The notes under the pieces were generated by a model. That model saw only the letters and a program-made list of their open reading frames with translations. It did no database searches and was not told the origin of the DNA. A program made the translations under genes and the position numbers. From Lacimicrobium sp. SS2-24 (GTDB taxonomy: Bacteria; Pseudomonadota; Gammaproteobacteria; Enterobacterales; Alteromonadaceae), in contig NZ_NIWW01000009.1 in NCBI RefSeq assembly GCF_002201535.1, positions 62,001 through 126,000 on the forward strand: a DNA stretch of 64,000 nucleotides. The letters are read 5' to 3'. This document shows, piece after piece, positions 1 to 64,000 of the stretch. Position 1 is the first letter of the stretch. Each line of letters opens with the position of its first letter.

Positions 1-243
1 GGCGACGAACAAACTGGCCATGCCGGAGACATGCTGGCGGGCGGAAATTTCCTGAAATAATCGGTTGAGGTCGCCACCAGACCAAAACTTGTCTTCAAAC
101 TTTCTGACTTCCTGCCGTGCCTGATTGAGCGCTTTACTGCGTTGAAAAATAAACGCCCATGATACAACCGATGTTGCCAGCAACAACAACATAACCAGCT
201 GAACGAGAAAACTGGCCTGCAGAAACAGACCGAAGAAAGACAT
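1..243 (-). CDS. tolQ: TolQ, N-terminal part (runs off the left edge)
   Basis: Inner-membrane proton-channel subunit of the Tol-Pal system, which with TolR uses the proton gradient to drive TolA and keep the outer membrane tethered during division. Only the first 81 codons lie in the window, reading leftwards from ATG at 243. The visible protein starts MSFFGLFLQAS, followed by a hydrophobic segment (about residues 12-32), then a charged cytoplasmic stretch with RQEVRKFEDKFWSGGDL, as in TolQ. It starts one base after the ybgC stop codon, the classical ybgC-tolQ junction. The hydrophobic helix alone could fit ExbB, but ybgC upstream makes TolQ much more likely. Confidence 0.88.
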   Translation of the reverse strand, partial: MSFFGLFLQASFLVQLVMLLLLATSVVSWAFIFQRSKALNQARQEVRKFEDKFWSGGDLNRLFQEISARQHVSGMASLFVA

Positions 244-244
244 T

Positions 245-643
245 TCACCTGACACCTGATAGCTCCCCTAATACGAAATCCGGTATGGGCCTCGCTTTCA
301 TTGAGCGAAGATCCACACAGGCCACCTTTACCTGAGCAGTAACCAGCAGCCTATTATTATGATTATAAATACGTTGTTCGAAAACCAGACTGGCCCGCCT
401 CACCAACGCCAATGTTGATTCCACAGCTAACAATTCATTGAATCTTGCGGCAGCCAGGTAGTCGATTTCCAGGTGTTTGACGACAAAACCCGTAGATTGT
501 TCCAGCAAACTATCCTGCTCTATCCCCAGTGCTCTGAGCCATTCTGTTCTGGCTCGCTCCAGAAATTTGAGATAGTTGGCATAATACACTATCCCGCCCG
601 CGTCCGTGTCCTCGTAGTACACGCGAATGTTATGCCGATGCAT
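245..643 (-). CDS. ybgC: Tol-Pal system-associated acyl-CoA thioesterase YbgC
   Basis: Hotdog-fold thioesterase of the YbgC/FadM family, which hydrolyses acyl-CoA or acyl-ACP in the cytoplasm and is nearly always the first gene of the tol-pal operon. The 132-residue protein has the family signature near the N terminus, VYYEDTDAGGIVYYANYLKF (about residues 8-27), with the catalytic Asp of the DTDAGG motif, then the helix FLERARTEWLR. Length is normal for the family. The stop codon is one base from the tolQ ATG, so the two are translationally linked. A promoter-like pair lies just upstream at 660-688. Confidence 0.95.
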   Translation of the reverse strand: MHRHNIRVYYEDTDAGGIVYYANYLKFLERARTEWLRALGIEQDSLLEQSTGFVVKHLEIDYLAAARFNELLAVESTLALVRRASLVFEQRIYNHNNRLLVTAQVKVACVDLRSMKARPIPDFVLGELSGVR

Positions 644-659
644 TCTTTATGTTCCAACT

Positions 660-688
660 GTTATACCATTAGCCCGATAGCATACCAA
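660..688 (-). promoter_or_regulatory. Predicted sigma-70 promoter of the ybgC-tol operon
   Basis: On the minus strand, TTGGTA (683-688) and TATAAC (660-665) are separated by 17 bases and sit about 17 bases upstream of the ybgC start. The spacing is ideal and the position leaves a very short leader. Inference from hexamers only. Confidence 0.4.
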
Positions 689-874
689 GCCACACCGTCG
701 GCTTATACACTCAGCCTGTCTCAATTGTTCACTTTTAAACCAGGCACAACACAACCGGGGCGGTGTTGAACGTGAATCCCCCAAAGTACAATGAAAAGTG
801 CCGTAAAATACACATTGGCTGGCTACTGTGGTGAAGTCACCGGACTTGCAATAGTGAAACTGATATTCCGTCAA

Positions 875-1172
875 AAATATTTTGATTGTTTAAATTTTAA
901 TCTTGCTTATTTCACCTTATAAATCAATGCATTAAATTAAAAACCGGTTAAATTCTAGCTAGCGTGACAGGAAACATCCTGTTTACACATTAGTTTTTCT
1001 AATTACAAAACAGAAAAAATCTCAATTGTGCCGTAACCCGATGTCAGTAAAATACGCGGCGTATTCTGCACTAGCGCACGATGTTTCATCAATTTAGTCA
1101 GATGCACTTGTCACATCTCCTGTTGACATGTTCCCTGGAAAGTTTTCATTTTCCTTCAACACTTGTTGTTTT
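875..1172 (+). ncRNA. Gene-free stretch; candidate small RNA ending at the 1173-1200 terminator
   Basis: The 619 bases between ybgC and the YbeL-like gene hold no credible reading frame on either strand. The part from about 875 is AT-rich, then carries a perfect hairpin ACAGGA-AACA-TCCTGT at 967-982, and ends in a strong intrinsic terminator that works only on the plus strand. No plus-strand protein gene lies upstream to use that terminator: the flanking genes are both on the minus strand. A plus-strand noncoding transcript is therefore the simplest explanation. The 5' end cannot be fixed; a TTGACA-like hexamer occurs at 1123-1128 and AT-rich -10-like sequences around 910-960. I do not recognise a known sRNA family. 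Confidence 0.35.
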
Positions 1173-1200
1173 GCCCGCCTCATAGGCGGGCTTTTTTTTT
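1173..1200 (+). terminator. Intrinsic terminator
   Basis: GCCCGCC-TCATA-GGCGGGC (1173-1191) followed by nine T residues. On the minus strand the hairpin is followed by AAAACAACAAG, so it terminates plus-strand transcription only. It does not belong to the minus-strand gene that ends at 1263. Confidence 0.85.
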
Positions 1201-1262
1201 GCCTGTGAATCAGCACATGCTGACACTGGAATGAATCCCAAACGCACGCCCGGGATACTGGG

Positions 1263-1739
1263 TTACAATACTCTGGAAAAACGCCGGTTACCGCATTCCA
1301 GACAAGGCTGAATCACTTCCGCATGGGTTACCTGATGGCGATGATGACAGCGACTGCACTCCAGCTCACCCAATGCCACCGCTTCACCTGCCTGATAAAT
1401 ACCCTGGTGCTGAATATCCCGCCAGGACTCGCTCATTGCCAACTGACTCTTATCAGACAGATCGGCTAGTAACGACCAGAACTTGTCTTTGGTAGCCTGC
1501 CACCAGGGGGAATTGTCGGCATCCCGCTGCCAGTGATGTGCAAAGGTCTGTAAATCGCGGGTCAGTGTGTTTTCCAGCATTTCCATTTCATCTTTACTGA
1601 GATCTTCTGCCGCTTTGAGATAGGCTTTGGCCTGCTCCTCTATCTGCATCAGCGTCAGTACGTCCTGTTGTACTGAGTGTTTGACCCAGTCAGACATGTT
1701 CTCCAGCAATTTCTCGTAGTCAGATTGATGCTTTTGCAA
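1263..1739 (-). CDS. Zinc-ribbon protein of the YbeL / DUF1451 family
   Basis: Conserved protein of unknown function; in E. coli its relative ybeL also lies beside leuS. The 158-residue protein has a helical N-terminal region (about 1-115, rich in Glu, Lys and Gln) and a C-terminal zinc ribbon with two Cys pairs, CSRCHH and CLECGN (about residues 129-151). The start is a TTG at 1739, chosen because AGGAGAG lies six bases upstream; no ATG is better placed. It is transcribed divergently from leuS. The family is clear, the molecular role is not known. Confidence 0.85.
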   Translation of the reverse strand: MQKHQSDYEKLLENMSDWVKHSVQQDVLTLMQIEEQAKAYLKAAEDLSKDEMEMLENTLTRDLQTFAHHWQRDADNSPWWQATKDKFWSLLADLSDKSQLAMSESWRDIQHQGIYQAGEAVALGELECSRCHHRHQVTHAEVIQPCLECGNRRFSRVL

Positions 1740-1815
1740 CGGACTCTCCTGTTTGTTGGTGATTTATAGAGTATAGGGGCAGATGATCCAATACCAATGA
1801 ATTCCCCCTTCGCTA

Positions 1816-1845
1816 TTGTTCAGCACGTCTGCACTGGGGTATTCT
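1816..1845 (+). promoter_or_regulatory. Predicted promoter of the leuS operon
   Basis: TTGTTC (1816-1821) and TATTCT (1840-1845) with an 18-base spacer, about 65 bases upstream of the leuS start. The position suits the long operon that follows. Weak hexamers; inference. Confidence 0.3.
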
Positions 1846-1910
1846 ATTGGGTCTTGTGTCAGCCATCCGGCTTGGCAAAAATCATCTCAACAGCCCGGAA
1901 TTCGAAATTG

Positions 1911-4496
1911 ATGGAAAGACAGTATAATCCTCAGCAGATAGAAAAGAAGGTTCAACAACACTGGCAGGACAGTGGTCTGTTCACAGCCAAAGTGGATGAA
2001 AATAAAGAAAAGTTCTACTGCCTGTCGATGTTCCCTTACCCCAGTGGTCGGTTACACATGGGTCACGTGCGCAATTACACCATCGGTGATGTGATCAGCC
2101 GCTATCAGCGAATGCAGGGTAAAAATGTAATGCAACCCATGGGCTGGGATGCATTTGGACTGCCTGCAGAAAATGCTGCCATCGAAAACAAGACCGCCCC
2201 CGCTAAGTGGACCTACGCCAATATCGATTACATGAAAGAACAGTTGCGTTCGCTGGGATTTGGCTATGACTGGGATCGCGAAGTCACCACCTGTAAGCCT
2301 GACTACTATCAGTGGGAACAATGGTTCTTCACCCGCCTGTATGAAAAGGGCCTGGTATACAAGAAGAATGCGACGGTGAACTGGGATCCGGTAGATCAGA
2401 CGGTACTGGCCAATGAACAGGTCATTGATGGCCGGGGCTGGCGATCCGGTGCGCTGGTGGAGCAAAAAGAAATTCCTCAGTGGTTTATCAAGATCACCGA
2501 TTATGCAGAACAACTGCTCACCGATCTGGATAAACTGGATGAATGGCCGGATCAAGTCAGGGCAATGCAACGCAACTGGATCGGACGCTCAGAAGGCGTT
2601 GAACTGAATTTCGCGTTAGCCGATGGCTCGGCCGATTTTGACGTCTATACCACACGACCGGATACCTTGATGGGCGTGAGTTATGTGGCACTAGCAGCAC
2701 AACACCCTTTAGCGCTGCAGGCAGCGAAAAATAATGCCGAACTGACGGCGTTTATCGAAGAGTGCAAAAACAGCAAAGTCGCTGAAGCTGACATTGCCAC
2801 CATGGAGAAAAAAGGCTGCAACACCGGGCTTTTTGCCGTCCACCCACTGACCGGGAAACAGGTGCCTGTTTGGGTAGCCAACTTCGTGCTAATGGATTAT
2901 GGTTCGGGCGCCGTGATGGCCGTGCCGGGGCATGATCAGAGGGACTGGGAGTTTGCCACCAAGTATCAGATTGAAATCAAACAAGTGATCAAGCCTGCCG
3001 ATAATGAAGAGTGCGATCTGGCACAGCAGGCCTTCACTGAAAAAGGCATTCTGATCAATTCAGGCGAGTTCGATGGGTTAACCTCAGAGCAGGCATTTAA
3101 CGCCATCGCTGAAAAACTCACTGAACTGGGCAAAGGCAAGCGCACAGTGAACTACCGTTTACGTGACTGGGGTGTGTCGAGACAACGCTATTGGGGCGCG
3201 CCAATTCCGATGCTGAATCTGGAAAATGGTGAGTCCGTTCCCGTGCCAGCTGAGCAGCTACCGGTCATCCTGCCTGAAGAGGTGGTTATGGATGGTGTCA
3301 CGTCCCCGATTAAGGGTGATAGTGACTGGTCCACGACTCAGTATCAGGGTCAGGCCGCCAGCCGTGAAACAGACACCTTTGATACCTTTATGGAGTCCTC
3401 CTGGTATTATGCCCGTTATTGCAGTGCCGGGTATCAGGAAGGCATGCTGGATCCCAAGCAGGCCAACTACTGGTTACCTGTCGATCAATATATCGGGGGC
3501 ATTGAGCACGCCATACTGCATTTGCTGTATTCTCGGTTTTTCCACAAATTATTACGTGATGAAGGCCTGGTAGAGTCTGACGAGCCTTTTAAACGCTTGT
3601 TGTGTCAGGGAATGGTTTTGGCCGACTCCTACTACCGCGAAGACAGTAAAGGCGCCAAAACCTGGTACAGTCCTGCTGATGTTGATGTGGAAAAAGATGA
3701 TAAAGGCCGTATCACCCGTGCCATTTTGCGTAGCGACGGCAAAGAGGTGATTCACGGTGGCATGACAAAGATGTCTAAGTCGAAAAATAATGGCATCAAT
3801 CCTCAGCAAGTGATCGATCAATATGGTGCCGATACCATTCGCTTATTCACCATGTTTGCAGCACCGCCGGAACAAACTCTGGAGTGGATGGACTCCGGCG
3901 TGGAAGGCGCACATCGCTTCCTAAGACGTCTCTGGAAACTTGTTCAGGAGCATCTGGCCGCAGGGGATATCTCATCCTTAGATAAAAGTGCGCTCAGTGC
4001 AGATCAGAAAGCCTTGCGCCGGGAAGTACATAAAACGCTGGCCAAAGTGACCGATGATTTGGGCCGCCGCCAAACCTTCAATACCGCCATTGCGGCCGTC
4101 ATGGAGTTGATGAACCACCTTCAGAAAGCCCCTCAGGACTCGGCGTTAGATCGCGCCCTGATGCGCGAGGCGATCGAGATCGTACTGGCCTTGCTGAACC
4201 CTATCACGCCGCACATTTGCCATGAATTATGGCAACAACTTGGGCATCAGACAGAAATCGAGTTCAGCGGCTGGCCTGAGGTGGACAGCACGGCGCTGGT
4301 GGAAGATGAAAAACTAATTGTGGTGCAGGTGAATGGGAAAGTCAGAGCCAAGGTGACCATACCTGCCGATGCCGACCAGGAGCAGGTACAAACTCTGGCA
4401 ATGGCGCAAAACAATGTCAGCCAACACACTGAGGGTAAGACCTTAAGAAAAGTGATTTATGTGCCAGGTAAACTGCTGAATATCGTGGCCAACTGA
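1911..4496 (+). CDS. leuS: Leucyl-tRNA synthetase
   Basis: Class I aminoacyl-tRNA synthetase that charges tRNA-Leu with leucine in the cytoplasm. The 861-residue protein (E. coli 860) has the HIGH-type motif HMGH within [11 protein letters not shown] (about residue 48), a long CP1 editing insertion, and the KMSKS loop KMSKSKNNG (about residue 620). The start was placed at the ATG at 1911 ([13 protein letters not shown]) because the family begins there; the frame is open for 38 further codons upstream, which look like leader sequence. The stop overlaps the lptE ATG by one base (TGATG). It heads an operon running to rlpA. Confidence 0.97.
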
Positions 4497-4996
4497 TGAA
4501 ACGTCAGACACTTTTTCCCGTTCTGGTACTGCTGAGCCTGACGCTCAGCAGTTGCGGATTTACATTAAGAGGCACGGTGCCACTGGGTAATCAGTTCAGA
4601 GAGATTCATCTGAGTGCACAGAATGAACATGCCCCATTGGTGCGGGCGCTGCAAAACAGACTGGAGCGCTATTCGGTTACGCTGCTGCCCCAGCCTACGT
4701 CTTCGGCAACGGTCATTTATCTGTATCCGGAAACGCTCGAGCGCGAGTTATTGTCATTGTTTCGCACCGGTCAGGTTGCCGAATATGAGTTGATCTATCA
4801 GGTCCGTTATGAAGTCAGGCAGCCTGGACTCGAACCTCAGTTGTTCAGCTTTGATCTCAGTCGTGAATACCAGGATGACCCTAATGCAGTACTGGCCAAA
4901 TCCAGAGAACTGAATCTCATTCTGGACGAGTTAAGACAACTGGCCTCAGAGCGCATTATTCGCCAGCTCAGCCGCCTGAATACTCAGGAACTGTAA
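4496..4996 (+). CDS. lptE: LPS-assembly lipoprotein LptE
   Basis: Outer-membrane lipoprotein that plugs the LptD barrel and helps insert lipopolysaccharide into the outer leaflet. The 166-residue precursor has a short lipoprotein signal ending LTLSSC (Cys about 20), followed by GFTLRG, a typical LptE start. Position between leuS and holA is the conserved gammaproteobacterial order. Start and stop both overlap the neighbours by one base (TGATG before, TAATG after), which implies translational coupling. Confidence 0.95.
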   Translation: MKRQTLFPVLVLLSLTLSSCGFTLRGTVPLGNQFREIHLSAQNEHAPLVRALQNRLERYSVTLLPQPTSSATVIYLYPETLERELLSLFRTGQVAEYELIYQVRYEVRQPGLEPQLFSFDLSREYQDDPNAVLAKSRELNLILDELRQLASERIIRQLSRLNTQEL

Positions 4997-6030
4997 TGCC
5001 ACTGTACCCCGATCGCCTGGCTGACAACCTGAACCAAGGTTTGCAGGGATTCTATCTGGTCTTTGGTGATGAACCACAGCAACAGATGGAATGTTTGCGC
5101 ATGATTCGCGAGTATGCCGCGCGGCAGGGTTTCGATGAGCGCCAAAGCCTCAGCGTTGACAGCAGTTTTAACTGGAATAGCCTGGTGGAAGCCAGTCAGA
5201 CCCTGTCACTGTTTAGTAGTCGACAGTTTATCGAACTGGAATTGCCCACCGGAAAACCGGGTGCCGAAGGAGCCAAAGTGTTACAAGGGCTGGCTCAGGC
5301 TCCCAGTGCTGATGTGCTTATTGTGCTTTACGGTGGGCGGATCGGCAAAGATGTGCAGAACACAAAATGGTTTAAAAGTGTGGAGCAACATGGTGCCTAT
5401 ATTCCATGTTACCCATTAGAAGGTCAGCAATTACATCGCTGGATCAACACGCGTTTGCAGGATACCGGCATTCAGCCGTTTCCCGAGTTAGTAAGGCTGC
5501 TGGGTGACTACTGTGAAGGCAATCTGCTGGCTGCCAGACAGGAAATCGACAAACTGGCATTGATTTATCCCGAAGGAAAGCTCTCGCTGGAGCAGGCTGA
5601 AAGCGCCATCGTCGACCAATCCCGTTTCACCGTCTTTCAGCTCGTAGATGTCTTGCTTGCCGGTGATGCGCAACGGGCGGTCAAAATGTTGTATCGACTT
5701 GAGACCGAAGGCGTCGAGCCCGCCATCGTACTGTGGGCTCTGGTCAGAGAATGGCAGACACTGAAAAATTTACAACATGCCCTCAGTCAGGGTAAGTCAC
5801 TGCAATCCTTATGGAATCAACACCGTATATGGCGAAATCGTCAGACCTTATATCAGAAGGCATTACAACGTCTCAACCATCAACAACTCGATTCCATGGC
5901 AGATAAACTGGCTCACTTCGATCAAGCAATTAAACAATCGGTGGTACCTAGACCTTTTGTGGAGCTTTGCCATTTATGCCTGATGTTTATACCGATGCCT
6001 CTCGACAATCTGGCGCTGGATTATATGTGA
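4996..6030 (+). CDS. holA: DNA polymerase III subunit delta
   Basis: Delta subunit of the clamp-loader complex; it opens the beta sliding clamp during DNA replication. The 344-residue protein has the HolA N-terminal start PDRLADNLNQGLQGFYLVFGDEP, a degenerate AAA+-like fold and the usual helical collar at the C terminus. Length matches the family (E. coli 343). It begins within the lptE stop codon and its own stop TGA shares its last base with the ATG used here for nadD. Confidence 0.96.
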   Translation: MPLYPDRLADNLNQGLQGFYLVFGDEPQQQMECLRMIREYAARQGFDERQSLSVDSSFNWNSLVEASQTLSLFSSRQFIELELPTGKPGAEGAKVLQGLAQAPSADVLIVLYGGRIGKDVQNTKWFKSVEQHGAYIPCYPLEGQQLHRWINTRLQDTGIQPFPELVRLLGDYCEGNLLAARQEIDKLALIYPEGKLSLEQAESAIVDQSRFTVFQLVDVLLAGDAQRAVKMLYRLETEGVEPAIVLWALVREWQTLKNLQHALSQGKSLQSLWNQHRIWRNRQTLYQKALQRLNHQQLDSMADKLAHFDQAIKQSVVPRPFVELCHLCLMFIPMPLDNLALDYM

Positions 6031-6716
6031 TGCCTGATATCACGCAGGACAACGTGGTAGCGAAGAAGATGCTGGGTATTTTCGGTGGCACCTTCGATCC
6101 GGTGCATTACGGTCATCTTCGTCCTGTTGCCGAGGCGGCCACAACGTTGGGCATGGATGAGATCCGCCTGCTACCTTGTCATATCCCGCCACATAAACAG
6201 GCTCCACAGAGCAGCCCTGAACATCGTCTTAACATGCTCAGGCTAGCCTGTCAGGAATGGCCTCTGTTTGTCGTCGACCAACGCGAATTGCAGTGGAACA
6301 AGCCCTCTTACAGCGTTGACACACTGGCGGACTTTCGTCGCGAATTCAGCCAGCAGCCGTTACTTTTTTTTATTGGCATGGACTCACTCTGTCACCTTGA
6401 TAGCTGGTACCAATGGTCGTCCTTGTTTGACTATTGTCACCTGGTTGTATGTCAACGCGGGGATTTTTTGCCAAAATTCAATGTCAATATTCAAAGGTTG
6501 CTGGACCAGCGCCAGACTAAAGATGTCGCTGCCCTGAAACATCAGCGCAACGGACTTATCTATCTGGCCAAAACCAGTAAGATACCGGTATCATCCACGG
6601 CGATCAGGGCAGCCCTGAGCCGCGGGGTTGTCGATCCGGACTGGCTGCCCGACAGCGTATTGGCATATATTAACCAACACCATCTTTATACACAGGGCGA
6701 ATTGTCGCCGCCATGA
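6030..6716 (+). CDS. nadD: Nicotinate-mononucleotide adenylyltransferase
   Basis: Transfers AMP from ATP to nicotinate mononucleotide, giving deamido-NAD in NAD biosynthesis. The nucleotidyltransferase signature GGTFDPVHYGHL is present near the N terminus, and the C-terminal SSTAIR motif (PVSSTAIRAAL) is intact. The ATG at 6030 overlaps the holA stop (TGATG) and gives 228 residues. A second ATG at 6069 (MLGIFGG) would start closer to the motif and is a real alternative; an ATG at 5967, inside holA, is unlikely. Neither start has a strong ribosome-binding site. Confidence 0.94.
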   Translation: MPDITQDNVVAKKMLGIFGGTFDPVHYGHLRPVAEAATTLGMDEIRLLPCHIPPHKQAPQSSPEHRLNMLRLACQEWPLFVVDQRELQWNKPSYSVDTLADFRREFSQQPLLFFIGMDSLCHLDSWYQWSSLFDYCHLVVCQRGDFLPKFNVNIQRLLDQRQTKDVAALKHQRNGLIYLAKTSKIPVSSTAIRAALSRGVVDPDWLPDSVLAYINQHHLYTQGELSPP

Positions 6717-6722
6717 TGACTC

Positions 6723-6727
6723 AGGAG
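6723..6727 (+). promoter_or_regulatory. Ribosome-binding site that fixes the rsfS TTG start
   Basis: AGGAG with a five-base gap to the TTG at 6733. This site, and the exact match of the resulting length to the family, decides for TTG over the upstream ATG inside nadD. Confidence 0.75.
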
Positions 6728-6732
6728 CTTTC

Positions 6733-7050
6733 TTGGACACCCAACAACTTAAAGACTTTGTATTGGATAAACTCGAAGATGCGAAAAGCAGGGATATCGT
6801 CACGCTGGATGTAACCGGCAAGTCCAGCATCACCGATATGATGCTGGTTTGCTCTGGTAATTCCAAACGCCATGTTAACTCAATTGCAGAGAAACTGGTT
6901 GAGGCAACGAAACACGCTAACCATGCACCACTGAGCGTTGAAGGTCAGGATACCGGTGAGTGGGTACTGGTGGATTTGGGCGATATCATCGTTCACGTCA
7001 TGCAAGACGAAACCCGGGATTTCTATCAGTTAGAAAAACTCTGGGGGTAA
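6733..7050 (+). CDS. rsfS: Ribosome silencing factor RsfS
   Basis: Binds ribosomal protein L14 on the large subunit and blocks subunit joining when nutrients are short. With the TTG start the protein is 105 residues, the same as E. coli RsfS, and starts [17 protein letters not shown] after the initiator. The conserved core [23 protein letters not shown] and the C-terminal [23 protein letters not shown] are present. It sits directly before rlmH, as in most gammaproteobacteria. An in-frame ATG at 6628 lies within nadD and is not supported. Confidence 0.95.
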
Positions 7051-7051
7051 T

Positions 7052-7522
7052 TTGCGTATTCAGTTGGTTGCGGTAGGCAATAAAATGCCGGAGTGGGTGG
7101 AGTACGGCTTTAATGAATATAGCCGTCGCTTTCCGCCGGATATGCCTTTTCAGTTGCATGAGATTGCACCAGGGAAACGGGGCAAAAATGCCGACATCAG
7201 CCGCATTCTGAAAAAAGAAGGCGAAGCCATGCTGGCCGCCGTGCCTAAAGGTAATCGCATCGTGACACTGGAGGTTGACGGTAAAAGCTGGACCACAACG
7301 CAGCTGGCGAAACAGTTGCAGCACTGGCAGATGGACGGTCGCGATGTCAGCCTGCTGGTGGGTGGCCCGGAGGGACTGGCACCCGCATGTATTGCAGCGG
7401 CAGAACAACGCTGGTCATTGTCAGCACTCACCTTACCTCATCCTCTGGTAAGAGTGCTGCTGGCCGAAAGTTTGTACCGTGCCTGGTCGGTTAACACTAA
7501 CCATCCATACCACAGAGAATAA
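7052..7522 (+). CDS. rlmH: 23S rRNA pseudouridine-1915 N3-methyltransferase RlmH
   Basis: SPOUT-class methyltransferase that methylates pseudouridine 1915 of 23S rRNA on the assembled 70S ribosome, using S-adenosylmethionine. The 156-residue protein (E. coli 155) has the whole family pattern: [22 protein letters not shown], the cofactor-knot region [12 protein letters not shown] and the end [15 protein letters not shown]. The start is a TTG one base after the rsfS stop; no ATG is available nearby, so this is the second non-ATG start in succession in this operon. Confidence 0.96.
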
Positions 7523-7523
7523 C

Positions 7524-9401
7524 GTGCCGCCAAAACGCATTACCATCAGAGACCACACTGCAGAAGCAAACCTGTTTGCCAGAAGAACGGTGATCGCCCT
7601 GCTGGGTATTGCTGCACTTATCGTCACACTGGTGAGTAACCTCTATTATCTTCAGGTCACCAAATACACAGACTATCAGACCCGCTCTAACGGCAATCGC
7701 ATCAAGGTGTTACCGGTAGCACCAAACCGTGGGCTGATCTATGACAGAAATGGCCTTTTGCTCGCTGAAAATCGTCCGACATTCAGCCTGGAGGTTGTAC
7801 CTGAACAGGTGGAGGATCTGGATAGCAGCCTGCAACGATTACGCGAATTGCTGGGCCTGTCTGAGGATGACATCCTTGATTTTCGCGAAGAACTGAAGCA
7901 TCACCGCAGATTCCGCCCGGTCAGTCTGAAAGCCCGTCTCACCCATGAGGAAGTGGCGTTATTCTCGGCTCATCAGCACAAGTTTCCGGGTATTTCGGTG
8001 GAAGCCAGGCTGACCCGCCATTATCCCTACGGCGAAACACTCACCCACCTGCTCGGCTATGTGGCACGCATTAACAAAAAAGATCTGCAAAAACTGGTTG
8101 AAGCAGGTCAGGCAGACAACTATGCCGCCACCTATAACATTGGCAAACAGGGTGTCGAGAAATTTCACGAGAGTAAATTACATGGACAGGTGGGTTATCA
8201 GGAAGTGGAGGTCAACAATCAGGGCCGTATTATCCGCACCCTGAAGTTTCAGCCTCCGGTGCCCGGGGAAGATCTGGTTTTAAATGTTGACGTGAAATTA
8301 CAGCAGGTTATCCGTGATGCTTTACAGGGATTCCGGGGGTCTGTGGTGGCACTGGATCCGAGAAACGGCGGAGTGCTGGCACTTTACAGTAATCCCAGCT
8401 ACAACCCGAACCTGTTTGTGCACGGTATCAGTAGCAAAGACTATCAGAAACTTCTGCAATCCCGCGACAGGCCGCTGATTAATCGGGCTACTCAAGGCCA
8501 GTACCCACCGGCATCCACAATCAAACCGCATCTTGCTCTGCTGGGGCTGGAAAAAGGTGTGATCACGGAAGAAACACGGATGTTCGATCGCGGTACTTAC
8601 AAGCTCAAAAACGTGGAGCGCCCCTGGAGAGACTGGAAGAAGTGGGGCCATGGCTGGGTCGATGTGAAAAAGTCCATAGAAGTGTCCTGTGATATCTTTT
8701 TTTATGACCTGGCATATAAAACGGGAATTGATAATATTTCTGAAATGATGAGTCAGTTTGGCTTTGGCGATTATACGGGTATTGACCTGTATGAAGAGTC
8801 TGCGGCGAATATGCCCAGTCGCGGTTGGAAAAGAGCGCGTTACAACGAACCCTGGTACATTGGCGACACCATCTCTGTTGGCATCGGCCAAAGCTACTGG
8901 ACCACCACCCCCTTGCAACTGGCCAAATCGGTTACCACCCTTGTCAACCGCGGTACCCGCTATGTGCCACAAATCTTACGCGGCCACTACAGTAATAATA
9001 AATTGCATCTGGCCGCACCTAAGGAGCTGCAACCCATTGTGCTGGATTCACCCGACAACTGGCAGGTTGTGCTGGATGCCATGTATGGCACCGTAAACAG
9101 TGATCATGGCACCGCCAGAAATGCCTTTAAAGACACCGAATATGTCTCTGCCGGTAAAACCGGTACGGCTCAGGTCATCAGTATCGGTATGGATGAGGAG
9201 TACGATGAGGAAACCATTGCAGACCATCATAAAGACAATGCCATGTATATTGGTTATGCCCCTTTCGAAAATCCGGAGATTGTCGTGACGGTTGCCATGG
9301 AAAATGCGGGTGGCGGCAGTTCACAAGCCGCTCCCATCGCCCGTAAAGTGATGGATTATTATTTTGCCAACAAAGAAAGTGGTAACTATGCTGCGCAGTA
9401 A
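7524..9401 (+). CDS. mrdA: Penicillin-binding protein 2 (peptidoglycan transpeptidase)
   Basis: Class B penicillin-binding protein that cross-links new peptidoglycan during cell elongation with RodA. The 625-residue protein has a cytoplasmic tail, one membrane helix (about residues 25-45), the N-terminal dimerisation domain, and a transpeptidase domain with the active-site STIK (Ser at about 331) and KTGTA (Lys at about 545). GTG at 7524 was chosen as start: it follows the rlmH stop by one base and gives the family start (RITIRDHTAEANLFARR). An ATG at 7479 would lie 44 bases inside rlmH. Confidence 0.95.
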   Translation: MPPKRITIRDHTAEANLFARRTVIALLGIAALIVTLVSNLYYLQVTKYTDYQTRSNGNRIKVLPVAPNRGLIYDRNGLLLAENRPTFSLEVVPEQVEDLDSSLQRLRELLGLSEDDILDFREELKHHRRFRPVSLKARLTHEEVALFSAHQHKFPGISVEARLTRHYPYGETLTHLLGYVARINKKDLQKLVEAGQADNYAATYNIGKQGVEKFHESKLHGQVGYQEVEVNNQGRIIRTLKFQPPVPGEDLVLNVDVKLQQVIRDALQGFRGSVVALDPRNGGVLALYSNPSYNPNLFVHGISSKDYQKLLQSRDRPLINRATQGQYPPASTIKPHLALLGLEKGVITEETRMFDRGTYKLKNVERPWRDWKKWGHGWVDVKKSIEVSCDIFFYDLAYKTGIDNISEMMSQFGFGDYTGIDLYEESAANMPSRGWKRARYNEPWYIGDTISVGIGQSYWTTTPLQLAKSVTTLVNRGTRYVPQILRGHYSNNKLHLAAPKELQPIVLDSPDNWQVVLDAMYGTVNSDHGTARNAFKDTEYVSAGKTGTAQVISIGMDEEYDEETIADHHKDNAMYIGYAPFENPEIVVTVAMENAGGGSSQAAPIARKVMDYYFANKESGNYAAQ

Positions 9402-10506
9402 ACTGGAACCGCATGCCAACAGCATCTGGCACCGTCTGCATATTGATCTGCCTCTGTTTCTTGCGCTCCTGGTGCTGATGGGAACGGGTCTGGTGGTGAT
9501 CTACAGCGCAGGTGGCAAAGACATGGATCTGATTATACGCCAGGGCATCCGCCTGGGTGTGGCCATATCTGTAATGCTGGTATTAGCACAGATCCCGCCA
9601 CTGGCCTATCGGCGATTATCCATTCACTTCTATGTGGTTGGTGTCCTGATGTTAATTGCCGTGCTGTTAATTGGCACGGTGGGCAAAGGAGCACAGCGCT
9701 GGCTGGATTTGGGCTTTATGCGGTTTCAACCATCGGAAATTATGAAACTTGCCGTACCCATGATGGTGGCCTGGTATATCAGTCGCTTTAATCTGCCCCC
9801 CCGCATTGTGAACATAGTGGTCGGCTTCCTCTTAATGGCAATACCCACATTACTGGTGGCTAAACAGCCCGACTTGGGTACGTCTCTGTTGCTGGCCAGC
9901 GCCGGATTATTTGTCTTGTTTCTGGCAGGGACCAGCTGGAAGATCATTGGCACCCTGGCCGCCCTTGCCTCGGCTTTCGCACCGATCATGTGGATGTTCC
10001 TGATGCAGGACTATCAAAAACAGCGTGTTCTGACCTTTCTCAATCCCGAATCCGATCCGCTGGGATCGGGCTATCATATTATCCAGTCGAAAATTGCTAT
10101 CGGTTCCGGAGGAATTCAGGGTAAAGGTTGGTTGCAAGGTACCCAATCTCAGTTAGAATTTTTACCGGAACGACATACTGACTTTATTTTCTCGGTATTC
10201 AGCGAAGAGTTTGGATTTACCGGCATTGTTCTGTTATTGATTCTGTATGGGTTTATAGTCGTGAGGGGGATGATCATCGCCATGCGTGCGCAGGAAGCCT
10301 ACAGCAAACTGCTGGCGGGCAGTATCACCCTGACCTTCTTCATTTACGTGTTTGTAAACATGGGAATGGTATCAGGCTTACTGCCTGTGGTGGGTGTTCC
10401 CTTGCCTCTGATCAGTTATGGCGGAACGTCGATGGTGACATTGCTGGCGGGTTTTGGCATTCTGATGGGAATAGGCACACAAAAACGCCTGTTATCAAGA
10501 GAATAA
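9388..10506 (+). CDS. mrdB: Peptidoglycan glycosyltransferase RodA (MrdB)
   Basis: SEDS-family integral membrane glycosyltransferase that polymerises lipid II during rod-shaped growth, working with PBP2. The 372-residue protein (E. coli 370) has about ten membrane helices and the SEDS signatures LDLGFMRFQPSEIMKL, KQPDLGTSLL and the C-terminal PLPLISYGGTSM. The ATG at 9388 lies 14 bases inside mrdA and follows AAAGTGG; a TTG at 9364 is the only longer option and is less likely. Confidence 0.95.
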   Translation: MLRSKLEPHANSIWHRLHIDLPLFLALLVLMGTGLVVIYSAGGKDMDLIIRQGIRLGVAISVMLVLAQIPPLAYRRLSIHFYVVGVLMLIAVLLIGTVGKGAQRWLDLGFMRFQPSEIMKLAVPMMVAWYISRFNLPPRIVNIVVGFLLMAIPTLLVAKQPDLGTSLLLASAGLFVLFLAGTSWKIIGTLAALASAFAPIMWMFLMQDYQKQRVLTFLNPESDPLGSGYHIIQSKIAIGSGGIQGKGWLQGTQSQLEFLPERHTDFIFSVFSEEFGFTGIVLLLILYGFIVVRGMIIAMRAQEAYSKLLAGSITLTFFIYVFVNMGMVSGLLPVVGVPLPLISYGGTSMVTLLAGFGILMGIGTQKRLLSRE

Positions 10507-10512
10507 TCAATA

Positions 10513-11313
10513 ATGAAATTGCTCATCAGTTTGCTGATACTGACATTAAGCGGCTGCGCAACACAACAGGGCCGTTACAGCCAACGTAATGACTCTGCCC
10601 CGGCGCGCCCCCCTGCTGAAATTTCTCTGAGGGACGCAGAGCCCGTCCATGTTCCTTTTACACCGCGTGGGAATGCGCCCTACGAAGTCTTCGGCAGAGC
10701 TTACCAGCCCATGCGAACTGCCCAGGATTACAGTCAGCGCGGTGAAGCATCCTGGTATGGCCAGAAGTTTCATGGCCACCTCACATCAAATGGTGAAGTG
10801 TACGATATGTATGCCATGAGTGCCGCCCACAAAACACTGCCTCTGCCTTCCTTTGTGAGAGTGACCAATCTGGCAAACAATAAGCAGGTTATTGTGCGGG
10901 TTAACGACAGAGGTCCCTTTCACGGTAACAGGGTCATTGATCTGTCCTATGCTGCCGCTGTTAAGCTGGATATGCTTAAAACCGGTACGGCCAAGGTTCA
11001 GATCGACAGTATCCATGTGGACGAGCAGGGCAATATGCGCATTGCCGGCGAGTCACCGCTGCGCCCCGAGCAGCAGGAAGCCGCCAAAGCGCTTTTTATT
11101 CAGGTGGCCGCGCTCAGTGATGAGAACAAAGTGAAACAACTGGCCAAAGGGCTGGAAAATCTTTATCAGTTACCGACGCAATTATTAGCCTTTAATGGTG
11201 TCTACAGACTCAGACTCGGCCCTATCGAAGACAAGAATGCGGCGTCGTTGCTGGTCGAAGAGCTTAAGCGTAGCGGTTATCAGGGCGCTTACCAGCTCTA
11301 CGCACCACACTAG
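10513..11313 (+). CDS. rlpA: Septal ring lytic transglycosylase RlpA (lipoprotein with SPOR domain)
   Basis: Outer-membrane lipoprotein; in relatives it cleaves naked glycan strands at the septum and is recruited by its SPOR domain. The 266-residue precursor has a lipobox LSGC (Cys about 15), a double-psi beta-barrel with ASWYGQKFHGHLTSNGEVYD and the catalytic-type VNDRGPFHGNRVIDLSYAAA, and a C-terminal SPOR region (about 195-266: FIQVAALSDENKVKQLAKGL and following). It closes the leuS-to-rodA operon and precedes dacA, the conserved order. Spacing to RodA is six bases. Confidence 0.95.
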   Translation: MKLLISLLILTLSGCATQQGRYSQRNDSAPARPPAEISLRDAEPVHVPFTPRGNAPYEVFGRAYQPMRTAQDYSQRGEASWYGQKFHGHLTSNGEVYDMYAMSAAHKTLPLPSFVRVTNLANNKQVIVRVNDRGPFHGNRVIDLSYAAAVKLDMLKTGTAKVQIDSIHVDEQGNMRIAGESPLRPEQQEAAKALFIQVAALSDENKVKQLAKGLENLYQLPTQLLAFNGVYRLRLGPIEDKNAASLLVEELKRSGYQGAYQLYAPH

Positions 11314-11365
11314 TCTTTAGTGTCCAGGCTCACAAGTGGCAAAGCCACACAGCATCGGTTTTTAA

Positions 11366-11374
11366 TGTTATATT
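11366..11374 (+). promoter_or_regulatory. Extended -10 element, predicted dacA promoter
   Basis: TGT-TATATT reads as an extended -10 (TG one base before TATATT). No good -35 hexamer precedes it, as is common for extended -10 promoters. It lies about 108 bases upstream of the dacA ATG, in the only sizeable gap of the region. Confidence 0.35.
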
Positions 11375-11481
11375 GTCGACCCCGTTGTACTTGGCCGGTA
11401 TCAGCTGAACAACCTGTTACTGAATCACTGCCAGCGTGGACAATGTAACCATTTTAATCAACAACAATTAATGGAAGGGTA

Positions 11482-12654
11482 ATGCAAGTAATGACAGGCT
11501 TCTCTGGCAGACATTTTTTCAGCATCATTTTGTTATTTTTTTGCCTTAGTGCAAACGCCGCGGTGGTGATACCCAGTGCACCCGAGGTCGCTGCCAAAGG
11601 GTATGTTCTGATGGATTATCAGACAGGTAAAGTCATTGCCTCCAAGAATGCCGACATGCGCCTGGCTCCCGCCAGTCTGACCAAGATCATGACCGCTTAT
11701 GTAATTGGTCAGGAAATCAAAAACGGTGCGATTACCATGCAGGATATGGTCACCGTTTCCGAAAATGCCTGGGCTAAAAACTTTCCCGAATCGTCAAAAA
11801 TGTTTATTGAGGTGGGTAAACAAATCAGTGTCCATGATTTGCTTCGCGGTATTATCGTGCAATCTGGCAATGACGCCTGTGTGGCCATGGCAGAATACAT
11901 TGCCGGCAGTGAAGATGCGTTTGCCAGCATGATGAATTCCTACGCCGAAAAACTGGGTATGACCGCTACCCGTTTCGCTAATAGCCATGGGCTGGACAAT
12001 CCGGAACAATTTACCTCACCAAGGGACATGGGTATTCTCTCTGCAGCACTCATCCGCGATGTTCCTGAGATTTACCAGATATATTCAGAGAAAGAATTTA
12101 CCTTCAATGGGATCAAGCAGTATAACCGCAACAGCCTGTTATGGGATCGTAGCCTGATGGTGGACGGAATCAAAACCGGTCACACCTCAGAGGCGGGCTA
12201 TAGTCTGATCACGTCAGCTATTCAGGACGACATGCGTCTTATCTCCGTGGTTTTGGGCACAGAGAGTGAGCGAGCCCGTAAAGAAGAAAATCGCAAGCTC
12301 CTGAAATACGGTTTCCGTTTCTTCGAAACCATTGTTCCGTATCAGGCCGGAGAAAGTTTCGTTGCCCATAAGATTTTTATGGGTGACAGAGACACTGTGG
12401 ATTTGGGCATTATGGAAGACACTCCCATTACTATCCCCCGCGGACAAAGTAAGAATCTTGAAGCCAACTTCCAGCTCGATAAGAAACTTGAAGCCCCGTT
12501 AGCAAAAGGTGAAACCGTAGGCACATTGTATCTGCAATTAGACGGTGAGGACGTAGCCAGTTATCCTCTGGTGACATTACAGGAAGTTAACGAAGGCAGC
12601 CTGTTTAAGCGCCTGATGGACTATGCCAAGCTGAAACTGGGTTTTGACAGCTAA
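11482..12654 (+). CDS. dacA: D-alanyl-D-alanine carboxypeptidase (PBP5/6 type)
   Basis: Periplasmic, membrane-anchored enzyme that removes the terminal D-Ala from peptidoglycan pentapeptides. The 390-residue precursor has an N-terminal signal peptide (to about ANA, residue 27), the active-site SLTK (Ser about 65), the SGN motif (QSGNDACV) and KTG (DGIKTGHTSEAGYS), then the PBP5 C-terminal beta domain and an amphipathic end (LFKRLMDYAKLKLGF) that fits the membrane anchor. GGAAGGG precedes the ATG at 11482. Likely its own transcription unit. Confidence 0.96.
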   Translation: MQVMTGFSGRHFFSIILLFFCLSANAAVVIPSAPEVAAKGYVLMDYQTGKVIASKNADMRLAPASLTKIMTAYVIGQEIKNGAITMQDMVTVSENAWAKNFPESSKMFIEVGKQISVHDLLRGIIVQSGNDACVAMAEYIAGSEDAFASMMNSYAEKLGMTATRFANSHGLDNPEQFTSPRDMGILSAALIRDVPEIYQIYSEKEFTFNGIKQYNRNSLLWDRSLMVDGIKTGHTSEAGYSLITSAIQDDMRLISVVLGTESERARKEENRKLLKYGFRFFETIVPYQAGESFVAHKIFMGDRDTVDLGIMEDTPITIPRGQSKNLEANFQLDKKLEAPLAKGETVGTLYLQLDGEDVASYPLVTLQEVNEGSLFKRLMDYAKLKLGFDS

Positions 12655-12662
12655 TCACCCCA

Positions 12663-12694
12663 CCACCGCACCTATGGATGCGGTGGGCTTTGAT
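12663..12694 (+). terminator. Probable weak terminator after dacA
   Basis: Eight-base stem CCACCGCA / TGCGGTGG (12663-12670 and 12679-12686) followed by GCTTTGATTT. The stem is good but the T tract is poor, so termination may be partial. Confidence 0.5.
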
Positions 12695-12702
12695 TTAGCC
12701 AC

Positions 12703-13539
12703 TTAGGGCAATTGCCACAGCTCTGCACGATCTAACGGTGTGGCCGCCGGTAATATCGGATTGTTAAGGCGAAAAACACGCCGCGTCTGCAAGGCCGCGC
12801 GCTCAATTTTGTCCTGATGTGTAGCCAGGAAAAGCTGCTCAAATTCCCCGGAAGCAATCAACTGCTCCAGTCCGCTTTCAATCAATCTTGCCAGCGCAGC
12901 GCTCTTTTTATTGACGAAAAAATACATGGCTGTGGGATAGTGCAGGGCTATATGGGGTTCGATGATGATGTTGTCGGCTTTTTCTGTCTCATCCCAGATT
13001 TCCACCACAGAACGAGGAAAAAAGTCACCGTGTCGGGATGCTAGTTGAGTAAAAAGAGCTTGATAGTCTTCTTCGGTCACCACGACAAAGCCATTCGCCT
13101 GCAGAATCTTGGTATCCGGCCAGTCATGTCCCGACAATGGCGTAAACAGCGTTAACTTCTCCATACTCTGTACATATTTAAACAAATCCTCATCGGCCGC
13201 TCTTACCAATGGGATGCGCAGTCCTATCAATCCTTTGTAAATAGGAATACGGATAGGCAGCAGATCCTGTTCCCGTTGCTCATCGGTCATACTCCACAGC
13301 ACGCTGATTTCGCGATTACTTTTGAGTTGCTTAAGCGCCCTGCTTTGCAACAGGATGCGATCTGTGGCTTGCAGACGATAGTTAACACCAGTCTTTTCAA
13401 GTGCCAGACGCAGTAACTGGAGTGGATATTGTTGACGACTGTCGCCCTCAGACATAGGGCGCGGATAGGTAATATTCCACGTTGCGGCATCGGTAGGCCA
13501 TGCCACCAGCAAGCTAAGTAATATCCCGAGCATTTTCAT
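12703..13539 (-). CDS. Periplasmic solute-binding-like protein (SBP_bac_3 type)
   Basis: Looks like a secreted, stand-alone protein of the type II periplasmic binding fold. With the ATG at 13539 (GAGAG upstream) it has 278 residues and a signal peptide MKMLGILLSLLVAWPTDA followed by ATWNITYPRP. The region LRLALEKTGVNYRLQATDRILLQSRALKQLKSN resembles the start of amino-acid-binding-like domains, and the C-terminal half ends in a helix pair (LARLIESGLEQLIASGEFEQLF). No transporter genes are adjacent. Many Alteromonadales carry such orphan binding-like proteins; the ligand is unknown. A longer frame from 13569 is open but lacks a good start. Confidence 0.7.
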   Translation of the reverse strand: MKMLGILLSLLVAWPTDAATWNITYPRPMSEGDSRQQYPLQLLRLALEKTGVNYRLQATDRILLQSRALKQLKSNREISVLWSMTDEQREQDLLPIRIPIYKGLIGLRIPLVRAADEDLFKYVQSMEKLTLFTPLSGHDWPDTKILQANGFVVVTEEDYQALFTQLASRHGDFFPRSVVEIWDETEKADNIIIEPHIALHYPTAMYFFVNKKSAALARLIESGLEQLIASGEFEQLFLATHQDKIERAALQTRRVFRLNNPILPAATPLDRAELWQLP

Positions 13540-13621
13540 TATGTTTTCTCTCGCTACGCAATCCGCCAATCTACACTAGCGAATCCATCAGAGACAAACA
13601 AGTGAATTGCCCGGACAGTGA

Positions 13622-14296
13622 CTACTCGATACCGATATACTTATGGGTTTGTAATGACAGACGCCAGTTGCGCTTAATACAGGTAGCCACCGCAAGTTCT
13701 GTGGCACGCCGCTGCTGACTGATCGGTTGCAGATAGACCATGGCTTGAGGATTAGTGACGGGCCTTGCCAGCAATGCGTCCAATTCCTCAATATGCTTTT
13801 GCATTGCCACCGGATGTTTGATCTCATTGGCAAGCTGTAAGGTCTGATCCAATATCTGGTATCCGCCCTTCATATCCACCTTGGGTGACAAGGTCACCCA
13901 CGTATCCGGATGGGTCTGAATCTCAAAAGTCCCACTGGTCTCTATCTGCACACTGTAGCCGGACTCAATCAGCAATCCGGTGAGCTGGGTTAAATCATAC
14001 ATGGCAGGCTCACCGCCGGTGATTACCACATGTTTGGCCTTGTAGCCCATGCTGAGGATGCGCTTAACCAGAGAGGCGGCATCGGTACTAAAGTAAGCCT
14101 CAGAGTCTGTCGTTTTTGCCAGCACCTGCTCAGCCGGTATGTCCATTTGGGGATCCAATGTCCAGGTGTGCTTGGTGTCACACCAGGGACAACCCACAGG
14201 ACATCCCTGCAGCCGAATAAAGATGGCAGGCAGCCCGGTAAAGAAGCCCTCTCCCTGAATGGTTTCAAACATTTCATTGACCTTTAGCACACTCAC
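13622..14296 (-). CDS. queE: 7-carboxy-7-deazaguanine synthase QueE
   Basis: Radical-SAM enzyme that converts 6-carboxy-tetrahydropterin to 7-carboxy-7-deazaguanine in queuosine biosynthesis. The 224-residue protein has NEMFETIQGEGFFTG, then the cluster-binding cysteines in the order Cys-x3-Cys-x2-Cys (GCPVGCPWCDTKHTW, about residues 31-45), and the GGEPAMYDL motif. The start is GTG at 14296, preceded by AAGGAA; it places the motif as in E. coli QueE. It is divergent from queC, the next step of the same pathway, across a 69-base gap. Confidence 0.95.
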   Translation of the reverse strand: MSVLKVNEMFETIQGEGFFTGLPAIFIRLQGCPVGCPWCDTKHTWTLDPQMDIPAEQVLAKTTDSEAYFSTDAASLVKRILSMGYKAKHVVITGGEPAMYDLTQLTGLLIESGYSVQIETSGTFEIQTHPDTWVTLSPKVDMKGGYQILDQTLQLANEIKHPVAMQKHIEELDALLARPVTNPQAMVYLQPISQQRRATELAVATCIKRNWRLSLQTHKYIGIE

Positions 14297-14325
14297 GTAG
14301 GGATTTTCCTTCCAGGCTGGTAAAA

Positions 14326-14353
14326 TTAATCAAAATTAGCAGTCAATTATAAA
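14326..14353 (+). promoter_or_regulatory. Predicted queC promoter
   Basis: TTAATC (14326-14331) and TATAAA (14348-14353) with a 16-base spacer, immediately upstream of the queC ATG. The resulting leader would be very short. Inference only. Confidence 0.3.
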
Positions 14354-14365
14354 GGCGCAACAGAT

Positions 14366-15025
14366 ATGACACAAAGAGCAGTCGTGATCTTTTCCGGTGG
14401 TATGGACTCCTTCACTGTTATCAATAAAGCCAACAAAGAGGGATTTGAACTTTTTGCTCTTTCCTTTGATTATGGTCAGCGGCACCGCAAAGAGCTGGAT
14501 TATGCCAGCCGTGTGTGTGCGGAGCTGAGTATTCCCCATAAGGTGGTGGATATCAGTGCCATCAACAGCCTGATTGGCGGTTCATCACTGACTGATGATA
14601 TGGATGTGGCTGAAGGCCATTATGCCGATGACAACATGAAAAATACGGTCGTTCCCAACCGTAATATGATTCTGCTCTCCATGGCTGTTGGCTATGCCGT
14701 GTCACTCAAGGCCGATAAAGTGTTTTATGGTGCCCACTCTGGTGACCATGCCATTTATCCTGACTGTCGGCCGGAATTTGTACATAAAATGAATGATGTC
14801 TGCGCCATCGCCAACTATGAGCCAGTAGAGATCGCCTGCCCTTACCTCAATGTCAGTAAAATCGACATTCTGGCAGATGGCCTGAAGATGGGACTGGACT
14901 ACAGTAAGACCTGGACCTGTTACAACGGCAGAGAAAAGGCCTGCGGAAAATGCGGGGCCTGCAATGAACGGCTGGAAGCCTTTGCCGAAAATGGTGCCGA
15001 AGACCCTCTGGAATACGAAGCCTAA
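14366..15025 (+). CDS. queC: 7-cyano-7-deazaguanine synthase QueC
   Basis: ATP-dependent enzyme that makes preQ0 from 7-carboxy-7-deazaguanine and ammonia. The 219-residue protein begins with the PP-loop SGGMDS ([13 protein letters not shown]; Thr/Ser at the usual positions) and ends with the zinc-binding cysteines [14 protein letters not shown] (about 193-206), plus an earlier Cys in TWTCYNGRE. Length is normal. Divergent partner queE suggests one queuosine locus. A bidirectional terminator separates it from rplS. Confidence 0.96.
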
Positions 15026-15073
15026 GGAAGCCAACGCGACACCTCAGCATGACTGATTTGAATCACAGATATT

Positions 15074-15101
15074 AAAAAGCCCGGCATTAGCCGGGCTTTT
15101 T
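15074..15101. terminator. Bidirectional intrinsic terminator between queC and rplS
   Basis: AAAAAGCCCGGC-ATTA-GCCGGGCTTTTT: seven GC-rich pairs (15079-15085 with 15090-15096) and T runs on both strands, between convergent genes. Confidence 0.9.
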
Positions 15102-15130
15102 GGTAAGTAATGTCAACGGGAAAATTTATC

Positions 15131-15490
15131 TTAGTTAAGCTTCTCTTTGATACGTGCAGACTTACCGCTACGCTCGCGCAGATAGTACAGTTTGGCGCGA
15201 CGAACAGCACCACGACGCTTGACTTCAATAGAAGCCACCGCAGGACTGTGAGTCTGGAATACACGTTCAACACCTTCACCACTGGAAATCTTCCGTACGG
15301 TAAATGCAGAGTGCAGGCCACGGTTACGCTTGGCGATTACAACACCTTCGTAAGCCTGAAGACGCTCTTTCTCGCCTTCTTTAACCCGTACCTGAACGAC
15401 AACGGTATCACCGGGGCCAAATTCAGGAACGTCTTTTTTCAACTGTTCTTCTTCAATACGCTTGATGATATCTTGATTGACTTTGCTCAT
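15131..15490 (-). CDS. rplS: Ribosomal protein L19
   Basis: Large-subunit protein at the 30S-50S interface. The sequence is highly conserved: [29 protein letters not shown], then [17 protein letters not shown]. Two ATGs are adjacent at the start; the one at 15490 is preferred because AGAGG lies five bases upstream, giving 119 residues, whereas the first would leave only two. Last gene of the rpsP-rimM-trmD-rplS operon. Confidence 0.97.
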
Positions 15491-15520
15491 CATAACCTCT
15501 CATCCTGGAGTAACTGTCAT

Positions 15521-16282
15521 CTAGCTGCAGGGCTTGTTGTCATTATTCTCTGATAAGAATTCTTTTAACAAGCGTTCCTGCTCCTCAGTCAGAGCCAGGT
15601 CGTTTAACAATTCAGGGCGTCGTTGCCAGGTTCTGCCTAGCATCTGTTTTAACCGCCACTGCCTGATTTTTTCATGGTTACCTGACAACAACACGTCAGG
15701 AACCAAGCGACCGTCGAGATTTTCAGGACGCGTGTAGTGCGGACAATCCAGCAAGCCATCCGTAAAGGAATCCTGCTCTGCAGACTGCTCATGACCCAGC
15801 ACGCCGGGCACAAACCGCGCTATCGCATCCATCAACACCATGGCCGGTAATTCACCGCCACTTAAGACATAATCGCCAATCGACCATTCTTCGTCGACTT
15901 CGGCTTGTATGACTCTCTCGTCGATGCCTTCATAGCGACCCGCAACCAGTATCAGACTGTCTTGTTCAGACAGCGCTTTTACTCCTTGCTGATCCAGTTT
16001 TTTGCCTTGAGGTGATAAATAAATCACCCTGGGGCGTGTTCCAGCTGCCTCTCGGGCGGCATGGATTGCGTCTGTCAGCGGCTGCACCATCATCAACATA
16101 CCGGGCCCCCCGCCATAAGGCCTGTCATCTACAGTACGGTGCTTATCCTGGGTAAAGTCCCGCGGATTAAAACACTCAACCTGTAGCAAACCTTTCTTCA
16201 CTGCCCGACCAAAAACCCCCTGTTGGGTGAAATTGTCGAACATTGGCGGAAACAAGCTGACTACCCCAAACCAGCGGGTCAT
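15521..16282 (-). CDS. trmD: tRNA (guanine-37-N1)-methyltransferase TrmD
   Basis: SPOUT-class, SAM-dependent enzyme that methylates G37 next to the anticodon and prevents frameshifting. The 253-residue protein has [27 protein letters not shown], the cofactor knot [13 protein letters not shown] and [13 protein letters not shown], as expected. Its ATG overlaps the rimM stop (ATGA). Order rimM-trmD-rplS is standard. Confidence 0.97.
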
Positions 16283-16812
16283 CAGAAATCCGGTTCCCAG
16301 TCTACCTTAATGGTACGTGCCGCCCGATCCACTTGCCTGATCACTTGGTCAGGCAAATACGGAATCATTCGTTCTTTTTTGGCAAAAGCGTCATTGAGAT
16401 TGGCCTGCACGATCATGACATCGTTCGAACCCGTCTCAAATAACTCGCGGACGACACCGAGATCGTAACCTTTTTCAGTAACAACCTGCATGCCCACCAG
16501 CTCACGCCAGTAAAACTCACCGGCTTCAAGTTTTGGTAGCTGCTCTGTGCGGATGCTGATTTCCAGATTTTTCAGTCTGTCGACCTGATCTCTGTCTTCA
16601 ACACCTGCCAGTTTGGCTACCAGTCCTTTGCTTTGCTGACGCCATTGCTCTACCTGAATTTCAATCTGCTTACCATCCTGGTTAATTAACCAGGGTGTGT
16701 AATCAAATATGCCTTCAGGTGTGTCCGTATAGGCTGTGATCCTGGCCCAACCTTTAACACCATAAGGTGCGCCGATTTTGCCGACCACCAGAGTTTCAGA
16801 CGCGTCACTCAT
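16282..16812 (-). CDS. rimM: 16S rRNA maturation factor RimM
   Basis: Assembly factor for the 30S head, binding S19. The 176-residue protein starts with the conserved [17 protein letters not shown] and has the C-terminal PRC-barrel pattern [21 protein letters not shown], then [22 protein letters not shown]. It lies between rpsP and trmD, with a TGA shared with the trmD ATG. Confidence 0.96.
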
Positions 16813-16833
16813 CCTATACCTCAGTTCAACAGC

Positions 16834-17082
16834 TTACGCTGCTGCTTTTGCATCTTTGACCAGGCGAGTAACGCGGTCAGACAGGCTTGCGCCATGCCCT
16901 ACCCAATACTCAACACGGTCCAGATCCAGGCGCAATTTTTCTTCCTGACCCTGAGCGGTCGGGTTGAAAAAGCCGATATTTTCAATAAAACGGCCATCGC
17001 GCGAGCGGCGGCTATCTGCCACCACGACCTGATAAAATGGACGCTTTTTAGCGCCACCACGCTGTAAACGAATAGTAACCAT
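16834..17082 (-). CDS. rpsP: Ribosomal protein S16
   Basis: Small-subunit protein needed for 30S assembly. The ATG at 17082 (GAGG upstream) gives 82 residues, identical in length to E. coli S16, starting [20 protein letters not shown] with [20 protein letters not shown]. The frame is open further upstream (to 17175), but that part belongs to the leader, which also holds the promoter. First gene of the operon. In relatives ffh usually follows closely upstream; here a 4-kb insert separates them. Confidence 0.97.
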
Positions 17083-17124
17083 ATGTGCCTCAAACTCGTT
17101 AAGCGTTGACATTAACTTACGTAC

Positions 17125-17148
17125 CCTTTCAACCGGCAGGTTGAAGGG
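17125..17148 (-). other. Hairpin in the rpsP leader
   Basis: Near-perfect stem CCTTTCAACC / GGTTGAAGGG around a four-base loop, with one bulge, between the predicted promoter and the rpsP start. It lacks a following T run, so it is not a terminator; a leader structure is possible. Confidence 0.35.
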
Positions 17149-17155
17149 CCGCAGT

Positions 17156-17183
17156 ATTGTACGGATCTGACCCATGAATGCAA
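17156..17183 (-). promoter_or_regulatory. Predicted promoter of the rpsP operon
   Basis: On the minus strand TTGCAT (17178-17183), 16 bases, TACAAT (17156-17161). This is a near-consensus promoter about 75 bases upstream of rpsP, as expected for a ribosomal-protein operon. Confidence 0.55.
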
Positions 17184-17425
17184 GGAATTAATTGGTTTAG
17201 AAGCAGTGGCGATGGGGTAACCGCGATGTTGTCTGGCACAAGCATTGAATGGATAGCTACACCATTCTCAGCCAGGGATGCTGACTGAGTCTGCTATCCG
17301 CCCTTCACTCGAAGCGGTTAAGCCCTTCTCCGCACGGGTATCAAAGCGCAATTAGCATGTTTTAACTCACCAAACGTCATGGTATTCCACTCGCTGTTGT
17401 GATGTGTTTTTTTTACTTTTAGCAA
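17184..17425. other. Gene-free spacer upstream of the rpsP promoter
   Basis: No credible frame on either strand. It is part of the 701-base gap between rpsP and the first lipoprotein gene; nothing recognisable apart from what is listed separately. It ends where the direct repeat begins. Confidence 0.5.
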
Positions 17426-17513
17426 GGTACAATCCGCTTCAACGGCAATAATGAATCAAGGATTGCGCCTGGCAGTTCAGTTTTTACTGGTGATGGTAAC
17501 GCCCGTTGCTCAG
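17426..17513 (+). pseudogene. Broken duplicate of the 5' end of the GGDEF-like gene at 19268
   Basis: This stretch repeats the leader and first 21 codons of the downstream gene: 25 bases of leader (17426-17450 with 19228-19252) and 63 bases of coding sequence (17451-17513 with 19268-19330) match exactly by eye. The copy lacks 15 bases found between these parts in the full gene. After 17513 the sequences diverge at once, so only a signal-peptide-like start remains (MNQGLRLAVQFLLVM and so on) before unrelated sequence. It is a truncated remnant, not a functional gene. Confidence 0.85.
17426..17513. repeat. Direct repeat, left copy
   Basis: Pairs with 19228-19330. The two copies flank a roughly 1.7-kb AT-rich segment holding two lipoprotein genes. 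The right copy has a 15-base insertion between the leader and coding parts. Confidence 0.9.
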
Positions 17514-17650
17514 ATGTGCTTCATCGAGTCTGCTATAACGGTACAAAGCGGATAAAAAATTTAACGATAGTGATCTGAACCTTGCGGATTGGACCGTTTT
17601 GGCGCGTCATTTAACCTCCTCTTAGTGCACCTTCTCACAGAAACCCTCAA

Positions 17651-17679
17651 TTGCTACAATTTCTAAAAAACTATATGCT
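17651..17679 (+). promoter_or_regulatory. Predicted promoter of the first lipoprotein gene
   Basis: TTGCTA (17651-17656), 17 bases, TATGCT (17674-17679). The predicted start of transcription, about 17686, falls inside the perfect palindrome at 17684-17705. Confidence 0.45.
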
Positions 17680-17683
17680 GGAC

Positions 17684-17705
17684 ATTATTAGGGTTCCCTA
17701 ATAAT
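17684..17705. promoter_or_regulatory. Perfect palindrome at a predicted transcription start; possible operator
   Basis: ATTATTAGGG-TT-CCCTAATAAT, ten pairs with a two-base centre. It starts five bases after the -10 of the predicted promoter. A repressor operator is the simplest reading; a recombination site or weak terminator is also possible. Confidence 0.4.
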
Positions 17706-17783
17706 TTCACTACACTTTTTTAAGAATCGGAAGACTTAGAGGATGTGTCTGTTATTAATATAGGCACCCTTTAGAGGAAAATT

Positions 17784-18170
17784 ATGAAACACGCTCTTAT
17801 TGCACTTTGTTTAACATTGAGTGTCGTCGCTTGTAAAACCACGCACACGATTTATAACGCCGATACCACTTTATCAACGGTGAATATTAAAGATAAAACA
17901 CTAAAACGTGCCATCATTGAAGCATTATTGTACAAACGCTGGCATGTGATTAGTGAGGAAGAAAACAAAATCATTGCCGGAATCAATGTTCGCCAGCACT
18001 ACGCCGAGATAGAAATTCCCTACCAGAATGGCAGTTTCGAAATCAACTACAGGGATAGTAAGAAATTAGATTATGATGCAGCTAAAAATGGCATTCACCG
18101 CAACTATAACAAATGGATTCAATTGCTAGAAAGTGAAATTCAGAGAAATGCTTATCTGCTAGATAACTAA
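17784..18170 (+). CDS. Small putative lipoprotein, function unknown
   Basis: A 128-residue protein with a lipoprotein-like signal, MKHALIALCLTLSVVAC (Cys at 17), then a short mature domain (KRAIIEALLYKRWHVISEEENKI and a pattern of beta strands such as HYAEIEIPYQNGSFEINY). AGAGGAAAA precedes the ATG. I do not recognise a named family. Codon use is AT-rich compared with the flanking housekeeping genes, suggesting transfer. It is convergent with the second lipoprotein gene and both lie between the two direct repeats. Confidence 0.7.
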   Translation: MKHALIALCLTLSVVACKTTHTIYNADTTLSTVNIKDKTLKRAIIEALLYKRWHVISEEENKIIAGINVRQHYAEIEIPYQNGSFEINYRDSKKLDYDAAKNGIHRNYNKWIQLLESEIQRNAYLLDN

Positions 18171-18176
18171 ATAAGA

Positions 18177-18201
18177 AGAAGCGGTGCTATTCACCGCTTC
18201 T
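18177..18201. terminator. Hairpin between convergent lipoprotein genes
   Basis: AGAAGCGGTG-CTATT-CACCGCTTCT, ten perfect pairs. T-rich sequence follows on both strands (CCTTTTC on plus, TCTTATTT on minus), so it probably ends both transcripts. Confidence 0.7.
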
Positions 18202-18212
18202 CCTTTTCATCA

Positions 18213-18848
18213 TCAATAGACTACTGCGTCAAGCCCATCGATTGATTCTAATGTTGCAGCCGCTTTTTGGCCTAGTGACTTTTGCTCCCACTCTGGCATG
18301 TATTTATTATACAACTCGCTAAGCTGTGCGGTTTTCGCTTTATGCCACTTCTGCACCTCTGCATTGGGCACAGTATAGACGCATTCTTTGGCCCATTTAC
18401 TTATATTCTCACCGTTAATACTAAAATCAGGGTTCTCTGGATTTACTTTAAGTGGCGTTAAAGAAAAACGCGCCTTCCAGAAGCCCATTCTAGGCCGAAT
18501 GAGTGCATAATAAACCTTACCCGCTTCCACCTCGGCTTTCATGAAATCAGCATTTTCGCCAATCACCATATATGTATGATTTCCTGGCTCTACATAATGC
18601 ACCATTTTTTCATTAGGACCTATGATACCTACTATCTCTGTAGCGCCTTTGTCATCCACAAGCATCACAGGTGACGTAATGGCGCCACCATAGCTTGACG
18701 CCCGCATTAATATAATAGCAGCTTTGTCATTTTGAACGAGGTTATTACTCTCAGGCATAGGAACAGTATACTTGCCGGTCGCCATGCAACCGGTTAAAAA
18801 TAAAACACCGAAAATCCAGGAGAGTTTTAAGAATTGCTGAAACTTCAT
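18213..18848 (-). CDS. Putative lipoprotein, DUF2846-like
   Basis: A 211-residue protein with a lipoprotein signal ending FLTGC (Cys about 21). The middle resembles DUF2846-type proteins: AAIILMRASSYGGAITSPVMLVDD, then a Gly-rich turn EPGNHTYMVIGENADFMKAEVEAGKVYYALIRPRMGF. The C-terminal 70 residues are helical and charged. AAGGAAAA precedes the start. AT-rich codon use matches the neighbouring lipoprotein gene and not ffh or rpsP. Function unknown; DUF2846 assignment is from pattern only. Confidence 0.7.
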   Translation of the reverse strand: MKFQQFLKLSWIFGVLFLTGCMATGKYTVPMPESNNLVQNDKAAIILMRASSYGGAITSPVMLVDDKGATEIVGIIGPNEKMVHYVEPGNHTYMVIGENADFMKAEVEAGKVYYALIRPRMGFWKARFSLTPLKVNPENPDFSINGENISKWAKECVYTVPNAEVQKWHKAKTAQLSELYNKYMPEWEQKSLGQKAAATLESIDGLDAVVY

Positions 18849-19227
18849 ATATTTTCCTTATAATTACGAATCGCAGGGAAATTGTCTTGGCTCAAAATCA
18901 TTCCCTATCGAGCTGGTCAAGATATTACTATCACTGTAGTCCGAAGACTGGCCTCATTATTCATCGTATGAGAAAGGATTGGAATATGAAGTGGACAAAA
19001 AGTGGTATCATCCGAATAAAATTATAAGTTTGATACAAGCATCGCGCGTCTTATGCTGCACCTGAAACACGATCAAAAATAGTCTTTAAGTGTATCTTAT
19101 CGTGGTTAAGCCATCAGCTTCGACTATCCACATCCAAAAGACACCGCCTACGAATGCATTTTCATCGCTCATGACCATGCTGCGTTATAGAGGTGAAATG
19201 GGAATGTGTGCATTTTCATATCATCAC
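18849..19227. other. Gene-free AT-rich spacer inside the accessory insert
   Basis: No convincing gene. It must contain the promoter of the minus-strand lipoprotein gene. A 48-codon open stretch near 18938-19054 ends in a stop and has no start or ribosome-binding site. Confidence 0.5.
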
Positions 19228-19330
19228 GGTACAATCCGCTTCAACGGCAATAAAGAATAAGAAAATAATGAATCAAGGATTGCGCCTGGCAGTTCAGTTT
19301 TTACTGGTGATGGTAACGCCCGTTGCTCAG
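19228..19330. repeat. Direct repeat, right copy
   Basis: Pairs with 17426-17513. It covers the leader and signal-peptide region of the intact gene starting at 19268, and has 15 extra bases (19253-19267) just before the ATG. Confidence 0.9.
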
Positions 19331-21052
19331 GCGCAAATGGCCGAACCTGTCGATAGTTTTATTGAACGGGTACGAACCGTGACTTATGACTGCCCGAATC
19401 CGGAAGACTTCAGCGAGCTGGAACAATATTTAGCATCAGATAATCTGACGCGATCACAAGAGTTTGCGCTTCTTGTGGAGAAATCACACTTTTTGATTTG
19501 TGCCGGCAAAGCATCAGATGCACAGGCACTGCTGTTTGATATTAGTCGCTGGGATGACCTGGATGAGCAAAGCTATTTTTACGCCTCGGCTATCTATCAG
19601 ATTGGCTTTACCTATGATCTTAAAGAGCAGCCACAACGCTGTGAGTATTATGAGCAGGCACAGGTACTGTCGAATAACAGGCACAGTGATATTTATCTCA
19701 GTGCAACCCTGGGTTTGATCACAAACTGTCGGATGGATCTGCCTGTGGGTGAACGTTTAGGCATGATGTTTAATGTGCTCGAACAGTACTCAAAAACCAA
19801 TAATTATCAGGCACTGGCTCACATTCACAACAGTATCGGCCTCATTTATGGTGACTTGCAGCAGCACGTTCTTGCCGCTGAACAGTACCTTAAAGCGCAC
19901 GAAATGGGACTCAAAGTCTACACAGGCAGCAATCAGTTAACGATTTTGATCAGTGCTATCAGCTCGCTGCTGGCAAGTGGTCAGTACGAACGCGCCATGC
20001 AAGCCATCAATGAATTTGAGCGGATAAACCGCAATGTCGCGACCCCACTGACCAATTACTTTTACTATCACGCTCTGACAGGCTATTACTATCGAATCGG
20101 TGATATTGACAACCTCAAGGCTGAATTGCCGGCACTGGAAAAGGCCGTAGAACCTTTATCAAATCCTGTTTATAAGGCGATGGCGCAATGGTACAAGGTG
20201 GTGCCCTGTGTGCACGAACGAAATAAACCCTGCGTGTCAGATTACCTTCATTCACTGCCATCTATGCATCCTGCGGTGAAGTATTTTTTGGAAAACAATC
20301 TCGACTATCTGAAGCTGACGGTAGATATGCATATGGTGCTGGGAGAATGGGAGCAGGCCGAGGTTGCCTTTGAAAAATATGCAACCCGAAGCAGCGCTAA
20401 CAACAAACAAAGTCAGTCTTCAGCCAGTATACTAGGGGTTGCTAATCTCTATTCCAAAATCTATTCCCTGGAATCAGAAATACAGAATACCCGGCGCACA
20501 AAGCGGTTTATTGTTGGCGCCAGCATTACTTTATTTGTGCTCTTTTCGCTGATAGTCGTTTACTACCTGCGTAAAAAGCATAAACAGAGATTGGCTATTG
20601 ACCCGACGACGGGCTTGTTAAACAGTGATGTTGCACTAAGCCAGATTCAAAAAATACACAGCCCGGAAAAAGGCAAAACCAATGCTCTGGCATTACTTGA
20701 TTTGAGTAATTTCAGAGAACTCAATATGGCGGTCGGCCTGGCAAAGGGTAATGAAGTGCTCAGGCAGATCTCTGCCACCTTACAAAAAATCACCCGGGAT
20801 ACCGATATTCTTGGCCGATATGGACCAGAGCAGTTTCTGTTATGTCTGCCTGATATTGAAGAGCAAAGTGCAATGCGCTTTTTTGACAGGTTACAAAAGG
20901 AACTGGATGAAACCCGTATCGGACAGTCCAGCCATAACACCATTAATGTGCGCTCCAGTATGAGTATCTATATTGCGACTGAAAAGCTCTCCGACATGAA
21001 AACCATACTGAATGAATTGCTGTTGTCACTGAATGTAAAAGCCGGTCATTAA
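19268..21052 (+). CDS. Membrane protein with TPR-like periplasmic region and degenerate GGDEF domain
   Basis: A 594-residue protein: signal peptide (MNQGLRLAVQFLLVMVTPVAQA), a helical, tetratricopeptide-like extracytoplasmic region (about 25-410), one membrane helix (about 413-435, FIVGASITLFVLFSLIVVYYL), and a C-terminal GGDEF-family domain (about 445-594) with DPTTGLLN and ALLDLSNFRELN. The signature GGDEF is replaced by GPEQF (residues 519-523), so the domain has probably lost diguanylate cyclase activity and may act as a c-di-GMP or protein-binding module. The ATG at 19268 was chosen for the signal peptide; an open frame reaches back to 19193. Its 5' end is duplicated at 17426. Confidence 0.85.
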   Translation: MNQGLRLAVQFLLVMVTPVAQAQMAEPVDSFIERVRTVTYDCPNPEDFSELEQYLASDNLTRSQEFALLVEKSHFLICAGKASDAQALLFDISRWDDLDEQSYFYASAIYQIGFTYDLKEQPQRCEYYEQAQVLSNNRHSDIYLSATLGLITNCRMDLPVGERLGMMFNVLEQYSKTNNYQALAHIHNSIGLIYGDLQQHVLAAEQYLKAHEMGLKVYTGSNQLTILISAISSLLASGQYERAMQAINEFERINRNVATPLTNYFYYHALTGYYYRIGDIDNLKAELPALEKAVEPLSNPVYKAMAQWYKVVPCVHERNKPCVSDYLHSLPSMHPAVKYFLENNLDYLKLTVDMHMVLGEWEQAEVAFEKYATRSSANNKQSQSSASILGVANLYSKIYSLESEIQNTRRTKRFIVGASITLFVLFSLIVVYYLRKKHKQRLAIDPTTGLLNSDVALSQIQKIHSPEKGKTNALALLDLSNFRELNMAVGLAKGNEVLRQISATLQKITRDTDILGRYGPEQFLLCLPDIEEQSAMRFFDRLQKELDETRIGQSSHNTINVRSSMSIYIATEKLSDMKTILNELLLSLNVKAGH

Positions 21053-21065
21053 TGACCGGCTTTTT
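21041..21065 (+). terminator. Intrinsic terminator of the GGDEF-like gene
   Basis: GCCGGTCATTAATGACCGGC, a perfect 20-base palindrome that includes the stop codon, followed by TTTTTG. Confidence 0.85.
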
Positions 21066-21147
21066 GTAAAACAAATAACCGTCACGCCAGAAGACGCAGT
21101 TTTGAATTAACGGTGTTTAATTCACAGCGACCTCAACTCACTGGCAA

Positions 21148-22539
21148 TTAGCGCGGGAACATACCGCCCGGGCCGCCAGGACCACCGGGACCGCCCGGAG
21201 GCATCATACCTTTCATACGTTTCATCATCTTACCCATGCCGCCACCTGACATTTTTTTCATCATCTTCTGCATCTGGGTAAACTGCTTGAGCAGGCGATT
21301 GACATCCTGGATCTGGGTACCAGAGCCTGCGGCAATGCGACGCTTTCTGGAGCCTTTGATAATGTCCGGGCGCTGTCTTTCACCTGGCGTCATAGAATTA
21401 ATAATGGCTTCCATCTGATTAAAGGACTTATCGTTGGCTTTATCCTTAATCTGTGCTGACATGTTGCCCATCCCCGGCATCTTGTCTACCAGTGACATCA
21501 TGCCACCCATATCGCGCATTTGCTCAAGCTGTTCTTTAAAGTCCTGCAGGTCAAAACCTTTGCCCTTCTGTACTTTTTTGGCCAGTTTCTGCGCCTTGTC
21601 TTTATCGACTTTGCGCTCGATCTCTTCCACAAGACTCAGTACATCACCCATGCCGAGGATACGCGAAGCCACGCGATCTGGATGGAAGGGTTCCAGCGCA
21701 TCTGATTTTTCGCCCATGCCCAGGAATTTAATCGGTTTCCCGGTGATATGTCTTACCGATAAGGCCGCTCCGCCTCTGGCATCACCATCGGCTTTGGTCA
21801 GAATAACACCGGTCAGGGGCAGTGCATTGTTAAAGGCCTGTGCGGTATTTGCCGCATCCTGCCCGGTCATTGCATCTACCACGAAAAGGGTTTCCACTGG
21901 TTGAATGGCGTGATGCAGGGCTTTGATTTCCTCCATCATATTCTCGTCCACATGCAGTCGCCCTGCGGTATCCACCAGCAACACGTCATAGAATTGCTTA
22001 CGGGCCTGCTCAATGGCGCCTTCGACAATATCTACTGGTTTTTGATCTACCGATGACGGATGAAACCCTACTCCCACTTCAGAGGCCAGCGTTTCCAGCT
22101 GCTTGATGGCCGCCGGGCGGTAAACGTCGGCACTGACCACCAACACTTTTTTCTTTTCACGCTCTCGCAAAAACCTGGCGAGTTTACCGATACTGGTGGT
22201 TTTACCCGCCCCTTGTAAACCTGCCACCATGACCACCGCGGGAGGCTGTGAGGAAAGATCCAGCTTTTCATTGGCCTGCCCCATAATGGCTTCGAGTTCA
22301 GACTGGACAATTTTGATAAAGACCTGTCCGGGGTTAAGGCTTTTACTGACCTCAATCCCAACCGCCTTATCTTTTACCTGGCTGATAAATTCGCGGACCA
22401 CCGGCAAGGCCACATCGGCTTCCAGCAGGGCCATTCTGACCTCACGCAGGGTATCCTTGATATTATCTTCAGTTAGCCGGCCGCGCCCGCTGATATTTTT
22501 AAGGGTTTTACCTAATCGCTCACTCAGATTTTCAAACAT
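21148..22539 (-). CDS. ffh: Signal recognition particle protein Ffh
   Basis: GTPase subunit of the signal recognition particle; with 4.5S RNA it targets inner-membrane proteins to FtsY and SecYEG. The 463-residue protein has the N domain, the G domain with GLQGAGKTTSIGKLA (P loop), DTAGRLH and TKADGDARGG, and a methionine-rich M domain (QMQKMMKKMSGGGMGKMMKRM) ending in a Gly-Pro tail. AGGAA precedes the start. Oriented toward rpsP but separated from it by the accessory insert. Confidence 0.98.
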   Translation of the reverse strand: MFENLSERLGKTLKNISGRGRLTEDNIKDTLREVRMALLEADVALPVVREFISQVKDKAVGIEVSKSLNPGQVFIKIVQSELEAIMGQANEKLDLSSQPPAVVMVAGLQGAGKTTSIGKLARFLREREKKKVLVVSADVYRPAAIKQLETLASEVGVGFHPSSVDQKPVDIVEGAIEQARKQFYDVLLVDTAGRLHVDENMMEEIKALHHAIQPVETLFVVDAMTGQDAANTAQAFNNALPLTGVILTKADGDARGGAALSVRHITGKPIKFLGMGEKSDALEPFHPDRVASRILGMGDVLSLVEEIERKVDKDKAQKLAKKVQKGKGFDLQDFKEQLEQMRDMGGMMSLVDKMPGMGNMSAQIKDKANDKSFNQMEAIINSMTPGERQRPDIIKGSRKRRIAAGSGTQIQDVNRLLKQFTQMQKMMKKMSGGGMGKMMKRMKGMMPPGGPGGPGGPGGMFPR

Positions 22540-22666
22540 CGATTATTCCTGACTCGCTGGCACTGGTCGTGATTCCAATACCGATAAAAAGGATTATGCT
22601 GGTCAGGGATTATACCTAAGTCAACGCCGAATCTATACAGGGGGACGCAAGTCTCAATCTGGACAC

Positions 22667-22695
22667 TGGTTAAGGCCGACATCAGGCGATATACT
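22667..22695 (+). promoter_or_regulatory. Predicted promoter of the ypjD-like gene
   Basis: TGGTTA (22667-22672), 17 bases, TATACT (22690-22695), about 60 bases upstream of the ATG at 22759. The -10 is good and the -35 poor. Confidence 0.3.
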
Positions 22696-22758
22696 GGCTG
22701 CTGTTTCTAAGCTAAAAAAGATTTCAAGCCCCGTCATGGCGCCAAAGGAGAACATTGC

Positions 22759-23553
22759 ATGTTAATACTGGCACTGGCTGTCTGCGCACTGTATCTGATT
22801 GCAGTGGGTCATATCAGCGCCAGATTATTTCACCAGGAAGGTCCCAAGCACAGATTATCCATTCTGGTGGGCAGTCTGGCGGTCATCGCCCACATGGTTC
22901 TGGTGATTGATGGTATTTTCAGCGGTTCCGGGCAGAATATGAGCATTTTGAATGTGGCGTCTCTGGTCGCACTGATGATCACCTTATCCATGACCATCGC
23001 CTCATTCAGTCTGCCTAATGCACTGCTGTTACCCATGGTGTATGGGTTTGCAGCTTTTATCGTACTGATTAATCAACTAGTACCCGACTCTTACGTCATG
23101 CACATAGACTTGCGTCCGGCATTACTGACGCATATTACGCTGGCCCTGTTTGCCTATGGTTGTCTGATGATCAGCATGTTGTATGCACTGCAACTCTCTT
23201 ACATCAATTTTCGCTTAAAACACAAACAAGTCTCCTTGCTGCACTCGTCTTTACCTCCGTTAATGATCGTGGAGAATATCTTTTTCAGACTGCTGCTGAT
23301 TGGAACGGTCATTCTGACCTTATCTCTGGCCAGTGGCTTTGTTTTTCTCGATGATATGTTTGCTCAGCATCAGGCACACAAAACACTGCTATCGGTGATA
23401 GCCTGGCTGATTTTCAGTGGACTGCTGTTGGGTCATCACTGGCTGGGATGGCGAGGCAGACCTATTATCATCGGCACGATAACAGGCGCAATTTTGCTGA
23501 CTTTGGCTTACTTTGGCAGCAGGTTTGTGAAAGAAGTTTTACTGGGAATGTAA
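22759..23553 (+). CDS. CcsA/YpjD-family integral membrane protein
   Basis: Inner-membrane protein of the cytochrome c assembly (CcsA) superfamily, YpjD branch, 264 residues with about eight hydrophobic segments. Members of this branch are conserved beside ffh and corB in gammaproteobacteria; a role in cytochrome c biogenesis is inferred from the superfamily and has not been shown for this branch. It lacks the obvious WGxxWxWD haem-handling motif of CcmC/CcsA. AGGAG precedes the ATG. Divergent from ffh, same strand as corB. Confidence 0.8.
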   Translation: MLILALAVCALYLIAVGHISARLFHQEGPKHRLSILVGSLAVIAHMVLVIDGIFSGSGQNMSILNVASLVALMITLSMTIASFSLPNALLLPMVYGFAAFIVLINQLVPDSYVMHIDLRPALLTHITLALFAYGCLMISMLYALQLSYINFRLKHKQVSLLHSSLPPLMIVENIFFRLLLIGTVILTLSLASGFVFLDDMFAQHQAHKTLLSVIAWLIFSGLLLGHHWLGWRGRPIIIGTITGAILLTLAYFGSRFVKEVLLGM

Positions 23554-23636
23554 CCCTAAGTTTGGCACACTCCCCGGTCTGATGAGAAGGGCATGGCTGA
23601 TGTCAGCCGGTTCGGAAAACTAAACAGGAATCCTTT

Positions 23637-24938
23637 TTGGACGAAATCACTACCGGTACGCTTTTTATTCTGCTTGCCGTCTTAATTGTACTCTCTGCAT
23701 ATTTCTCCAGTTCGGAAACCGGCATGATGTCCATTAACCGGTACCGGCTGAAGCATCTGGTCAAGGAAGATCACAGTGGCGCAAAACGTGTGCACAAGCT
23801 GCTGCTCCGACCCGACAGACTGATTGGACTGATTCTGATAGGAAATAACCTGGTCAACATTGCGGCCTCGGCGGTGGCAACGATCATCGGTATGCGACTG
23901 TTCGGTGATATCGGTATCGCTATCGCGACTTTTGCGCTGACATTGATTATCCTGGTCTTTGCAGAGGTCACGCCAAAGACGCTCGCTGCGCTGTATCCAG
24001 AAAAAATATCCTTTCCCAGCTCCTTTATCCTGCTGCCGTTATTGAAACTTTTTTATCCTTTGGTGTATGTCATCAATGGCTTTACCAATGGCATTTTGAT
24101 CCTGTTTCGGATTAATCCGGCAAGTAGCGGCGAGGACAGCCTCAGTCGTGAGGAACTGCGAACTGTCGTACATGAAGCTGGCGCCATGATCCCCAAACAG
24201 CACCAGGAGATGCTGGTAGGCATTCTGGACCTGGAAAAAGTGACAGCCGAAGATATCATGATCCCGCGCAACGAAATTGTTGCCATTGATGTCAACGATG
24301 ACTGGAAATCCATCCAGAAACAGTTATTTCATTCTCAACACACTCGCGTCTTGCTGTATCGCGACAACATTGACGATGCCGTTGGCTTCCTGCATATGCG
24401 GGATGCGCTAAAGCTACTGACAAAAGATGAGTTTTCTAAAGCAAGTCTGCTACGGGCAGTGCGGGAAATTTACTTCACCCCGGAATCCACGCCTCTGCAT
24501 ACTTTGTTGTATAAGTTTCAGGCTGCAAAAGAGCGCATTGGCCTGGTGGTGGACGAATACGGCGACATTCAGGGGTTAGTCACCCTGGAAGATATTCTCG
24601 AAGAAATTGTCGGTGATTTTACAACCACGATTCTGCCCACACACAGTAAAGAGGTGAACCTTGAATCGGATGGCAGTGTGTTGGTTGATGGCAGCGCAAA
24701 TATCCGTGATTTGAATAAGGAAATGGGATGGCATTTCCCCACTGAGGGGCCAAAGACCTTAAATGGTCTGATCATAGAGCACTTTGAAGAGATTCCCCAG
24801 GTTAACCTGTGCTGCCGGATTGCCGGCTATCCATTAGAAATCATTGAGAATAATGAGAATATGGTCAAATCTGTGCGGGTGATGCCGGTCTTTTACAAAA
24901 CGCCCGTAGACAGCAGGCCAGAGAGCACCGGCAATTAA
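23637..24938 (+). CDS. CorB/YfjD-type HlyC/CorC-family transporter (CNNM domain, CBS pair)
   Basis: Membrane protein of the CNNM/CorB family, linked to magnesium or cobalt efflux. The 433-residue protein has an N-terminal DUF21/CNNM domain with four membrane segments (about 1-150; SAYFSSSETGMMSINRYR and GNNLVNIAASAVAT), a CBS pair (about 200-330; VTAEDIMIPRNEI, VVDEYGDIQGLVTLEDILEEIVGDF) and a C-terminal CorC/HlyC domain. TTG at 23637 is the start: AGGAA lies six bases upstream and the protein then begins DEITTGTLF as in E. coli YfjD. Confidence 0.9.
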   Translation: MDEITTGTLFILLAVLIVLSAYFSSSETGMMSINRYRLKHLVKEDHSGAKRVHKLLLRPDRLIGLILIGNNLVNIAASAVATIIGMRLFGDIGIAIATFALTLIILVFAEVTPKTLAALYPEKISFPSSFILLPLLKLFYPLVYVINGFTNGILILFRINPASSGEDSLSREELRTVVHEAGAMIPKQHQEMLVGILDLEKVTAEDIMIPRNEIVAIDVNDDWKSIQKQLFHSQHTRVLLYRDNIDDAVGFLHMRDALKLLTKDEFSKASLLRAVREIYFTPESTPLHTLLYKFQAAKERIGLVVDEYGDIQGLVTLEDILEEIVGDFTTTILPTHSKEVNLESDGSVLVDGSANIRDLNKEMGWHFPTEGPKTLNGLIIEHFEEIPQVNLCCRIAGYPLEIIENNENMVKSVRVMPVFYKTPVDSRPESTGN

Positions 24939-25001
24939 CGCCTCAATTCTGCCTTTTACCACCGAGCAGTGCAGTTGAGGCTGCTTTTGCCGCAAGACCT
25001 C

Positions 25002-25226
25002 TTACGGACGCTTCTTTGATTTGACGTCTTTGGATGCGGAAGTCTCTGAATCGTTCGCTTCCTCCCGCCGTTGGAGGATAATGGCTTTAAGACGCTCAAC
25101 ATTGTCATTCAGACGATTGAGACCACTGAAAATGTCTTCCAGCTCCTTGTCCCGGACCAGATCTGATTGCGCAATATGATTTTCCAACACCTGCTGCAAA
25201 TAAGCAGGTAATGTTTTACCCGACAT
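25002..25226 (-). CDS. Small acidic/basic coiled-coil protein, unknown
   Basis: A 74-residue protein with no recognised family. The first 50 residues are predicted helical with a heptad-like pattern (DIFSGLNRLNDNVERLKAIILQRREE), followed by a charged Lys-rich tail (KDVKSKKRP). A strong ribosome-binding site (GGAGGAGAGAGGC before the ATG at 25226) supports translation. Single gene between corB and sixA on the minus strand. Confidence 0.6.
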   Translation of the reverse strand: MSGKTLPAYLQQVLENHIAQSDLVRDKELEDIFSGLNRLNDNVERLKAIILQRREEANDSETSASKDVKSKKRP

Positions 25227-25464
25227 GCCTCTCTCCTCCTCTGCTCTTTATCGGTCACTGTCACAGAAGCTAAAGAGAAAATTCGGCACCAAAGCACCTG
25301 CAGATTAAACTTCCCAAATCTGAGTTGCCCACATAGGGCTCTGAGACATTGCAGCACCAGATTTGTTAATTGTTGGCCGAGCGCATTAACAGCTGGCGCA
25401 GCACACGCAGAGATACAGGTTTGAAGGACTGACCTGAAATCGCCACCGCAGAGGATAAAGGGCG

Positions 25465-25929
25465 TTAGGGAATATACTGTCGGGTCAGCGTGGCCTGTCC
25501 AGTGGTGTTATCGTAATTGAGCTCTGCAACACCGGCTGTGGCAAAGAGCAGAGAATGGGATTGACTACAAAGCACATCAACCAGAGCACTGACGAAGGGC
25601 ATATGACTGACAATCAGAATAGCGTTTATTTGCGGGCGAGTTTCTATCAACGCGTGACAATAATCTGAAAAATCAGAGGCATCACCATAAGGCGTTACCT
25701 CTTCGGTCTGAATCACTTCATTGACGGGCAGGTGTTGCTGAACCGCCTTCAGGGTTTGCCGGGCACGTGTATAGGGGCTAACGATTGCCAAATCCACCTC
25801 GTTAGCGGTTTGCAACAGCCAACGACCGGTTGCCACAGACTCTGCCTGACCTAAAGACGTAAGCTCACGACTGGCATCCTGGGAAAAGCGGCTTTGAGCC
25901 TCACCATGACGCATAATGAAGATTTGCAT
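25465..25929 (-). CDS. sixA: Phosphohistidine phosphatase SixA
   Basis: Histidine phosphatase that removes phosphate from phosphohistidine on signalling proteins such as NPr/ArcB. The 154-residue protein (E. coli 161) has the catalytic RHG motif (FIMRHGEAQSRF, about residues 4-15), a second conserved Arg (SPYTRARQTLKAV) and the histidine of IVSHMPFVSALV. The ATG at 25929 was chosen since it places RHG as in the family; a TTG at 25956 would add nine residues. No strong ribosome-binding site. Confidence 0.88.
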   Translation of the reverse strand: MQIFIMRHGEAQSRFSQDASRELTSLGQAESVATGRWLLQTANEVDLAIVSPYTRARQTLKAVQQHLPVNEVIQTEEVTPYGDASDFSDYCHALIETRPQINAILIVSHMPFVSALVDVLCSQSHSLLFATAGVAELNYDNTTGQATLTRQYIP

Positions 25930-26023
25930 TAACTTGAAATACCCTGAAAACTGCAATGGAGTTGCAATTGCATAGATTATCCTATTTCATTACTGGTAAA
26001 CACCCCCGAAGGCATGACAAACG

Positions 26024-28786
26024 GTGATTCAAAGCAAACATGATCGATGCCGTTATCGCTACCTGACTCTGGAAAACGGGTTACGGGTTCTATTGGTAGA
26101 AGATACCGATTGCAAAAAGTCAGCCGTGTCGGCCACTATCGCTATGGGACACTTCCAGGACCCGCAACATTGCGAAGGCTTATCTCACTTACTCGAGCAT
26201 ATGCTCTTTATGGGGTGTGAACATTTCAATCAGCCGAATCATCTGGCGGATTTTCTCGCCTCACGGGGCGGTCACATTAATGCCTGGACAGGTACGGAAC
26301 ACTCCAGTTTCTATTTTGACACACTCACTGATGCGCTGGATCCGGCCCTGTCCCACTTTTCGGCCATGTTGTGCAACCCCTGTTTTAGTGTCAGTGGTAT
26401 TGAATCTGAAGTGCAAGCTATCGATGCGGAGTTTCGCCTCAAGCAGCAAGACGACTTAAGGTGTCTGTATCAGGTGCACAAAGAGACCTGCAATCCCGCC
26501 CATCCCTTTAGCCAGTTTTCTGTGGGTAATTTGGACATATTCTCGCAATTCAGTGGCGAGGAATTACAACGCATGTTGTTTAAGATCCATGCTGAGCATT
26601 ACCGTGCTGGTAATATGACCTTGTGTGTGGTTTCCAACTTGCCCCTGGCACAGAGCTGCGCACTGGTTGAGAAGCATTTTCGCACTATACCGCCCGGTAT
26701 CCGCCCTGCTGATGCGTTACCACCGTTGTATACCTCACAGCACCTGGGGCAAATCATTAAGGTGGTGCCAATCAAAACTGCCAGGCGCATGATCCTGACC
26801 TTCGCCTTACCGGACATCCAACCGCACTATCGCAGCAAGCCGCTTTACCTGCTCAGCCACCTTATCGGCGATGAAGGTCAGGGCAGTTTACTCAGCCACC
26901 TCAAGCATCAGGGTCTGGCCACTAACCTCAGTGCCGGAGGCGGCATTCAGGGCAGTAACTTCAAAGACTTCAATATCAACCTGCAATTGACGGAAACCGG
27001 CGCGCTCGAATGGCAAAGAGTGCTGGAGGCGGTGTTTGCTTACCTGAAGCTGATAAAGTCAGAGGGTATTAGCCGCTGGCGTTTTGATGAGCGCAGACAG
27101 TTCAATCAGCTGGCTTTTGATTACCATGACAAGGCCAAGCCCATTGATCTGGCCGCCAGTCTCTCTGTGCAAATGCACCACTATCCTGAAGAGCACGTGC
27201 TGGTGGGCGAGTACATCATGGATCGTTATGATCCCGAACTGGTGACATCGATGCTGGGCAAATTGATGCCAGAGAACATGCGCCTGAAACTAATTATGCC
27301 GGATTTAACCACCGACAAAACAGCCAAGTGGTATTCAACGCCCTATGCGGTATCTCCGTTACCCGCCCGCCTTATTCAGCGCTTAAATTCAGTGTCCGTG
27401 CCGTCCGATATGCAACTACCGTCCGCTAACCCTTATCTTTGCGTACGCACCGAACCTTATAAGAGTAATCCGGATTTTAACCAGCCTCAAAACCTGATAG
27501 CCGATCGCGGCTTTACATTCTGGTTTGGTCAGGATGCTGATTTTCGCCAACCCAAAGGGGAGCTGTATTTATCCTTAGACAGCGCGGCAATGGAACAAGG
27601 CTGTGAACTCAGAAGTTATAAACGGGTCTGGGCCAGCATGGTCCAGGATAAGCTTAATCAGGATTACTACCAGGCAGTCATTGCCGGACTAAACCTTCAC
27701 TTTTATGCCCATCAGGGGGGCTTTTCTTTACACACCAGTGGTTTTAGCGACAGACAGTTTGACCTCGCCGCACAGGTCTTACGCGATATCATGCACTTTG
27801 AGTTTAACGACAGTCAGTTTGAACAAGCACGGGCAAGGCAATGGCAAGCGATGCAAAATACCCTGCTCAACAAACCCATCAACCGGCTTTTTACCCGCCT
27901 GTCAGTATTATTACAGCCGCTATCCGACTCACCTCTGGATATGCTGCCGGTGTTGGATAGCGCAACGGCCCCCAACATGCGAAAGATGCAGGATCAGATT
28001 CTGCAGCAAATGCATCTGGATGCGTTTGCCTATGGTGACTGGCAGTTGAAGGAGGCGAAAAAATTCGCCAAACATATCAAGCAAGACGTACTCAGCCAGT
28101 TTCAAGCAGGAGACCTACTCCCACGCAAAGTCGTCAGCCTGCAGTCAGAACAGCGCCACCTGTTACCGGTGCGCTGCCAACCCGGCGAACATGCCGTGCT
28201 GCTGTACCTGCAATCTCCGGATAACTGTGCCGCCAATATTGCAAAAACCATCCTCACTGAACAGCTGCTCGCGGCGCCATTTTTCAATCAGCTGCGTACT
28301 GAAAAGCAATTGGGCTATGTTGTGGGCTCTGGCTATATGCCTTATAACCAGCACCCGGGCATGGGTTTTTATGTGCAATCCCCCAATCATTCACCTGAAA
28401 TTCTGAGCCGACATATTGACGAGTTCCTCTTCCAGGCGCCACGGTTGATTGAATCTATTCCGGAAACGGAATGGCTGGGACTCAAATCCAGTATCAGTAA
28501 ACAACTTACAGCCCGTGACACCAGCCTTTCCATGCGTTGTCAGCGTTTATGGCTGGCTATTGGCAATCAGGACATCAACTTCAATCAGCAGGAGCAACTG
28601 AGTGGTCAGATTGAACGTGTCAGCATTGCTGACATCATTCGTTATTTTGACCAACTGATGTCCGAAACAACCTCAGCCCAGGTGCTGCTTTATAGCCAGA
28701 GCACGGCAGATTTTACGCTCCCGGTGGAAGGACAAAAGATCAACAATGTGGGTGAATTCAAAGCAAATGCCACGTTAGTGCCATAA
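26024..28786 (+). CDS. M16-family zinc peptidase (insulinase/pitrilysin type)
   Basis: Large zinc protease that degrades peptides. The 920-residue protein has the inverted zinc motif HxxEH at residues 55-59 (HLLEHM) and the downstream Glu-rich helix ESEVQAIDAEF supplying the third ligand, followed by the usual four-domain length. Unlike E. coli protease III it has no signal peptide at the chosen start, so it is probably cytoplasmic. Start GTG at 26024 (GAAGG eleven bases upstream). Divergent from sixA across a 94-base gap. Confidence 0.88.
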   Translation: MIQSKHDRCRYRYLTLENGLRVLLVEDTDCKKSAVSATIAMGHFQDPQHCEGLSHLLEHMLFMGCEHFNQPNHLADFLASRGGHINAWTGTEHSSFYFDTLTDALDPALSHFSAMLCNPCFSVSGIESEVQAIDAEFRLKQQDDLRCLYQVHKETCNPAHPFSQFSVGNLDIFSQFSGEELQRMLFKIHAEHYRAGNMTLCVVSNLPLAQSCALVEKHFRTIPPGIRPADALPPLYTSQHLGQIIKVVPIKTARRMILTFALPDIQPHYRSKPLYLLSHLIGDEGQGSLLSHLKHQGLATNLSAGGGIQGSNFKDFNINLQLTETGALEWQRVLEAVFAYLKLIKSEGISRWRFDERRQFNQLAFDYHDKAKPIDLAASLSVQMHHYPEEHVLVGEYIMDRYDPELVTSMLGKLMPENMRLKLIMPDLTTDKTAKWYSTPYAVSPLPARLIQRLNSVSVPSDMQLPSANPYLCVRTEPYKSNPDFNQPQNLIADRGFTFWFGQDADFRQPKGELYLSLDSAAMEQGCELRSYKRVWASMVQDKLNQDYYQAVIAGLNLHFYAHQGGFSLHTSGFSDRQFDLAAQVLRDIMHFEFNDSQFEQARARQWQAMQNTLLNKPINRLFTRLSVLLQPLSDSPLDMLPVLDSATAPNMRKMQDQILQQMHLDAFAYGDWQLKEAKKFAKHIKQDVLSQFQAGDLLPRKVVSLQSEQRHLLPVRCQPGEHAVLLYLQSPDNCAANIAKTILTEQLLAAPFFNQLRTEKQLGYVVGSGYMPYNQHPGMGFYVQSPNHSPEILSRHIDEFLFQAPRLIESIPETEWLGLKSSISKQLTARDTSLSMRCQRLWLAIGNQDINFNQQEQLSGQIERVSIADIIRYFDQLMSETTSAQVLLYSQSTADFTLPVEGQKINNVGEFKANATLVP

Positions 28787-28948
28787 AGCCCTTGTTTTTC
28801 AACCTATATCCTTTGACTTGCTTGCCAACATCTTTTACTTTAGGAGGCCTTACGCCTTATGCGCAGCGGGATAGCGCGATATATGTGCCGGTTAAGGATG
28901 GCCGAAGGTAGAGCACTCAAGAATTAAAAATTATTATAATTGCAGCCT

Positions 28949-31900
28949 ATGCTGCCCCAAAGGTGTCCTTTGCGTCTTTCGTTGACCAATCTGGCTTGTC
29001 TGTTGTCAGTGCTGACTGTGCTCGGCTGTTACTCCGTGACGGCCTCGGCAACAACAGATATCTCGGCGCTGCAATTTGACAACTACTCCGTAGCGGAAGG
29101 CCTCACTCAATCTACGGTTATCGATATTATCGAGGATAAACATGGCTTTATCTGGGTAGCCACCGGGGATGGGCTGAACCGTTTCGATGGTTACGAATTT
29201 AAACAGTATCATCACAGTCCCGGTGCCACTAATAGCTTACCAGACAAAATTGTGCGCAAGCTATTTATTGATAGTAAAGAACGCTTATGGATAGGAACTG
29301 ATAAAGGGCTGGCCCGATACAATCAGGAAAAAGATGATTTTACCCGCTTTGACAATGGCAACACTGAGCTAACCAATAGCTTTATCGGTGCAATCAGTGA
29401 AACTGAAGACGGAGAGCTCTGGATTGCCAACAAACAACATCTATATCGCTATAACGAGCAAAAAAACGACTTTGCCGTTATTACACTGGCTGGAAAGTCC
29501 GTATTCCCTGAAACCACATTGATACATCATGAGTCAGACTTTATTTGGATAGGGAGTTACGGTCAGGGCATATGGGTTTATGACAAGTCCAGTAAAAACC
29601 TCCACTCTTTGAAAGAAAATAATCCCTGGGGCTTGAATATTCCCAGCGATATCCTTCATGACCTGAAAATTATAAATGGCCAATATTGGCTGGCGACAGA
29701 GCAAGGACTTTACGTTGTAAATCAAGAGCTTAATTTGTTAAGAATTTTAGATAAGCGATCTTCACCGTCTATCGCGGGAGATACTGTCCGCTCAATCTCT
29801 ACAGAAGCCAATGGAGACATCTGGATTGGTACGACTGAAGGCTTGAGTATACTAAATCCTACAACCATGGCGATACTGACAATCGATCAGCGTAATGATG
29901 CTCTGGTATCTCTAAAAAGCCGTTACATTTTTAAACTTTTTACCGACCGGAATGACACCCTGTGGCTAGGTAGTTATACCGGCGGATTGCATCGCTTTAA
30001 TGAAAATGCAGCATTCATTAAACACTACGAAGCAATACCTCACAGTAACATTTCTTTATCAGGCAACATGGTCTGGGCACTTTCTGAATCTGGAGATGGC
30101 AACATTTGGATTGCCACTCAGACCGACGGTCTCAACCATTTCAACCCACAAACAGGGGAGTTTTCCCACTACCTTCAGGACTTTCCACATTTCATTTGGG
30201 ATATGTCGATTGATGATAAAGATAGAGCTTGGCTCGCAACCATGGACGGTGTCTATGTCTATCAACTTGTTAAAAATGCCCCTCCTGTCCGGCTAACACA
30301 ACTTCTTCCTAGCGAAGCAGTAGAGAATATTAGCCTCGCAGCAGGGAAGGCCTGGCTATCTACAACAGGCAAGATGACCTCAATTGATTTGGAAGACTTC
30401 TCTATTTCCCATACCCAAGTCGCTAATAGTGAAGGGCAACTGGTAAAGCCGACCATAGTTGACAGCAATAAAAACCTTTGGATGATCTCCGGAGGTAAGC
30501 TGAGCTTGTACAATCTCGACACTCAACAGTTCAATCACTTACTAGTACAACCCGAGCAACAACCTTCACCATTTTTAAATGCAAATGCGGTCATTGAAGG
30601 GGAAAAGTTTTTTTGGATTTCCAGTCTAAAGAACGGGTTATATAAATTAGATAAAAGCACCTATCAACCTGTTCAACACTTCAGTAAAGCAAATGGTTTG
30701 TCTGATAATGTTGTCCTAACTATGTTGTTGGACAAACAATACTTGTGGGTTGCCACCTTTAAAGGCATCGATCAGATTTCGTTGAATGACGGCAAGATTG
30801 TAAGGCATATCACGCGCGCACAACTTGATTACAACGAACTCAATGAGTCAGCCGGGCTTATCACCAAGAACGGGAGTATTTTATTCGGTGGTACCAACGG
30901 CTTCCATGTGTTCCGACCGGAAAGGCTTACCAACAGTGCCGTAGCACTCTCAATGAAACCTACCATCACCGGACTACAGTTACTCAACCAACGGGTCACA
31001 TTGAACGACATAGGCAGTCCATTAGATAAGCCGATTCATTTAACTAATGCACTGACCCTTGAGAATGATGCGTCGCCGTTTTCCTTTGAGTTTGCTCAGA
31101 TCAACCCGATTAATCCGGGTTCCATTAATTATCGCTACCAGATGCAGGGACTGTCCGATCAGTGGCTTGAGGCAGACAGTCGAATTCGTCAGGCCAGCTT
31201 CACTAATCTGGGCTTTGGTGATTATGTGTTTAAGGTTCAGGCCCGGGAGCTGGATGGCCCCTGGTCTGATGCCGCTGCACTGAAAATTCATATTAAATCG
31301 CCTATATGGCTGCACCGCTACGCACTTATCATCTATGCCCTGTTAGGGTTTTTATTACTGAGCTACTGGTATAATCAATACCAGCACCGTAAAAACACGC
31401 AAAAGCGAGTTCAGGACAGCGAAGAGCGCCTCAAACTGACATTGTGGAGCAGCGGCGATGAACTCTGGGATTGGGACATTCCAAAAGAAGAAGTATTTCG
31501 TTCCAATATCTGGGGCATTATGGATTTCCCACAGGATAATCAGCGTGTGGTCACCGAATTGCCTTCCAATATACACCCTGCTGATATCTCCAGAGTGAGA
31601 GAGGTGCTTAGCGAGCATCTCCAGGGCCACAGTGAATTTTATGAAACCACCTACCGGGTAAAAAACTTCAGTGGCAAATGGATGTGGTTACTCGACAGGG
31701 GCAAAGTGGTGACCTGGTCTGCGGACAAAAAGCCCTTGCGCATGACCGGTACCCTGAAAAATATCAGCCACTTAAAAGAAGCCGAAGAGCAACTGCGGCT
31801 CTTTAAACGCTCCATCGAAACCATTTCAGATGGTGTCTTTATTACGGACACCAGCTTTAGAATCGTGTCAGTAAACCAGGCCTATTGTCACCATACTGGC

Positions 31901-33466
31901 GAGAGTAAACAAAAAGCCCTTGCCAGTTACCTCAATTTCGAACAGTACCCCCCTGCTTTCACTGAAGAGGTGCGCAAAGCCCTGAAACAGAAAGGTAACT
32001 GGAGCGGTGAAGTTGAATCCGTTCGCCACGGCAATGACCGTTATGAAATTGATTTAAACATCGATGCGATTCAAGACGAAACGGGCAGTGTCAGCCACTT
32101 TGTCGGCGTATTCTCAGACATCACATCCCGTAAGCAGACCGAGAAAGAACTGCTGCAACTGGCCAATACCGACACCCTCACCGGTCTGCCGAACCGTTCT
32201 TTCTTCCAGGCCAGTCACCAGAACCTGATCAGGCGCACCACTTCTCATGCTCTCATTTGCATGGACATGGATAATTTTAAGAAGATCAATGACTCCATGG
32301 GACATCAGACCGGTGACTTGCTGATTAAGCAAATCGCCGCAAGACTACAAAAAATTACCGGCACCAGCTCAACCTGTTATCGACTGGGTGGAGACGAGTT
32401 CAGTATTCTGATTGAAAATACCACCGATGTGCATCGCATTACTCACCTGGCACAAAGCATTCTGGATGATATGGCCCGCTCATTTGTGATTAATCGTCAG
32501 GAGTTTGTGTTAGGTGCGAGCCTTGGCATTGCCTTCTACCCGGAGGACGGCAAAACCCCTCAGGAACTGCTGAAAAATGCGGATACGGCCATGTATTTCG
32601 CCAAAAACGCCGGGGGCAATAAGTATCAGTTCTTCAGCGGTGAGATGAACCAGAACGCGGTACGCCAGCTACAGATAGAAAACCTGATTCGCCACGGCAT
32701 TAAAGAGGACTTATTCACCGTTTACTACCAGCCTAAAGTCGATATTGCCTCAGGTCAGTTAATCAGTATGGAAGCCCTGGTGCGCTTTGAGCATCCCGAA
32801 AAGGGCATTGTCAGCCCTGACCAGTTTATTCCACTGGCAGAGGAAACCGGGCAAATCATCGATATTGGTGAAATCGTGCTGCGCAAAGCCTGTGAACAGA
32901 CTCAGCAATGGGTGAAAAAGGGGCTGTTTACCGGCCGTGTGGCCATCAATATTTCAGCCCGACAATTTGAATTACCCGATCTTGATCGGCGTATTGAACA
33001 AATACTAAAAGAAACCGGTCTGTCGGCATTGCATCTTGAGTGTGAAATCACCGAGGGCACGCTGATGCAGCATCCCGAACAGTCCCTACAGCTGATGCAG
33101 CGTCTGCGAGAAATGGGGATTCACCTGGCACTGGACGACTTTGGTACTGGCTATTCCTCACTGGCGTACCTGAAACGCTTCCCGTTGAATACACTTAAGA
33201 TCGACAAAGCTTTTATCGATGATATTGCCACCAGCTCTGTTGACAGGCATATGACCAGTGCCATCATCACCATCGCCCACAACCTTGGCCTTAAGGTCGT
33301 TGCCGAGGGCGTGGAAGAAGAGCAGCAGCTGAGCATACTGCGCCGCTACGAATGTGAAATGCTGCAGGGCTACCTGTATAGCAAGCCTTTGAGTGCTGAA
33401 CGCTTTACCCGCCTTCTGGTTGAAAACCGTCATTTGTCTAAACTGATTAAACAACAAAACCTCTAA
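28949..33466 (+). CDS. Propeller-PAS-GGDEF-EAL bifunctional c-di-GMP sensor
   Basis: A 1505-residue membrane sensor of cyclic di-GMP turnover. Order: signal peptide (about 1-33), many two-component-regulator propeller repeats (about 38-660; for example HGFIWVATGDGLNRFDG), a Y_Y_Y domain (about 700-770, INYRYQMQGLSDQW), membrane helix (about 788-808), two PAS domains (about 825-945 and 950-1075), GGDEF (intact, residues 1147-1151, RLGGDEFS) and EAL (intact, EAL at 1275-1277; DDFGTGYSSLAYLKR). Both catalytic signatures are intact, so synthesis, hydrolysis or both are possible. ATG at 28949 gives the signal peptide; a TTG at 28940 is possible. No strong ribosome-binding site precedes it. Confidence 0.9.
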   Translation: MLPQRCPLRLSLTNLACLLSVLTVLGCYSVTASATTDISALQFDNYSVAEGLTQSTVIDIIEDKHGFIWVATGDGLNRFDGYEFKQYHHSPGATNSLPDKIVRKLFIDSKERLWIGTDKGLARYNQEKDDFTRFDNGNTELTNSFIGAISETEDGELWIANKQHLYRYNEQKNDFAVITLAGKSVFPETTLIHHESDFIWIGSYGQGIWVYDKSSKNLHSLKENNPWGLNIPSDILHDLKIINGQYWLATEQGLYVVNQELNLLRILDKRSSPSIAGDTVRSISTEANGDIWIGTTEGLSILNPTTMAILTIDQRNDALVSLKSRYIFKLFTDRNDTLWLGSYTGGLHRFNENAAFIKHYEAIPHSNISLSGNMVWALSESGDGNIWIATQTDGLNHFNPQTGEFSHYLQDFPHFIWDMSIDDKDRAWLATMDGVYVYQLVKNAPPVRLTQLLPSEAVENISLAAGKAWLSTTGKMTSIDLEDFSISHTQVANSEGQLVKPTIVDSNKNLWMISGGKLSLYNLDTQQFNHLLVQPEQQPSPFLNANAVIEGEKFFWISSLKNGLYKLDKSTYQPVQHFSKANGLSDNVVLTMLLDKQYLWVATFKGIDQISLNDGKIVRHITRAQLDYNELNESAGLITKNGSILFGGTNGFHVFRPERLTNSAVALSMKPTITGLQLLNQRVTLNDIGSPLDKPIHLTNALTLENDASPFSFEFAQINPINPGSINYRYQMQGLSDQWLEADSRIRQASFTNLGFGDYVFKVQARELDGPWSDAAALKIHIKSPIWLHRYALIIYALLGFLLLSYWYNQYQHRKNTQKRVQDSEERLKLTLWSSGDELWDWDIPKEEVFRSNIWGIMDFPQDNQRVVTELPSNIHPADISRVREVLSEHLQGHSEFYETTYRVKNFSGKWMWLLDRGKVVTWSADKKPLRMTGTLKNISHLKEAEEQLRLFKRSIETISDGVFITDTSFRIVSVNQAYCHHTGESKQKALASYLNFEQYPPAFTEEVRKALKQKGNWSGEVESVRHGNDRYEIDLNIDAIQDETGSVSHFVGVFSDITSRKQTEKELLQLANTDTLTGLPNRSFFQASHQNLIRRTTSHALICMDMDNFKKINDSMGHQTGDLLIKQIAARLQKITGTSSTCYRLGGDEFSILIENTTDVHRITHLAQSILDDMARSFVINRQEFVLGASLGIAFYPEDGKTPQELLKNADTAMYFAKNAGGNKYQFFSGEMNQNAVRQLQIENLIRHGIKEDLFTVYYQPKVDIASGQLISMEALVRFEHPEKGIVSPDQFIPLAEETGQIIDIGEIVLRKACEQTQQWVKKGLFTGRVAINISARQFELPDLDRRIEQILKETGLSALHLECEITEGTLMQHPEQSLQLMQRLREMGIHLALDDFGTGYSSLAYLKRFPLNTLKIDKAFIDDIATSSVDRHMTSAIITIAHNLGLKVVAEGVEEEQQLSILRRYECEMLQGYLYSKPLSAERFTRLLVENRHLSKLIKQQNL

Positions 33467-33644
33467 CCCCTTTACACCTTGCACCGCGCACCTGAATCCA
33501 GCCCTCTCGCTGTACCATAAATTGCCGCCATCCTTAATGCTGGCGGCAATGGGTGGCAGGGCTTTGCCTGTTGTCGGCTCAACAGCATCAGCCATACTCT
33601 CCTGTCTCCCCGGTCGGATCGCCACAATCAAGGTAACGACAACA
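33467..33644. other. Gene-free spacer between the sensor gene and the small-peptide unit
   Basis: No credible coding frame. The 324-base gap from 33467 to 33790 holds this spacer, then an inverted repeat and a sigma-54-type promoter listed separately. Confidence 0.5.
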
Positions 33645-33665
33645 TTTTGACGTTTCTCGTCAAAA
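33645..33665. promoter_or_regulatory. Inverted repeat; possible enhancer-binding site
   Basis: TTTTGACG-TTTCT-CGTCAAAA, eight perfect pairs, about 85 bases upstream of the predicted sigma-54 transcription start. Enhancer-binding activators of sigma-54 promoters use dyad sites at such distances. No GC-rich stem or T run that would make it a terminator. Confidence 0.4.
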
Positions 33666-33713
33666 GACATTAAAAGCAATACCTTTGTATATTTATCAAT
33701 AACTTACACAACA

Positions 33714-33729
33714 TGGCACGGGATTCGCT
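33714..33729 (+). promoter_or_regulatory. Predicted sigma-54 promoter (-24/-12)
   Basis: TGGCACGGGATTCGCT against the consensus TGGCACG-N4-TTGCW: the -24 GG and -12 GC are separated by ten bases exactly, and only one position of the core differs. Transcription would start near 33741, about 50 bases before the small-peptide ATG. The gene downstream has a strong ribosome-binding site and its own terminator. Confidence 0.6.
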
Positions 33730-33790
33730 ATTAATGCTTCGGCAGCGCTAGTTCGCTGTTAATAATAATTAACCCGATAGGAGAGAAAAC

Positions 33791-33931
33791 ATGTTGAAAG
33801 CTTATGCAATGGCCCTTGTTATGACCACAGCAGCTCCGGTAGCAGATAAGGCAGCCGACGGCGCAAAAACTCAGGCGCAGTCTCCAGCCCCTGCAATGCA
33901 AATCTGGAAGCCAGGTTCAGTTCGCCTGTAA
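33791..33931 (+). CDS. Short exported or membrane-associated peptide, 46 residues, unknown
   Basis: Reading frame of 46 codons with ATG at 33791, AGGAGAG seven bases upstream, and stop at 33931. The first 15 residues (MLKAYAMALVMTTAA) are hydrophobic after one Lys and could be a signal or membrane segment; the rest is Ala-, Pro- and Gln-rich and ends MQIWKPGSVRL. It sits between a sigma-54-type promoter and an intrinsic terminator, so it forms a complete unit. I recognise no family. It is too short for usual gene callers. Confidence 0.65.
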   Translation: MLKAYAMALVMTTAAPVADKAADGAKTQAQSPAPAMQIWKPGSVRL

Positions 33932-33975
33932 GCAAAGCTTGTTGTTCAGCATTGGCTGAAGGACGACAGTATTCG

Positions 33976-34001
33976 AAAAAGAGGGCTTGCCCTCTTTTTT
34001 T
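33976..34001 (+). terminator. Intrinsic terminator of the small-peptide transcript
   Basis: AAAAAGAGGG-CTTG-CCCTC followed by seven T residues. It ends the short transcript about 260 bases after the predicted sigma-54 start. Confidence 0.85.
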
Positions 34002-34330
34002 ATGTCTGAAAGAAAAATTAATCTGAACGTCGGTGACAAGCTGACACTGTGCTCTTTAATGTCAAAGACCCGCCCTACTCGCCGGACGCCTTGTCCAACA
34101 GGGTTACAAACGTCAAGGCTGCGCTGCGAACCAAAGCACTGAGTGTGCCTTCACTTTGATATACGACAACGTACGGGGAGAGCTCAAGCGCTGTTATAAC
34201 TCATAGAGTCACGGAATCTGTTGCGCTCGTCACTATGATGGATTTTATACAAACACGTGATATCCCTTTACCACGTCGCTATTCTCAGCGCCCTGGACAG
34301 GGCAATTTAGTGCTTAAGCTGGATTGCAGC

Positions 34331-34344
34331 GTCGCATATGCGAC
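34331..34344. repeat. Perfect palindrome
   Basis: GTCGCATATGCGAC, self-complementary over 14 bases with no spacer, in a gene-free stretch. Function unknown. Confidence 0.4.
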
Positions 34345-34528
34345 GACAGCAGCCAGTGCCGTTCTGTTAGCTTTTTTCAGACTGGGCCGGTGCGTTGGAA
34401 GGTTCACTCGGGTTGAGGTGTTTACAGCCGGTTCCGGGCGATACCATGGAGAGCAGAATCTGTACTACAAAATGCATTGGATCTTATCGCTTATCTTAAA
34501 AAGGTTAACCACAACGGTTGCTGCTGGC

Positions 34529-34729
34529 CTAGGCACGCAGATAGACGCTACCGAAACTGCGCACTCGACGCAGCGCAAGGCGTCTTTTGACGTTGAATAA
34601 GGGTAATATCAGCGGTCCGAAAAATAGCCCAGCCAACCCCCAGCGCCTGGCGCTCAAGCCGCTACGAAAACTCTCCACATAACAAAACAATGCAGAAGCA
34701 AAGCAAGCCAGAAGTCCAACAATCATCAT
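34529..34729 (-). CDS. Small two-helix membrane protein, unknown
   Basis: Sixty-six residues with two hydrophobic segments (about 1-20, MMIVGLLACFASALFC; about 29-46, WGLAGLFFGPLILPLFNV) and a basic C terminus (KRRLALRRVR). AGAGGGCGG stands before the double ATG at 34729/34726, which decides the start: the frame is open to 34780, but that part is a transcription terminator. It is the first gene after fadJ on the same strand. Confidence 0.6.
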   Translation of the reverse strand: MMIVGLLACFASALFCYVESFRSGLSARRWGLAGLFFGPLILPLFNVKRRLALRRVRSFGSVYLRA

Positions 34730-34743
34730 CCGCCCTCTTACAA

Positions 34744-34776
34744 CAAAAAAAGCTGCCTGTATGACTACAGACAGCT
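34744..34776 (-). terminator. Intrinsic terminator after fadI-fadJ
   Basis: On the minus strand AGCTGTCTGTA-GTCA-TACAGGCAGCT (eleven pairs including one G-U) followed by TTTTTTTG. It lies downstream of fadJ and immediately upstream of the small membrane-protein gene, so the latter is either read through or has its own promoter. Confidence 0.8.
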
Positions 34777-34839
34777 TCATTATACCACTTTGGACTTACA
34801 ATGTAGTTTTTTATTCGTTAATATTATGTTAAGCGGGCG

Positions 34840-36963
34840 TTACGAATAAAAAGGCTTGCTCTCCCCTGCCATAGTCTTAAGCAACGCCGCCGGCGCAAAC
34901 TTGTCACCATAAAGGCCCTGATAATGTTCTAAGCGGGCCACCACATGGTCAATACCGAGGCTGTCCATATACCTGAAAGGTCCTCCGAGAAACGGCGGAA
35001 AGCCGATACCGAAAATAGCACCTATATCACCGTCTCTGGGATTGCGGATCACACCCTCATCAAGACACATGGCCGCTTCGTTAAGCATCAGTAAGATACA
35101 ACGTTCTGCAATCTGTTCATGGCTAAATTGTTGCGAAGGCGATAAACCCAGCAAGCTATAAACGGACTCATCCACTTCTTTACCGGGTTTTTTACCCGAG
35201 TACAGGTAAAGTCCCTTCTTATTCTTTTTACCCTTGCGATCATCGGCCAGTAGTTTGTCAAAGGCATCGGGGGCTTTAAACCGATCCCCTAACTCCTCCA
35301 CCAATATGGGAGAGATTTTGGCACCAATATCAATACCCACTTCATCTAACAACTTCATCGGGCCAACCGGAAAACCAAAGTTCAACAGCGCTTTGTCTAT
35401 TTGCTCTATGGGCTCACCACTGAGCAGCACGTTCGCCGCCTCGTTCATATAGGGAGCCAGAATACGATTGACATAAAAACCCGCACCATCTTTAACGACA
35501 ATGGGTGTTTTCCCCTGCTTGCGGGCAAATTCCACTGTTGTCGAAATAGTTTGATCATCAGTCTGTGGATGAGGGATCACCTCAGCCAGCGGCATTTTGT
35601 CGACAGGCGAAAAGTAATGCAGCCCTATGACCTGCTGAGGGCGCTTCGCTTCGGCCGCTATTTTTGTAATCGGGATAGATGATGTATTGGTGGCAAAAAT
35701 GGTCTTGTCATGGCAATGGGCTTCAACATCCTCCACCATTTGTTGCTTCAGTTTAAGGTCTTCAAATACCGCTTCGATCACCAAGTCCACGTCTTTAAAG
35801 CCGGAGTAGTCGGTACTGCCAGTCAGTAAAGACAGCTGCTTTTGCATTTCAGATTTACGCATAAAGCGACGCTTGACCTTTTTAATCAGAATGTCATAGC
35901 TGTATTTGATGGCATTAGCGATACCCTCTGAGCGGATATCCTTAATACGAACTGGCAAACCGGCTTTGGTGGCCGTCACGTAAGCGATACCTCCTCCCAT
36001 TAGCCCACCGCCCAACACCGCTGTTTTATGCAGTTTCGCCGGTTCGACACCTTCAACACCGGTTTCTTTCTTCATCTGCGTGGTGGCAAAGAAAATATTC
36101 CGTAACTCATTCGATTCCGGCGTCATCACCAGTTGACCAAAGTGACGTGCTTCGGTCTCATAACCTCTGCCAGAGCTGACACCGGCCTCGATACAATCGA
36201 TAATCCGCTCCGGAGCCGGATAGTTACCTCGTGTCTTGGCAAGGGTCTGTTTACGCGCTTGCTTAAACAGGAACCCACGTCCAAATGGCGTCTGCTCCAG
36301 AACTTTATTCACAAGACTCAGGCTGGGACCTTCACGCTGCGGTTTGCGCTTTTTGGCATATTGAACCGCCACATCCATCAAAATGGATTGCGGCACACAA
36401 TCGTCCACCAGCCCATCACGCTTAGCCTGTTTCGGACGCAGCTGCTTACCCGTCAACATCATGGTCATGGCTTTTTGAATGCCAATTAATTTCGGCAATC
36501 GTTGCGTACCACCGGATCCGGGAAGCAAACCCAACTGAACTTCAGGCAGGCCCATGGCGGTTTTACTGTCGTCGCTGCAAATACGATAGTGACAGCACAG
36601 GGCCAGTTCCAGCCCTCCACCGAGCGCTGGCCCGTGGATTGCCGCCACCACAGGTATTTTCATATTTTCGATTCGCTGGAACATTTGCTGACCCGCACGG
36701 GATAGTTGTTCAGCGTCGTCGGCAGACTGACAGGCAGCCAACATACTGATATCGGCACCGGCAACGAAAGAATTCGCTTTGCCGCTGGCGATCACCAGCC
36801 CTTTAACTCCCGGGTCTTTATCGATTTCATCCAGTTGTTCGGCAATTTGCTCTGCAAACTCGGCTTTTAGGGTGTTCATGCTTTCGCCAGGAACATCCAT
36901 GGTCAGGATGGCAATACCATCGTCACGCTGGGATAACGTAAATGCGCTCTTAGTTGTTGACAT
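34840..36963 (-). CDS. fadJ: Fatty-acid oxidation complex subunit alpha FadJ
   Basis: Bifunctional enoyl-CoA hydratase and 3-hydroxyacyl-CoA dehydrogenase of beta-oxidation. The 707-residue protein has an N-terminal crotonase domain (about 10-190; [31 protein letters not shown]), then the dehydrogenase domain with the Rossmann motif [14 protein letters not shown] (about 320) and the [13 protein letters not shown] signature, and C-terminal helical domains. Length and the pairing with a FadI-type thiolase mark FadJ, not FadB. AGGAGG precedes the ATG; fadI ends 10 bases upstream. Confidence 0.94.
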
Positions 36964-36973
36964 GCTTGCCTCC

Positions 36974-38299
36974 TTATTCCGTTTCCAGAATCATTGCGGC
37001 CCCCAGGCCTCCAGCGGCGCAGGCAGTAACCAGTCCGGTTCCACCTCCGCGACGATTCAGTTCATTTAACATCTGCGTAATCATTCGTGTTCCTGTCGCG
37101 GCGAAAGGATGGCCGTAGGCAATCGAGCTGCCCATGACGTTGAACTTATCCATATCAATCTCACCGGTAGCCTTATCACGCCCCAGTTTTTCCTTTGCAA
37201 ACTGATCGCTGGCAAACATCTTAATATTGGCAAGGGTCTGGGCAGCAAAGGCTTCATGCATCTCAATCAGGGTCAAATCCTTCAAGGTCATACCGGCTCT
37301 GTCCAGTGCAATCGGTGTGGCATAGGAAGGCCCCATCAGCATGTCCTGCCAGACATCGATGGCCGAGAAGGCGTAGCTTCGAATAAAGCCAAGTGGTGTA
37401 TAACCCAGCGCCTTAGCGCGACTTTCTGTCATCATCAGCACGGCCGATGCGCCGTCAGTAAGCGGCGTAGCATTGGCGGCGGTTACCGTGCCATATTTAC
37501 GGTCGAAAACTGGTCTTAATTTGGCGTAACTTTCCAGTTTTGAATCAAAGCGGACATTGTTATCTTGCTCCAATGCGCCTTTAAAGGGCTCTGCATAGGC
37601 CGTCATTACCTCGTCTTTGAGCTTTCCCTGTTCCCAGCTTTGTGCCGCATGGCTATGCGAGCGATGCGCCAGGGCGTCCTGATCTTCACGACTGATTTGG
37701 TGCGTCTTGGCCATTTGCTCCGCCGTGTCTCCCATGGATAGCCCGGTAGAATACTCGGCAACAGCAGGCGGCACTGGCAACAAATCCTTAAAGCCAAGAC
37801 GTTTAATCACATTCCATTTCTGACCCAGGGTTTTGGTCTTCTGCAAATCAACCAAGGCTCTGGCCAGATTTTTAGACACGCCAATAGGAGAAACGGAAGT
37901 AGAATCGGCGCCCCCTGCCAATCCAATTTCGATATTTCCTGCCATCATGGACTCGGCAATATTAACCGTTGCCTGAAAACTGGTAGCACACGCACGTGAC
38001 ACGCTATAGGCATCAGTATGAACCGACATGCCAGTTCCCAACACTATTTCCCTGGCTATATTAGGCGCTTCAGGCATTTGCACGACCTGTCCATACACCA
38101 GTTGTTCAACCAGTTTCGGATCCAGGTTTGCTCTGACGAGCATCTCATTGACGACCATTTTGCCTAAATCAACGGCGGGAACACCATGAAAATACGTGGC
38201 CATCTTTGCAAAGGGTGTGCGTAACCCACTAACAATGGCAATACGGTCGCCGCTGTGGGTGGCCACTCGGGGCGCGGCGGTTTTTTTATTGGTGGGCAT
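36974..38299 (-). CDS. fadI: Acetyl-CoA C-acyltransferase (thiolase) FadI
   Basis: Beta subunit of the FadIJ complex; cleaves 3-ketoacyl-CoA to acetyl-CoA and a shortened acyl-CoA. The 441-residue protein (E. coli 436) has the acylated cysteine in [10 protein letters not shown], the [11 protein letters not shown] histidine motif and the C-terminal [13 protein letters not shown] cysteine. It starts [25 protein letters not shown], as FadI proteins do. Upstream lie a good promoter and a FadR-like operator. Forms an operon with fadJ. Confidence 0.95.
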
Positions 38300-38313
38300 A
38301 TAAGATCCTTATC

Positions 38314-38330
38314 TAGTGGTCTGACCTGTT
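38314..38330. promoter_or_regulatory. FadR-like operator
   Basis: TAGTGGTCTGACCTGTT matches the FadR-type 17-base consensus (core TGGTC-N-GACC) at about 14 positions. It lies directly after the predicted start of fadI transcription, where binding would block initiation. FadR releases such sites on long-chain acyl-CoA; that is family knowledge applied by inference. Confidence 0.6.
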
Positions 38331-38337
38331 TGAGGTG

Positions 38338-38365
38338 ATTGTACTCGTTAGCGGGTAAATTTCAA
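38338..38365 (-). promoter_or_regulatory. Predicted fadI promoter
   Basis: On the minus strand TTGAAA (38360-38365), 16 bases, TACAAT (38338-38343). Transcription would start near 38331, with the FadR-like site at about +1 to +17. Confidence 0.5.
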
Positions 38366-38408
38366 ATTCTAGTACACGCAGACGCCTTTGATGCTATGCA
38401 AGAGCGCG

Positions 38409-40016
38409 TCAGTCTCCCTGACGTATCATCTCAGCAGCTTTCTCGGCAATCATGATCACAGGCGCATTGGTATTCCCCCCCACCAGAGTCGGCATCACGG
38501 AGGCGTCCACCACCCGCAGTCCGTCAAGCCCCTTTACTTTCAGATCCGGCGTTACTACCGTCATGGAATCGGCTGCCTGGCCCATCCTACAGGTTCCAAC
38601 AGGGTGATAAATAGTCTCGGCGTGCTGGCGAATGAAGGCCAGTATTGCCTCATCATCGCGCACATCATTGCCTGGCATAAATTCTTGCCCGTCTACATCA
38701 TCAAAGGCAGCATCCTGCAAAAGGCGCCTCGCCAGCTTCACCCCCTCGATCATGACACGACGATCGTCTTCATCGGCTAAATAGCGCGGGTCGATTAAAG
38801 GGGCACCCGTGGGGTTACGAGGATTCAGTCGTATTTCACCCCGACTCTTGGGGTACAAACAGCACACATGCAAGCCGAAACCATATCCGCCCACTAACTG
38901 TTTGCCGTGCTCTTTCAATATGGCCGGCAAAAAATGAAACTGAACATCCGCCAGCGCAGAAGAAGCTATCGCGCGGGCAAAGCCTCCGGCCTCAGCGATA
39001 TTGCTGGTAAATAGCCCCTGACGAGAGCACAGGTATTGCCACGCCGCACGAAGATATGAGGGCAAGGCCGAGAGCGCCAAACCATAGCCTCCCGGGCGCT
39101 GACAGCGATACTGAACAATCGCATCCAGATGGTCCTGTAAGTTTTGCCCGACGCCCGGCAGATCCGTCACCACATCGATGCCACATTCGTTTAATTGCTC
39201 AGCAGGACCAATCCCGGAAAGCATAAGCAACTTAGGGCTGTTTATCGCACCGGCACAAAGGATAACCTCTTTGCGGGCTAACACGCGCTGATGTCCCCTG
39301 GCAGCGCTCAACTCCACACCAACCGCTCGCCCCTTTTCCGTCAGGATTCGGTTAACCGGTGCGCGGGTTATAACGTGCAGGTTTGAACGCTGTTTCGCCG
39401 GTTTGAGGTAGGCTTTGGCAGACGAACAGCGCTGTCCGTCTTTTTGGGTGACTTGATAGGCCCCCACCCCCTCTCGGTTCTCACGATTAAAATCCTCGAT
39501 ATGTGCCAGGCCAACAGACTGACCGGCTTCAATAAAACGTTGACTAAGTGGACTCAAGTAGCGTAAGTCGGAGACCCCGAGTGGGCCACCAATGCCATGG
39601 AAAGCATCTTCTCCCCGCGCCTGATCCTCAGATTTTTTAAAAAAGGGCAACACGGATTGCCAGTCCCACCCTGTGGCGCCCAGCTCTGCCCAGTGATCAT
39701 AATCTTGTGTGGCGCCACGGATATAACACATGGCATTAATCGAACTGGAACCACCCAGAGTTTTACCCCGAGGCCAATAGAGCTGGCGCTGGTCAAGATG
39801 CGTCTGGGGTAAAGTGTAGTAGTCCCAGTTGATGGATTTAAAGCGGGTTAACAGTGCTAGTCCGAAGGGGATGTGGATCAGTGGATTGCGATCAGGAACA
39901 CCGGCTTCCAACAGGCAAACCTGACATTGCGGATCCTCTGACAGCCTTGCTGCCATTACTGCGCCGGCAGACCCTCCGCCGACGACAATATAATCAAAGC
40001 TTTGTTTTTCTGTCAC
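38409..40016 (-). CDS. GMC-family FAD-dependent oxidoreductase (choline/alcohol dehydrogenase type)
   Basis: Flavin enzyme that oxidises an alcohol. The 535-residue protein has the dinucleotide-binding motif VVGGGSAGAVMAARLSED (about 11-28), the GMC signature GKTLGGSSSINAMCYIRG, and the C-terminal catalytic His in YHPVGTCRMG with GNTNAP. These features resemble AlkJ/BetA-like enzymes acting on aliphatic alcohols or choline; no betB or choline transport gene is adjacent, so a long-chain alcohol is as likely. Start is GTG at 40016. Lies downstream of the HMG-CoA reductase gene on the same strand, 104 bases away. Confidence 0.85.
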   Translation of the reverse strand: MTEKQSFDYIVVGGGSAGAVMAARLSEDPQCQVCLLEAGVPDRNPLIHIPFGLALLTRFKSINWDYYTLPQTHLDQRQLYWPRGKTLGGSSSINAMCYIRGATQDYDHWAELGATGWDWQSVLPFFKKSEDQARGEDAFHGIGGPLGVSDLRYLSPLSQRFIEAGQSVGLAHIEDFNRENREGVGAYQVTQKDGQRCSSAKAYLKPAKQRSNLHVITRAPVNRILTEKGRAVGVELSAARGHQRVLARKEVILCAGAINSPKLLMLSGIGPAEQLNECGIDVVTDLPGVGQNLQDHLDAIVQYRCQRPGGYGLALSALPSYLRAAWQYLCSRQGLFTSNIAEAGGFARAIASSALADVQFHFLPAILKEHGKQLVGGYGFGLHVCCLYPKSRGEIRLNPRNPTGAPLIDPRYLADEDDRRVMIEGVKLARRLLQDAAFDDVDGQEFMPGNDVRDDEAILAFIRQHAETIYHPVGTCRMGQAADSMTVVTPDLKVKGLDGLRVVDASVMPTLVGGNTNAPVIMIAEKAAEMIRQGD

Positions 40017-40120
40017 ACTCAGTCACTGCCACCATGTTATTTGCTCCGCGGTGCGGAGTATCCGCCCGCTAACACATCGTACCAGTGTATCAGAAAATAC
40101 AAAACCCGTTACCTATGCAA

Positions 40121-41665
40121 TTATCGGTTTCTGCCATATTGCTCATGGGATGATACCCAGTCAGAAGACGATATTGCAGAAGCCAGGGATATCTCCCCCG
40201 CCAAAACGACTGCGGCCACTATTTCTGCAAACTTGTTCACCGTGCCTTTACCATAACAGCCCATTAACTCAAGACACTCGCGCTGAGTGCCTATGCCGGT
40301 GCCACCACCGTACGTGGCCACAATCAGCGACGGGATGGTGATAGAAAGATAGAGATCCCCTTCGTCTGTCAGCTCCGAATACAAAATGGCTGCCGATGAC
40401 TCGGAAACATTAGCCACGTCCTGCCCCGTTGCAATGAACATGGCAGTAATACCATTGGGCGAGTGCAGACCGGTATTATTTACACCGGAAAGAAATGATC
40501 CCACACCAGCAACCCGGCCATGGTAATCAATTTGCTTGGGATCGACCCGCATCACCTGCAATAAATGCTCACGCTTAATAGTGGCTTCTGCAGTGACACG
40601 TTTTCCACGGGTGCGCATAATGTTGATCTGCGAGGCTTTTTTGTCGGTGGCAAAATTAGATTCCAGATAAAAATTCTTAATTCCCTGATAGTGGTCCAGA
40701 ATCCAGCCACACGCAGCAAAGGTCGCCCGACCAACCATATTCTGACCGGCAGCATCACCGGTTTTAAAGTTAAAACGTAAAAAAGCAAATTTGTTGGAGA
40801 GGAAATTATCGATATAAGTGAGCTTACCTACCGAAGTCGTGGACTCGGCCTCTGCCTTGATGGTTTCAAAATTATCTTTTACCCACTGCACAAAATCACG
40901 GGCGCCACGAGCATCCTCAAATACAAATACCGGTGCCCGCTGCATAGCATCGTCCACCACCGTAGCTTTCACCCCACCACTCATGTTCAACAGCTTCATA
41001 CCGCGGTTGTAAGACGCCACCAGAGTTCCCTCTGTGGTGGCCATGGGGATCATAAACTCGCCCTGTGCATGCTCTCCATAAATCGTAAAGGGCCCCGCGA
41101 TGCCCATAGGAACCTGCGCGACCCCGATGAAGTGTTCAATATTGCCCTGTAGCTGATGGGGATCGATGGAATACTGACCTACATGGTTGACCTTACCACC
41201 AGAGAACTTCTCGAAGTATTTCTGACGGGTTTTAATGATGTCCTCACCATAGTCATCCATATCGTCACGGGGAATTTTATTTTCGGCCACCTTATCTTCA
41301 GTGACCACGTCTTCCACTTCAAATTTCAGGGTACCGAATGGCGACGCTTTAAAGCTGACAAAGACTTTATGCTTTTGTTTGGGTAAGGGCTGACAATCGT
41401 GAATGAATACGGCAATGTTGCTTTTCAGCGGAAAATCATAGCTTCCTATCTCGTTAAACTCTTTTAAAGAGAGTTGCTGACCATCGGCCAGCTGTACGGT
41501 GATTTTTTGCTCTGCGATGCTCTTATCGCCAATCCGGATTTCAGAGATTTCCGTCACATGAGCATCTTTAAGTCGATTTTTCAGTACAAATCTGACACCG
41601 TCACCGGTATTAACTAACGATCCTCTGTTGTAGAGCTGCTTGAGCAACATACTAGGAATAAACAT
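40121..41665 (-). CDS. HMG-CoA reductase with an extra N-terminal domain
   Basis: NAD(P)H-dependent hydroxymethylglutaryl-CoA reductase. Residues about 150-514 carry the family motifs: IEHFIGVAQVPMGIAGP, TTEGTLVASYNRG, the Lys of RGKRV, GDAAGQNMV, GGGTGIGTQ, and a C-terminal His in SSHEQYGRNR. The class I type C terminus is intact. The first 140 residues form a separate, unrecognised domain. Start is set at ATG 41665, where AAAGGTGG stands upstream; an ATG at 41710 is an alternative. No other mevalonate gene is visible in the window. Product could be mevalonate or used in degradative direction; unclear. Confidence 0.85.
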   Translation of the reverse strand: MFIPSMLLKQLYNRGSLVNTGDGVRFVLKNRLKDAHVTEISEIRIGDKSIAEQKITVQLADGQQLSLKEFNEIGSYDFPLKSNIAVFIHDCQPLPKQKHKVFVSFKASPFGTLKFEVEDVVTEDKVAENKIPRDDMDDYGEDIIKTRQKYFEKFSGGKVNHVGQYSIDPHQLQGNIEHFIGVAQVPMGIAGPFTIYGEHAQGEFMIPMATTEGTLVASYNRGMKLLNMSGGVKATVVDDAMQRAPVFVFEDARGARDFVQWVKDNFETIKAEAESTTSVGKLTYIDNFLSNKFAFLRFNFKTGDAAGQNMVGRATFAACGWILDHYQGIKNFYLESNFATDKKASQINIMRTRGKRVTAEATIKREHLLQVMRVDPKQIDYHGRVAGVGSFLSGVNNTGLHSPNGITAMFIATGQDVANVSESSAAILYSELTDEGDLYLSITIPSLIVATYGGGTGIGTQRECLELMGCYGKGTVNKFAEIVAAVVLAGEISLASAISSSDWVSSHEQYGRNR

Positions 41666-41835
41666 AAAACCACCACCTTTGTTGTGTTTATTATTCAATG
41701 ACGACGCCATGTGCCATCCCGTATCATGGGGCGGAGCTCAGGCCGAGTGTTTTAAAATATTGTTGATAATATGTTAAAAATCCAATCTTTTATAATTTTT
41801 TTACTGATAACAGTGGCTTATATGGAGAATGACGA

Positions 41836-42567
41836 GTGATTAGGATACAGTCCGGACGTTTTGGCCGGTTGAAGTACTGGTTGCTCACGCTGATGGTTCG
41901 ATGGGGAAGGCTGCGTCAGGTAGAAATGACCCGCGCTGAACTGGATGACATGCTCGCCCCCCACCTGCCATTACACTTTGATATCAGAGTGCCCCGTGGC
42001 GTGGGGCGGATAAAGGTGATCGCAGCACAAACTGAACTTGGCGGCGACGATACCATTGAAGTCGCCTTGACCTGCGAGTTTAATATCACTGTGCTGGGCT
42101 ATCCCATGTATCAGGCCCATTTACTGATTCTCATCCGCGCACTTCCTGGCTTCGATAAAGCATCAGGCACCATCTTTGCTGAACACATAAAACTGGTGCA
42201 AATCCATCTTATCAAAGACAGCTATGCCCTGATAAAGGATGCCAGAGAAATCATGACTGCCTTGCTTCCCCGCCCACTTGGGGGAATGTTTAATCTGGGT
42301 ATCGAACTCAGTATCAGCAGTGCCCTCACCTTGCTGGAAAACAGCCTCTATGGTGATATGGGGGAGTATATGAAGCTGTATATCAACGGCAGTAAGCAGC
42401 GCGTGCTGGACTACCATAAACCACAAATTGAACAGCAGCTACTGGCCTATCTGGATAAGCATCAACCCGCTTACACACTGGATAAGACATTATTGGATGA
42501 ACGACTTTTCGCCGAATATGGTCAGCAAATAAAAGCAGAAAAAGATCATTTGCTGTTTTTATTCTAA
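41836..42567 (+). CDS. Conserved protein of unknown function
   Basis: A 243-residue protein with GTG start at 41836 (GGAG eight bases upstream). No signal peptide is clear, though the start is hydrophobic (LKYWLLTLMVRWG). The middle has alternating beta pattern (IRVPRGVGRIKVIAAQTELGGDDTIEVALTCEFNITVLG) and the end is helical and charged. The strand pattern is reminiscent of lipid-binding DUF1439 (YceB) proteins, but this is only an impression. Divergent from the HMG-CoA reductase gene. Confidence 0.55.
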   Translation: MIRIQSGRFGRLKYWLLTLMVRWGRLRQVEMTRAELDDMLAPHLPLHFDIRVPRGVGRIKVIAAQTELGGDDTIEVALTCEFNITVLGYPMYQAHLLILIRALPGFDKASGTIFAEHIKLVQIHLIKDSYALIKDAREIMTALLPRPLGGMFNLGIELSISSALTLLENSLYGDMGEYMKLYINGSKQRVLDYHKPQIEQQLLAYLDKHQPAYTLDKTLLDERLFAEYGQQIKAEKDHLLFLF

Positions 42568-42623
42568 CCGCGTGATTGTCGAACTGACCTTACCCTGTCA
42601 ATCACCTCTGCCGCCATAACCGA

Positions 42624-42962
42624 TCAGCGACAGCGGTATACCTCATAGTCGCGGCTGCCGTTTTTAATATCACTGGCGATTCGCAGCGCATTTCCCCCCA
42701 TTTTCATGGCTTCATTGCGGGCCAGCTGCAGGAGTTCGGCTGCCATCTTTTCCTCGTCCCGCTCAACAAAAGCAATTTTGTCTATAACCTGGGCAGAGGC
42801 CACACCCAGTTTCTTGCACTGTGACAGTTGTGACAGCGACAACAGTTCAATCTGCTCGCTCCCGGGCAGACTCTCCACAGAAGCACAGCCACACAGCCAT
42901 AGCAGTGAGGCCATTCCCACTGCCTTAAGCCCTTTAAATCTGTTAAGAGTGACCATTTTCAT
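42624..42962 (-). CDS. Putative lipoprotein, DUF4156-like
   Basis: A 112-residue protein with lipoprotein signal ending LWLCGC (Cys about 25), then a short domain with two cysteines (QCKKLGV and YEVYRCR) and NEAMKMGGNALRIA, the pattern of DUF4156 proteins. The ATG at 42962 was chosen: AGGAAA stands upstream inside the acyltransferase gene. It overlaps that gene by 20 bases, so the two are translationally coupled. Function unknown. Confidence 0.72.
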   Translation of the reverse strand: MKMVTLNRFKGLKAVGMASLLWLCGCASVESLPGSEQIELLSLSQLSQCKKLGVASAQVIDKIAFVERDEEKMAAELLQLARNEAMKMGGNALRIASDIKNGSRDYEVYRCR

Positions 42963-44403
42963 GAATTTCCTGTTCCGCAACAATCGAACGCACTTCTTCT
43001 TCCACATGCTCACCAATATCATCAATAGTCAGACTTGGGTCATCGACACATTTCTCAAGCATATCAAAGGCTTCATTGAAGTAATGAGCCATGTTTTCAA
43101 GAGAGTTGATGCGCCTGTCAGTGCAAACTAATCCAATATTGGCCGTATTACCATAAGTCAGCAACGTGATGTTCACGCCTCCACCTGGCGTAATCGTAGA
43201 GATAGGATAGACAGCCAGCAGTTCTGCATCTTTCAAATACCGCTTCTGCTTGGGACCGGGAACATTGGAAATCAGAATGTTAGCAATCGGTCTGAACCAG
43301 TCAGATACCCGTAACAATTCAAATACCAAAGCCACCGACTGAATCACAATGGTATAATAGGCAAATGCGCCAGGCTCAGAACGACGGGCCGCATGCTTTA
43401 CGATGCGATGGTTCTCAATGATCTGGCGTAGGCGCAAATAGGGGTCGGTTTCACCATGGGCGAGCATTACCGGTACGATGGCAATTTTATTCCCGCCGAC
43501 CTGCTCTCCGGGCTTACGCAAGTTAATGGGCATGTTGGTATACAAAGCCCGTTTGAAGCTATGTCCGTAATCTTTCAAAAAGCGGTGTACACCAATATCA
43601 AAACAGCACAACAGAATCTCATTGGCCGAAGCACGCAGGCGTTTTGACAGTGCCTGAACACGCGAAAAATCGAGGTCTGCTGTGGCTACCACCCTGCCCT
43701 TATGCACCTGCCCGGTCAACACCGTTCGGGTGCCGGTAAACGGAACCGGCATATAGTGGGTGTTGATGCGGAGCAATTTGACCAGGATCCTGAAAAGGAT
43801 CCACACCAGATCGGTAATGGTCCGGATAAAGTGCCAGGTTTTAGCCACGGCGCCTTTGAACCAGTGACGCGGGCGGCGATCTCTGTACGGCTGCTCAATA
43901 GCCCAAACCGGCACAAACTCCTTGTCGCAGGGCTCATCACGGTAGGCTGCCTGAAACCAGCGGATCAGTGTGGCACCATCACCGTACATATGGTGAATCT
44001 TGACATAGATGGAAAATTGACGTCCCTGCCGACTACTGATGATATGGTATTGCCACAAGGGCTTCGTGCGATCAAGACATGGCTCATGCAGGCGCGCAAT
44101 GAAACGATGTAACTGCTGGCGGTCCGAGACATCATCAATTTCATGCAATTGCACATGATACTCCATATCCAGCTTATCGATGGGCTTTAACGCCCAGGGA
44201 AAGCCCAATACCGTCTTCACCACTGTATTAAATGGGCTGGTAGCCTGTTCGAAGCTTCTGAAAGTACTCACCAGCTCAGGCAGGTAGTTCTCATCTGCCC
44301 CTTCGGGCAAAGCCAGAATTTGCAGGCTGGCAACATGCTTTGGGCTGTCTTCACTCTCGGTAATCCAAAAGGCCTTGTCTAAAAAACTGATTTTTTTACT
44401 CAT
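42943..44403 (-). CDS. WS/DGAT-family wax ester synthase/diacylglycerol acyltransferase
   Basis: Acyltransferase that esterifies long-chain alcohols or diacylglycerol with acyl-CoA to make wax esters or triacylglycerol. The 486-residue protein has the catalytic HHxxxDG motif as HHMYGDG at residues 137-143, PLWQYHIIS before it, and the C-terminal NVPGPKQKRYLKDAELLAVYPIS and GGGVNITLLTYG patterns. ATG at 44403 is preferred because GGGAAG stands upstream and the protein starts MSKKISFLDKAFW. It follows the TetR gene with an 8-base overlap. Confidence 0.88.
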   Translation of the reverse strand: MSKKISFLDKAFWITESEDSPKHVASLQILALPEGADENYLPELVSTFRSFEQATSPFNTVVKTVLGFPWALKPIDKLDMEYHVQLHEIDDVSDRQQLHRFIARLHEPCLDRTKPLWQYHIISSRQGRQFSIYVKIHHMYGDGATLIRWFQAAYRDEPCDKEFVPVWAIEQPYRDRRPRHWFKGAVAKTWHFIRTITDLVWILFRILVKLLRINTHYMPVPFTGTRTVLTGQVHKGRVVATADLDFSRVQALSKRLRASANEILLCCFDIGVHRFLKDYGHSFKRALYTNMPINLRKPGEQVGGNKIAIVPVMLAHGETDPYLRLRQIIENHRIVKHAARRSEPGAFAYYTIVIQSVALVFELLRVSDWFRPIANILISNVPGPKQKRYLKDAELLAVYPISTITPGGGVNITLLTYGNTANIGLVCTDRRINSLENMAHYFNEAFDMLEKCVDDPSLTIDDIGEHVEEEVRSIVAEQEIHENGHS

Positions 44404-45049
44404 CGGTGTCTTCCCGATTAACACTCAACTCACTGATCAGCTGTCTGAGCTCCTCTTCCTTAGCCTCACCCGGCGTCAGGTAGGGATGTAGCAGAAACAG
44501 AATACTGTCCAGACACTTTTGGATAAAACCTTTTTGATCAAGCACTTGTTCTTTAATCAGATAGTAGTTGGCCGCCTGACTGAATACCAGCCCTATTTGC
44601 TCACTCAAAGGGTTCAGGGCGTCCCCAGGCAGACTGAGTTGTCCACTTTGACTAAGGTACTCCAGCTGATTCGTCACCGTTTCTTCGCGGGTTTGCAGTA
44701 ATTGTCTGAATTTTTTCGCCAGCGGCGGATATTTTTCCATCAGGTCAGAGGGGTTACGATACAAAAAACGGAACAGTGAGGAGCAATCCAGCGTCATATA
44801 CAGGAAACAGAAAAAGTCATGCAATGAGAGATCGTTGCTGGGGGCGGCGAGAATATGACTCAGCTTATGCCGGTACATATCGAACAAGGCAAGCACGATG
44901 ACTTCCTTACCCTTGAAATGGTAGTACAAATTGCCAGGGCTGATGTCCAGCTCCATAGCGATATCCACACTGGTTACCCTAGCCTCACCATGTTCGTTAA
45001 ACAGTTCCAGGCTGGTAAACAGAATCCGTTCTGCGGTCTTACTTGCCAC
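44396..45049 (-). CDS. TetR-family transcriptional regulator
   Basis: Ligand-responsive repressor. The 217-residue protein has an N-terminal helix-turn-helix (TSVDIAMELDISPGNLYYHFKGKEVIVLALF, about residues 26-56) and a helical ligand domain. GTG at 45049 with GGAG eight bases upstream is the start. It overlaps the WS/DGAT gene and is transcribed with it, so it probably controls storage-lipid synthesis in response to an acyl or alcohol effector; that is inference. Confidence 0.88.
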   Translation of the reverse strand: MASKTAERILFTSLELFNEHGEARVTSVDIAMELDISPGNLYYHFKGKEVIVLALFDMYRHKLSHILAAPSNDLSLHDFFCFLYMTLDCSSLFRFLYRNPSDLMEKYPPLAKKFRQLLQTREETVTNQLEYLSQSGQLSLPGDALNPLSEQIGLVFSQAANYYLIKEQVLDQKGFIQKCLDSILFLLHPYLTPGEAKEEELRQLISELSVNREDTDE

Positions 45050-45080
45050 GGTGAGTCTCCCACATAGTCAACGACGTCCG

Positions 45081-45093
45081 AATCAGGCTGATT
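45081..45093. promoter_or_regulatory. Palindrome upstream of the TetR gene; possible autoregulatory operator
   Basis: AATCAG-G-CTGATT, a perfect 13-base dyad 32 bases upstream of the tetR-like start. TetR repressors commonly bind such dyads near their own promoter. Short; inference. Confidence 0.3.
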
Positions 45094-45152
45094 AAGCAAT
45101 AATCACCAGCCTAGCCCTAATCTGAAACAATGAAAACCCTATTGTGGATACA

Positions 45153-46028
45153 TCACAGCGCTTTTACTTTAAACCCCCGCTGCTGGAATTGAGGTATCAG
45201 ACCATCCTCACCGGGTAAATGGAGGGCCCCCACCAGCACAAAATAAGTGTGGGGTGTATCAAACAAAACCAGCAATTGTCGCATCCACTCTGTATTTCGC
45301 TTTTTTATCAGCGTGTCATAAACCTGAGGATAGTGTCCTTGCATTGGCGCGATACCGAGGCGCTCCAACTGCTGCAGATCTCCGTTTTGCCATGCAGCGC
45401 GAAGCAGTGCCAGGCTGTCTGACATCTCATCGATTTCGTTCAGGGTAAACTGTATGAATTGATCCGGGTTTTCACTGCCCATATTAACCACAAATGCCAG
45501 TTGCTGTTCAGGGGTTTCCAATTCGCTGACAGGTTTATTATCGGCTTGGGCCCTCAGGAAAAAATGGTTATCCACCCCCGCCTCAGTCAGACCCAGACGC
45601 TGTAATTCCTGCATTGTTAATGTCAGTGCAACCAGTGCAGGCTTCGCTGACTTAAAAGCGTCAGGTGGCAGCCCCTTCTCTTTCAGCACAGCCTGCAGTG
45701 CAGCATAGGTAGCGGGGCGTAACAAATCAGACAGTTGCTGTCCATCCTGTAACGAAAATCCGTCCGCCATAGCCTGCTGGAATGAGGGCGAAGTCAAAGC
45801 CTGCTGATCCGTTTCAAAAACCAACCGCTGAGATTGTGCATAGGCGTATTGATAAGCGGCATCCAGAGGGTAATCCTGTTCACTCAGCAGGTGCAATGTT
45901 CCGGCCAGATACAGGACGTTGCCTTTGGGTGACGTCACTTCCCATACTGCTGCGGCCTGAGCCACACTGGTCCACAAGCACATTGATATCGCTGACAACA
46001 GGATGCGTGTCATCGCTTTAATATACAT
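45153..46028 (-). CDS. TraB/GumN-family protein (secreted)
   Basis: TraB/GumN-domain protein, possibly a metal-dependent peptidase-like fold. The 291-residue precursor has a signal peptide (to about AQA, residue 25) and the two GxxH motifs of the family: LAGTLHLL near the N terminus and LVGALHLPGEDGL near the end, plus FETDQQ in the first third. The ATG at 46028 overlaps the end of the DUF445 gene; the ATG at 46013 is an alternative. Likely co-transcribed with DUF445. Confidence 0.82.
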   Translation of the reverse strand: MYIKAMTRILLSAISMCLWTSVAQAAAVWEVTSPKGNVLYLAGTLHLLSEQDYPLDAAYQYAYAQSQRLVFETDQQALTSPSFQQAMADGFSLQDGQQLSDLLRPATYAALQAVLKEKGLPPDAFKSAKPALVALTLTMQELQRLGLTEAGVDNHFFLRAQADNKPVSELETPEQQLAFVVNMGSENPDQFIQFTLNEIDEMSDSLALLRAAWQNGDLQQLERLGIAPMQGHYPQVYDTLIKKRNTEWMRQLLVLFDTPHTYFVLVGALHLPGEDGLIPQFQQRGFKVKAL

Positions 46029-46033
46029 AAGGT

Positions 46034-47245
46034 TCAGCCACCGAAGACGAAGTACAGTTGCGCAAAACCCGCCAGCATCCCCAGTATTGCGCCAACCACG
46101 ATCAACTTCCATTCATCCTGCTTATAAGCAGGACGCAACACCCCTTCAAACTCTTCGGGTGTCAGGCCTTCCATTTTTACGCACAGATCATCACCGATAT
46201 TCAATGCCTCATTGGCATAGTCATGGGCGTAGCGCAGAAACTTATCGGAATCCTCAAACAAACGCTGAACCGCCAGCTCTTTCATACGGAAATAGTCCTG
46301 CGATCCTACGCTCAGTGCAAAGTAGGGCTGTGCAACCGCTACATAACGTTCAATGGCATCATTGACGTGCAACTCGATCAGTTCCAGCAGTTGCGCCGAA
46401 CCGGAACCTTTGAGCACAGCATGCGTAATCGTCTGAGAATTCAGCAGCCGCTGCTGAATGATATCGGAGTAGACCCTGGAGACTTCTTTTTGGCGCTTAA
46501 GAAACATGCCCTGAAAGGTGAAGATACCCACTTTAGTGGGTCTTTTGGGCTCAAATATGATTTTGATGGCTATCCAGTTGGTGGCGTAGCCCACGACCAG
46601 CCCGCCCAAAGGCAGAATCCACCAGAACTGGTAAAAATACCATACCACCATGGTTGGCAGACCGAAGAGAAAGCCAAAATACAAACCGGAGCGCTCGATA
46701 AAAGGAAATTCCCGGGCTCCGGCTTTGAGGAAGATCTCATTGATCAGCTCAGGATCGTCTGAGAGGTGTTCGACGACCAACTCGCGGATATCCAGGATTT
46801 CCCCTACATTTTGCTGAAAATCTCTGACCATTTTTGCCACAACGTTGGGCACATCCAGCTCGATGCGGGCATACACCAGGTTCTTACCCTGCACCGGTAA
46901 TGCTGACCAGAGTGTTGGCGCTGATTCCTGCATCACATCATTAACAATCCGCCTGAGTACCTGTTTCAGACGTCGCTGAATGGCGAGAGTAAGCTGCTCT
47001 GCATCCAGACGATTAACGATCTCCTCGACGCTCAGAAGCTTCCCCAAAACCAGTTCCACTTCAATTTCAGCCATCTTACGGCGCTTAGCCGGAATCAGTC
47101 CCTGCCAGCCAAAAAAAGGCCGAATCCCCACAAACTCCAACGGATAAAACATCATTTTGACCGCCAGATAGTTGGTAAACCAGCCCACGAAAGCACTGAT
47201 GATCGGGATCAACAAAAGGATCAATAATTCAACATTCCATTCCAT
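46034..47245 (-). CDS. DUF445-family membrane protein
   Basis: A 403-residue membrane protein of the DUF445 (YheB/YjiN) group. It has an N-terminal hydrophobic segment followed by WFTNYLAVKMMFYPLEFVGIRPFFGWQGLIPAKRRKMA, which is the family hallmark, a central membrane pair (about 185-220, containing the repeat-like YATNWIAIKIIFEPKRPTKVGIFTFQGMFLKRQ) and a C-terminal helix. Function unknown. It stands upstream of the TraB-like gene and probably shares its transcript. Confidence 0.88.
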   Translation of the reverse strand: MEWNVELLILLLIPIISAFVGWFTNYLAVKMMFYPLEFVGIRPFFGWQGLIPAKRRKMAEIEVELVLGKLLSVEEIVNRLDAEQLTLAIQRRLKQVLRRIVNDVMQESAPTLWSALPVQGKNLVYARIELDVPNVVAKMVRDFQQNVGEILDIRELVVEHLSDDPELINEIFLKAGAREFPFIERSGLYFGFLFGLPTMVVWYFYQFWWILPLGGLVVGYATNWIAIKIIFEPKRPTKVGIFTFQGMFLKRQKEVSRVYSDIIQQRLLNSQTITHAVLKGSGSAQLLELIELHVNDAIERYVAVAQPYFALSVGSQDYFRMKELAVQRLFEDSDKFLRYAHDYANEALNIGDDLCVKMEGLTPEEFEGVLRPAYKQDEWKLIVVGAILGMLAGFAQLYFVFGG

Positions 47246-47288
47246 ATCAGCTCTGTAGCGCCTATTATTATTAGGGTCGGGTCAGGGC

Positions 47289-47309
47289 GAGTTGACCGGG
47301 TATCAACTC
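47289..47309. repeat. Inverted repeat upstream of the DUF445 gene
   Basis: GAGTTGA-CCGGGTA-TCAACTC, seven perfect pairs, 44 bases before the DUF445 start. It could be an operator or a leader hairpin. Confidence 0.3.
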
Positions 47310-47461
47310 AGGCTAACCACTGAAATTAGAATGGTCAATCTAAAAGCATGAACCTATTGCAATAAGTCTGCGTATTCACACCATTCCGCGGAATTAGGTT
47401 GTCCTTTCAAATTATTTAGCGTGAAATCAGTATTATTGATAAACCATCCAGGCAGCAGTAA

Positions 47462-48946
47462 ATGGCCATGAAAAACACTCTTCAAAAGCTGGAACACACC
47501 ATCGCCACAGCGCAAAGCTATGCGGAATTTCTGCAAGCCAGCCTGGAGCATGACCGTTTGTCTGGCGCCGATGCATGGAAGGCGGAAGATAAATCCCGGG
47601 ATTATGACTATAAACTGATACGAAAACGTGTTCAGCGCATGAAAGACGCCCGGACCCGCAACGATGCACCTGGTCTGATGTTTATTCTTCATGAAGGCAT
47701 ACACGGCAACCTGGGCAATATTGCCAATCCTGACCTGACCCATTACTGCAAAGTGGGCACAAAGCACCTTATTCAGGAGTTTCTCGACGAAGTCTGCGCA
47801 GCGCTCGATTTTATTTATGCCGCCGATGAGCAGGATATCGACTTCCATGAAAAATTGTCTTTCTTTGAGGAAACGGCCTTTGCCTATGGTCAGAGTTGTC
47901 TGATGCTCAGTGGTGGGGCCGGCCTGGGATTTTTTCATTGTGGCGTCGTACGTTCATTGATTGAGCACGACTTGTTGCCAGAGGTCATCTCTGGGGCCAG
48001 TGCTGGCTCTATTATTGCGGCTCTGGTTGCCACCCGAACCGATCAACAGCTGCTGGAACTGCTCACTGCCGAAAATATCCACCAGCGGTTCCAGAAATGG
48101 AGTACCTGGCGTGGTCCCGGTAAAGGGAGCTGGCTGGACAGCACGAATCTGGAAAACGCACTGATAGAACTCTTCGATTTGATCACCTTCGAGGATGCGT
48201 ATAATCTCACCGGACGCAAAGTCACCATCACCGTATCGCCGGCAGATTTACATCAGTATTCACGGTTACTGAATGCGAAAACCTCACCGAATGCCATTAT
48301 TACTCAGGCTGTGCGTGCATCGTGCGCCATTCCCTGGGTATTTTCCCCGGTTCAATTGAAAGCCCGCAACCAGGCCGGCGAAATTGTTCCTTATATCCCT
48401 AATCGCAAATTCGCCGATGGCTCATTGATGGCGGATATGCCTTTCAACCGGCTGGCCCGTCTGTATGGTGTCAACCACAGCATCGTCAGCCAGACCAATC
48501 CTCTGGCAGTGCCCTTTTTATCGCGCACCAAACAGCGCAGCAAGGGGCTGTTCTCATTAACCAAGAAACATCTGGTCAATCTGGCGAAAAGCAACAGCGT
48601 GTATGCCTTTGATGTAATGGAAAACCTGATCCCCGGGCGCGCCACGAAACTGGGCATTCATAAGCTGCGCTCGATTATCGACCAGCAATATGTGGGCGAC
48701 ATTAATATTCTGCCTGAACGAGGGTTGGGGAGCCTGAAATACCTGTTAACCAATCCCACCGAGGATGGATTAAGGGCCCTTATCCGGGCGGGCGAAAAGG
48801 CGACCTGGCCTCAGCTTGATTTAATTGAGCGCAGTACCAAAATCAGTAAGACTTTTAATCATTACCTGAAGCGCCTGAAAACCCGGGAAGCGCGCATTTT
48901 GTCTGGCCAGGAAGTCAGACCAAAGCTGGCGAATACCGGCAGTTAG
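47462..48946 (+). CDS. Patatin-like phospholipase with DUF3336 domain
   Basis: Serine lipase-type protein related to yeast triacylglycerol lipases. The 494-residue protein has an N-terminal DUF3336-like helical region (about 1-140) and a patatin domain (about 145-345) with the glycine-rich oxyanion loop SGGAGLGFFHCGVV, the nucleophile GASAGS (Ser at about 182) and the catalytic Asp in DGSLMAD. Start ATG at 47462 or 47468. No signal peptide, so cytoplasmic; lipid droplets or storage granules are plausible substrates given the neighbouring WS/DGAT and phasins. Confidence 0.88.
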   Translation: MAMKNTLQKLEHTIATAQSYAEFLQASLEHDRLSGADAWKAEDKSRDYDYKLIRKRVQRMKDARTRNDAPGLMFILHEGIHGNLGNIANPDLTHYCKVGTKHLIQEFLDEVCAALDFIYAADEQDIDFHEKLSFFEETAFAYGQSCLMLSGGAGLGFFHCGVVRSLIEHDLLPEVISGASAGSIIAALVATRTDQQLLELLTAENIHQRFQKWSTWRGPGKGSWLDSTNLENALIELFDLITFEDAYNLTGRKVTITVSPADLHQYSRLLNAKTSPNAIITQAVRASCAIPWVFSPVQLKARNQAGEIVPYIPNRKFADGSLMADMPFNRLARLYGVNHSIVSQTNPLAVPFLSRTKQRSKGLFSLTKKHLVNLAKSNSVYAFDVMENLIPGRATKLGIHKLRSIIDQQYVGDINILPERGLGSLKYLLTNPTEDGLRALIRAGEKATWPQLDLIERSTKISKTFNHYLKRLKTREARILSGQEVRPKLANTGS

Positions 48947-49063
48947 CCCAGTGCAATTAATGGGCAACCACTAGCGCCGCTGCCTTGCCGCCTTTACAGT
49001 CCAACTGCGGGCCTTGTGTGGTCATAACACTAAGGCAATGGCGCAACCACTTGTACCCAGGTT

Positions 49064-49522
49064 TCACTCTTGTATTTGCTCTGTGATATCCAGCAATGCC
49101 GGCTCCATGAGCCGATAGACCCAGGCTGACTGACCACTTTTAAGTGTCAGCTTTACTCTTTCGTACCGCACGCCAAGGCGTTCATAGCGATCCAGATCTC
49201 TAAGCTCCTCGGCGTTGACATGAATAACAACACCCGGCGTAGTAGCTCCCTTACTGGGCTCAATGTTAAGTGCCTGCTTACGGTAGCCTGGTAACTCAGC
49301 CGGCTCGGCTTTACCGGCGCGCCCCATAACCAGCCAGCGTACCCAACGATGTGTAAGCGTGCCGTAAACAAACACGGGGTGGCGCACATTGTCCTCAATA
49401 ACAGGCAGCCCTTTGGGCGGTGTATAACCATATGAGCTGGCAAAGGTAAACCAAAGGTAAGCCAAGCCCGCTGTCAGCAGCACTGCAATTGAAATGATGA
49501 GGTATCGTACAGATCGTTTCAT
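49064..49522 (-). CDS. Gamma-glutamylcyclotransferase-like (AIG2) protein with membrane anchor
   Basis: A 152-residue protein: a hydrophobic N-terminal segment (about residues 5-27, anchor or signal) and a GGCT-like domain starting HPVFVYGTLTHRWVRWLVMG, with the YGTL motif and a Glu-rich end (DRYERLGVRYERVKL). The ATG at 49522 was chosen; an open frame runs to 49645 without a good start. The substrate is unknown: the family includes several small cyclotransferases. Confidence 0.75.
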   Translation of the reverse strand: MKRSVRYLIISIAVLLTAGLAYLWFTFASSYGYTPPKGLPVIEDNVRHPVFVYGTLTHRWVRWLVMGRAGKAEPAELPGYRKQALNIEPSKGATTPGVVIHVNAEELRDLDRYERLGVRYERVKLTLKSGQSAWVYRLMEPALLDITEQIQE

Positions 49523-49710
49523 GGCAACTATCTTCTTTGGGTCTGGGCACATTCTGTCAGACAGGGCCCAAACATTGTCATAGATTCGTACCATTTTCCA
49601 TTTGCGCTGACTGCGCTCTTCAAAAGATGGTTGCGCCAGTGGCACATACGCCGCTTACCTAAGGCCGGCATTCTCCAAAAAAAGATCTTAAAATCTGCAC
49701 CTTATGGGCG

Positions 49711-50487
49711 TTACCCTTCAGGCATTTTCTCATAAGCCTGGATATAGTTAACCGATTCACTGGCACAGCACCGCCAGCGCTGTGTGAAAGGGTTAAAACG
49801 CATGCCCGTGCTAGCAAGCTGGCGAGTATGGTGGGCTTCGGCCATGGTTCTTAATTCGTCGGGTTTGACAAAAAAACGCCAGTCATGGGTCCCGCGGGGC
49901 AGGTAGTTCATGACATACTCGGCCCCGATGATGGCCACAACAAAACTCTTCAGGGTTCGATTTAAGGTAGCCAACAACAGTAATCCACCGGGCCTGACCA
50001 ACTGACAACAGTCATCAATCAGTTGCTTTTGATCCGGCACATGTTCAACCACCTCAGCATTGATCACCACATCAAATTGCCTTTTTTGTACGAGCAGTTC
50101 GCTGGCAAGACCATGACGGTACTCAACACTCACGCCCTGTTTTTCAGCATGACGTTTTGCCACTTCAATACTGACGCCACTGGCGTCAATTCCGGTCACG
50201 GTGGCGCCACTGAGCGCGAGCGGCTCTGCCAATAATCCCCCGCCACAACCAATGTCCAATATTTCCAGCCCCTCCAATGACCCGGATTCTGCGTCCTGAT
50301 GATGAACATGGCGTTGAATCTGTTGCTTAATCCAGTGTAATCGCGTCTGATTAAAAGCTAATACTGTTTTAAATTTCCCACTGGGATCCCACCATGCCTC
50401 AGCTAAGGCATTAAATTTTTCGATCTCCTTTACCGAGACATTGGCGTGGTTATCCATTGGCGGTTGTAACCGACTTTTATCTAACAT
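49711..50487 (-). CDS. ubiG: UbiG-type O-methyltransferase (ubiquinone biosynthesis)
   Basis: SAM-dependent methyltransferase that does both O-methylations of ubiquinone synthesis. The 258-residue protein has the SAM motif LDIGCGGGLLAEPLALSGATVTGID (about 75-99), EVVEHV, and the C-terminal YLPRGTHDWRFFVKPDELRT and ITGLHY-like RFNPFTQRW patterns of UbiG. It resembles E. coli UbiG throughout but has a longer N terminus. ATG at 50487 is used; a GTG at 50502 and an ATG at 50457 are possible. Confidence 0.9.
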   Translation of the reverse strand: MLDKSRLQPPMDNHANVSVKEIEKFNALAEAWWDPSGKFKTVLAFNQTRLHWIKQQIQRHVHHQDAESGSLEGLEILDIGCGGGLLAEPLALSGATVTGIDASGVSIEVAKRHAEKQGVSVEYRHGLASELLVQKRQFDVVINAEVVEHVPDQKQLIDDCCQLVRPGGLLLLATLNRTLKSFVVAIIGAEYVMNYLPRGTHDWRFFVKPDELRTMAEAHHTRQLASTGMRFNPFTQRWRCCASESVNYIQAYEKMPEG

Positions 50488-50587
50488 CTTATTCTGCTTC
50501 ACTGTCTGTGTATGAAGACCATAAGGTGAGAACCTTTAGTCTGCACGTTTAGTCATTTGATACGTAAAATCCAACAGAGGGATTACT

Positions 50588-50947
50588 ATGGCAAGGATAA
50601 AAAATGTATTGGGACAACCGTTGCAGTTGTGTTGTGGTAATGGTGGCTTCACCCGGGAAGGCTTTTGCTACGTGCCAGCGAGCGATATCGGTAATCACAG
50701 TGTCTGTGCCATTATGACCGATGCCTTTCTTCAATATTCCCGGGCGCAGGGCAATGACCTGATGACGCCGAATCCGCTATACGACTTTCCGGGCCTCAAG
50801 GCAGGGGATCGATGGTGCTTGTGCGCAGGGCGCTGGTTGCAAGCAGAACAGGCGGGCGTTGCCCCACCCGTCATCCTGGCTGCCGTCAACGAGGCCGCAT
50901 TGTCAGTGATACCGATTGAAACCCTGCAACGCTATGCCGCTTCTTAA
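50588..50947 (+). CDS. DUF2237-family protein
   Basis: A 119-residue conserved protein. The family pattern is clear: KNVLGQPLQLC, FCYVPASDIGNHSVCAIMTDAFLQYS, GNDLMTPNPLYDFPGLKAGDRWCLCAGRW and APPVILAAVNEAAL. Function unknown. GAGGG stands before the ATG at 50588. A single gene followed by a strong terminator. Confidence 0.88.
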   Translation: MARIKNVLGQPLQLCCGNGGFTREGFCYVPASDIGNHSVCAIMTDAFLQYSRAQGNDLMTPNPLYDFPGLKAGDRWCLCAGRWLQAEQAGVAPPVILAAVNEAALSVIPIETLQRYAAS

Positions 50948-50972
50948 TACCCTATGCCTGAACCGGGGGCAT

Positions 50973-51004
50973 AAAAAAAGCCCGCAGGCTAACGGGCTTT
51001 TTTA
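50973..51004. terminator. Bidirectional intrinsic terminator
   Basis: AAAAAAAGCCCG-CAGGCTAA-CGGGCTTTTTTT, convergent genes on either side; T runs of at least seven on both strands. Confidence 0.9.
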
Positions 51005-51019
51005 AGGTTTATTCTGATA

Positions 51020-51610
51020 TCAGCTGTTACTGCCGCGCTTGGAGGCTGTACTGGCTGATTTAGTGCCGCTGGCACTGCTGCGACGCGTCGTCGTTTTACG
51101 CTGCGTGCCGGAGCCCTTGCTACTCGCCGAAGAGCGGGTGTTACCGCTCGATTGGCTTTTACTGGTGCTGGCCGTGCTGGTTGTCTTCTTAGCACTGGAG
51201 GTGCCCGTTGATGCGGAGGCACTCTTGCTAGCCGCTGATTTTGCTGCAGCAGTCTTTTTGGCCTGCTCGGCTTTTTTCTGCTCCTGCTCCACGTTTTTGA
51301 CCAGTGCTTCGAGCGTGTTCAGAGCTTGGTTCAGCTTATCCGTAGCCTGCTCCAATTGTTGCTGCCCTGGATTGAGGCTGGCACGAATTGCTGCCAGTCT
51401 CTGCTCCAGCCATGCAGGCGGTTGCAAGCGTTTCTTCAGATCGGCTTCCACCAGCTGTCCACGGCTAACCAGACTATCCAGGGTCGAGCCGGTGCCTTCA
51501 ACCAGTTGATCGAGCTTTTCCGCCGCCACATCCCGACCAGCATCGTAACTTCCCAGTCCTGCCAACCAAGTATTGCGCCCGTTTTTTTCGATTTTCTTGA
51601 CTGTCTTCAC
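51020..51610 (-). CDS. Phasin-like protein with Ser/Thr/Lys-rich tail
   Basis: Granule-associated phasin type, 196 residues. Start GTG at 51610, with AGGAG upstream. The first 110 residues have the phasin pattern (RNTWLAGLGSYDAGRDVA, LDQLVEGTGSTLDSLVSRGQLVE) and a coiled-coil stretch; the last 85 residues are low-complexity Ser, Thr, Lys and Ala, as in PhaF-like proteins that bind both granules and DNA. It is directly downstream of the second phasin gene. Binding to granules or nucleoid is inferred from family resemblance. Confidence 0.78.
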   Translation of the reverse strand: MKTVKKIEKNGRNTWLAGLGSYDAGRDVAAEKLDQLVEGTGSTLDSLVSRGQLVEADLKKRLQPPAWLEQRLAAIRASLNPGQQQLEQATDKLNQALNTLEALVKNVEQEQKKAEQAKKTAAAKSAASKSASASTGTSSAKKTTSTASTSKSQSSGNTRSSASSKGSGTQRKTTTRRSSASGTKSASTASKRGSNS

Positions 51611-51713
51611 CAAAACTCTCCTTTTAAGTCGGTCTGATTCGCCGTTACCCGTTGGCACGGCGATAACATTCAGCCACTCCCTGGCACGTTCTCCATTGCT
51701 TCAGATAGTGCTC

Positions 51714-52073
51714 TTACTTCTGCTTTTCGGCCAGAGTGGCTACAGCAGCAGTCAGCGCATCAATGCGTGCAGACAGTTCATCAACTTTCTGCTCCATTTC
51801 TGGCTTGTCCAGGCCGAGCTTCTGACGAACTTCGGCAACGCGGGCTTCAACGTTCGTTTTAGCCTTGATTTTGCCTTTCGCTTCGGTTTCCAATTTGGTA
51901 CCTTTAGCTACCAGTTCATCAAACATTTTTGATGCGTCGGCATTGAGCTTTTCGTAACGTCCCTGAACTTCGTCCAGGCTCTTACCATAGGCACCCAGGC
52001 CTGCCAGCCAGATTTTACGGGCAAAGTCTTCGGCGTCGTTTACTGTGTTTTTAATGCTGTCTAATTTAGTCAT
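51714..52073 (-). CDS. Phasin family protein
   Basis: Small amphipathic protein that coats polyester granules. The 119-residue protein starts MTKLDSIKNTVNDAEDFARKIWLAGLGAYGKSLDEVQ, matching the phasin pattern and its own neighbour at 51610, and ends with a helical heptad stretch (VDELSARIDALTAAVATL). GGAGA precedes the ATG. The shared WLAGLGxY motif with the other phasin suggests duplication. No polyester synthase is in the window. Confidence 0.85.
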   Translation of the reverse strand: MTKLDSIKNTVNDAEDFARKIWLAGLGAYGKSLDEVQGRYEKLNADASKMFDELVAKGTKLETEAKGKIKAKTNVEARVAEVRQKLGLDKPEMEQKVDELSARIDALTAAVATLAEKQK

Positions 52074-52434
52074 GGTTGGTCTCCGTTATGTATCAACGAT
52101 GCTAAGATTACGCTGCCAAATTAGAATCCGCATACTAACTGTACAATTTTTCCTGAAATCTGCAGAAATAAAACTTATCTCATTGATAAATATAGATTTA
52201 AAAATTCTTGTTTTTATCACTCCGGACTGAGTTGTAACATTCTTTGTCGACGTGGGAACTGCGCTTCGAATTCGCTCTCCAAGTCATCGCAGAGAATACA
52301 TATCGCCACGTTCACCTTGGATTACGGGTAAATGACCCCATAACAACTGGCTAATCATGCCGGTTTAACGCAAGCTCATGTCGCTACATGTGACAAACAA
52401 TAAGCTAAAAAGCACAACACGATTTGGAAGGGCA
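52074..52434. other. Intergenic region between the phasin and MoxR genes
   Basis: Divergent promoter region of 361 bases. It contains a minus-strand promoter for the phasin genes (below) and AT-rich sequence; no coding frame is credible. The MoxR promoter cannot be pinned down. Confidence 0.5.
52118..52146 (-). promoter_or_regulatory. Predicted phasin promoter
   Basis: On the minus strand TTGTAC (52141-52146), 17 bases, TAATTT (52118-52123), about 45 bases upstream of the ATG at 52073. Confidence 0.35.
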
Positions 52435-53391
52435 ATGGCAGTAGAACAATTTAAGCAACTTCAACGTTATCTGGATGCCCAGGTTCTGGGCCAATCCACC
52501 CTCACCCGCAATATCCTGATTGCCTTGCTGGCAGATGGGCATCTCTTGGTTGAAGGCCCACCCGGATTGGCGAAAACCCGTGCGGTAAACGCTCTGGCCA
52601 AGGGTATAGAAGGAGACTTTCACCGTGTTCAGTTTACACCGGATTTGTTGCCCGCTGATCTGACCGGTACTGATATCTATCGCCCGGAAGACGGCTCTTT
52701 CGTATTCCAGCAAGGTCCCTTATTTCATAACCTGGTGTTGGCCGATGAAATCAACCGCGCCCCGGCGAAAGTGCAGTCTGCCCTGCTCGAAGCCATGGCA
52801 GAGCGACAAATCACCGTGGGCAATAAGACCTATGCGTTGCCGCCGTTGTTTCTGGTGATGGCAACACAGAACCCCATTGAGCAGGAGGGTACCTACCCCT
52901 TGCCTGAAGCCCAACTAGACCGCTTTTTGATGCATCTGGAAATTGATTATCCCGGGGCCGAGACGGAACTTGAGATTCTGCGTCTTACCCGCAACGAAGC
53001 TTTGCACCTTAAGCAAGTCGCCGCGCCTAACCTGAAGCAAGAAGATATCTTCGCCGCCAGAGAAGAGGTGCTGCAGATTCACCTGGCCGAGGCATTGGAG
53101 CAGTATCTGGTGCAACTCATCATGGCGACACGGTTACCTGAGAAGCTGGACGAAGAATTAGCCGGCTGGATTGAATTTGGCGCCAGCCCCCGCGCAACCA
53201 TTTCTCTTGACCGCTGCGCGCGCGCACATGCCTGGCTGGCGGGTCGCGACTTTGTAGGTCCTGATGATATTCAGGCGGTGTTTGCCAATGTTCTGCGTCA
53301 TCGCTTATTGCTCAGCTATGAGGCTGAGGCGCAGGGCATTACCGCAAATACTGTCCTGGCCCGAATCCTGGAACTGGTTCCGGTACCATAG
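52435..53391 (+). CDS. MoxR-family AAA+ ATPase
   Basis: MoxR AAA+ chaperone-type ATPase that works with von Willebrand factor A proteins. The 318-residue protein has Walker A GPPGLAKTRAV (about residues 41-51), Walker B LVLADEINRAP and the sensor ATQNPIEQEGTYPLPEAQLDRF. ATG at 52435 is preferred, GGAAGG upstream. First gene of the Bat operon. Confidence 0.92.
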   Translation: MAVEQFKQLQRYLDAQVLGQSTLTRNILIALLADGHLLVEGPPGLAKTRAVNALAKGIEGDFHRVQFTPDLLPADLTGTDIYRPEDGSFVFQQGPLFHNLVLADEINRAPAKVQSALLEAMAERQITVGNKTYALPPLFLVMATQNPIEQEGTYPLPEAQLDRFLMHLEIDYPGAETELEILRLTRNEALHLKQVAAPNLKQEDIFAAREEVLQIHLAEALEQYLVQLIMATRLPEKLDEELAGWIEFGASPRATISLDRCARAHAWLAGRDFVGPDDIQAVFANVLRHRLLLSYEAEAQGITANTVLARILELVPVP

Positions 53392-53400
53392 GAGTTGTCT

Positions 53401-54333
53401 GTGCAGGAGATAACCCAATGGCTTGAGCGACATCAGACCGATGGCGTCAATCTGACATTGACCGAGTTGCTTCATTATCAGAGCAAGACAGCCATGCTGG
53501 ATCTGAGTCCCAGAAAAACCATTCAGTCCAAGCTTGCTGGCACCTATCTGGCTAAAACCCGTGGTCGTGGCATGGAGTTTGATGAGGCCCGCCATTACCA
53601 ACCCGGGGATGATATCCGCGCCATAGACTGGCGCGTGACGGCACGCACCGGTAAGACTCATACCAAGCTGTACCAGGAAGAGAAAGAGCGCCCCATTTTC
53701 GTGCTCACCGATCTCAGTGCCAGCATGCATTTCGGCACCCAGTTCGTGTTTAAGTCGGTTCAGGCTGCCCATTTGAGTGCCCTGATTGCCTGGTCAGCAA
53801 GAAAGCGCGGCGATCGTATTGGTGGCCTAATTTATAATCAGACAGAACATCTAGAATACAAGCCCATGACGCGGCAAAAGGCGGTACTGTCACTGCTCAA
53901 TGGCCTGCTTAAACTGCATGCCCGGTCGACCCAATCGCCCCAAGTCAATTTTACCGAGGCCTGCGCAAGAATGCGGCGCATGGCACACCCCGGCAGCCTG
54001 ATTTTTATCATCAGTGATTTTCGTCAGTTTGATGAACAAGCCCGACAGCATTTATTCCAACTCAGTCGCCACTGCGAGCTGGTGGCCTATCCCATCAGCG
54101 ATCCATTCGAACATGAATTGCCGCAGGTTCAGGTGCCCCAACAAGTCAGTATTACCGACGATCAGGTCACGCGTTCGTTGATCTTAGGGGAGGAGAAGAC
54201 TGAGACCCTGTACCGCCAGCGCCATCAGCAGCAACTGGCATACCTCCACACCCAATTGAAACAGTGTCGCTGTCAGGTCTTACCCATCAGCTCAGGGTTA
54301 TCACTGGAATTGCAGTTGGGAGGTAAGCTATGA
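53401..54333 (+). CDS. DUF58-domain protein of the MoxR/Bat operon
   Basis: A 310-residue protein with the DUF58 signature GMEFDEARHYQPGDDIRAIDWRVTAR (about 55-80) and a VWA-like fold (FVLTDLSASMHF, with DLSAS). GTG at 53401 is the start because AGGAG lies six bases upstream; a TTG six bases earlier would have no spacer. Stop overlaps the DUF4381 start (ATGA). Part of the MoxR-Bat operon. Confidence 0.9.
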   Translation: MQEITQWLERHQTDGVNLTLTELLHYQSKTAMLDLSPRKTIQSKLAGTYLAKTRGRGMEFDEARHYQPGDDIRAIDWRVTARTGKTHTKLYQEEKERPIFVLTDLSASMHFGTQFVFKSVQAAHLSALIAWSARKRGDRIGGLIYNQTEHLEYKPMTRQKAVLSLLNGLLKLHARSTQSPQVNFTEACARMRRMAHPGSLIFIISDFRQFDEQARQHLFQLSRHCELVAYPISDPFEHELPQVQVPQQVSITDDQVTRSLILGEEKTETLYRQRHQQQLAYLHTQLKQCRCQVLPISSGLSLELQLGGKL

Positions 54334-54821
54334 ATACGCCAGCCACTGCGCAGCTGCGGGATATTCATCTGCCCGAAACCGTCGGATGGTGGCCACCGGC
54401 ACCAGGCTGGTGGTTGCTGGCCCTGTTCCTCATCGTAATAGTGATACTTATCGCTCGCTGGCAGTTGAGAGCCTATCGTTATCGCTGCGCCATCCGTCAG
54501 GCATTGCAGGAACTGGAGCAGATCAGTGCCGAGCAGCCGAACTGGCCACAACACCTCAATAGCCTGTTAAAGCGTCTCGCACTAAGCTATTTCCCGCGCG
54601 AGCAGACGGCCTCATTGCATCAGCAGCAGTGGCTGGATTTTTTAGTGGAAAGATTACCCAAAGCCAAACAATCTGACTTTGCAGACCGCTACCAGCTGCT
54701 GCTGAATAGTCTTTATCAACGCCAGCCAAGCGAGCTGGATATCAAACTTTATAAGACACTGGCCAAAGACTGGATACGCCGGGCCCTGCCACCTGCCAAA
54801 AAGGAGGCGAGCCATGTTTGA
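54330..54821 (+). CDS. DUF4381-family membrane protein
   Basis: A 163-residue protein found in Bat operons. N-terminal segment with LRDIHLPETVGWWPPAPGWWLLALFLI (one membrane helix, about 22-47), then a cytoplasmic helical domain with SLLKRLALSYFPREQTASLHQQQWLDFL. Overlaps the DUF58 and BatA genes. Function not known; it probably bridges the ATPase and the VWA proteins. Confidence 0.87.
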   Translation: MNTPATAQLRDIHLPETVGWWPPAPGWWLLALFLIVIVILIARWQLRAYRYRCAIRQALQELEQISAEQPNWPQHLNSLLKRLALSYFPREQTASLHQQQWLDFLVERLPKAKQSDFADRYQLLLNSLYQRQPSELDIKLYKTLAKDWIRRALPPAKKEASHV

Positions 54822-55815
54822 ATTTGCCTGGCTTTGGGCGTTGCTTGCCTTGCCTCTTCCACTTTTGATTAGACTGCTGCCATCCCGTGGACAAGTGCAG
54901 ACAGCGGCCCTGCGAGTGCCTCAGGTAGACAGCGACCTGCCCGGAGTAACCTTTAGAACGGGAACACACCCTGCCCGTCTTGGACTGGCGGCCCTGGCCT
55001 GGATTTGCCTGGTCCTCGCCGCGGCACGGCCACAATGGTTGGGTGAACCGATAAATATTCCCGCAAAAGGCCGCGACCTGATGGTTGCGGTGGACTTGTC
55101 CGGCAGCATGAAAGTTGAAGACATGGTGGTTAATGGCCAGCAAGTGGACCGACTAAAAATGATCAAACACGTATTGGGCGATTTCATTCAACGTCGCGTG
55201 GGTGACCGTCTTGGACTGATATTGTTTGCGGATACCGCGTATCTGCAAGCTCCCCTTACCTACGACAGAGACACAGTTGCCCAGCTTCTGGATGAGACTG
55301 TCATCGGCTTAGTGGGCGATCAGACGGCCATTGGCGATGCCATCGGCCTGGCGGTTAAACGCTTTGAAACCCGCGAGGAGTCTAATCGCATACTGATTTT
55401 GCTCACAGACGGTCAGAACACGGCAGGGAACATCAGTCCTGAGCAGGCCAATGAACTGGCGGTGGCGAACAAGGTGACCATTTACCCCATTGGTGTGGGT
55501 GCAGATCAAATGCTGGTACAGAGCTTCTTTGGCAATCGTCGGGTCAATCCCTCTGCAGATCTGGACGAGGATATGCTTACTGAGCTGGCGAAAAGCACCG
55601 GTGGACAGTATTTCCGGGCCCGCGACACACAGAGTCTCGAAGCCATCTATTCACGGCTGGATGAACTCGAACCCATTGCCCGGGAAAGTCGTCAAATGCG
55701 ACCACAGAGCGCCTTATTTTACTATCCGCTGGCGCTGGCCTTGTTGCTCAGTGTCGCGCTCTGTCTGCCCTCCCTCTGGCAATGGCTTCGTCTGAGGAGG
55801 AGAAGCGCAGTATGA
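54814..55815 (+). CDS. BatA-like VWA-domain membrane protein
   Basis: A 333-residue protein with an N-terminal membrane segment (about 1-20), a second at about 55-75, the VWA domain (about 87-280) with an intact MIDAS, DLSGSM (Asp at about 93) and TDGQ, and a C-terminal membrane helix. Bat proteins act in the periplasm or membrane and are linked to aerotolerance and envelope stress. It ends within the next gene's start (TATGATG). Confidence 0.92.
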   Translation: MFEFAWLWALLALPLPLLIRLLPSRGQVQTAALRVPQVDSDLPGVTFRTGTHPARLGLAALAWICLVLAAARPQWLGEPINIPAKGRDLMVAVDLSGSMKVEDMVVNGQQVDRLKMIKHVLGDFIQRRVGDRLGLILFADTAYLQAPLTYDRDTVAQLLDETVIGLVGDQTAIGDAIGLAVKRFETREESNRILILLTDGQNTAGNISPEQANELAVANKVTIYPIGVGADQMLVQSFFGNRRVNPSADLDEDMLTELAKSTGGQYFRARDTQSLEAIYSRLDELEPIARESRQMRPQSALFYYPLALALLLSVALCLPSLWQWLRLRRRSAV

Positions 55816-57644
55816 TGTGGCTCGATGCATTTCATTTTCTTCGTCCGGCATGGCTGCTGGCACTGATCCCACTGTTACTGATTTTTCTGTTGTTGCGCTA
55901 TCTGCAACGCCATCGCAGTGGCTGGCAAAACGTGTTGGCCCCCCACCTCTATCAACACCTGCTGAGCGCTCGTGGTGGATTAAGAAACAAGCCTCCTTTA
56001 TACCTGTTGGGACTGGCCTGGGTCATTGCCTGTCTGGCGCTGGCAGGTCCCACCTGGGAACGTCTGCCGCAACCCGTCTACCAGTTACACACCGGTAAAG
56101 TCGTGGTCATGGACATGTCCTTTTCAATGCGGGCGACAGATATCACCCCGGATCGTCTCACCCGGGCCAGATATAAAGCCATCGACTTGATTAAGCAGAT
56201 CACCGAGGGGGAAACCGGTCTGGTGGCCTATGCCGGCGATGCCTTTGTGATCAGCCCATTAAGCACTGACAGTGAAACCCTGATCAGTCTTATCCCTGCG
56301 CTATCCCCCGAGATCATGCCGGTCCCGGGCAGTGATCCGCAAAGCGGTATTCAATTGGCTATCGAGTTGCTGCAAAGCGCCGGCTACCAGGAAGGCGAAA
56401 TATTCTGGCTCACCGACGGTGTGGAAATGGCCCAGGTAGCTCCGATAACGCGTCTGATTAATCAGAGTGACTATCGTCTTTCGGTGCTGGCCGTTGGCAC
56501 AGAAGAAGGTGCGCCAATCTCCCTGCAAAATGGAGAACTGATGAAAGACGGCAGTGGCAGCATTGTGATCCCCAAACTTGAGGCCGACAACCTGCAACTG
56601 ATCGCACGCCAGGGAGGCGGCGTCTATAGCGCATTGCGAGCGGATGACAGTGATATTGAACGGTTGGTCAACCAGGCACTTTTGAGTCGCGACAAGACCG
56701 AGGAGCAACAAAAAGAAGACCATCAGGGGGATCAGTGGTACGAAGCCGGTCCCTACCTTATCCTGCTGCTGTTACCCCTTGCTGCATATGGATTCAGACG
56801 GGGATTATTGGGTATAGGCCTGGCCTGCTTGCTGTTCCCCACTGTATACACGCCTCAGGTACAGGCCAGTGTGTGGGAGGACCTGTGGCAACGTGCCGAT
56901 CAACAGGGACAACAGGCGTTTAACCAGCAAGAGTATGAGAGCGCCGCAGAAAAATTTGACGACCCACTTTGGCAAGGTAGTGCTCATTATCGAAATGGTG
57001 ACTATGACAAGGCGCTGGAAGCCTTCGCTCGGGCCGAGGGACCGCAAGCCTGGTACAACCGGGGCAACGCTCTGGCACAGCTTGGTCAGCTTGAGGAGGC
57101 TATAGAGGCCTATGACAAAGCCCTGGAAGCACAACCCGGACACGAGGATGCTCGTTTCAACAAAGCCTTGCTGGAAAAACAAAAACAGCAGCAGGAAGAA
57201 CAGCAATCACAGCAGCAGCAGTCTTCTGATCAGAATCAGCAACAAGACAAAGACCAGCAAGGTGAAAGTCAGGACCAACAGGGGCAGCAGAGTCAAAAGT
57301 CGTCTGATCAACAAGACCAGAATGCACCACCGGAGTCAGAGCAGTCAGAGCAGTCAGAGCAGCAAACAGAATCACAACCCGAACAACAAGAGCAGCAGGA
57401 CAGCCAGCAGCAGGCTGAAGAAAAGAATGCATCTGACAATGAAGAGTCCTCTGAACAACCCCAGGCGACACAGGCGCAGGAGCAGCCGCTAACCGATGAA
57501 GAGCGTGAACAACAACAGCGACTCGAAAAACTGCTACGCCGCGTGCCCGATGATCCGGCTTACCTGCTCAAACGCAAAATGCTGCTGGAAAATCAGCAAC
57601 GTCGTCGCCAATCACTTCCAAACAGGTTACAAAGGAACTGGTAA
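55812..57644 (+). CDS. BatB/BatC-like VWA and TPR protein with Gln-rich tail
   Basis: A fusion of the BatB and BatC roles, 610 residues. Membrane segment at about 10-30 and 60-75, VWA domain with MIDAS DMSFS (Asp at about 93) and TDG, a second hydrophobic stretch about 320-355, TPR repeats (about 365-455; AWYNRGNALAQLGQLEEAIEAYDKAL) and a Gln/Ser/Glu-rich low-complexity region (about 460-565) before a basic end. ATG at 55812 follows GGAGGAGAAG. Three tandem copies of a nine-base unit lie in the Gln-rich part. Confidence 0.9.
   Translation: MMWLDAFHFLRPAWLLALIPLLLIFLLLRYLQRHRSGWQNVLAPHLYQHLLSARGGLRNKPPLYLLGLAWVIACLALAGPTWERLPQPVYQLHTGKVVVMDMSFSMRATDITPDRLTRARYKAIDLIKQITEGETGLVAYAGDAFVISPLSTDSETLISLIPALSPEIMPVPGSDPQSGIQLAIELLQSAGYQEGEIFWLTDGVEMAQVAPITRLINQSDYRLSVLAVGTEEGAPISLQNGELMKDGSGSIVIPKLEADNLQLIARQGGGVYSALRADDSDIERLVNQALLSRDKTEEQQKEDHQGDQWYEAGPYLILLLLPLAAYGFRRGLLGIGLACLLFPTVYTPQVQASVWEDLWQRADQQGQQAFNQQEYESAAEKFDDPLWQGSAHYRNGDYDKALEAFARAEGPQAWYNRGNALAQLGQLEEAIEAYDKALEAQPGHEDARFNKALLEKQKQQQEEQQSQQQQSSDQNQQQDKDQQGESQDQQGQQSQKSSDQQDQNAPPESEQSEQSEQQTESQPEQQEQQDSQQQAEEKNASDNEESSEQPQATQAQEQPLTDEEREQQQRLEKLLRRVPDDPAYLLKRKMLLENQQRRRQSLPNRLQRNW
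57336..57362 (+). repeat. Tandem repeat of nine bases, three copies
   Basis: TCAGAGCAG three times in the coding sequence for the Gln-rich tail, each encoding Ser-Glu-Gln. A slippage-prone tract in a low-complexity region. Confidence 0.8.
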
Positions 57645-59389
57645 TGCAGAATGTATTCCGACCCAAGCAATTCTTGTGGCTACCACTCACCTTGTGGGCA
57701 CTGCTGTGCGCCACCTCGTACGCTGACGTAACCGAGGTCACCGCAAGTGTGGACAAAAACCCGGCCATGGTCGATGAAGCCATTATTCTTGAGGTGACGG
57801 CGAATGATGTGGTGGACAACAACCTGTTCGATGCGTCACCACTGCTTAAGGATTTTGTGGTTGGACGCACTTCCGTCAGTACTCAGACACAAATTATCAA
57901 TTTCGATATGACCCGCACCACACGATGGACCACACGACTGATCCCGCGTAAGCCCGGGCGTTATACCATTCCGGCGTTTGATATCGCCGGACAGCGCTCT
58001 GCTCCGATTGAGCTGATGGTACTACCCGCCAGCCAGGCTACGGCGGATCAGGCCAGAGATATCTATATCGAAGCCGAAGTCGACTTGACAAAAGTGTATC
58101 TGCAGCAACAAATACACTATGTTGCTAAGTTGTATTTGTCCCGTGACCTGCAGCGCGGAAGCCTGACCGCGCCGCAGCTGGAAAATGCGGATATTCGCCA
58201 GATAGGTAAAGACAAAGAATACTCTGAAATTGCAAAAGGACAGCGCTATCGGGTGATAGAGCGCCGTTTTGCCATCATCCCTCAGTCCAGCGGCAACTTT
58301 ACCATTGAAGGCCCGATTTTTGATGGTGAGGTGTCTCAGCCCAGTAACCGTTCTTACGGCTTTTTTAACCAGTCGAAAGCCGTCAGCCGGGTTGGTAATG
58401 CCATCGACATTGAAGTGCTACCGATGCCGGATAATTATCAGCAGCACTGGTTACCCAGTGAGTATGTGGAATTACATCAGGAATGGCAAAATGGCGGCGA
58501 CGAATACCGTGTTGGCGAGCCTATTACCCGCATCCTGACGTTAACCGCATTAGGTGTCGTTGAAGAACAGTTACCCGAAATCAACAGCCAATACCCGGCC
58601 ACAGTAAAAAGTTATCCGGATCAGGCCAGTACCAGCACCGTTGAAAAAGACGATACCCTGGTAGCGCAGCGCCGTGAAACCATCGCAATCATCCCCACAC
58701 AACCTGGCGAGTTAACCCTGCCGGAAATCCGTGTGCCCTGGTTTAACACCCTCACCGGGCAGACCGAGTATGCCCGGCTACCGGCACAGACTCTCAGCGT
58801 TGCCCCGGCACAAATGCCTCAGGGTGGACCTGTGCAGGGCTCTTCAGCACAGACGCCCGCTGCAGCGCCAAAGGATGCTGCTACCGATGCACAGGAGCCG
58901 CCAGCCACTGATCGCAGCCACAATACAGAGTTGGAGACCACAACCGGCATCAATTGGTGGGCGCTCACCAGTGGGATCTTACTGGTGCTGTGGGTGCTGA
59001 CACTAGGACTGTGGTGGAGATACAAACGTACCAGCCCCGTGACAACACAACGGAGCGAGGCGGGTGCCACAAAGCAAGACGAAGCGAAACTTTGGCAGAG
59101 TCTGCAACAGGCTGTAAAACAACAAGACAGCAAGGCGGTTATCGACGCTCTCACACCCTGGTTATGTCATCATCTCAACATGCAGGGAACCCTGGCCGAG
59201 TGTCAGCAACACCTCAATGACCCAGAACTCAACGAACAGATCAATCATCTTCTGGCCAGTCGTTATGGTAAACAGACTGGTCATTGGCAAGGAAACAAAC
59301 TGATCGCTTTATTGCAACAACACCGTAAAACATCCAGACAGTCAACACATCGGCCGGGCCATAAACTGGTTTCGCTGAAAATTGAATGA
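57644..59389 (+). CDS. BatD-like protein
   Basis: Secreted and membrane-anchored protein of the Bat system, 581 residues. Signal peptide (to about SYA, residue 24), then immunoglobulin-like beta domains (DVTEVTASVDKNPAMVDEAIILEVT, RTTRWTTRLIPRKPGRYTIPAF), a Pro/Ala/Gln-rich linker, one membrane helix (about 435-458, LTSGILLVLWVLTLGLWW) and a cytoplasmic C-terminal helical region. It starts inside the BatB/C stop (TAATG). Confidence 0.9.
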   Translation: MQNVFRPKQFLWLPLTLWALLCATSYADVTEVTASVDKNPAMVDEAIILEVTANDVVDNNLFDASPLLKDFVVGRTSVSTQTQIINFDMTRTTRWTTRLIPRKPGRYTIPAFDIAGQRSAPIELMVLPASQATADQARDIYIEAEVDLTKVYLQQQIHYVAKLYLSRDLQRGSLTAPQLENADIRQIGKDKEYSEIAKGQRYRVIERRFAIIPQSSGNFTIEGPIFDGEVSQPSNRSYGFFNQSKAVSRVGNAIDIEVLPMPDNYQQHWLPSEYVELHQEWQNGGDEYRVGEPITRILTLTALGVVEEQLPEINSQYPATVKSYPDQASTSTVEKDDTLVAQRRETIAIIPTQPGELTLPEIRVPWFNTLTGQTEYARLPAQTLSVAPAQMPQGGPVQGSSAQTPAAAPKDAATDAQEPPATDRSHNTELETTTGINWWALTSGILLVLWVLTLGLWWRYKRTSPVTTQRSEAGATKQDEAKLWQSLQQAVKQQDSKAVIDALTPWLCHHLNMQGTLAECQQHLNDPELNEQINHLLASRYGKQTGHWQGNKLIALLQQHRKTSRQSTHRPGHKLVSLKIE

Positions 59390-59418
59390 CCACTTTTCCC
59401 GACAGAAACAGGATTATA

Positions 59419-61257
59419 ATGATGAATGCTAAACCGATATTGCAGGCCAGTCTGATTGCCCTGGCCGTTGCTGGCTGCAGTCCAGCTCCACAATCTCAGC
59501 AACCAGAACAACCTCAGACAGCGCAGCAACAAAGTGAATCTCAGCGCCTGGCCGCTTTTTTTGAACAAAGCTATGAGCAGGATCTGCAACGCTCACCAAT
59601 GCTGCAAAGCTACCGTGGCCTGAAATCCGATTATGATAAATGGGATGATGTTTCAGAAGCCTTTAATGAGGAAACTGCAGCCCTTCTCAAAGCCCGCCTG
59701 GCGACACTGGAAAGCTTTGATCTGAGTAAACTCAGTAAACAGGAACAACTCAGCCACAGTGTTTTCAAAGCTGACGTTGAGCGCAAACTAGCCAATGACG
59801 ACTTTCGCCATCATACCTATATCATGGATCAGTTCCGCGCCTGGCACACCACCGTTCCCAGTTTCCTGATCAATATTCACAGTGTGAAAAGTCTCGATGA
59901 TGCACAAGCCTATATCGGCCGCCTGCAAGGAGTAGAGCAGCTGTTTGACCAGGTGATTAACCAATTAAAAATCCGTGAAAAGCTGGGTGTCTTTCCACCT
60001 AAATGGTCCTACGAGCAAATGATTGTTGCCGCCAGAAATGTGATCACCGGCGTGCCCTTTGCACAAATGCAGGAACCCTCAACCCTGTGGGAAGATTTTT
60101 CTCAGAAAGTGGCCGCACTGGAAATAGATCAAACCGAAAAAGACGATCTGATGGAACAGGCCAGAACCGCCCTGATCACGAAAGTGGGACCGGCCTACGA
60201 AAAATTGATTGACGAACTCGCCCATCAACAGGCTTTATCACCTGAAGGTGACGGCGTGTGGCGACTGCCAAAGGGTGACGAGTGGTATAAAAACCGTCTT
60301 GCCTGGTTTACCACCACCGACCTGAATGCCGAACAGGTGCACCAGATTGGTCTGGACAATGTCGCGCGTATCCACAACCAAATGCGTGACATCATGGAGC
60401 AAGTGAACTTTAACGGTGACCTGAGTGAATTTTTTGAGTTCATGCGCAGCGACGAACAGTTCTACTATCCGGCCACCCCCGAGGGCCGTCAGCGCTACCT
60501 CAGTGAAGCCAAAGCCCTGATTGACACCATGGAAAAAGAGATTCCGGCGTATTTCGGCTTGCTGCCTAAGGCGGACATGATCGTGAAACGGGTCGAGCCC
60601 TTCAGAGAAAAATCTGCTGGTAAGGCGTTCTATCAAAGCCCGGCCAAAGACGGCAGTCGACCGGGTATTTACTATGCCAACCTCTACAACATGCGTGATA
60701 TGCCCACTTATCAGATGGAGGCCCTGGCCTATCATGAGGGTATCCCCGGGCATCATATGCAACGGGCTATCGCTCAGGAATTAGACGGCATTCCTGAGTT
60801 TCAGAAGTACGTGTCGTTTACCGCTTATACCGAAGGATGGGGGTTATACACCGAAGAACTGGCCAAAGATATGGGCTTTTATAAAGACCCCTATTCTGAT
60901 TTCGGTCGACTGGCAATGGAATTGTGGCGAGCCTGTCGCCTGGTGGTGGATACCGGTATCCACGCCAAACAGTGGAGCCGTGAGCAAGCCATTGACTACC
61001 TGATCAAAAATACCCCTAACCCGGCTGGCGACGCAACCAAAGCTATCGAACGTTATATCGCTATGCCAGGGCAGGCAACCGCGTATATGATTGGCAAACT
61101 CAAGATCATGGAGCTGAGACAGTCGGCCATGGATGCCTTAGGCGAGAACTTTGACTACCGTGGTTTTCATGATGAAATCCTCAAGGATGGTCCCGTCCCC
61201 ATGGATATCCTGGAGACAAAACTGCGCAACTGGATAGAAAACATCAAGCAGAGATAA
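59419..61257 (+). CDS. DUF885-family lipoprotein, zinc peptidase-like
   Basis: A 612-residue protein with lipoprotein signal ending LAVAGC (Cys at about 20), a Gln-rich stretch after it, and a metal-binding HExxPGHH-type motif (HEGIPGHHMQ) with a further Glu in TEGWGLYTEEL downstream. DUF885 proteins are predicted metallopeptidases. AGGA stands before the ATG at 59419; the frame is open back to 59386 in BatD. Probably outer-membrane attached. Confidence 0.87.
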   Translation: MMNAKPILQASLIALAVAGCSPAPQSQQPEQPQTAQQQSESQRLAAFFEQSYEQDLQRSPMLQSYRGLKSDYDKWDDVSEAFNEETAALLKARLATLESFDLSKLSKQEQLSHSVFKADVERKLANDDFRHHTYIMDQFRAWHTTVPSFLINIHSVKSLDDAQAYIGRLQGVEQLFDQVINQLKIREKLGVFPPKWSYEQMIVAARNVITGVPFAQMQEPSTLWEDFSQKVAALEIDQTEKDDLMEQARTALITKVGPAYEKLIDELAHQQALSPEGDGVWRLPKGDEWYKNRLAWFTTTDLNAEQVHQIGLDNVARIHNQMRDIMEQVNFNGDLSEFFEFMRSDEQFYYPATPEGRQRYLSEAKALIDTMEKEIPAYFGLLPKADMIVKRVEPFREKSAGKAFYQSPAKDGSRPGIYYANLYNMRDMPTYQMEALAYHEGIPGHHMQRAIAQELDGIPEFQKYVSFTAYTEGWGLYTEELAKDMGFYKDPYSDFGRLAMELWRACRLVVDTGIHAKQWSREQAIDYLIKNTPNPAGDATKAIERYIAMPGQATAYMIGKLKIMELRQSAMDALGENFDYRGFHDEILKDGPVPMDILETKLRNWIENIKQR

Positions 61258-61265
61258 TTCAGTCG

Positions 61266-61296
61266 AAAAAAGTCCGGTGAATGCCGGACTTTTTTG
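61266..61296 (+). terminator. Intrinsic terminator after the DUF885 gene
   Basis: AAAAAAGTCCGG-TGAATG-CCGGACTTTTTT, seven pairs and six T residues. Confidence 0.85.
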
Positions 61297-61321
61297 TATC
61301 AGGGAATGATGCCCGTATACT
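61294..61321 (+). promoter_or_regulatory. Predicted promoter of the sigma factor gene
   Basis: TTGTAT (61294-61299), 16 bases, TATACT (61316-61321), just after the terminator of the preceding gene. Confidence 0.4.
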
Positions 61322-61395
61322 GCGATAACAGCAATCTGGTAACAAACTTTATGTTTTCACGAAAGCAAAGTGGATCGACCCCGGTCAATACCCAC

Positions 61396-61908
61396 ATGAT
61401 AAGCAAACAAAAACGCTACGAGACGCTGGTGCAGGCACTGCATGGCGATATTTATCGCTACGCCTACTGGCTTGTGGGAAACAAAGCGGTAGCTGAGGAC
61501 ATTACTCAGGAGACGTTCTTAAGGGCGTGGAAATCACTGGATTCGCTGAATGATGAAAAAGCGGCAAAATCCTGGCTGATTACCATCCTGCGGCGCGAGA
61601 ATGCCCGTCGTTTCGAGCGCAAACAGTTTGATTTGGTCGATATGGATGATGTGACTCTGTCTGATGACGGGCCGGGCCATGAGACCCAGTTAGAGCATCG
61701 GGAATTGCACAGACTGATGGCCGGCCTGAGTGAAGAATACCGTGAACCCCTTATTTTACAAATCATGTTTGGTTTCAGTGGTGACGAAATTGCCGCTCAG
61801 CTGGACCTGAATAAAAACACCGTCATGACCCGTTTATTCCGGGCCAGAAATCAGATTAAAGAGGCCTTAGACAGTCATGACTCAGCAAGAGGGCGTAAAA
61901 ATGGATGA
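61396..61908 (+). CDS. ECF-like RNA polymerase sigma factor
   Basis: Alternative sigma factor, 170 residues from ATG 61396. Region 2 is IYRYAYWLVGNKAVAEDITQETFLRAWKSL (about 18-48) and region 4 LILQIMFGFSGDEIAAQLDLNKNTVMTRLFRARNQIKEAL (about 115-160). ATG at 61351 would add 15 residues. An 8-base overlap with the DUF3379 gene shows a sigma/anti-sigma pair. Stimulus unknown. Confidence 0.85.
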   Translation: MISKQKRYETLVQALHGDIYRYAYWLVGNKAVAEDITQETFLRAWKSLDSLNDEKAAKSWLITILRRENARRFERKQFDLVDMDDVTLSDDGPGHETQLEHRELHRLMAGLSEEYREPLILQIMFGFSGDEIAAQLDLNKNTVMTRLFRARNQIKEALDSHDSARGRKNG

Positions 61909-62602
61909 TTTAGAATTCCGTCGCACCATTTATGCCGACCCGAATTGTGATAGCAAAGCGCTCAGGGATGCCGCCGCCAATGACCCGGCAAAGCAGCAGT
62001 TCTGGGAGGAAATGAAACAGCTGGACAAAGAGTTGCTGCAAACAGCCCGTGTACCGCTGCCCGATGGTCTTGCTCAGCGACTGATGCTCAAACAATCCAT
62101 GCAGGCCCATAAGCAGCAACAGAGACGACGTCGCTGGCACCTCTCCATTGCCGCCTCGGTGATTGTATTGTTTAGTGTCAGTTTGACGCTCTGGCAGAAG
62201 CAGGATGTGGATTTGAGTCAGCATGCCCTGGCTCATGTTTATCACGACGCCAATGCATTACAGGTTGATGAGAATGTTCCCCTGGAGCAGATCAATGCAA
62301 AGCTGGCCAGTTTTGGTGGCCAGTTTACCGACGATATCGGCAAAGTTTACTATGCCAATTTCTGTGATTTTAACCGGGTCAAAAGTCTGCATATGGTGAT
62401 TGAGGGCGAACATGGTAAAGTGACCGTGTTTGTGATCCCCCACAAAGACAATCAGACACTGGAAGCACGGTTTAATGACAGGCAGTATCAGGGCCGGGGA
62501 ATGGCACTGCAACAGGCAAACCTGATTTTGGTAGGTGAAGACCAGCAGTCCTTACAAAAAGTACAGGACAAATTGCAGGGCCGAATGTTGTTCTCTGCCT
62601 AA
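61901..62602 (+). CDS. DUF3379-family membrane protein, probable anti-sigma factor
   Basis: A 233-residue protein with a cytoplasmic N-terminal part (MDDLEFRRTIYADPNCDS, about 1-82), one membrane helix (about 84-102, WHLSIAASVIVLFSVSLTLW) and a periplasmic domain. The layout fits membrane-bound anti-sigma factors paired with an ECF sigma gene. ATG at 61901 is chosen for its ribosome-binding site GAGGG; an ATG at 61877 lies deeper in the sigma gene. Confidence 0.82.
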   Translation: MDDLEFRRTIYADPNCDSKALRDAAANDPAKQQFWEEMKQLDKELLQTARVPLPDGLAQRLMLKQSMQAHKQQQRRRRWHLSIAASVIVLFSVSLTLWQKQDVDLSQHALAHVYHDANALQVDENVPLEQINAKLASFGGQFTDDIGKVYYANFCDFNRVKSLHMVIEGEHGKVTVFVIPHKDNQTLEARFNDRQYQGRGMALQQANLILVGEDQQSLQKVQDKLQGRMLFSA

Positions 62603-62603
62603 T

Positions 62604-62635
62604 AAAAAAGCCCATCAAATGATGGGCTTTTCTTT
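62604..62635. terminator. Bidirectional terminator between the anti-sigma gene and argS
   Basis: AAAAAAGCCCATCA-AA-TGATGGGCTTTTCTTTT. Eight pairs; T runs on both strands between convergent genes. Confidence 0.85.
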
Positions 62636-62649
62636 TATTGTGGTGCCTC

Positions 62650-64000
62650 TTACATCTTCTCCATCACTTCAATGCCCAGCAACTCCAAACCCGTTTTCAG
62701 TGTTCTGGCGGTCAGGCTGGCTAAAAGCAGGCGACTCTGTCGAAGATCTGCATCCACGTCAGATTTGAGAATCGGGCAGGCCTCATAAAAGGTCATAAAA
62801 GCACTGGCCAATTCAAACAGGTAACTGCACAGCACATGGGGCGCGGCGTCTTTTTCAACCTGTTGCAGCGCCTCAACAAACTGGGTCAGCTGCACGGCTA
62901 ATGCGCGCTCCTGTGCCTCGCGGATAACAATCTCTCCGGTTAAGCCTTCCTGAGCGACTTCGGCCTTGCGGAAGATACTCTGCACACGGGTATAGGCATA
63001 CTGCAGATATGGCGCCGTATTCCCCTCAAAACTGAGCATGGTGTCCCAGTTAAAAATGTAATCCGTGGTACGGTTTTTACTTAAATCGGCGTACTTGACG
63101 GCACCGATGCCAACCTTACGCACGATCTCATCCCGCTGTTGATCATTAAGTTCTGATTCACGTGTCGCCAACAAGGTAGCCGAACGCTGTACGGCTTCAT
63201 CCAGCAGGTCGGCAAGTTTAATGGTACCGCCGCTGCGCGTCTTGAAAGGCTTACCATCGCTGCCCAGCATCATGCCAAAAGGACAATACTCATAGGTGGT
63301 GTCGTCACGCAGCAAACCCGCCTTGCGTCCGACGATCTCCGTCTGTTTAAAGTGCAGTGCCTGTCGCGCATCGGTAAAGATCAGGATTCTGTCTGCCGCC
63401 AAATCAAAAGACCGATAACGCATGGCAGCGAGGTCCGTGGTGGAGTAAAGGTATCCGCCTCCGGACTTTTGGATAATGTAAACCGCAGGCTTGCCCTCTT
63501 TATCGGCTAATTCGGGTAAGAACACCACCTGCGCCCCCTGGTCTTCAACGGCGATGCCTTTTTCTTTGAGTTCGGCAACGATATTGGCCAGTTCTTTGTT
63601 GTAAGCACTCTCGCCCATGATGTGTTCACGGCGCAGCGTCACATTCAGTTTGTTATAAACCTCTTCACTGTGCGTAATGGAAACATCAATAAACTTTTGC
63701 CAAAGCTGGCTGCATTGGGTATCGCCACTTTGCAGGCGCACCACGTACTCCCGGGCACGATCAGCAAAGCCCTCTTCTTCATCAAACCGCACCTTGGCTT
63801 GCCGATAAAAGTCTTCCAGATCAGACAGCGCCGTCTCTGCAACCTGATCAGAAGCCAGCTTATCGTTCAGATGCGCCAGCAGCATGCCAAACTGCGTGCC
63901 CCAGTCTCCCATATGATTCTGTCGCAGCACCTTGTGCCCCATAAATTCCAGGGTTCTGACCACGGCATCACCGATAATGGTGGAGCGCAGATGTCCGACA
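62650..64000 (-). CDS. argS: Arginyl-tRNA synthetase, C-terminal part (start lies beyond the right edge)
   Basis: Class I aminoacyl-tRNA synthetase that charges tRNA-Arg. The window holds the last 450 codons; the reading continues beyond 64000. At the right edge the sequence reads [44 protein letters not shown], which is the ArgRS signature following HVGH. Further in, [26 protein letters not shown] and the anticodon-binding domain at the C terminus ([25 protein letters not shown]) are present. The E. coli protein is 577 residues, so about 125 N-terminal residues are missing here. Confidence 0.95.

Follow-up and report, generated by a model that had tools for sequence, protein, structure and literature searches.

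A sigma-54-type peptide precursor gene and its neighbouring double-propeller GGDEF-EAL sensor in Lacimicrobium and its relatives: a candidate peptide signal system

In the window, which is the whole stretch of 64,000 nucleotides from Lacimicrobium sp. SS2-24 that was analysed, a small gene of 46 codons lies downstream of the gene for a large c-di-GMP sensor, and comparison with relatives revealed that it is the one-copy form of a multi-copy peptide precursor family present in many marine bacteria. The initial annotation had described a sigma-54 unit whose product might be a secreted signal or envelope peptide tied to the c-di-GMP sensor. This view is supported by the conservation of the promoter and the frame, and by computed selection, co-occurrence with the sensor and correlated divergence of peptide and sensor; secretion and signalling we infer. 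The control by nutrients or surface response that was also suggested found no support, nor was it contradicted. We lean towards the whole scheme, in which a secreted peptide precursor would be read by the neighbouring periplasmic sensor and c-di-GMP would be set by it.

The precursor unit

The unit contains the following elements.

33645-33665, no strand: inverted repeat with perfect 8-bp arms (fold z -3.1, better than shuffled sequence)
33694-33706, plus strand: perfect match TATCAATAACTTA to the IHF consensus WATCAANNNNTTR, just 5' of the -24 box
33713-33728, plus strand: sigma-54 promoter ATGGCACGGGATTCGC, with GG at -24 and GC at -12
33741-33760, plus strand: predicted stem-loop at the 5' end of the mRNA (fold -9.8 kcal/mol)
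33780-33785, plus strand: ribosome-binding site GGAGAG, from the sequence
33791-33931, plus strand: peptide precursor gene, 46 aa, MLKAYAMALVMTTAAPVADKAADGAKTQAQSPAPAMQIWKPGSVRL
33791-33844, plus strand: conserved leader, a signal-peptide-like segment of codons 1-18, MLKAYAMALVMTTAAPVA
33902-33928, plus strand: proposed core peptide IWKPGSVRL, in a single copy that runs up to the stop codon
33975-34000, plus strand: intrinsic terminator, common to the precursor gene and a convergent small gene

A ribosome-binding site, a 46-codon frame and a strong terminator had been noticed before, and all of them were confirmed here. Relatives carry GAGG or GGAG at the place equivalent to the GGAGAG of the window. 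The terminator (-13.7 kcal/mol, z -3.6) folds better than shuffled sequence and recurs in all relatives whose 3' flank was inspected; a stem AGAGAG...CTCTCT is present in relatives. The frame is conserved at the protein level, and a profile search detected it in 82 of 399 Alteromonadaceae genomes (E < 1e-6). The description was correct in almost all details, with each element where it had been placed. It overlooked the mRNA stem at the 5' end, the perfect match to the IHF consensus and the fixed order of the surrounding genes.

The peptide had been taken to belong to no recognised family, and indeed it belongs to no family in Pfam, NCBIfam or Rfam. Genes of this kind presumably lie outside the searched family libraries because they are short, repetitive and divergent. 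Matches of the repeat-containing precursors to DUF4097 and other families were scattered, dependent on the member and of low complexity, and were not counted as homology. A full-text literature search returned no description, within a coverage that left out subscription journals and preprints and could miss descriptions by locus tag.

Gene order and the syntenic slot

The precursor gene occupies a slot whose other members in the window are as follows.

26024-28786, plus strand: M16-family peptidase gene, left neighbour of the sensor gene (synteny in L043-L078)
28940-33466, plus strand: sensor gene, 1508 aa, with two beta-propellers and Y_Y_Y (periplasmic), one transmembrane segment and PAS-PAS-GGDEF-EAL, assigned with Pfam
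34529-34729, minus strand: convergent gene for a small membrane protein, about 66 aa from the conserved start, a positional neighbour
34840-36963, minus strand: fadJ, right-hand anchor of the slot, with homologues in 27 of 27 genomes tested

The order M16 peptidase, propeller/GGDEF/EAL sensor, peptide, (convergent small membrane protein), fadJ and fadI is found at nearly all of 36 named loci from Lacimicrobium, Bowmanella, Aliiglaciecola, Alteromonas, Paraglaciecola, Aestuariibacter and Salinimonas, and the departures are mostly contig ends. In L050, the sensor match and the peptide are about 2.9 kb apart; the promoter and the peptide are kept there though contiguity is broken. The convergent small gene is kept in nearly all syntenic loci and also stands in some slots that have no precursor (L101, L103). 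Its open frame spans 34529-34780, and the protein is probably about 66 aa long with a start near 34729, because orthologues begin at the equivalent of MMIVGLL; it has no match in Pfam or NCBIfam.

The M16 peptidase was considered as a processing enzyme on the ground of adjacency. It also adjoins sensors that have no propeller, and it stays beside the sensor where the precursor is absent, so it counts as a positional neighbour, and its adjacency does not support a part in processing the peptide. The precursor is linked to no gene for a dedicated protease, exporter or activator, and no known RiPP modification enzyme is present among the slot neighbours (M16 peptidase, sensor, small membrane protein, fadJ and fadI). 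When four genomes were searched for further precursor copies elsewhere, none was found; each has one copy, always in the same slot. In G269 (C1:285856-286228) the peptide gene stands twice side by side, which is a duplication of the gene and not an internal duplication of the core. Behind the sensor gene of the window lies a GC-rich hairpin with perfect 8-bp arms (33522-33549, TTGCCGCC...GGCGGCAA) and no T run, at which the sensor mRNA possibly ends, and GC-rich repeats of a similar kind follow the sensor in L020 and L022.

Distribution and the repeat-type family

Searched with the single sequence at E up to 1, 41 genomes yielded 15 with a match, and inspection confirmed ten of these. The peptide profile alone suggested a family restricted to the Alteromonas clade. 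This restriction turned out to be a limit of sensitivity and was overturned when the syntenic slot was read in genera without a profile match. There, downstream of a sigma-54 promoter, the frame opens with a short signal-like segment and continues in tandem repeats, such as GRKGIRI, GKRIKI, GRKASTIRI and AKGRGVKV, and the same slot holds a sigma-54 promoter and a tandem-repeat precursor in other genera and in three other families. Among 76 assessable slots, defined as those behind full-length sensors in genera chosen by sensor homology, 70 contain a sigma-54-type precursor. Automatic detection accounted for 68 of these; the other two (L193, L194) were recognised by eye and have the GG-N10-GC spacing with a weaker -24 box. 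The six full sensors without a precursor in the slot belong to four g4 genomes, one g56 genome and one f7 genome (the last two being L199 and L219).

The copy number of the core is one in Lacimicrobium, Alteromonas, g15 and g46, two in the Paraglaciecola type and at most about 28, in a product of 413 aa from L214. Single-core products measure 46-55 aa. In the arrays, the repeat unit has 9-22 residues with a core of about 7-9 that ends in [VIKL]-[RK]-[ILVFMY]; the peptide repeated in tandem has 7-13 residues and an end like -VRI, -IRI or -VKV. Examples are (GTRKDQVRI)x7 in L173, (ASNKIRIQPT)x10 in L174 and (GKSHGKVRI)x4 in L182, and outside Alteromonadaceae the cores include AGIPAVKVLETQT repeats in f6 (L220), VWRKIDI in f16 (L206) and HIPIRFEPVA in f20 (L211). 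Both the place of IWKPGSVRL and its [VI]-[RK]-[hydrophobic] end agree with the repeated cores of these relatives. Three arrays (L161, L162, L230) are cut off by a contig end, an expected outcome when draft assemblies contain repeats.

The precursor ends exactly at the core in 37 of 47 complete Alteromonadaceae precursors, as expected if the carboxyl end of the core matters; the f6 arrays do not end at the core end. Spacers between the units are present in some arrays and missing in others, and are acidic in several. The cores are basic, with a median net charge of +3 over the last 10 residues, and those of close species differ by two or three residues, as in GTKRNQVRI, GTKRSQVRI and GTRKGQVRI.

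Selection on the peptide and its export

When we compared neighbouring units of the same array, 805 synonymous and 221 replacement codon differences were counted, while about 25% synonymous differences are expected neutrally. The approximate omega of the repeat units was 0.09, and 0.20 without the anchor columns that were used for finding the units. In units with a spacer, the last eight residues showed 367 synonymous and 39 replacement differences against 143 and 130 in the spacer, a contrast somewhat biased by the choice of anchor. Tandem core copies are hence under protein-level selection in the family, of which the member in the window has one copy. It is probable that the core is the functional unit and that the arrays are multi-copy precursors.

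The leader is constrained as well. Among 32 diverse members, M1, L2, K3, A4, A6 and A8 are invariant, and Y5, T13 and P16 are kept in at least 90%. Pairwise comparison within the single-copy group revealed hundreds of synonymous changes and zero amino-acid changes at leader codons 2, 4, 6 and 8, indicating that the leader is read as protein. By inspection, the f6 and f16 precursors begin with textbook Sec signal peptides with small residues at the end, for example MKTLLLASALGLTLLATSATA in L206. The start of the Alteromonadaceae precursors is shorter; inspection of the segment in the window showed K3, a hydrophobic stretch at 4-12, and A15 or A18, which is compatible with a short Sec signal. 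Export is likely in view of the textbook signal peptides of f6 and f16 and the similar character of the Alteromonadaceae start. We regard it as very likely that the gene encodes a sigma-54-driven exported precursor.

Promoter and upstream DNA

The near-consensus -24/-12 promoter reported earlier is present as TGGCACGGGATTCGC at 33714-33728, in the context TGGCAC-N5-TTGC with GG and GC 10 bp apart. By itself this pattern is not significant, since the window contains 10 matches against 7.9 expected. Its significance comes from conservation across relatives and not from the match alone: GG-N10-GC occurs with exact spacing, 74-112 nt upstream of the ATG, in 55 of 55 non-redundant peptide loci. The check proposed for relatives, a search for the frame together with the -24/-12 element, was run with the outcome that both are conserved. 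When the -24 boxes of 123 sigma-54 sites were tallied, 83 read TGGCAC and 37 read TGGCAT.

The inverted repeat upstream was also found as annotated, with perfect arms. A role of the whole palindrome as an activator site is not supported, as the palindrome is not conserved, and the reading as a conserved operator was rejected since only one arm is conserved. This left arm, TTTTGAC (33645-33651), is the sole conserved part and is kept in part of the family; TTTTGAC(G) is fixed about 65 bp upstream of the -24 box in the Lacimicrobium/Bowmanella group and about 55 bp upstream in the Alteromonas group, so that the arm is a possible activator half-site. Close relatives have near-matches to the IHF consensus, of which the window holds 6 perfect matches against 2.7 expected. 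The half-site and the IHF match might mark the place where an activator acts. No upstream activator or IHF-type site common to all members was found, and in some relatives a mere 8-50 bp separate the upstream gene from the promoter.

A PrsR-type response regulator of PEP-CTERM systems is encoded in this genome (G000 C16:168022-169347; 708 bits, above the curated cut-off), and it is a possible activator here. A universal role of PrsR is unsupported, because PrsR does not follow the precursor across families: it is missing from the tested f6 and f16 genomes that carry the precursor and present in some genomes that do not.

The 5' stem has a mean z of -2.2 over 49 relatives of the Alteromonas/Lacimicrobium group and of -0.8 in repeat-type members. 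It is thus lineage-specific, and was ruled out as a general RNA element. In the Alteromonas group (e.g. L048, L051), the tract TTTTGTTTGTTTTGTT is conserved between the stem and the ribosome-binding site.

The sensor and its association with the precursor

The AlphaFold model of the sensor has a mean pLDDT of 90. Pfam, the model and the structure match together identify two seven-bladed propellers followed by Y_Y_Y, which is an HTCS-like periplasmic sensor domain. The closest solved fold is the periplasmic domain of BT4663 (4a2l), with a TM-score of 0.81 and a match over the full length, and the PDB describes this domain as a heparin and heparan sulphate sensor. One part of the sensor stands out by its divergence.

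30140-30619, plus strand: sensor codons about 401-560, the most variable stretch among close species, by column entropy (g9, g2) and windowed distances

Judged by this variability, residues about 401-560 are a candidate specificity region.

The precursor was found in none of 15 genomes in which the orthologous slot gene lacks the propeller, and no repeat frame was found there either; the open frames of these 15 genes do not exceed about 900 aa, and domain content was checked in five of them. The comparison of 70/76 with 0/15 gives a Fisher value of 1e-12, a figure that overstates the evidence since the genomes are related. Within g46, two genomes (G252, G264) have the full sensor and the precursor, and three (G047, G122, G090) have a divergent sensor and no precursor. 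The synteny of the M16 gene and the sensor gene is retained in the propeller-less genomes examined, indicating that the precursor goes with the propeller rather than with its genomic surroundings. At E 1e-240, the sampled genomes contained no comparable sensor outside the family. We consider it quite likely that the neighbouring sensor is the functional partner of the precursor. In four g4 genomes (L147, L203, L204, L224), where the precursor is absent, the C-terminus of the sensor has a conserved core-like tail, KPSPIRPAVRI(AKR), which could be a core, fused or vestigial, or a chance resemblance.

Coevolution of the core and the sensor

In 40 repeat-type genomes, the partial correlation between core and sensor distances given the catalytic domain was 0.55 (permutation p 0.0005), and the reverse control gave -0.11. 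The sign of the correlation was unchanged within three genera. Among 30 single-copy-type loci, a set independent of the first, the partial correlation given the catalytic domain, FadJ and M16 was again 0.55 (p 0.001), and M16, which evolves fast too, showed no correlation with the core (-0.08). Within g9, the sensor part is 4-5 times as divergent as the catalytic half (0.36 vs 0.08). Simple linkage or a single recombination tract is no easy explanation, since the sensor part and the peptide gene are separated by the catalytic half. A residual clock effect is possible, with the large, fast-evolving sensor domain recording divergence time better than the controls. By linkage, co-occurrence and partial Mantel tests, the sensor is a linked and coevolving candidate receptor, in the sense of correlation and not of binding.

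Proposed mechanism and alternative explanations

We propose that, once an activator is on, sigma-54 RNA polymerase would make a short mRNA, and that the signal segment at the N-terminus would direct export of the precursor. The basic core at the C-terminus, approximately IWKPGSVRL here, would be freed, with one copy per precursor in this genus and 2 to about 28 elsewhere. The free peptide, in the periplasm or the medium, would bind the double-propeller/Y_Y_Y domain of the neighbouring sensor, whose PAS-GGDEF-EAL part would then alter c-di-GMP, and the outcome would be a species-specific peptide signal or a self-sensing loop. Cleavage into free peptides and binding to the sensor are putative steps, and that the core is the direct ligand of this sensor seems to us moderately probable. 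The chances appear evenly balanced for the wider idea of an order-wide peptide communication of Gram-negative bacteria, in which a sigma-54-driven tandem-repeat pheromone precursor and a coevolving double-propeller receptor that directly controls c-di-GMP would resemble yeast mating pheromones in design.

The repeats could instead form an exported adhesive or amyloid-like polymer of the envelope or biofilm, co-regulated with c-di-GMP, with a sensor that monitors it or merely adjoins. Such a structural protein would account for a beta-like [IV]-[RK]-[hydrophobic] motif in units that recur almost unchanged up to about 28 times in a product of 413 aa, and for the linkage to a c-di-GMP enzyme. However, many members possess a single core of 7-10 residues in 46-55 aa, which is too short for a repeat scaffold, the species-specific core covaries with the sensor, and spacers occur in some arrays and are absent from others; we therefore find a matrix role unlikely. 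Among solved structures, those closest to the sensor domain come from Bacteroides sensors, with a heparin/heparan sulphate sensor as the best match, so an oligosaccharide ligand is possible. The sensor would then bind an environmental glycan, and the peptide would be an accessory, either a periplasmic modulator of the sensor or, as a decoy substrate, a reporter of protease activity; co-occurrence and coevolution suit any physical partner. Tandem defined cores, and ends exactly at the core in most Alteromonadaceae, nevertheless suit the release of free peptides better, and an accessory peptide of this kind is improbable.

The basic cores (median net charge +3) and the acidic spacers in several arrays are also what a family of cationic antimicrobial or bacteriocin-like peptides could show, with tandem copies to raise the yield. 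Such a role is very unlikely, as neither an immunity nor an export gene adjoins, the four genomes tested have one copy each in always the same slot, presence depends on the propeller sensor and no toxin-like family was matched. Finally, the transcript is short and terminated, and its 5' stem is stable in the Alteromonas/Lacimicrobium group (mean z -2.2), which might point to a regulatory RNA made of stem and terminator with an incidental or secondary frame. The synonymous bias is strong in the repeats, the invariant leader codons change synonymously, the stem is not general among repeat-type members and the Rfam search gave no family above threshold, all of which makes a regulatory RNA highly improbable.

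Comparison with known systems

P-factor of Schizosaccharomyces pombe is encoded by map2 in four to eight tandem repeats and has a diverse receptor, Mam2, and both its copy number and its peptide sequence differ among strains (PMC6342294). Like the precursors described here, whose signal peptide is a putative one, those of yeast pheromones (P-factor and the alpha-factor of Saccharomyces cerevisiae) combine a signal peptide with tandem copies of a short peptide. The yeast systems are, however, eukaryotic, with a GPCR receptor, known processing enzymes and no sequence relation, while the present family is bacterial, under sigma-54 control and with a propeller-GGDEF-EAL receptor candidate. In Gram-positive pheromone systems such as Agr, ComX/ComC and Rgg-SHP, an exported, species-specific short peptide is encoded beside its sensor gene, and the sensor domain diverges fast. 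Their precursors have one copy and their receptors are histidine kinases or cytoplasmic regulators, whereas the present family has many copies and a proposed c-di-GMP output. The Bacteroides hybrid two-component sensors BT4663, BT3049 and BT4673 share the periplasmic double propeller and Y_Y_Y. The present sensor differs from them by its GGDEF-EAL output in place of a histidine kinase and response regulator, and the ligand of BT4663 is a glycan; we know of no partner peptide gene of these hybrid sensors.

Multicore RiPP precursors (graspetides, microviridins and others) also have a leader and repeated cores. In the present family, by contrast, no maturation enzyme lies beside the gene, the N-terminus is a probable signal peptide, and the cores, by inspection, carry no typical residues for modification, such as Cys-rich or Ser/Thr-Asp/Glu ladders. 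PEP-CTERM genes under PrsK/PrsR are single genes for exported proteins; a sigma-54 site precedes their start by about 70 nt, and further upstream they have an activator motif, reported to end in TTTACA (PMC1569441). The precursor unit resembles them in its probable exported product, sigma-54 site and possible upstream motif, and differs in the half-site, which is TTTTGAC instead of TTTACA. No PEP motif with transmembrane segment and basic tail was found at the precursor C-termini, and the precursors are not PEP-CTERM proteins by this measure.

To our knowledge, no bacterial multi-copy precursor with a c-di-GMP receptor has been described, and we rate the precursor-sensor system as new in anatomy, with a hypothetical function. 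Sensing of peptide pheromones at the cell surface is characteristic of Gram-positive bacteria, the signals known in Gram-negative quorum sensing are mainly small molecules, and c-di-GMP is a switch for biofilm and motility. If confirmed, the system would mean that a peptide signal with a receptor class of its own is widespread among Gram-negative bacteria and feeds directly into c-di-GMP, and it would provide a peptide ligand for a family of propeller sensors, the best-known of whose solved relatives senses a glycan. The cores are open to synthesis and direct testing, and their differences among closely related species form a natural laboratory of ligand-receptor coevolution. In one sub-clade (L063, L065, L067, L073, L077 and L078), the cores have two cysteines, as in KPGKCFVCGVDK and KPSSCRCGIIK, and could each give a disulphide-closed peptide.
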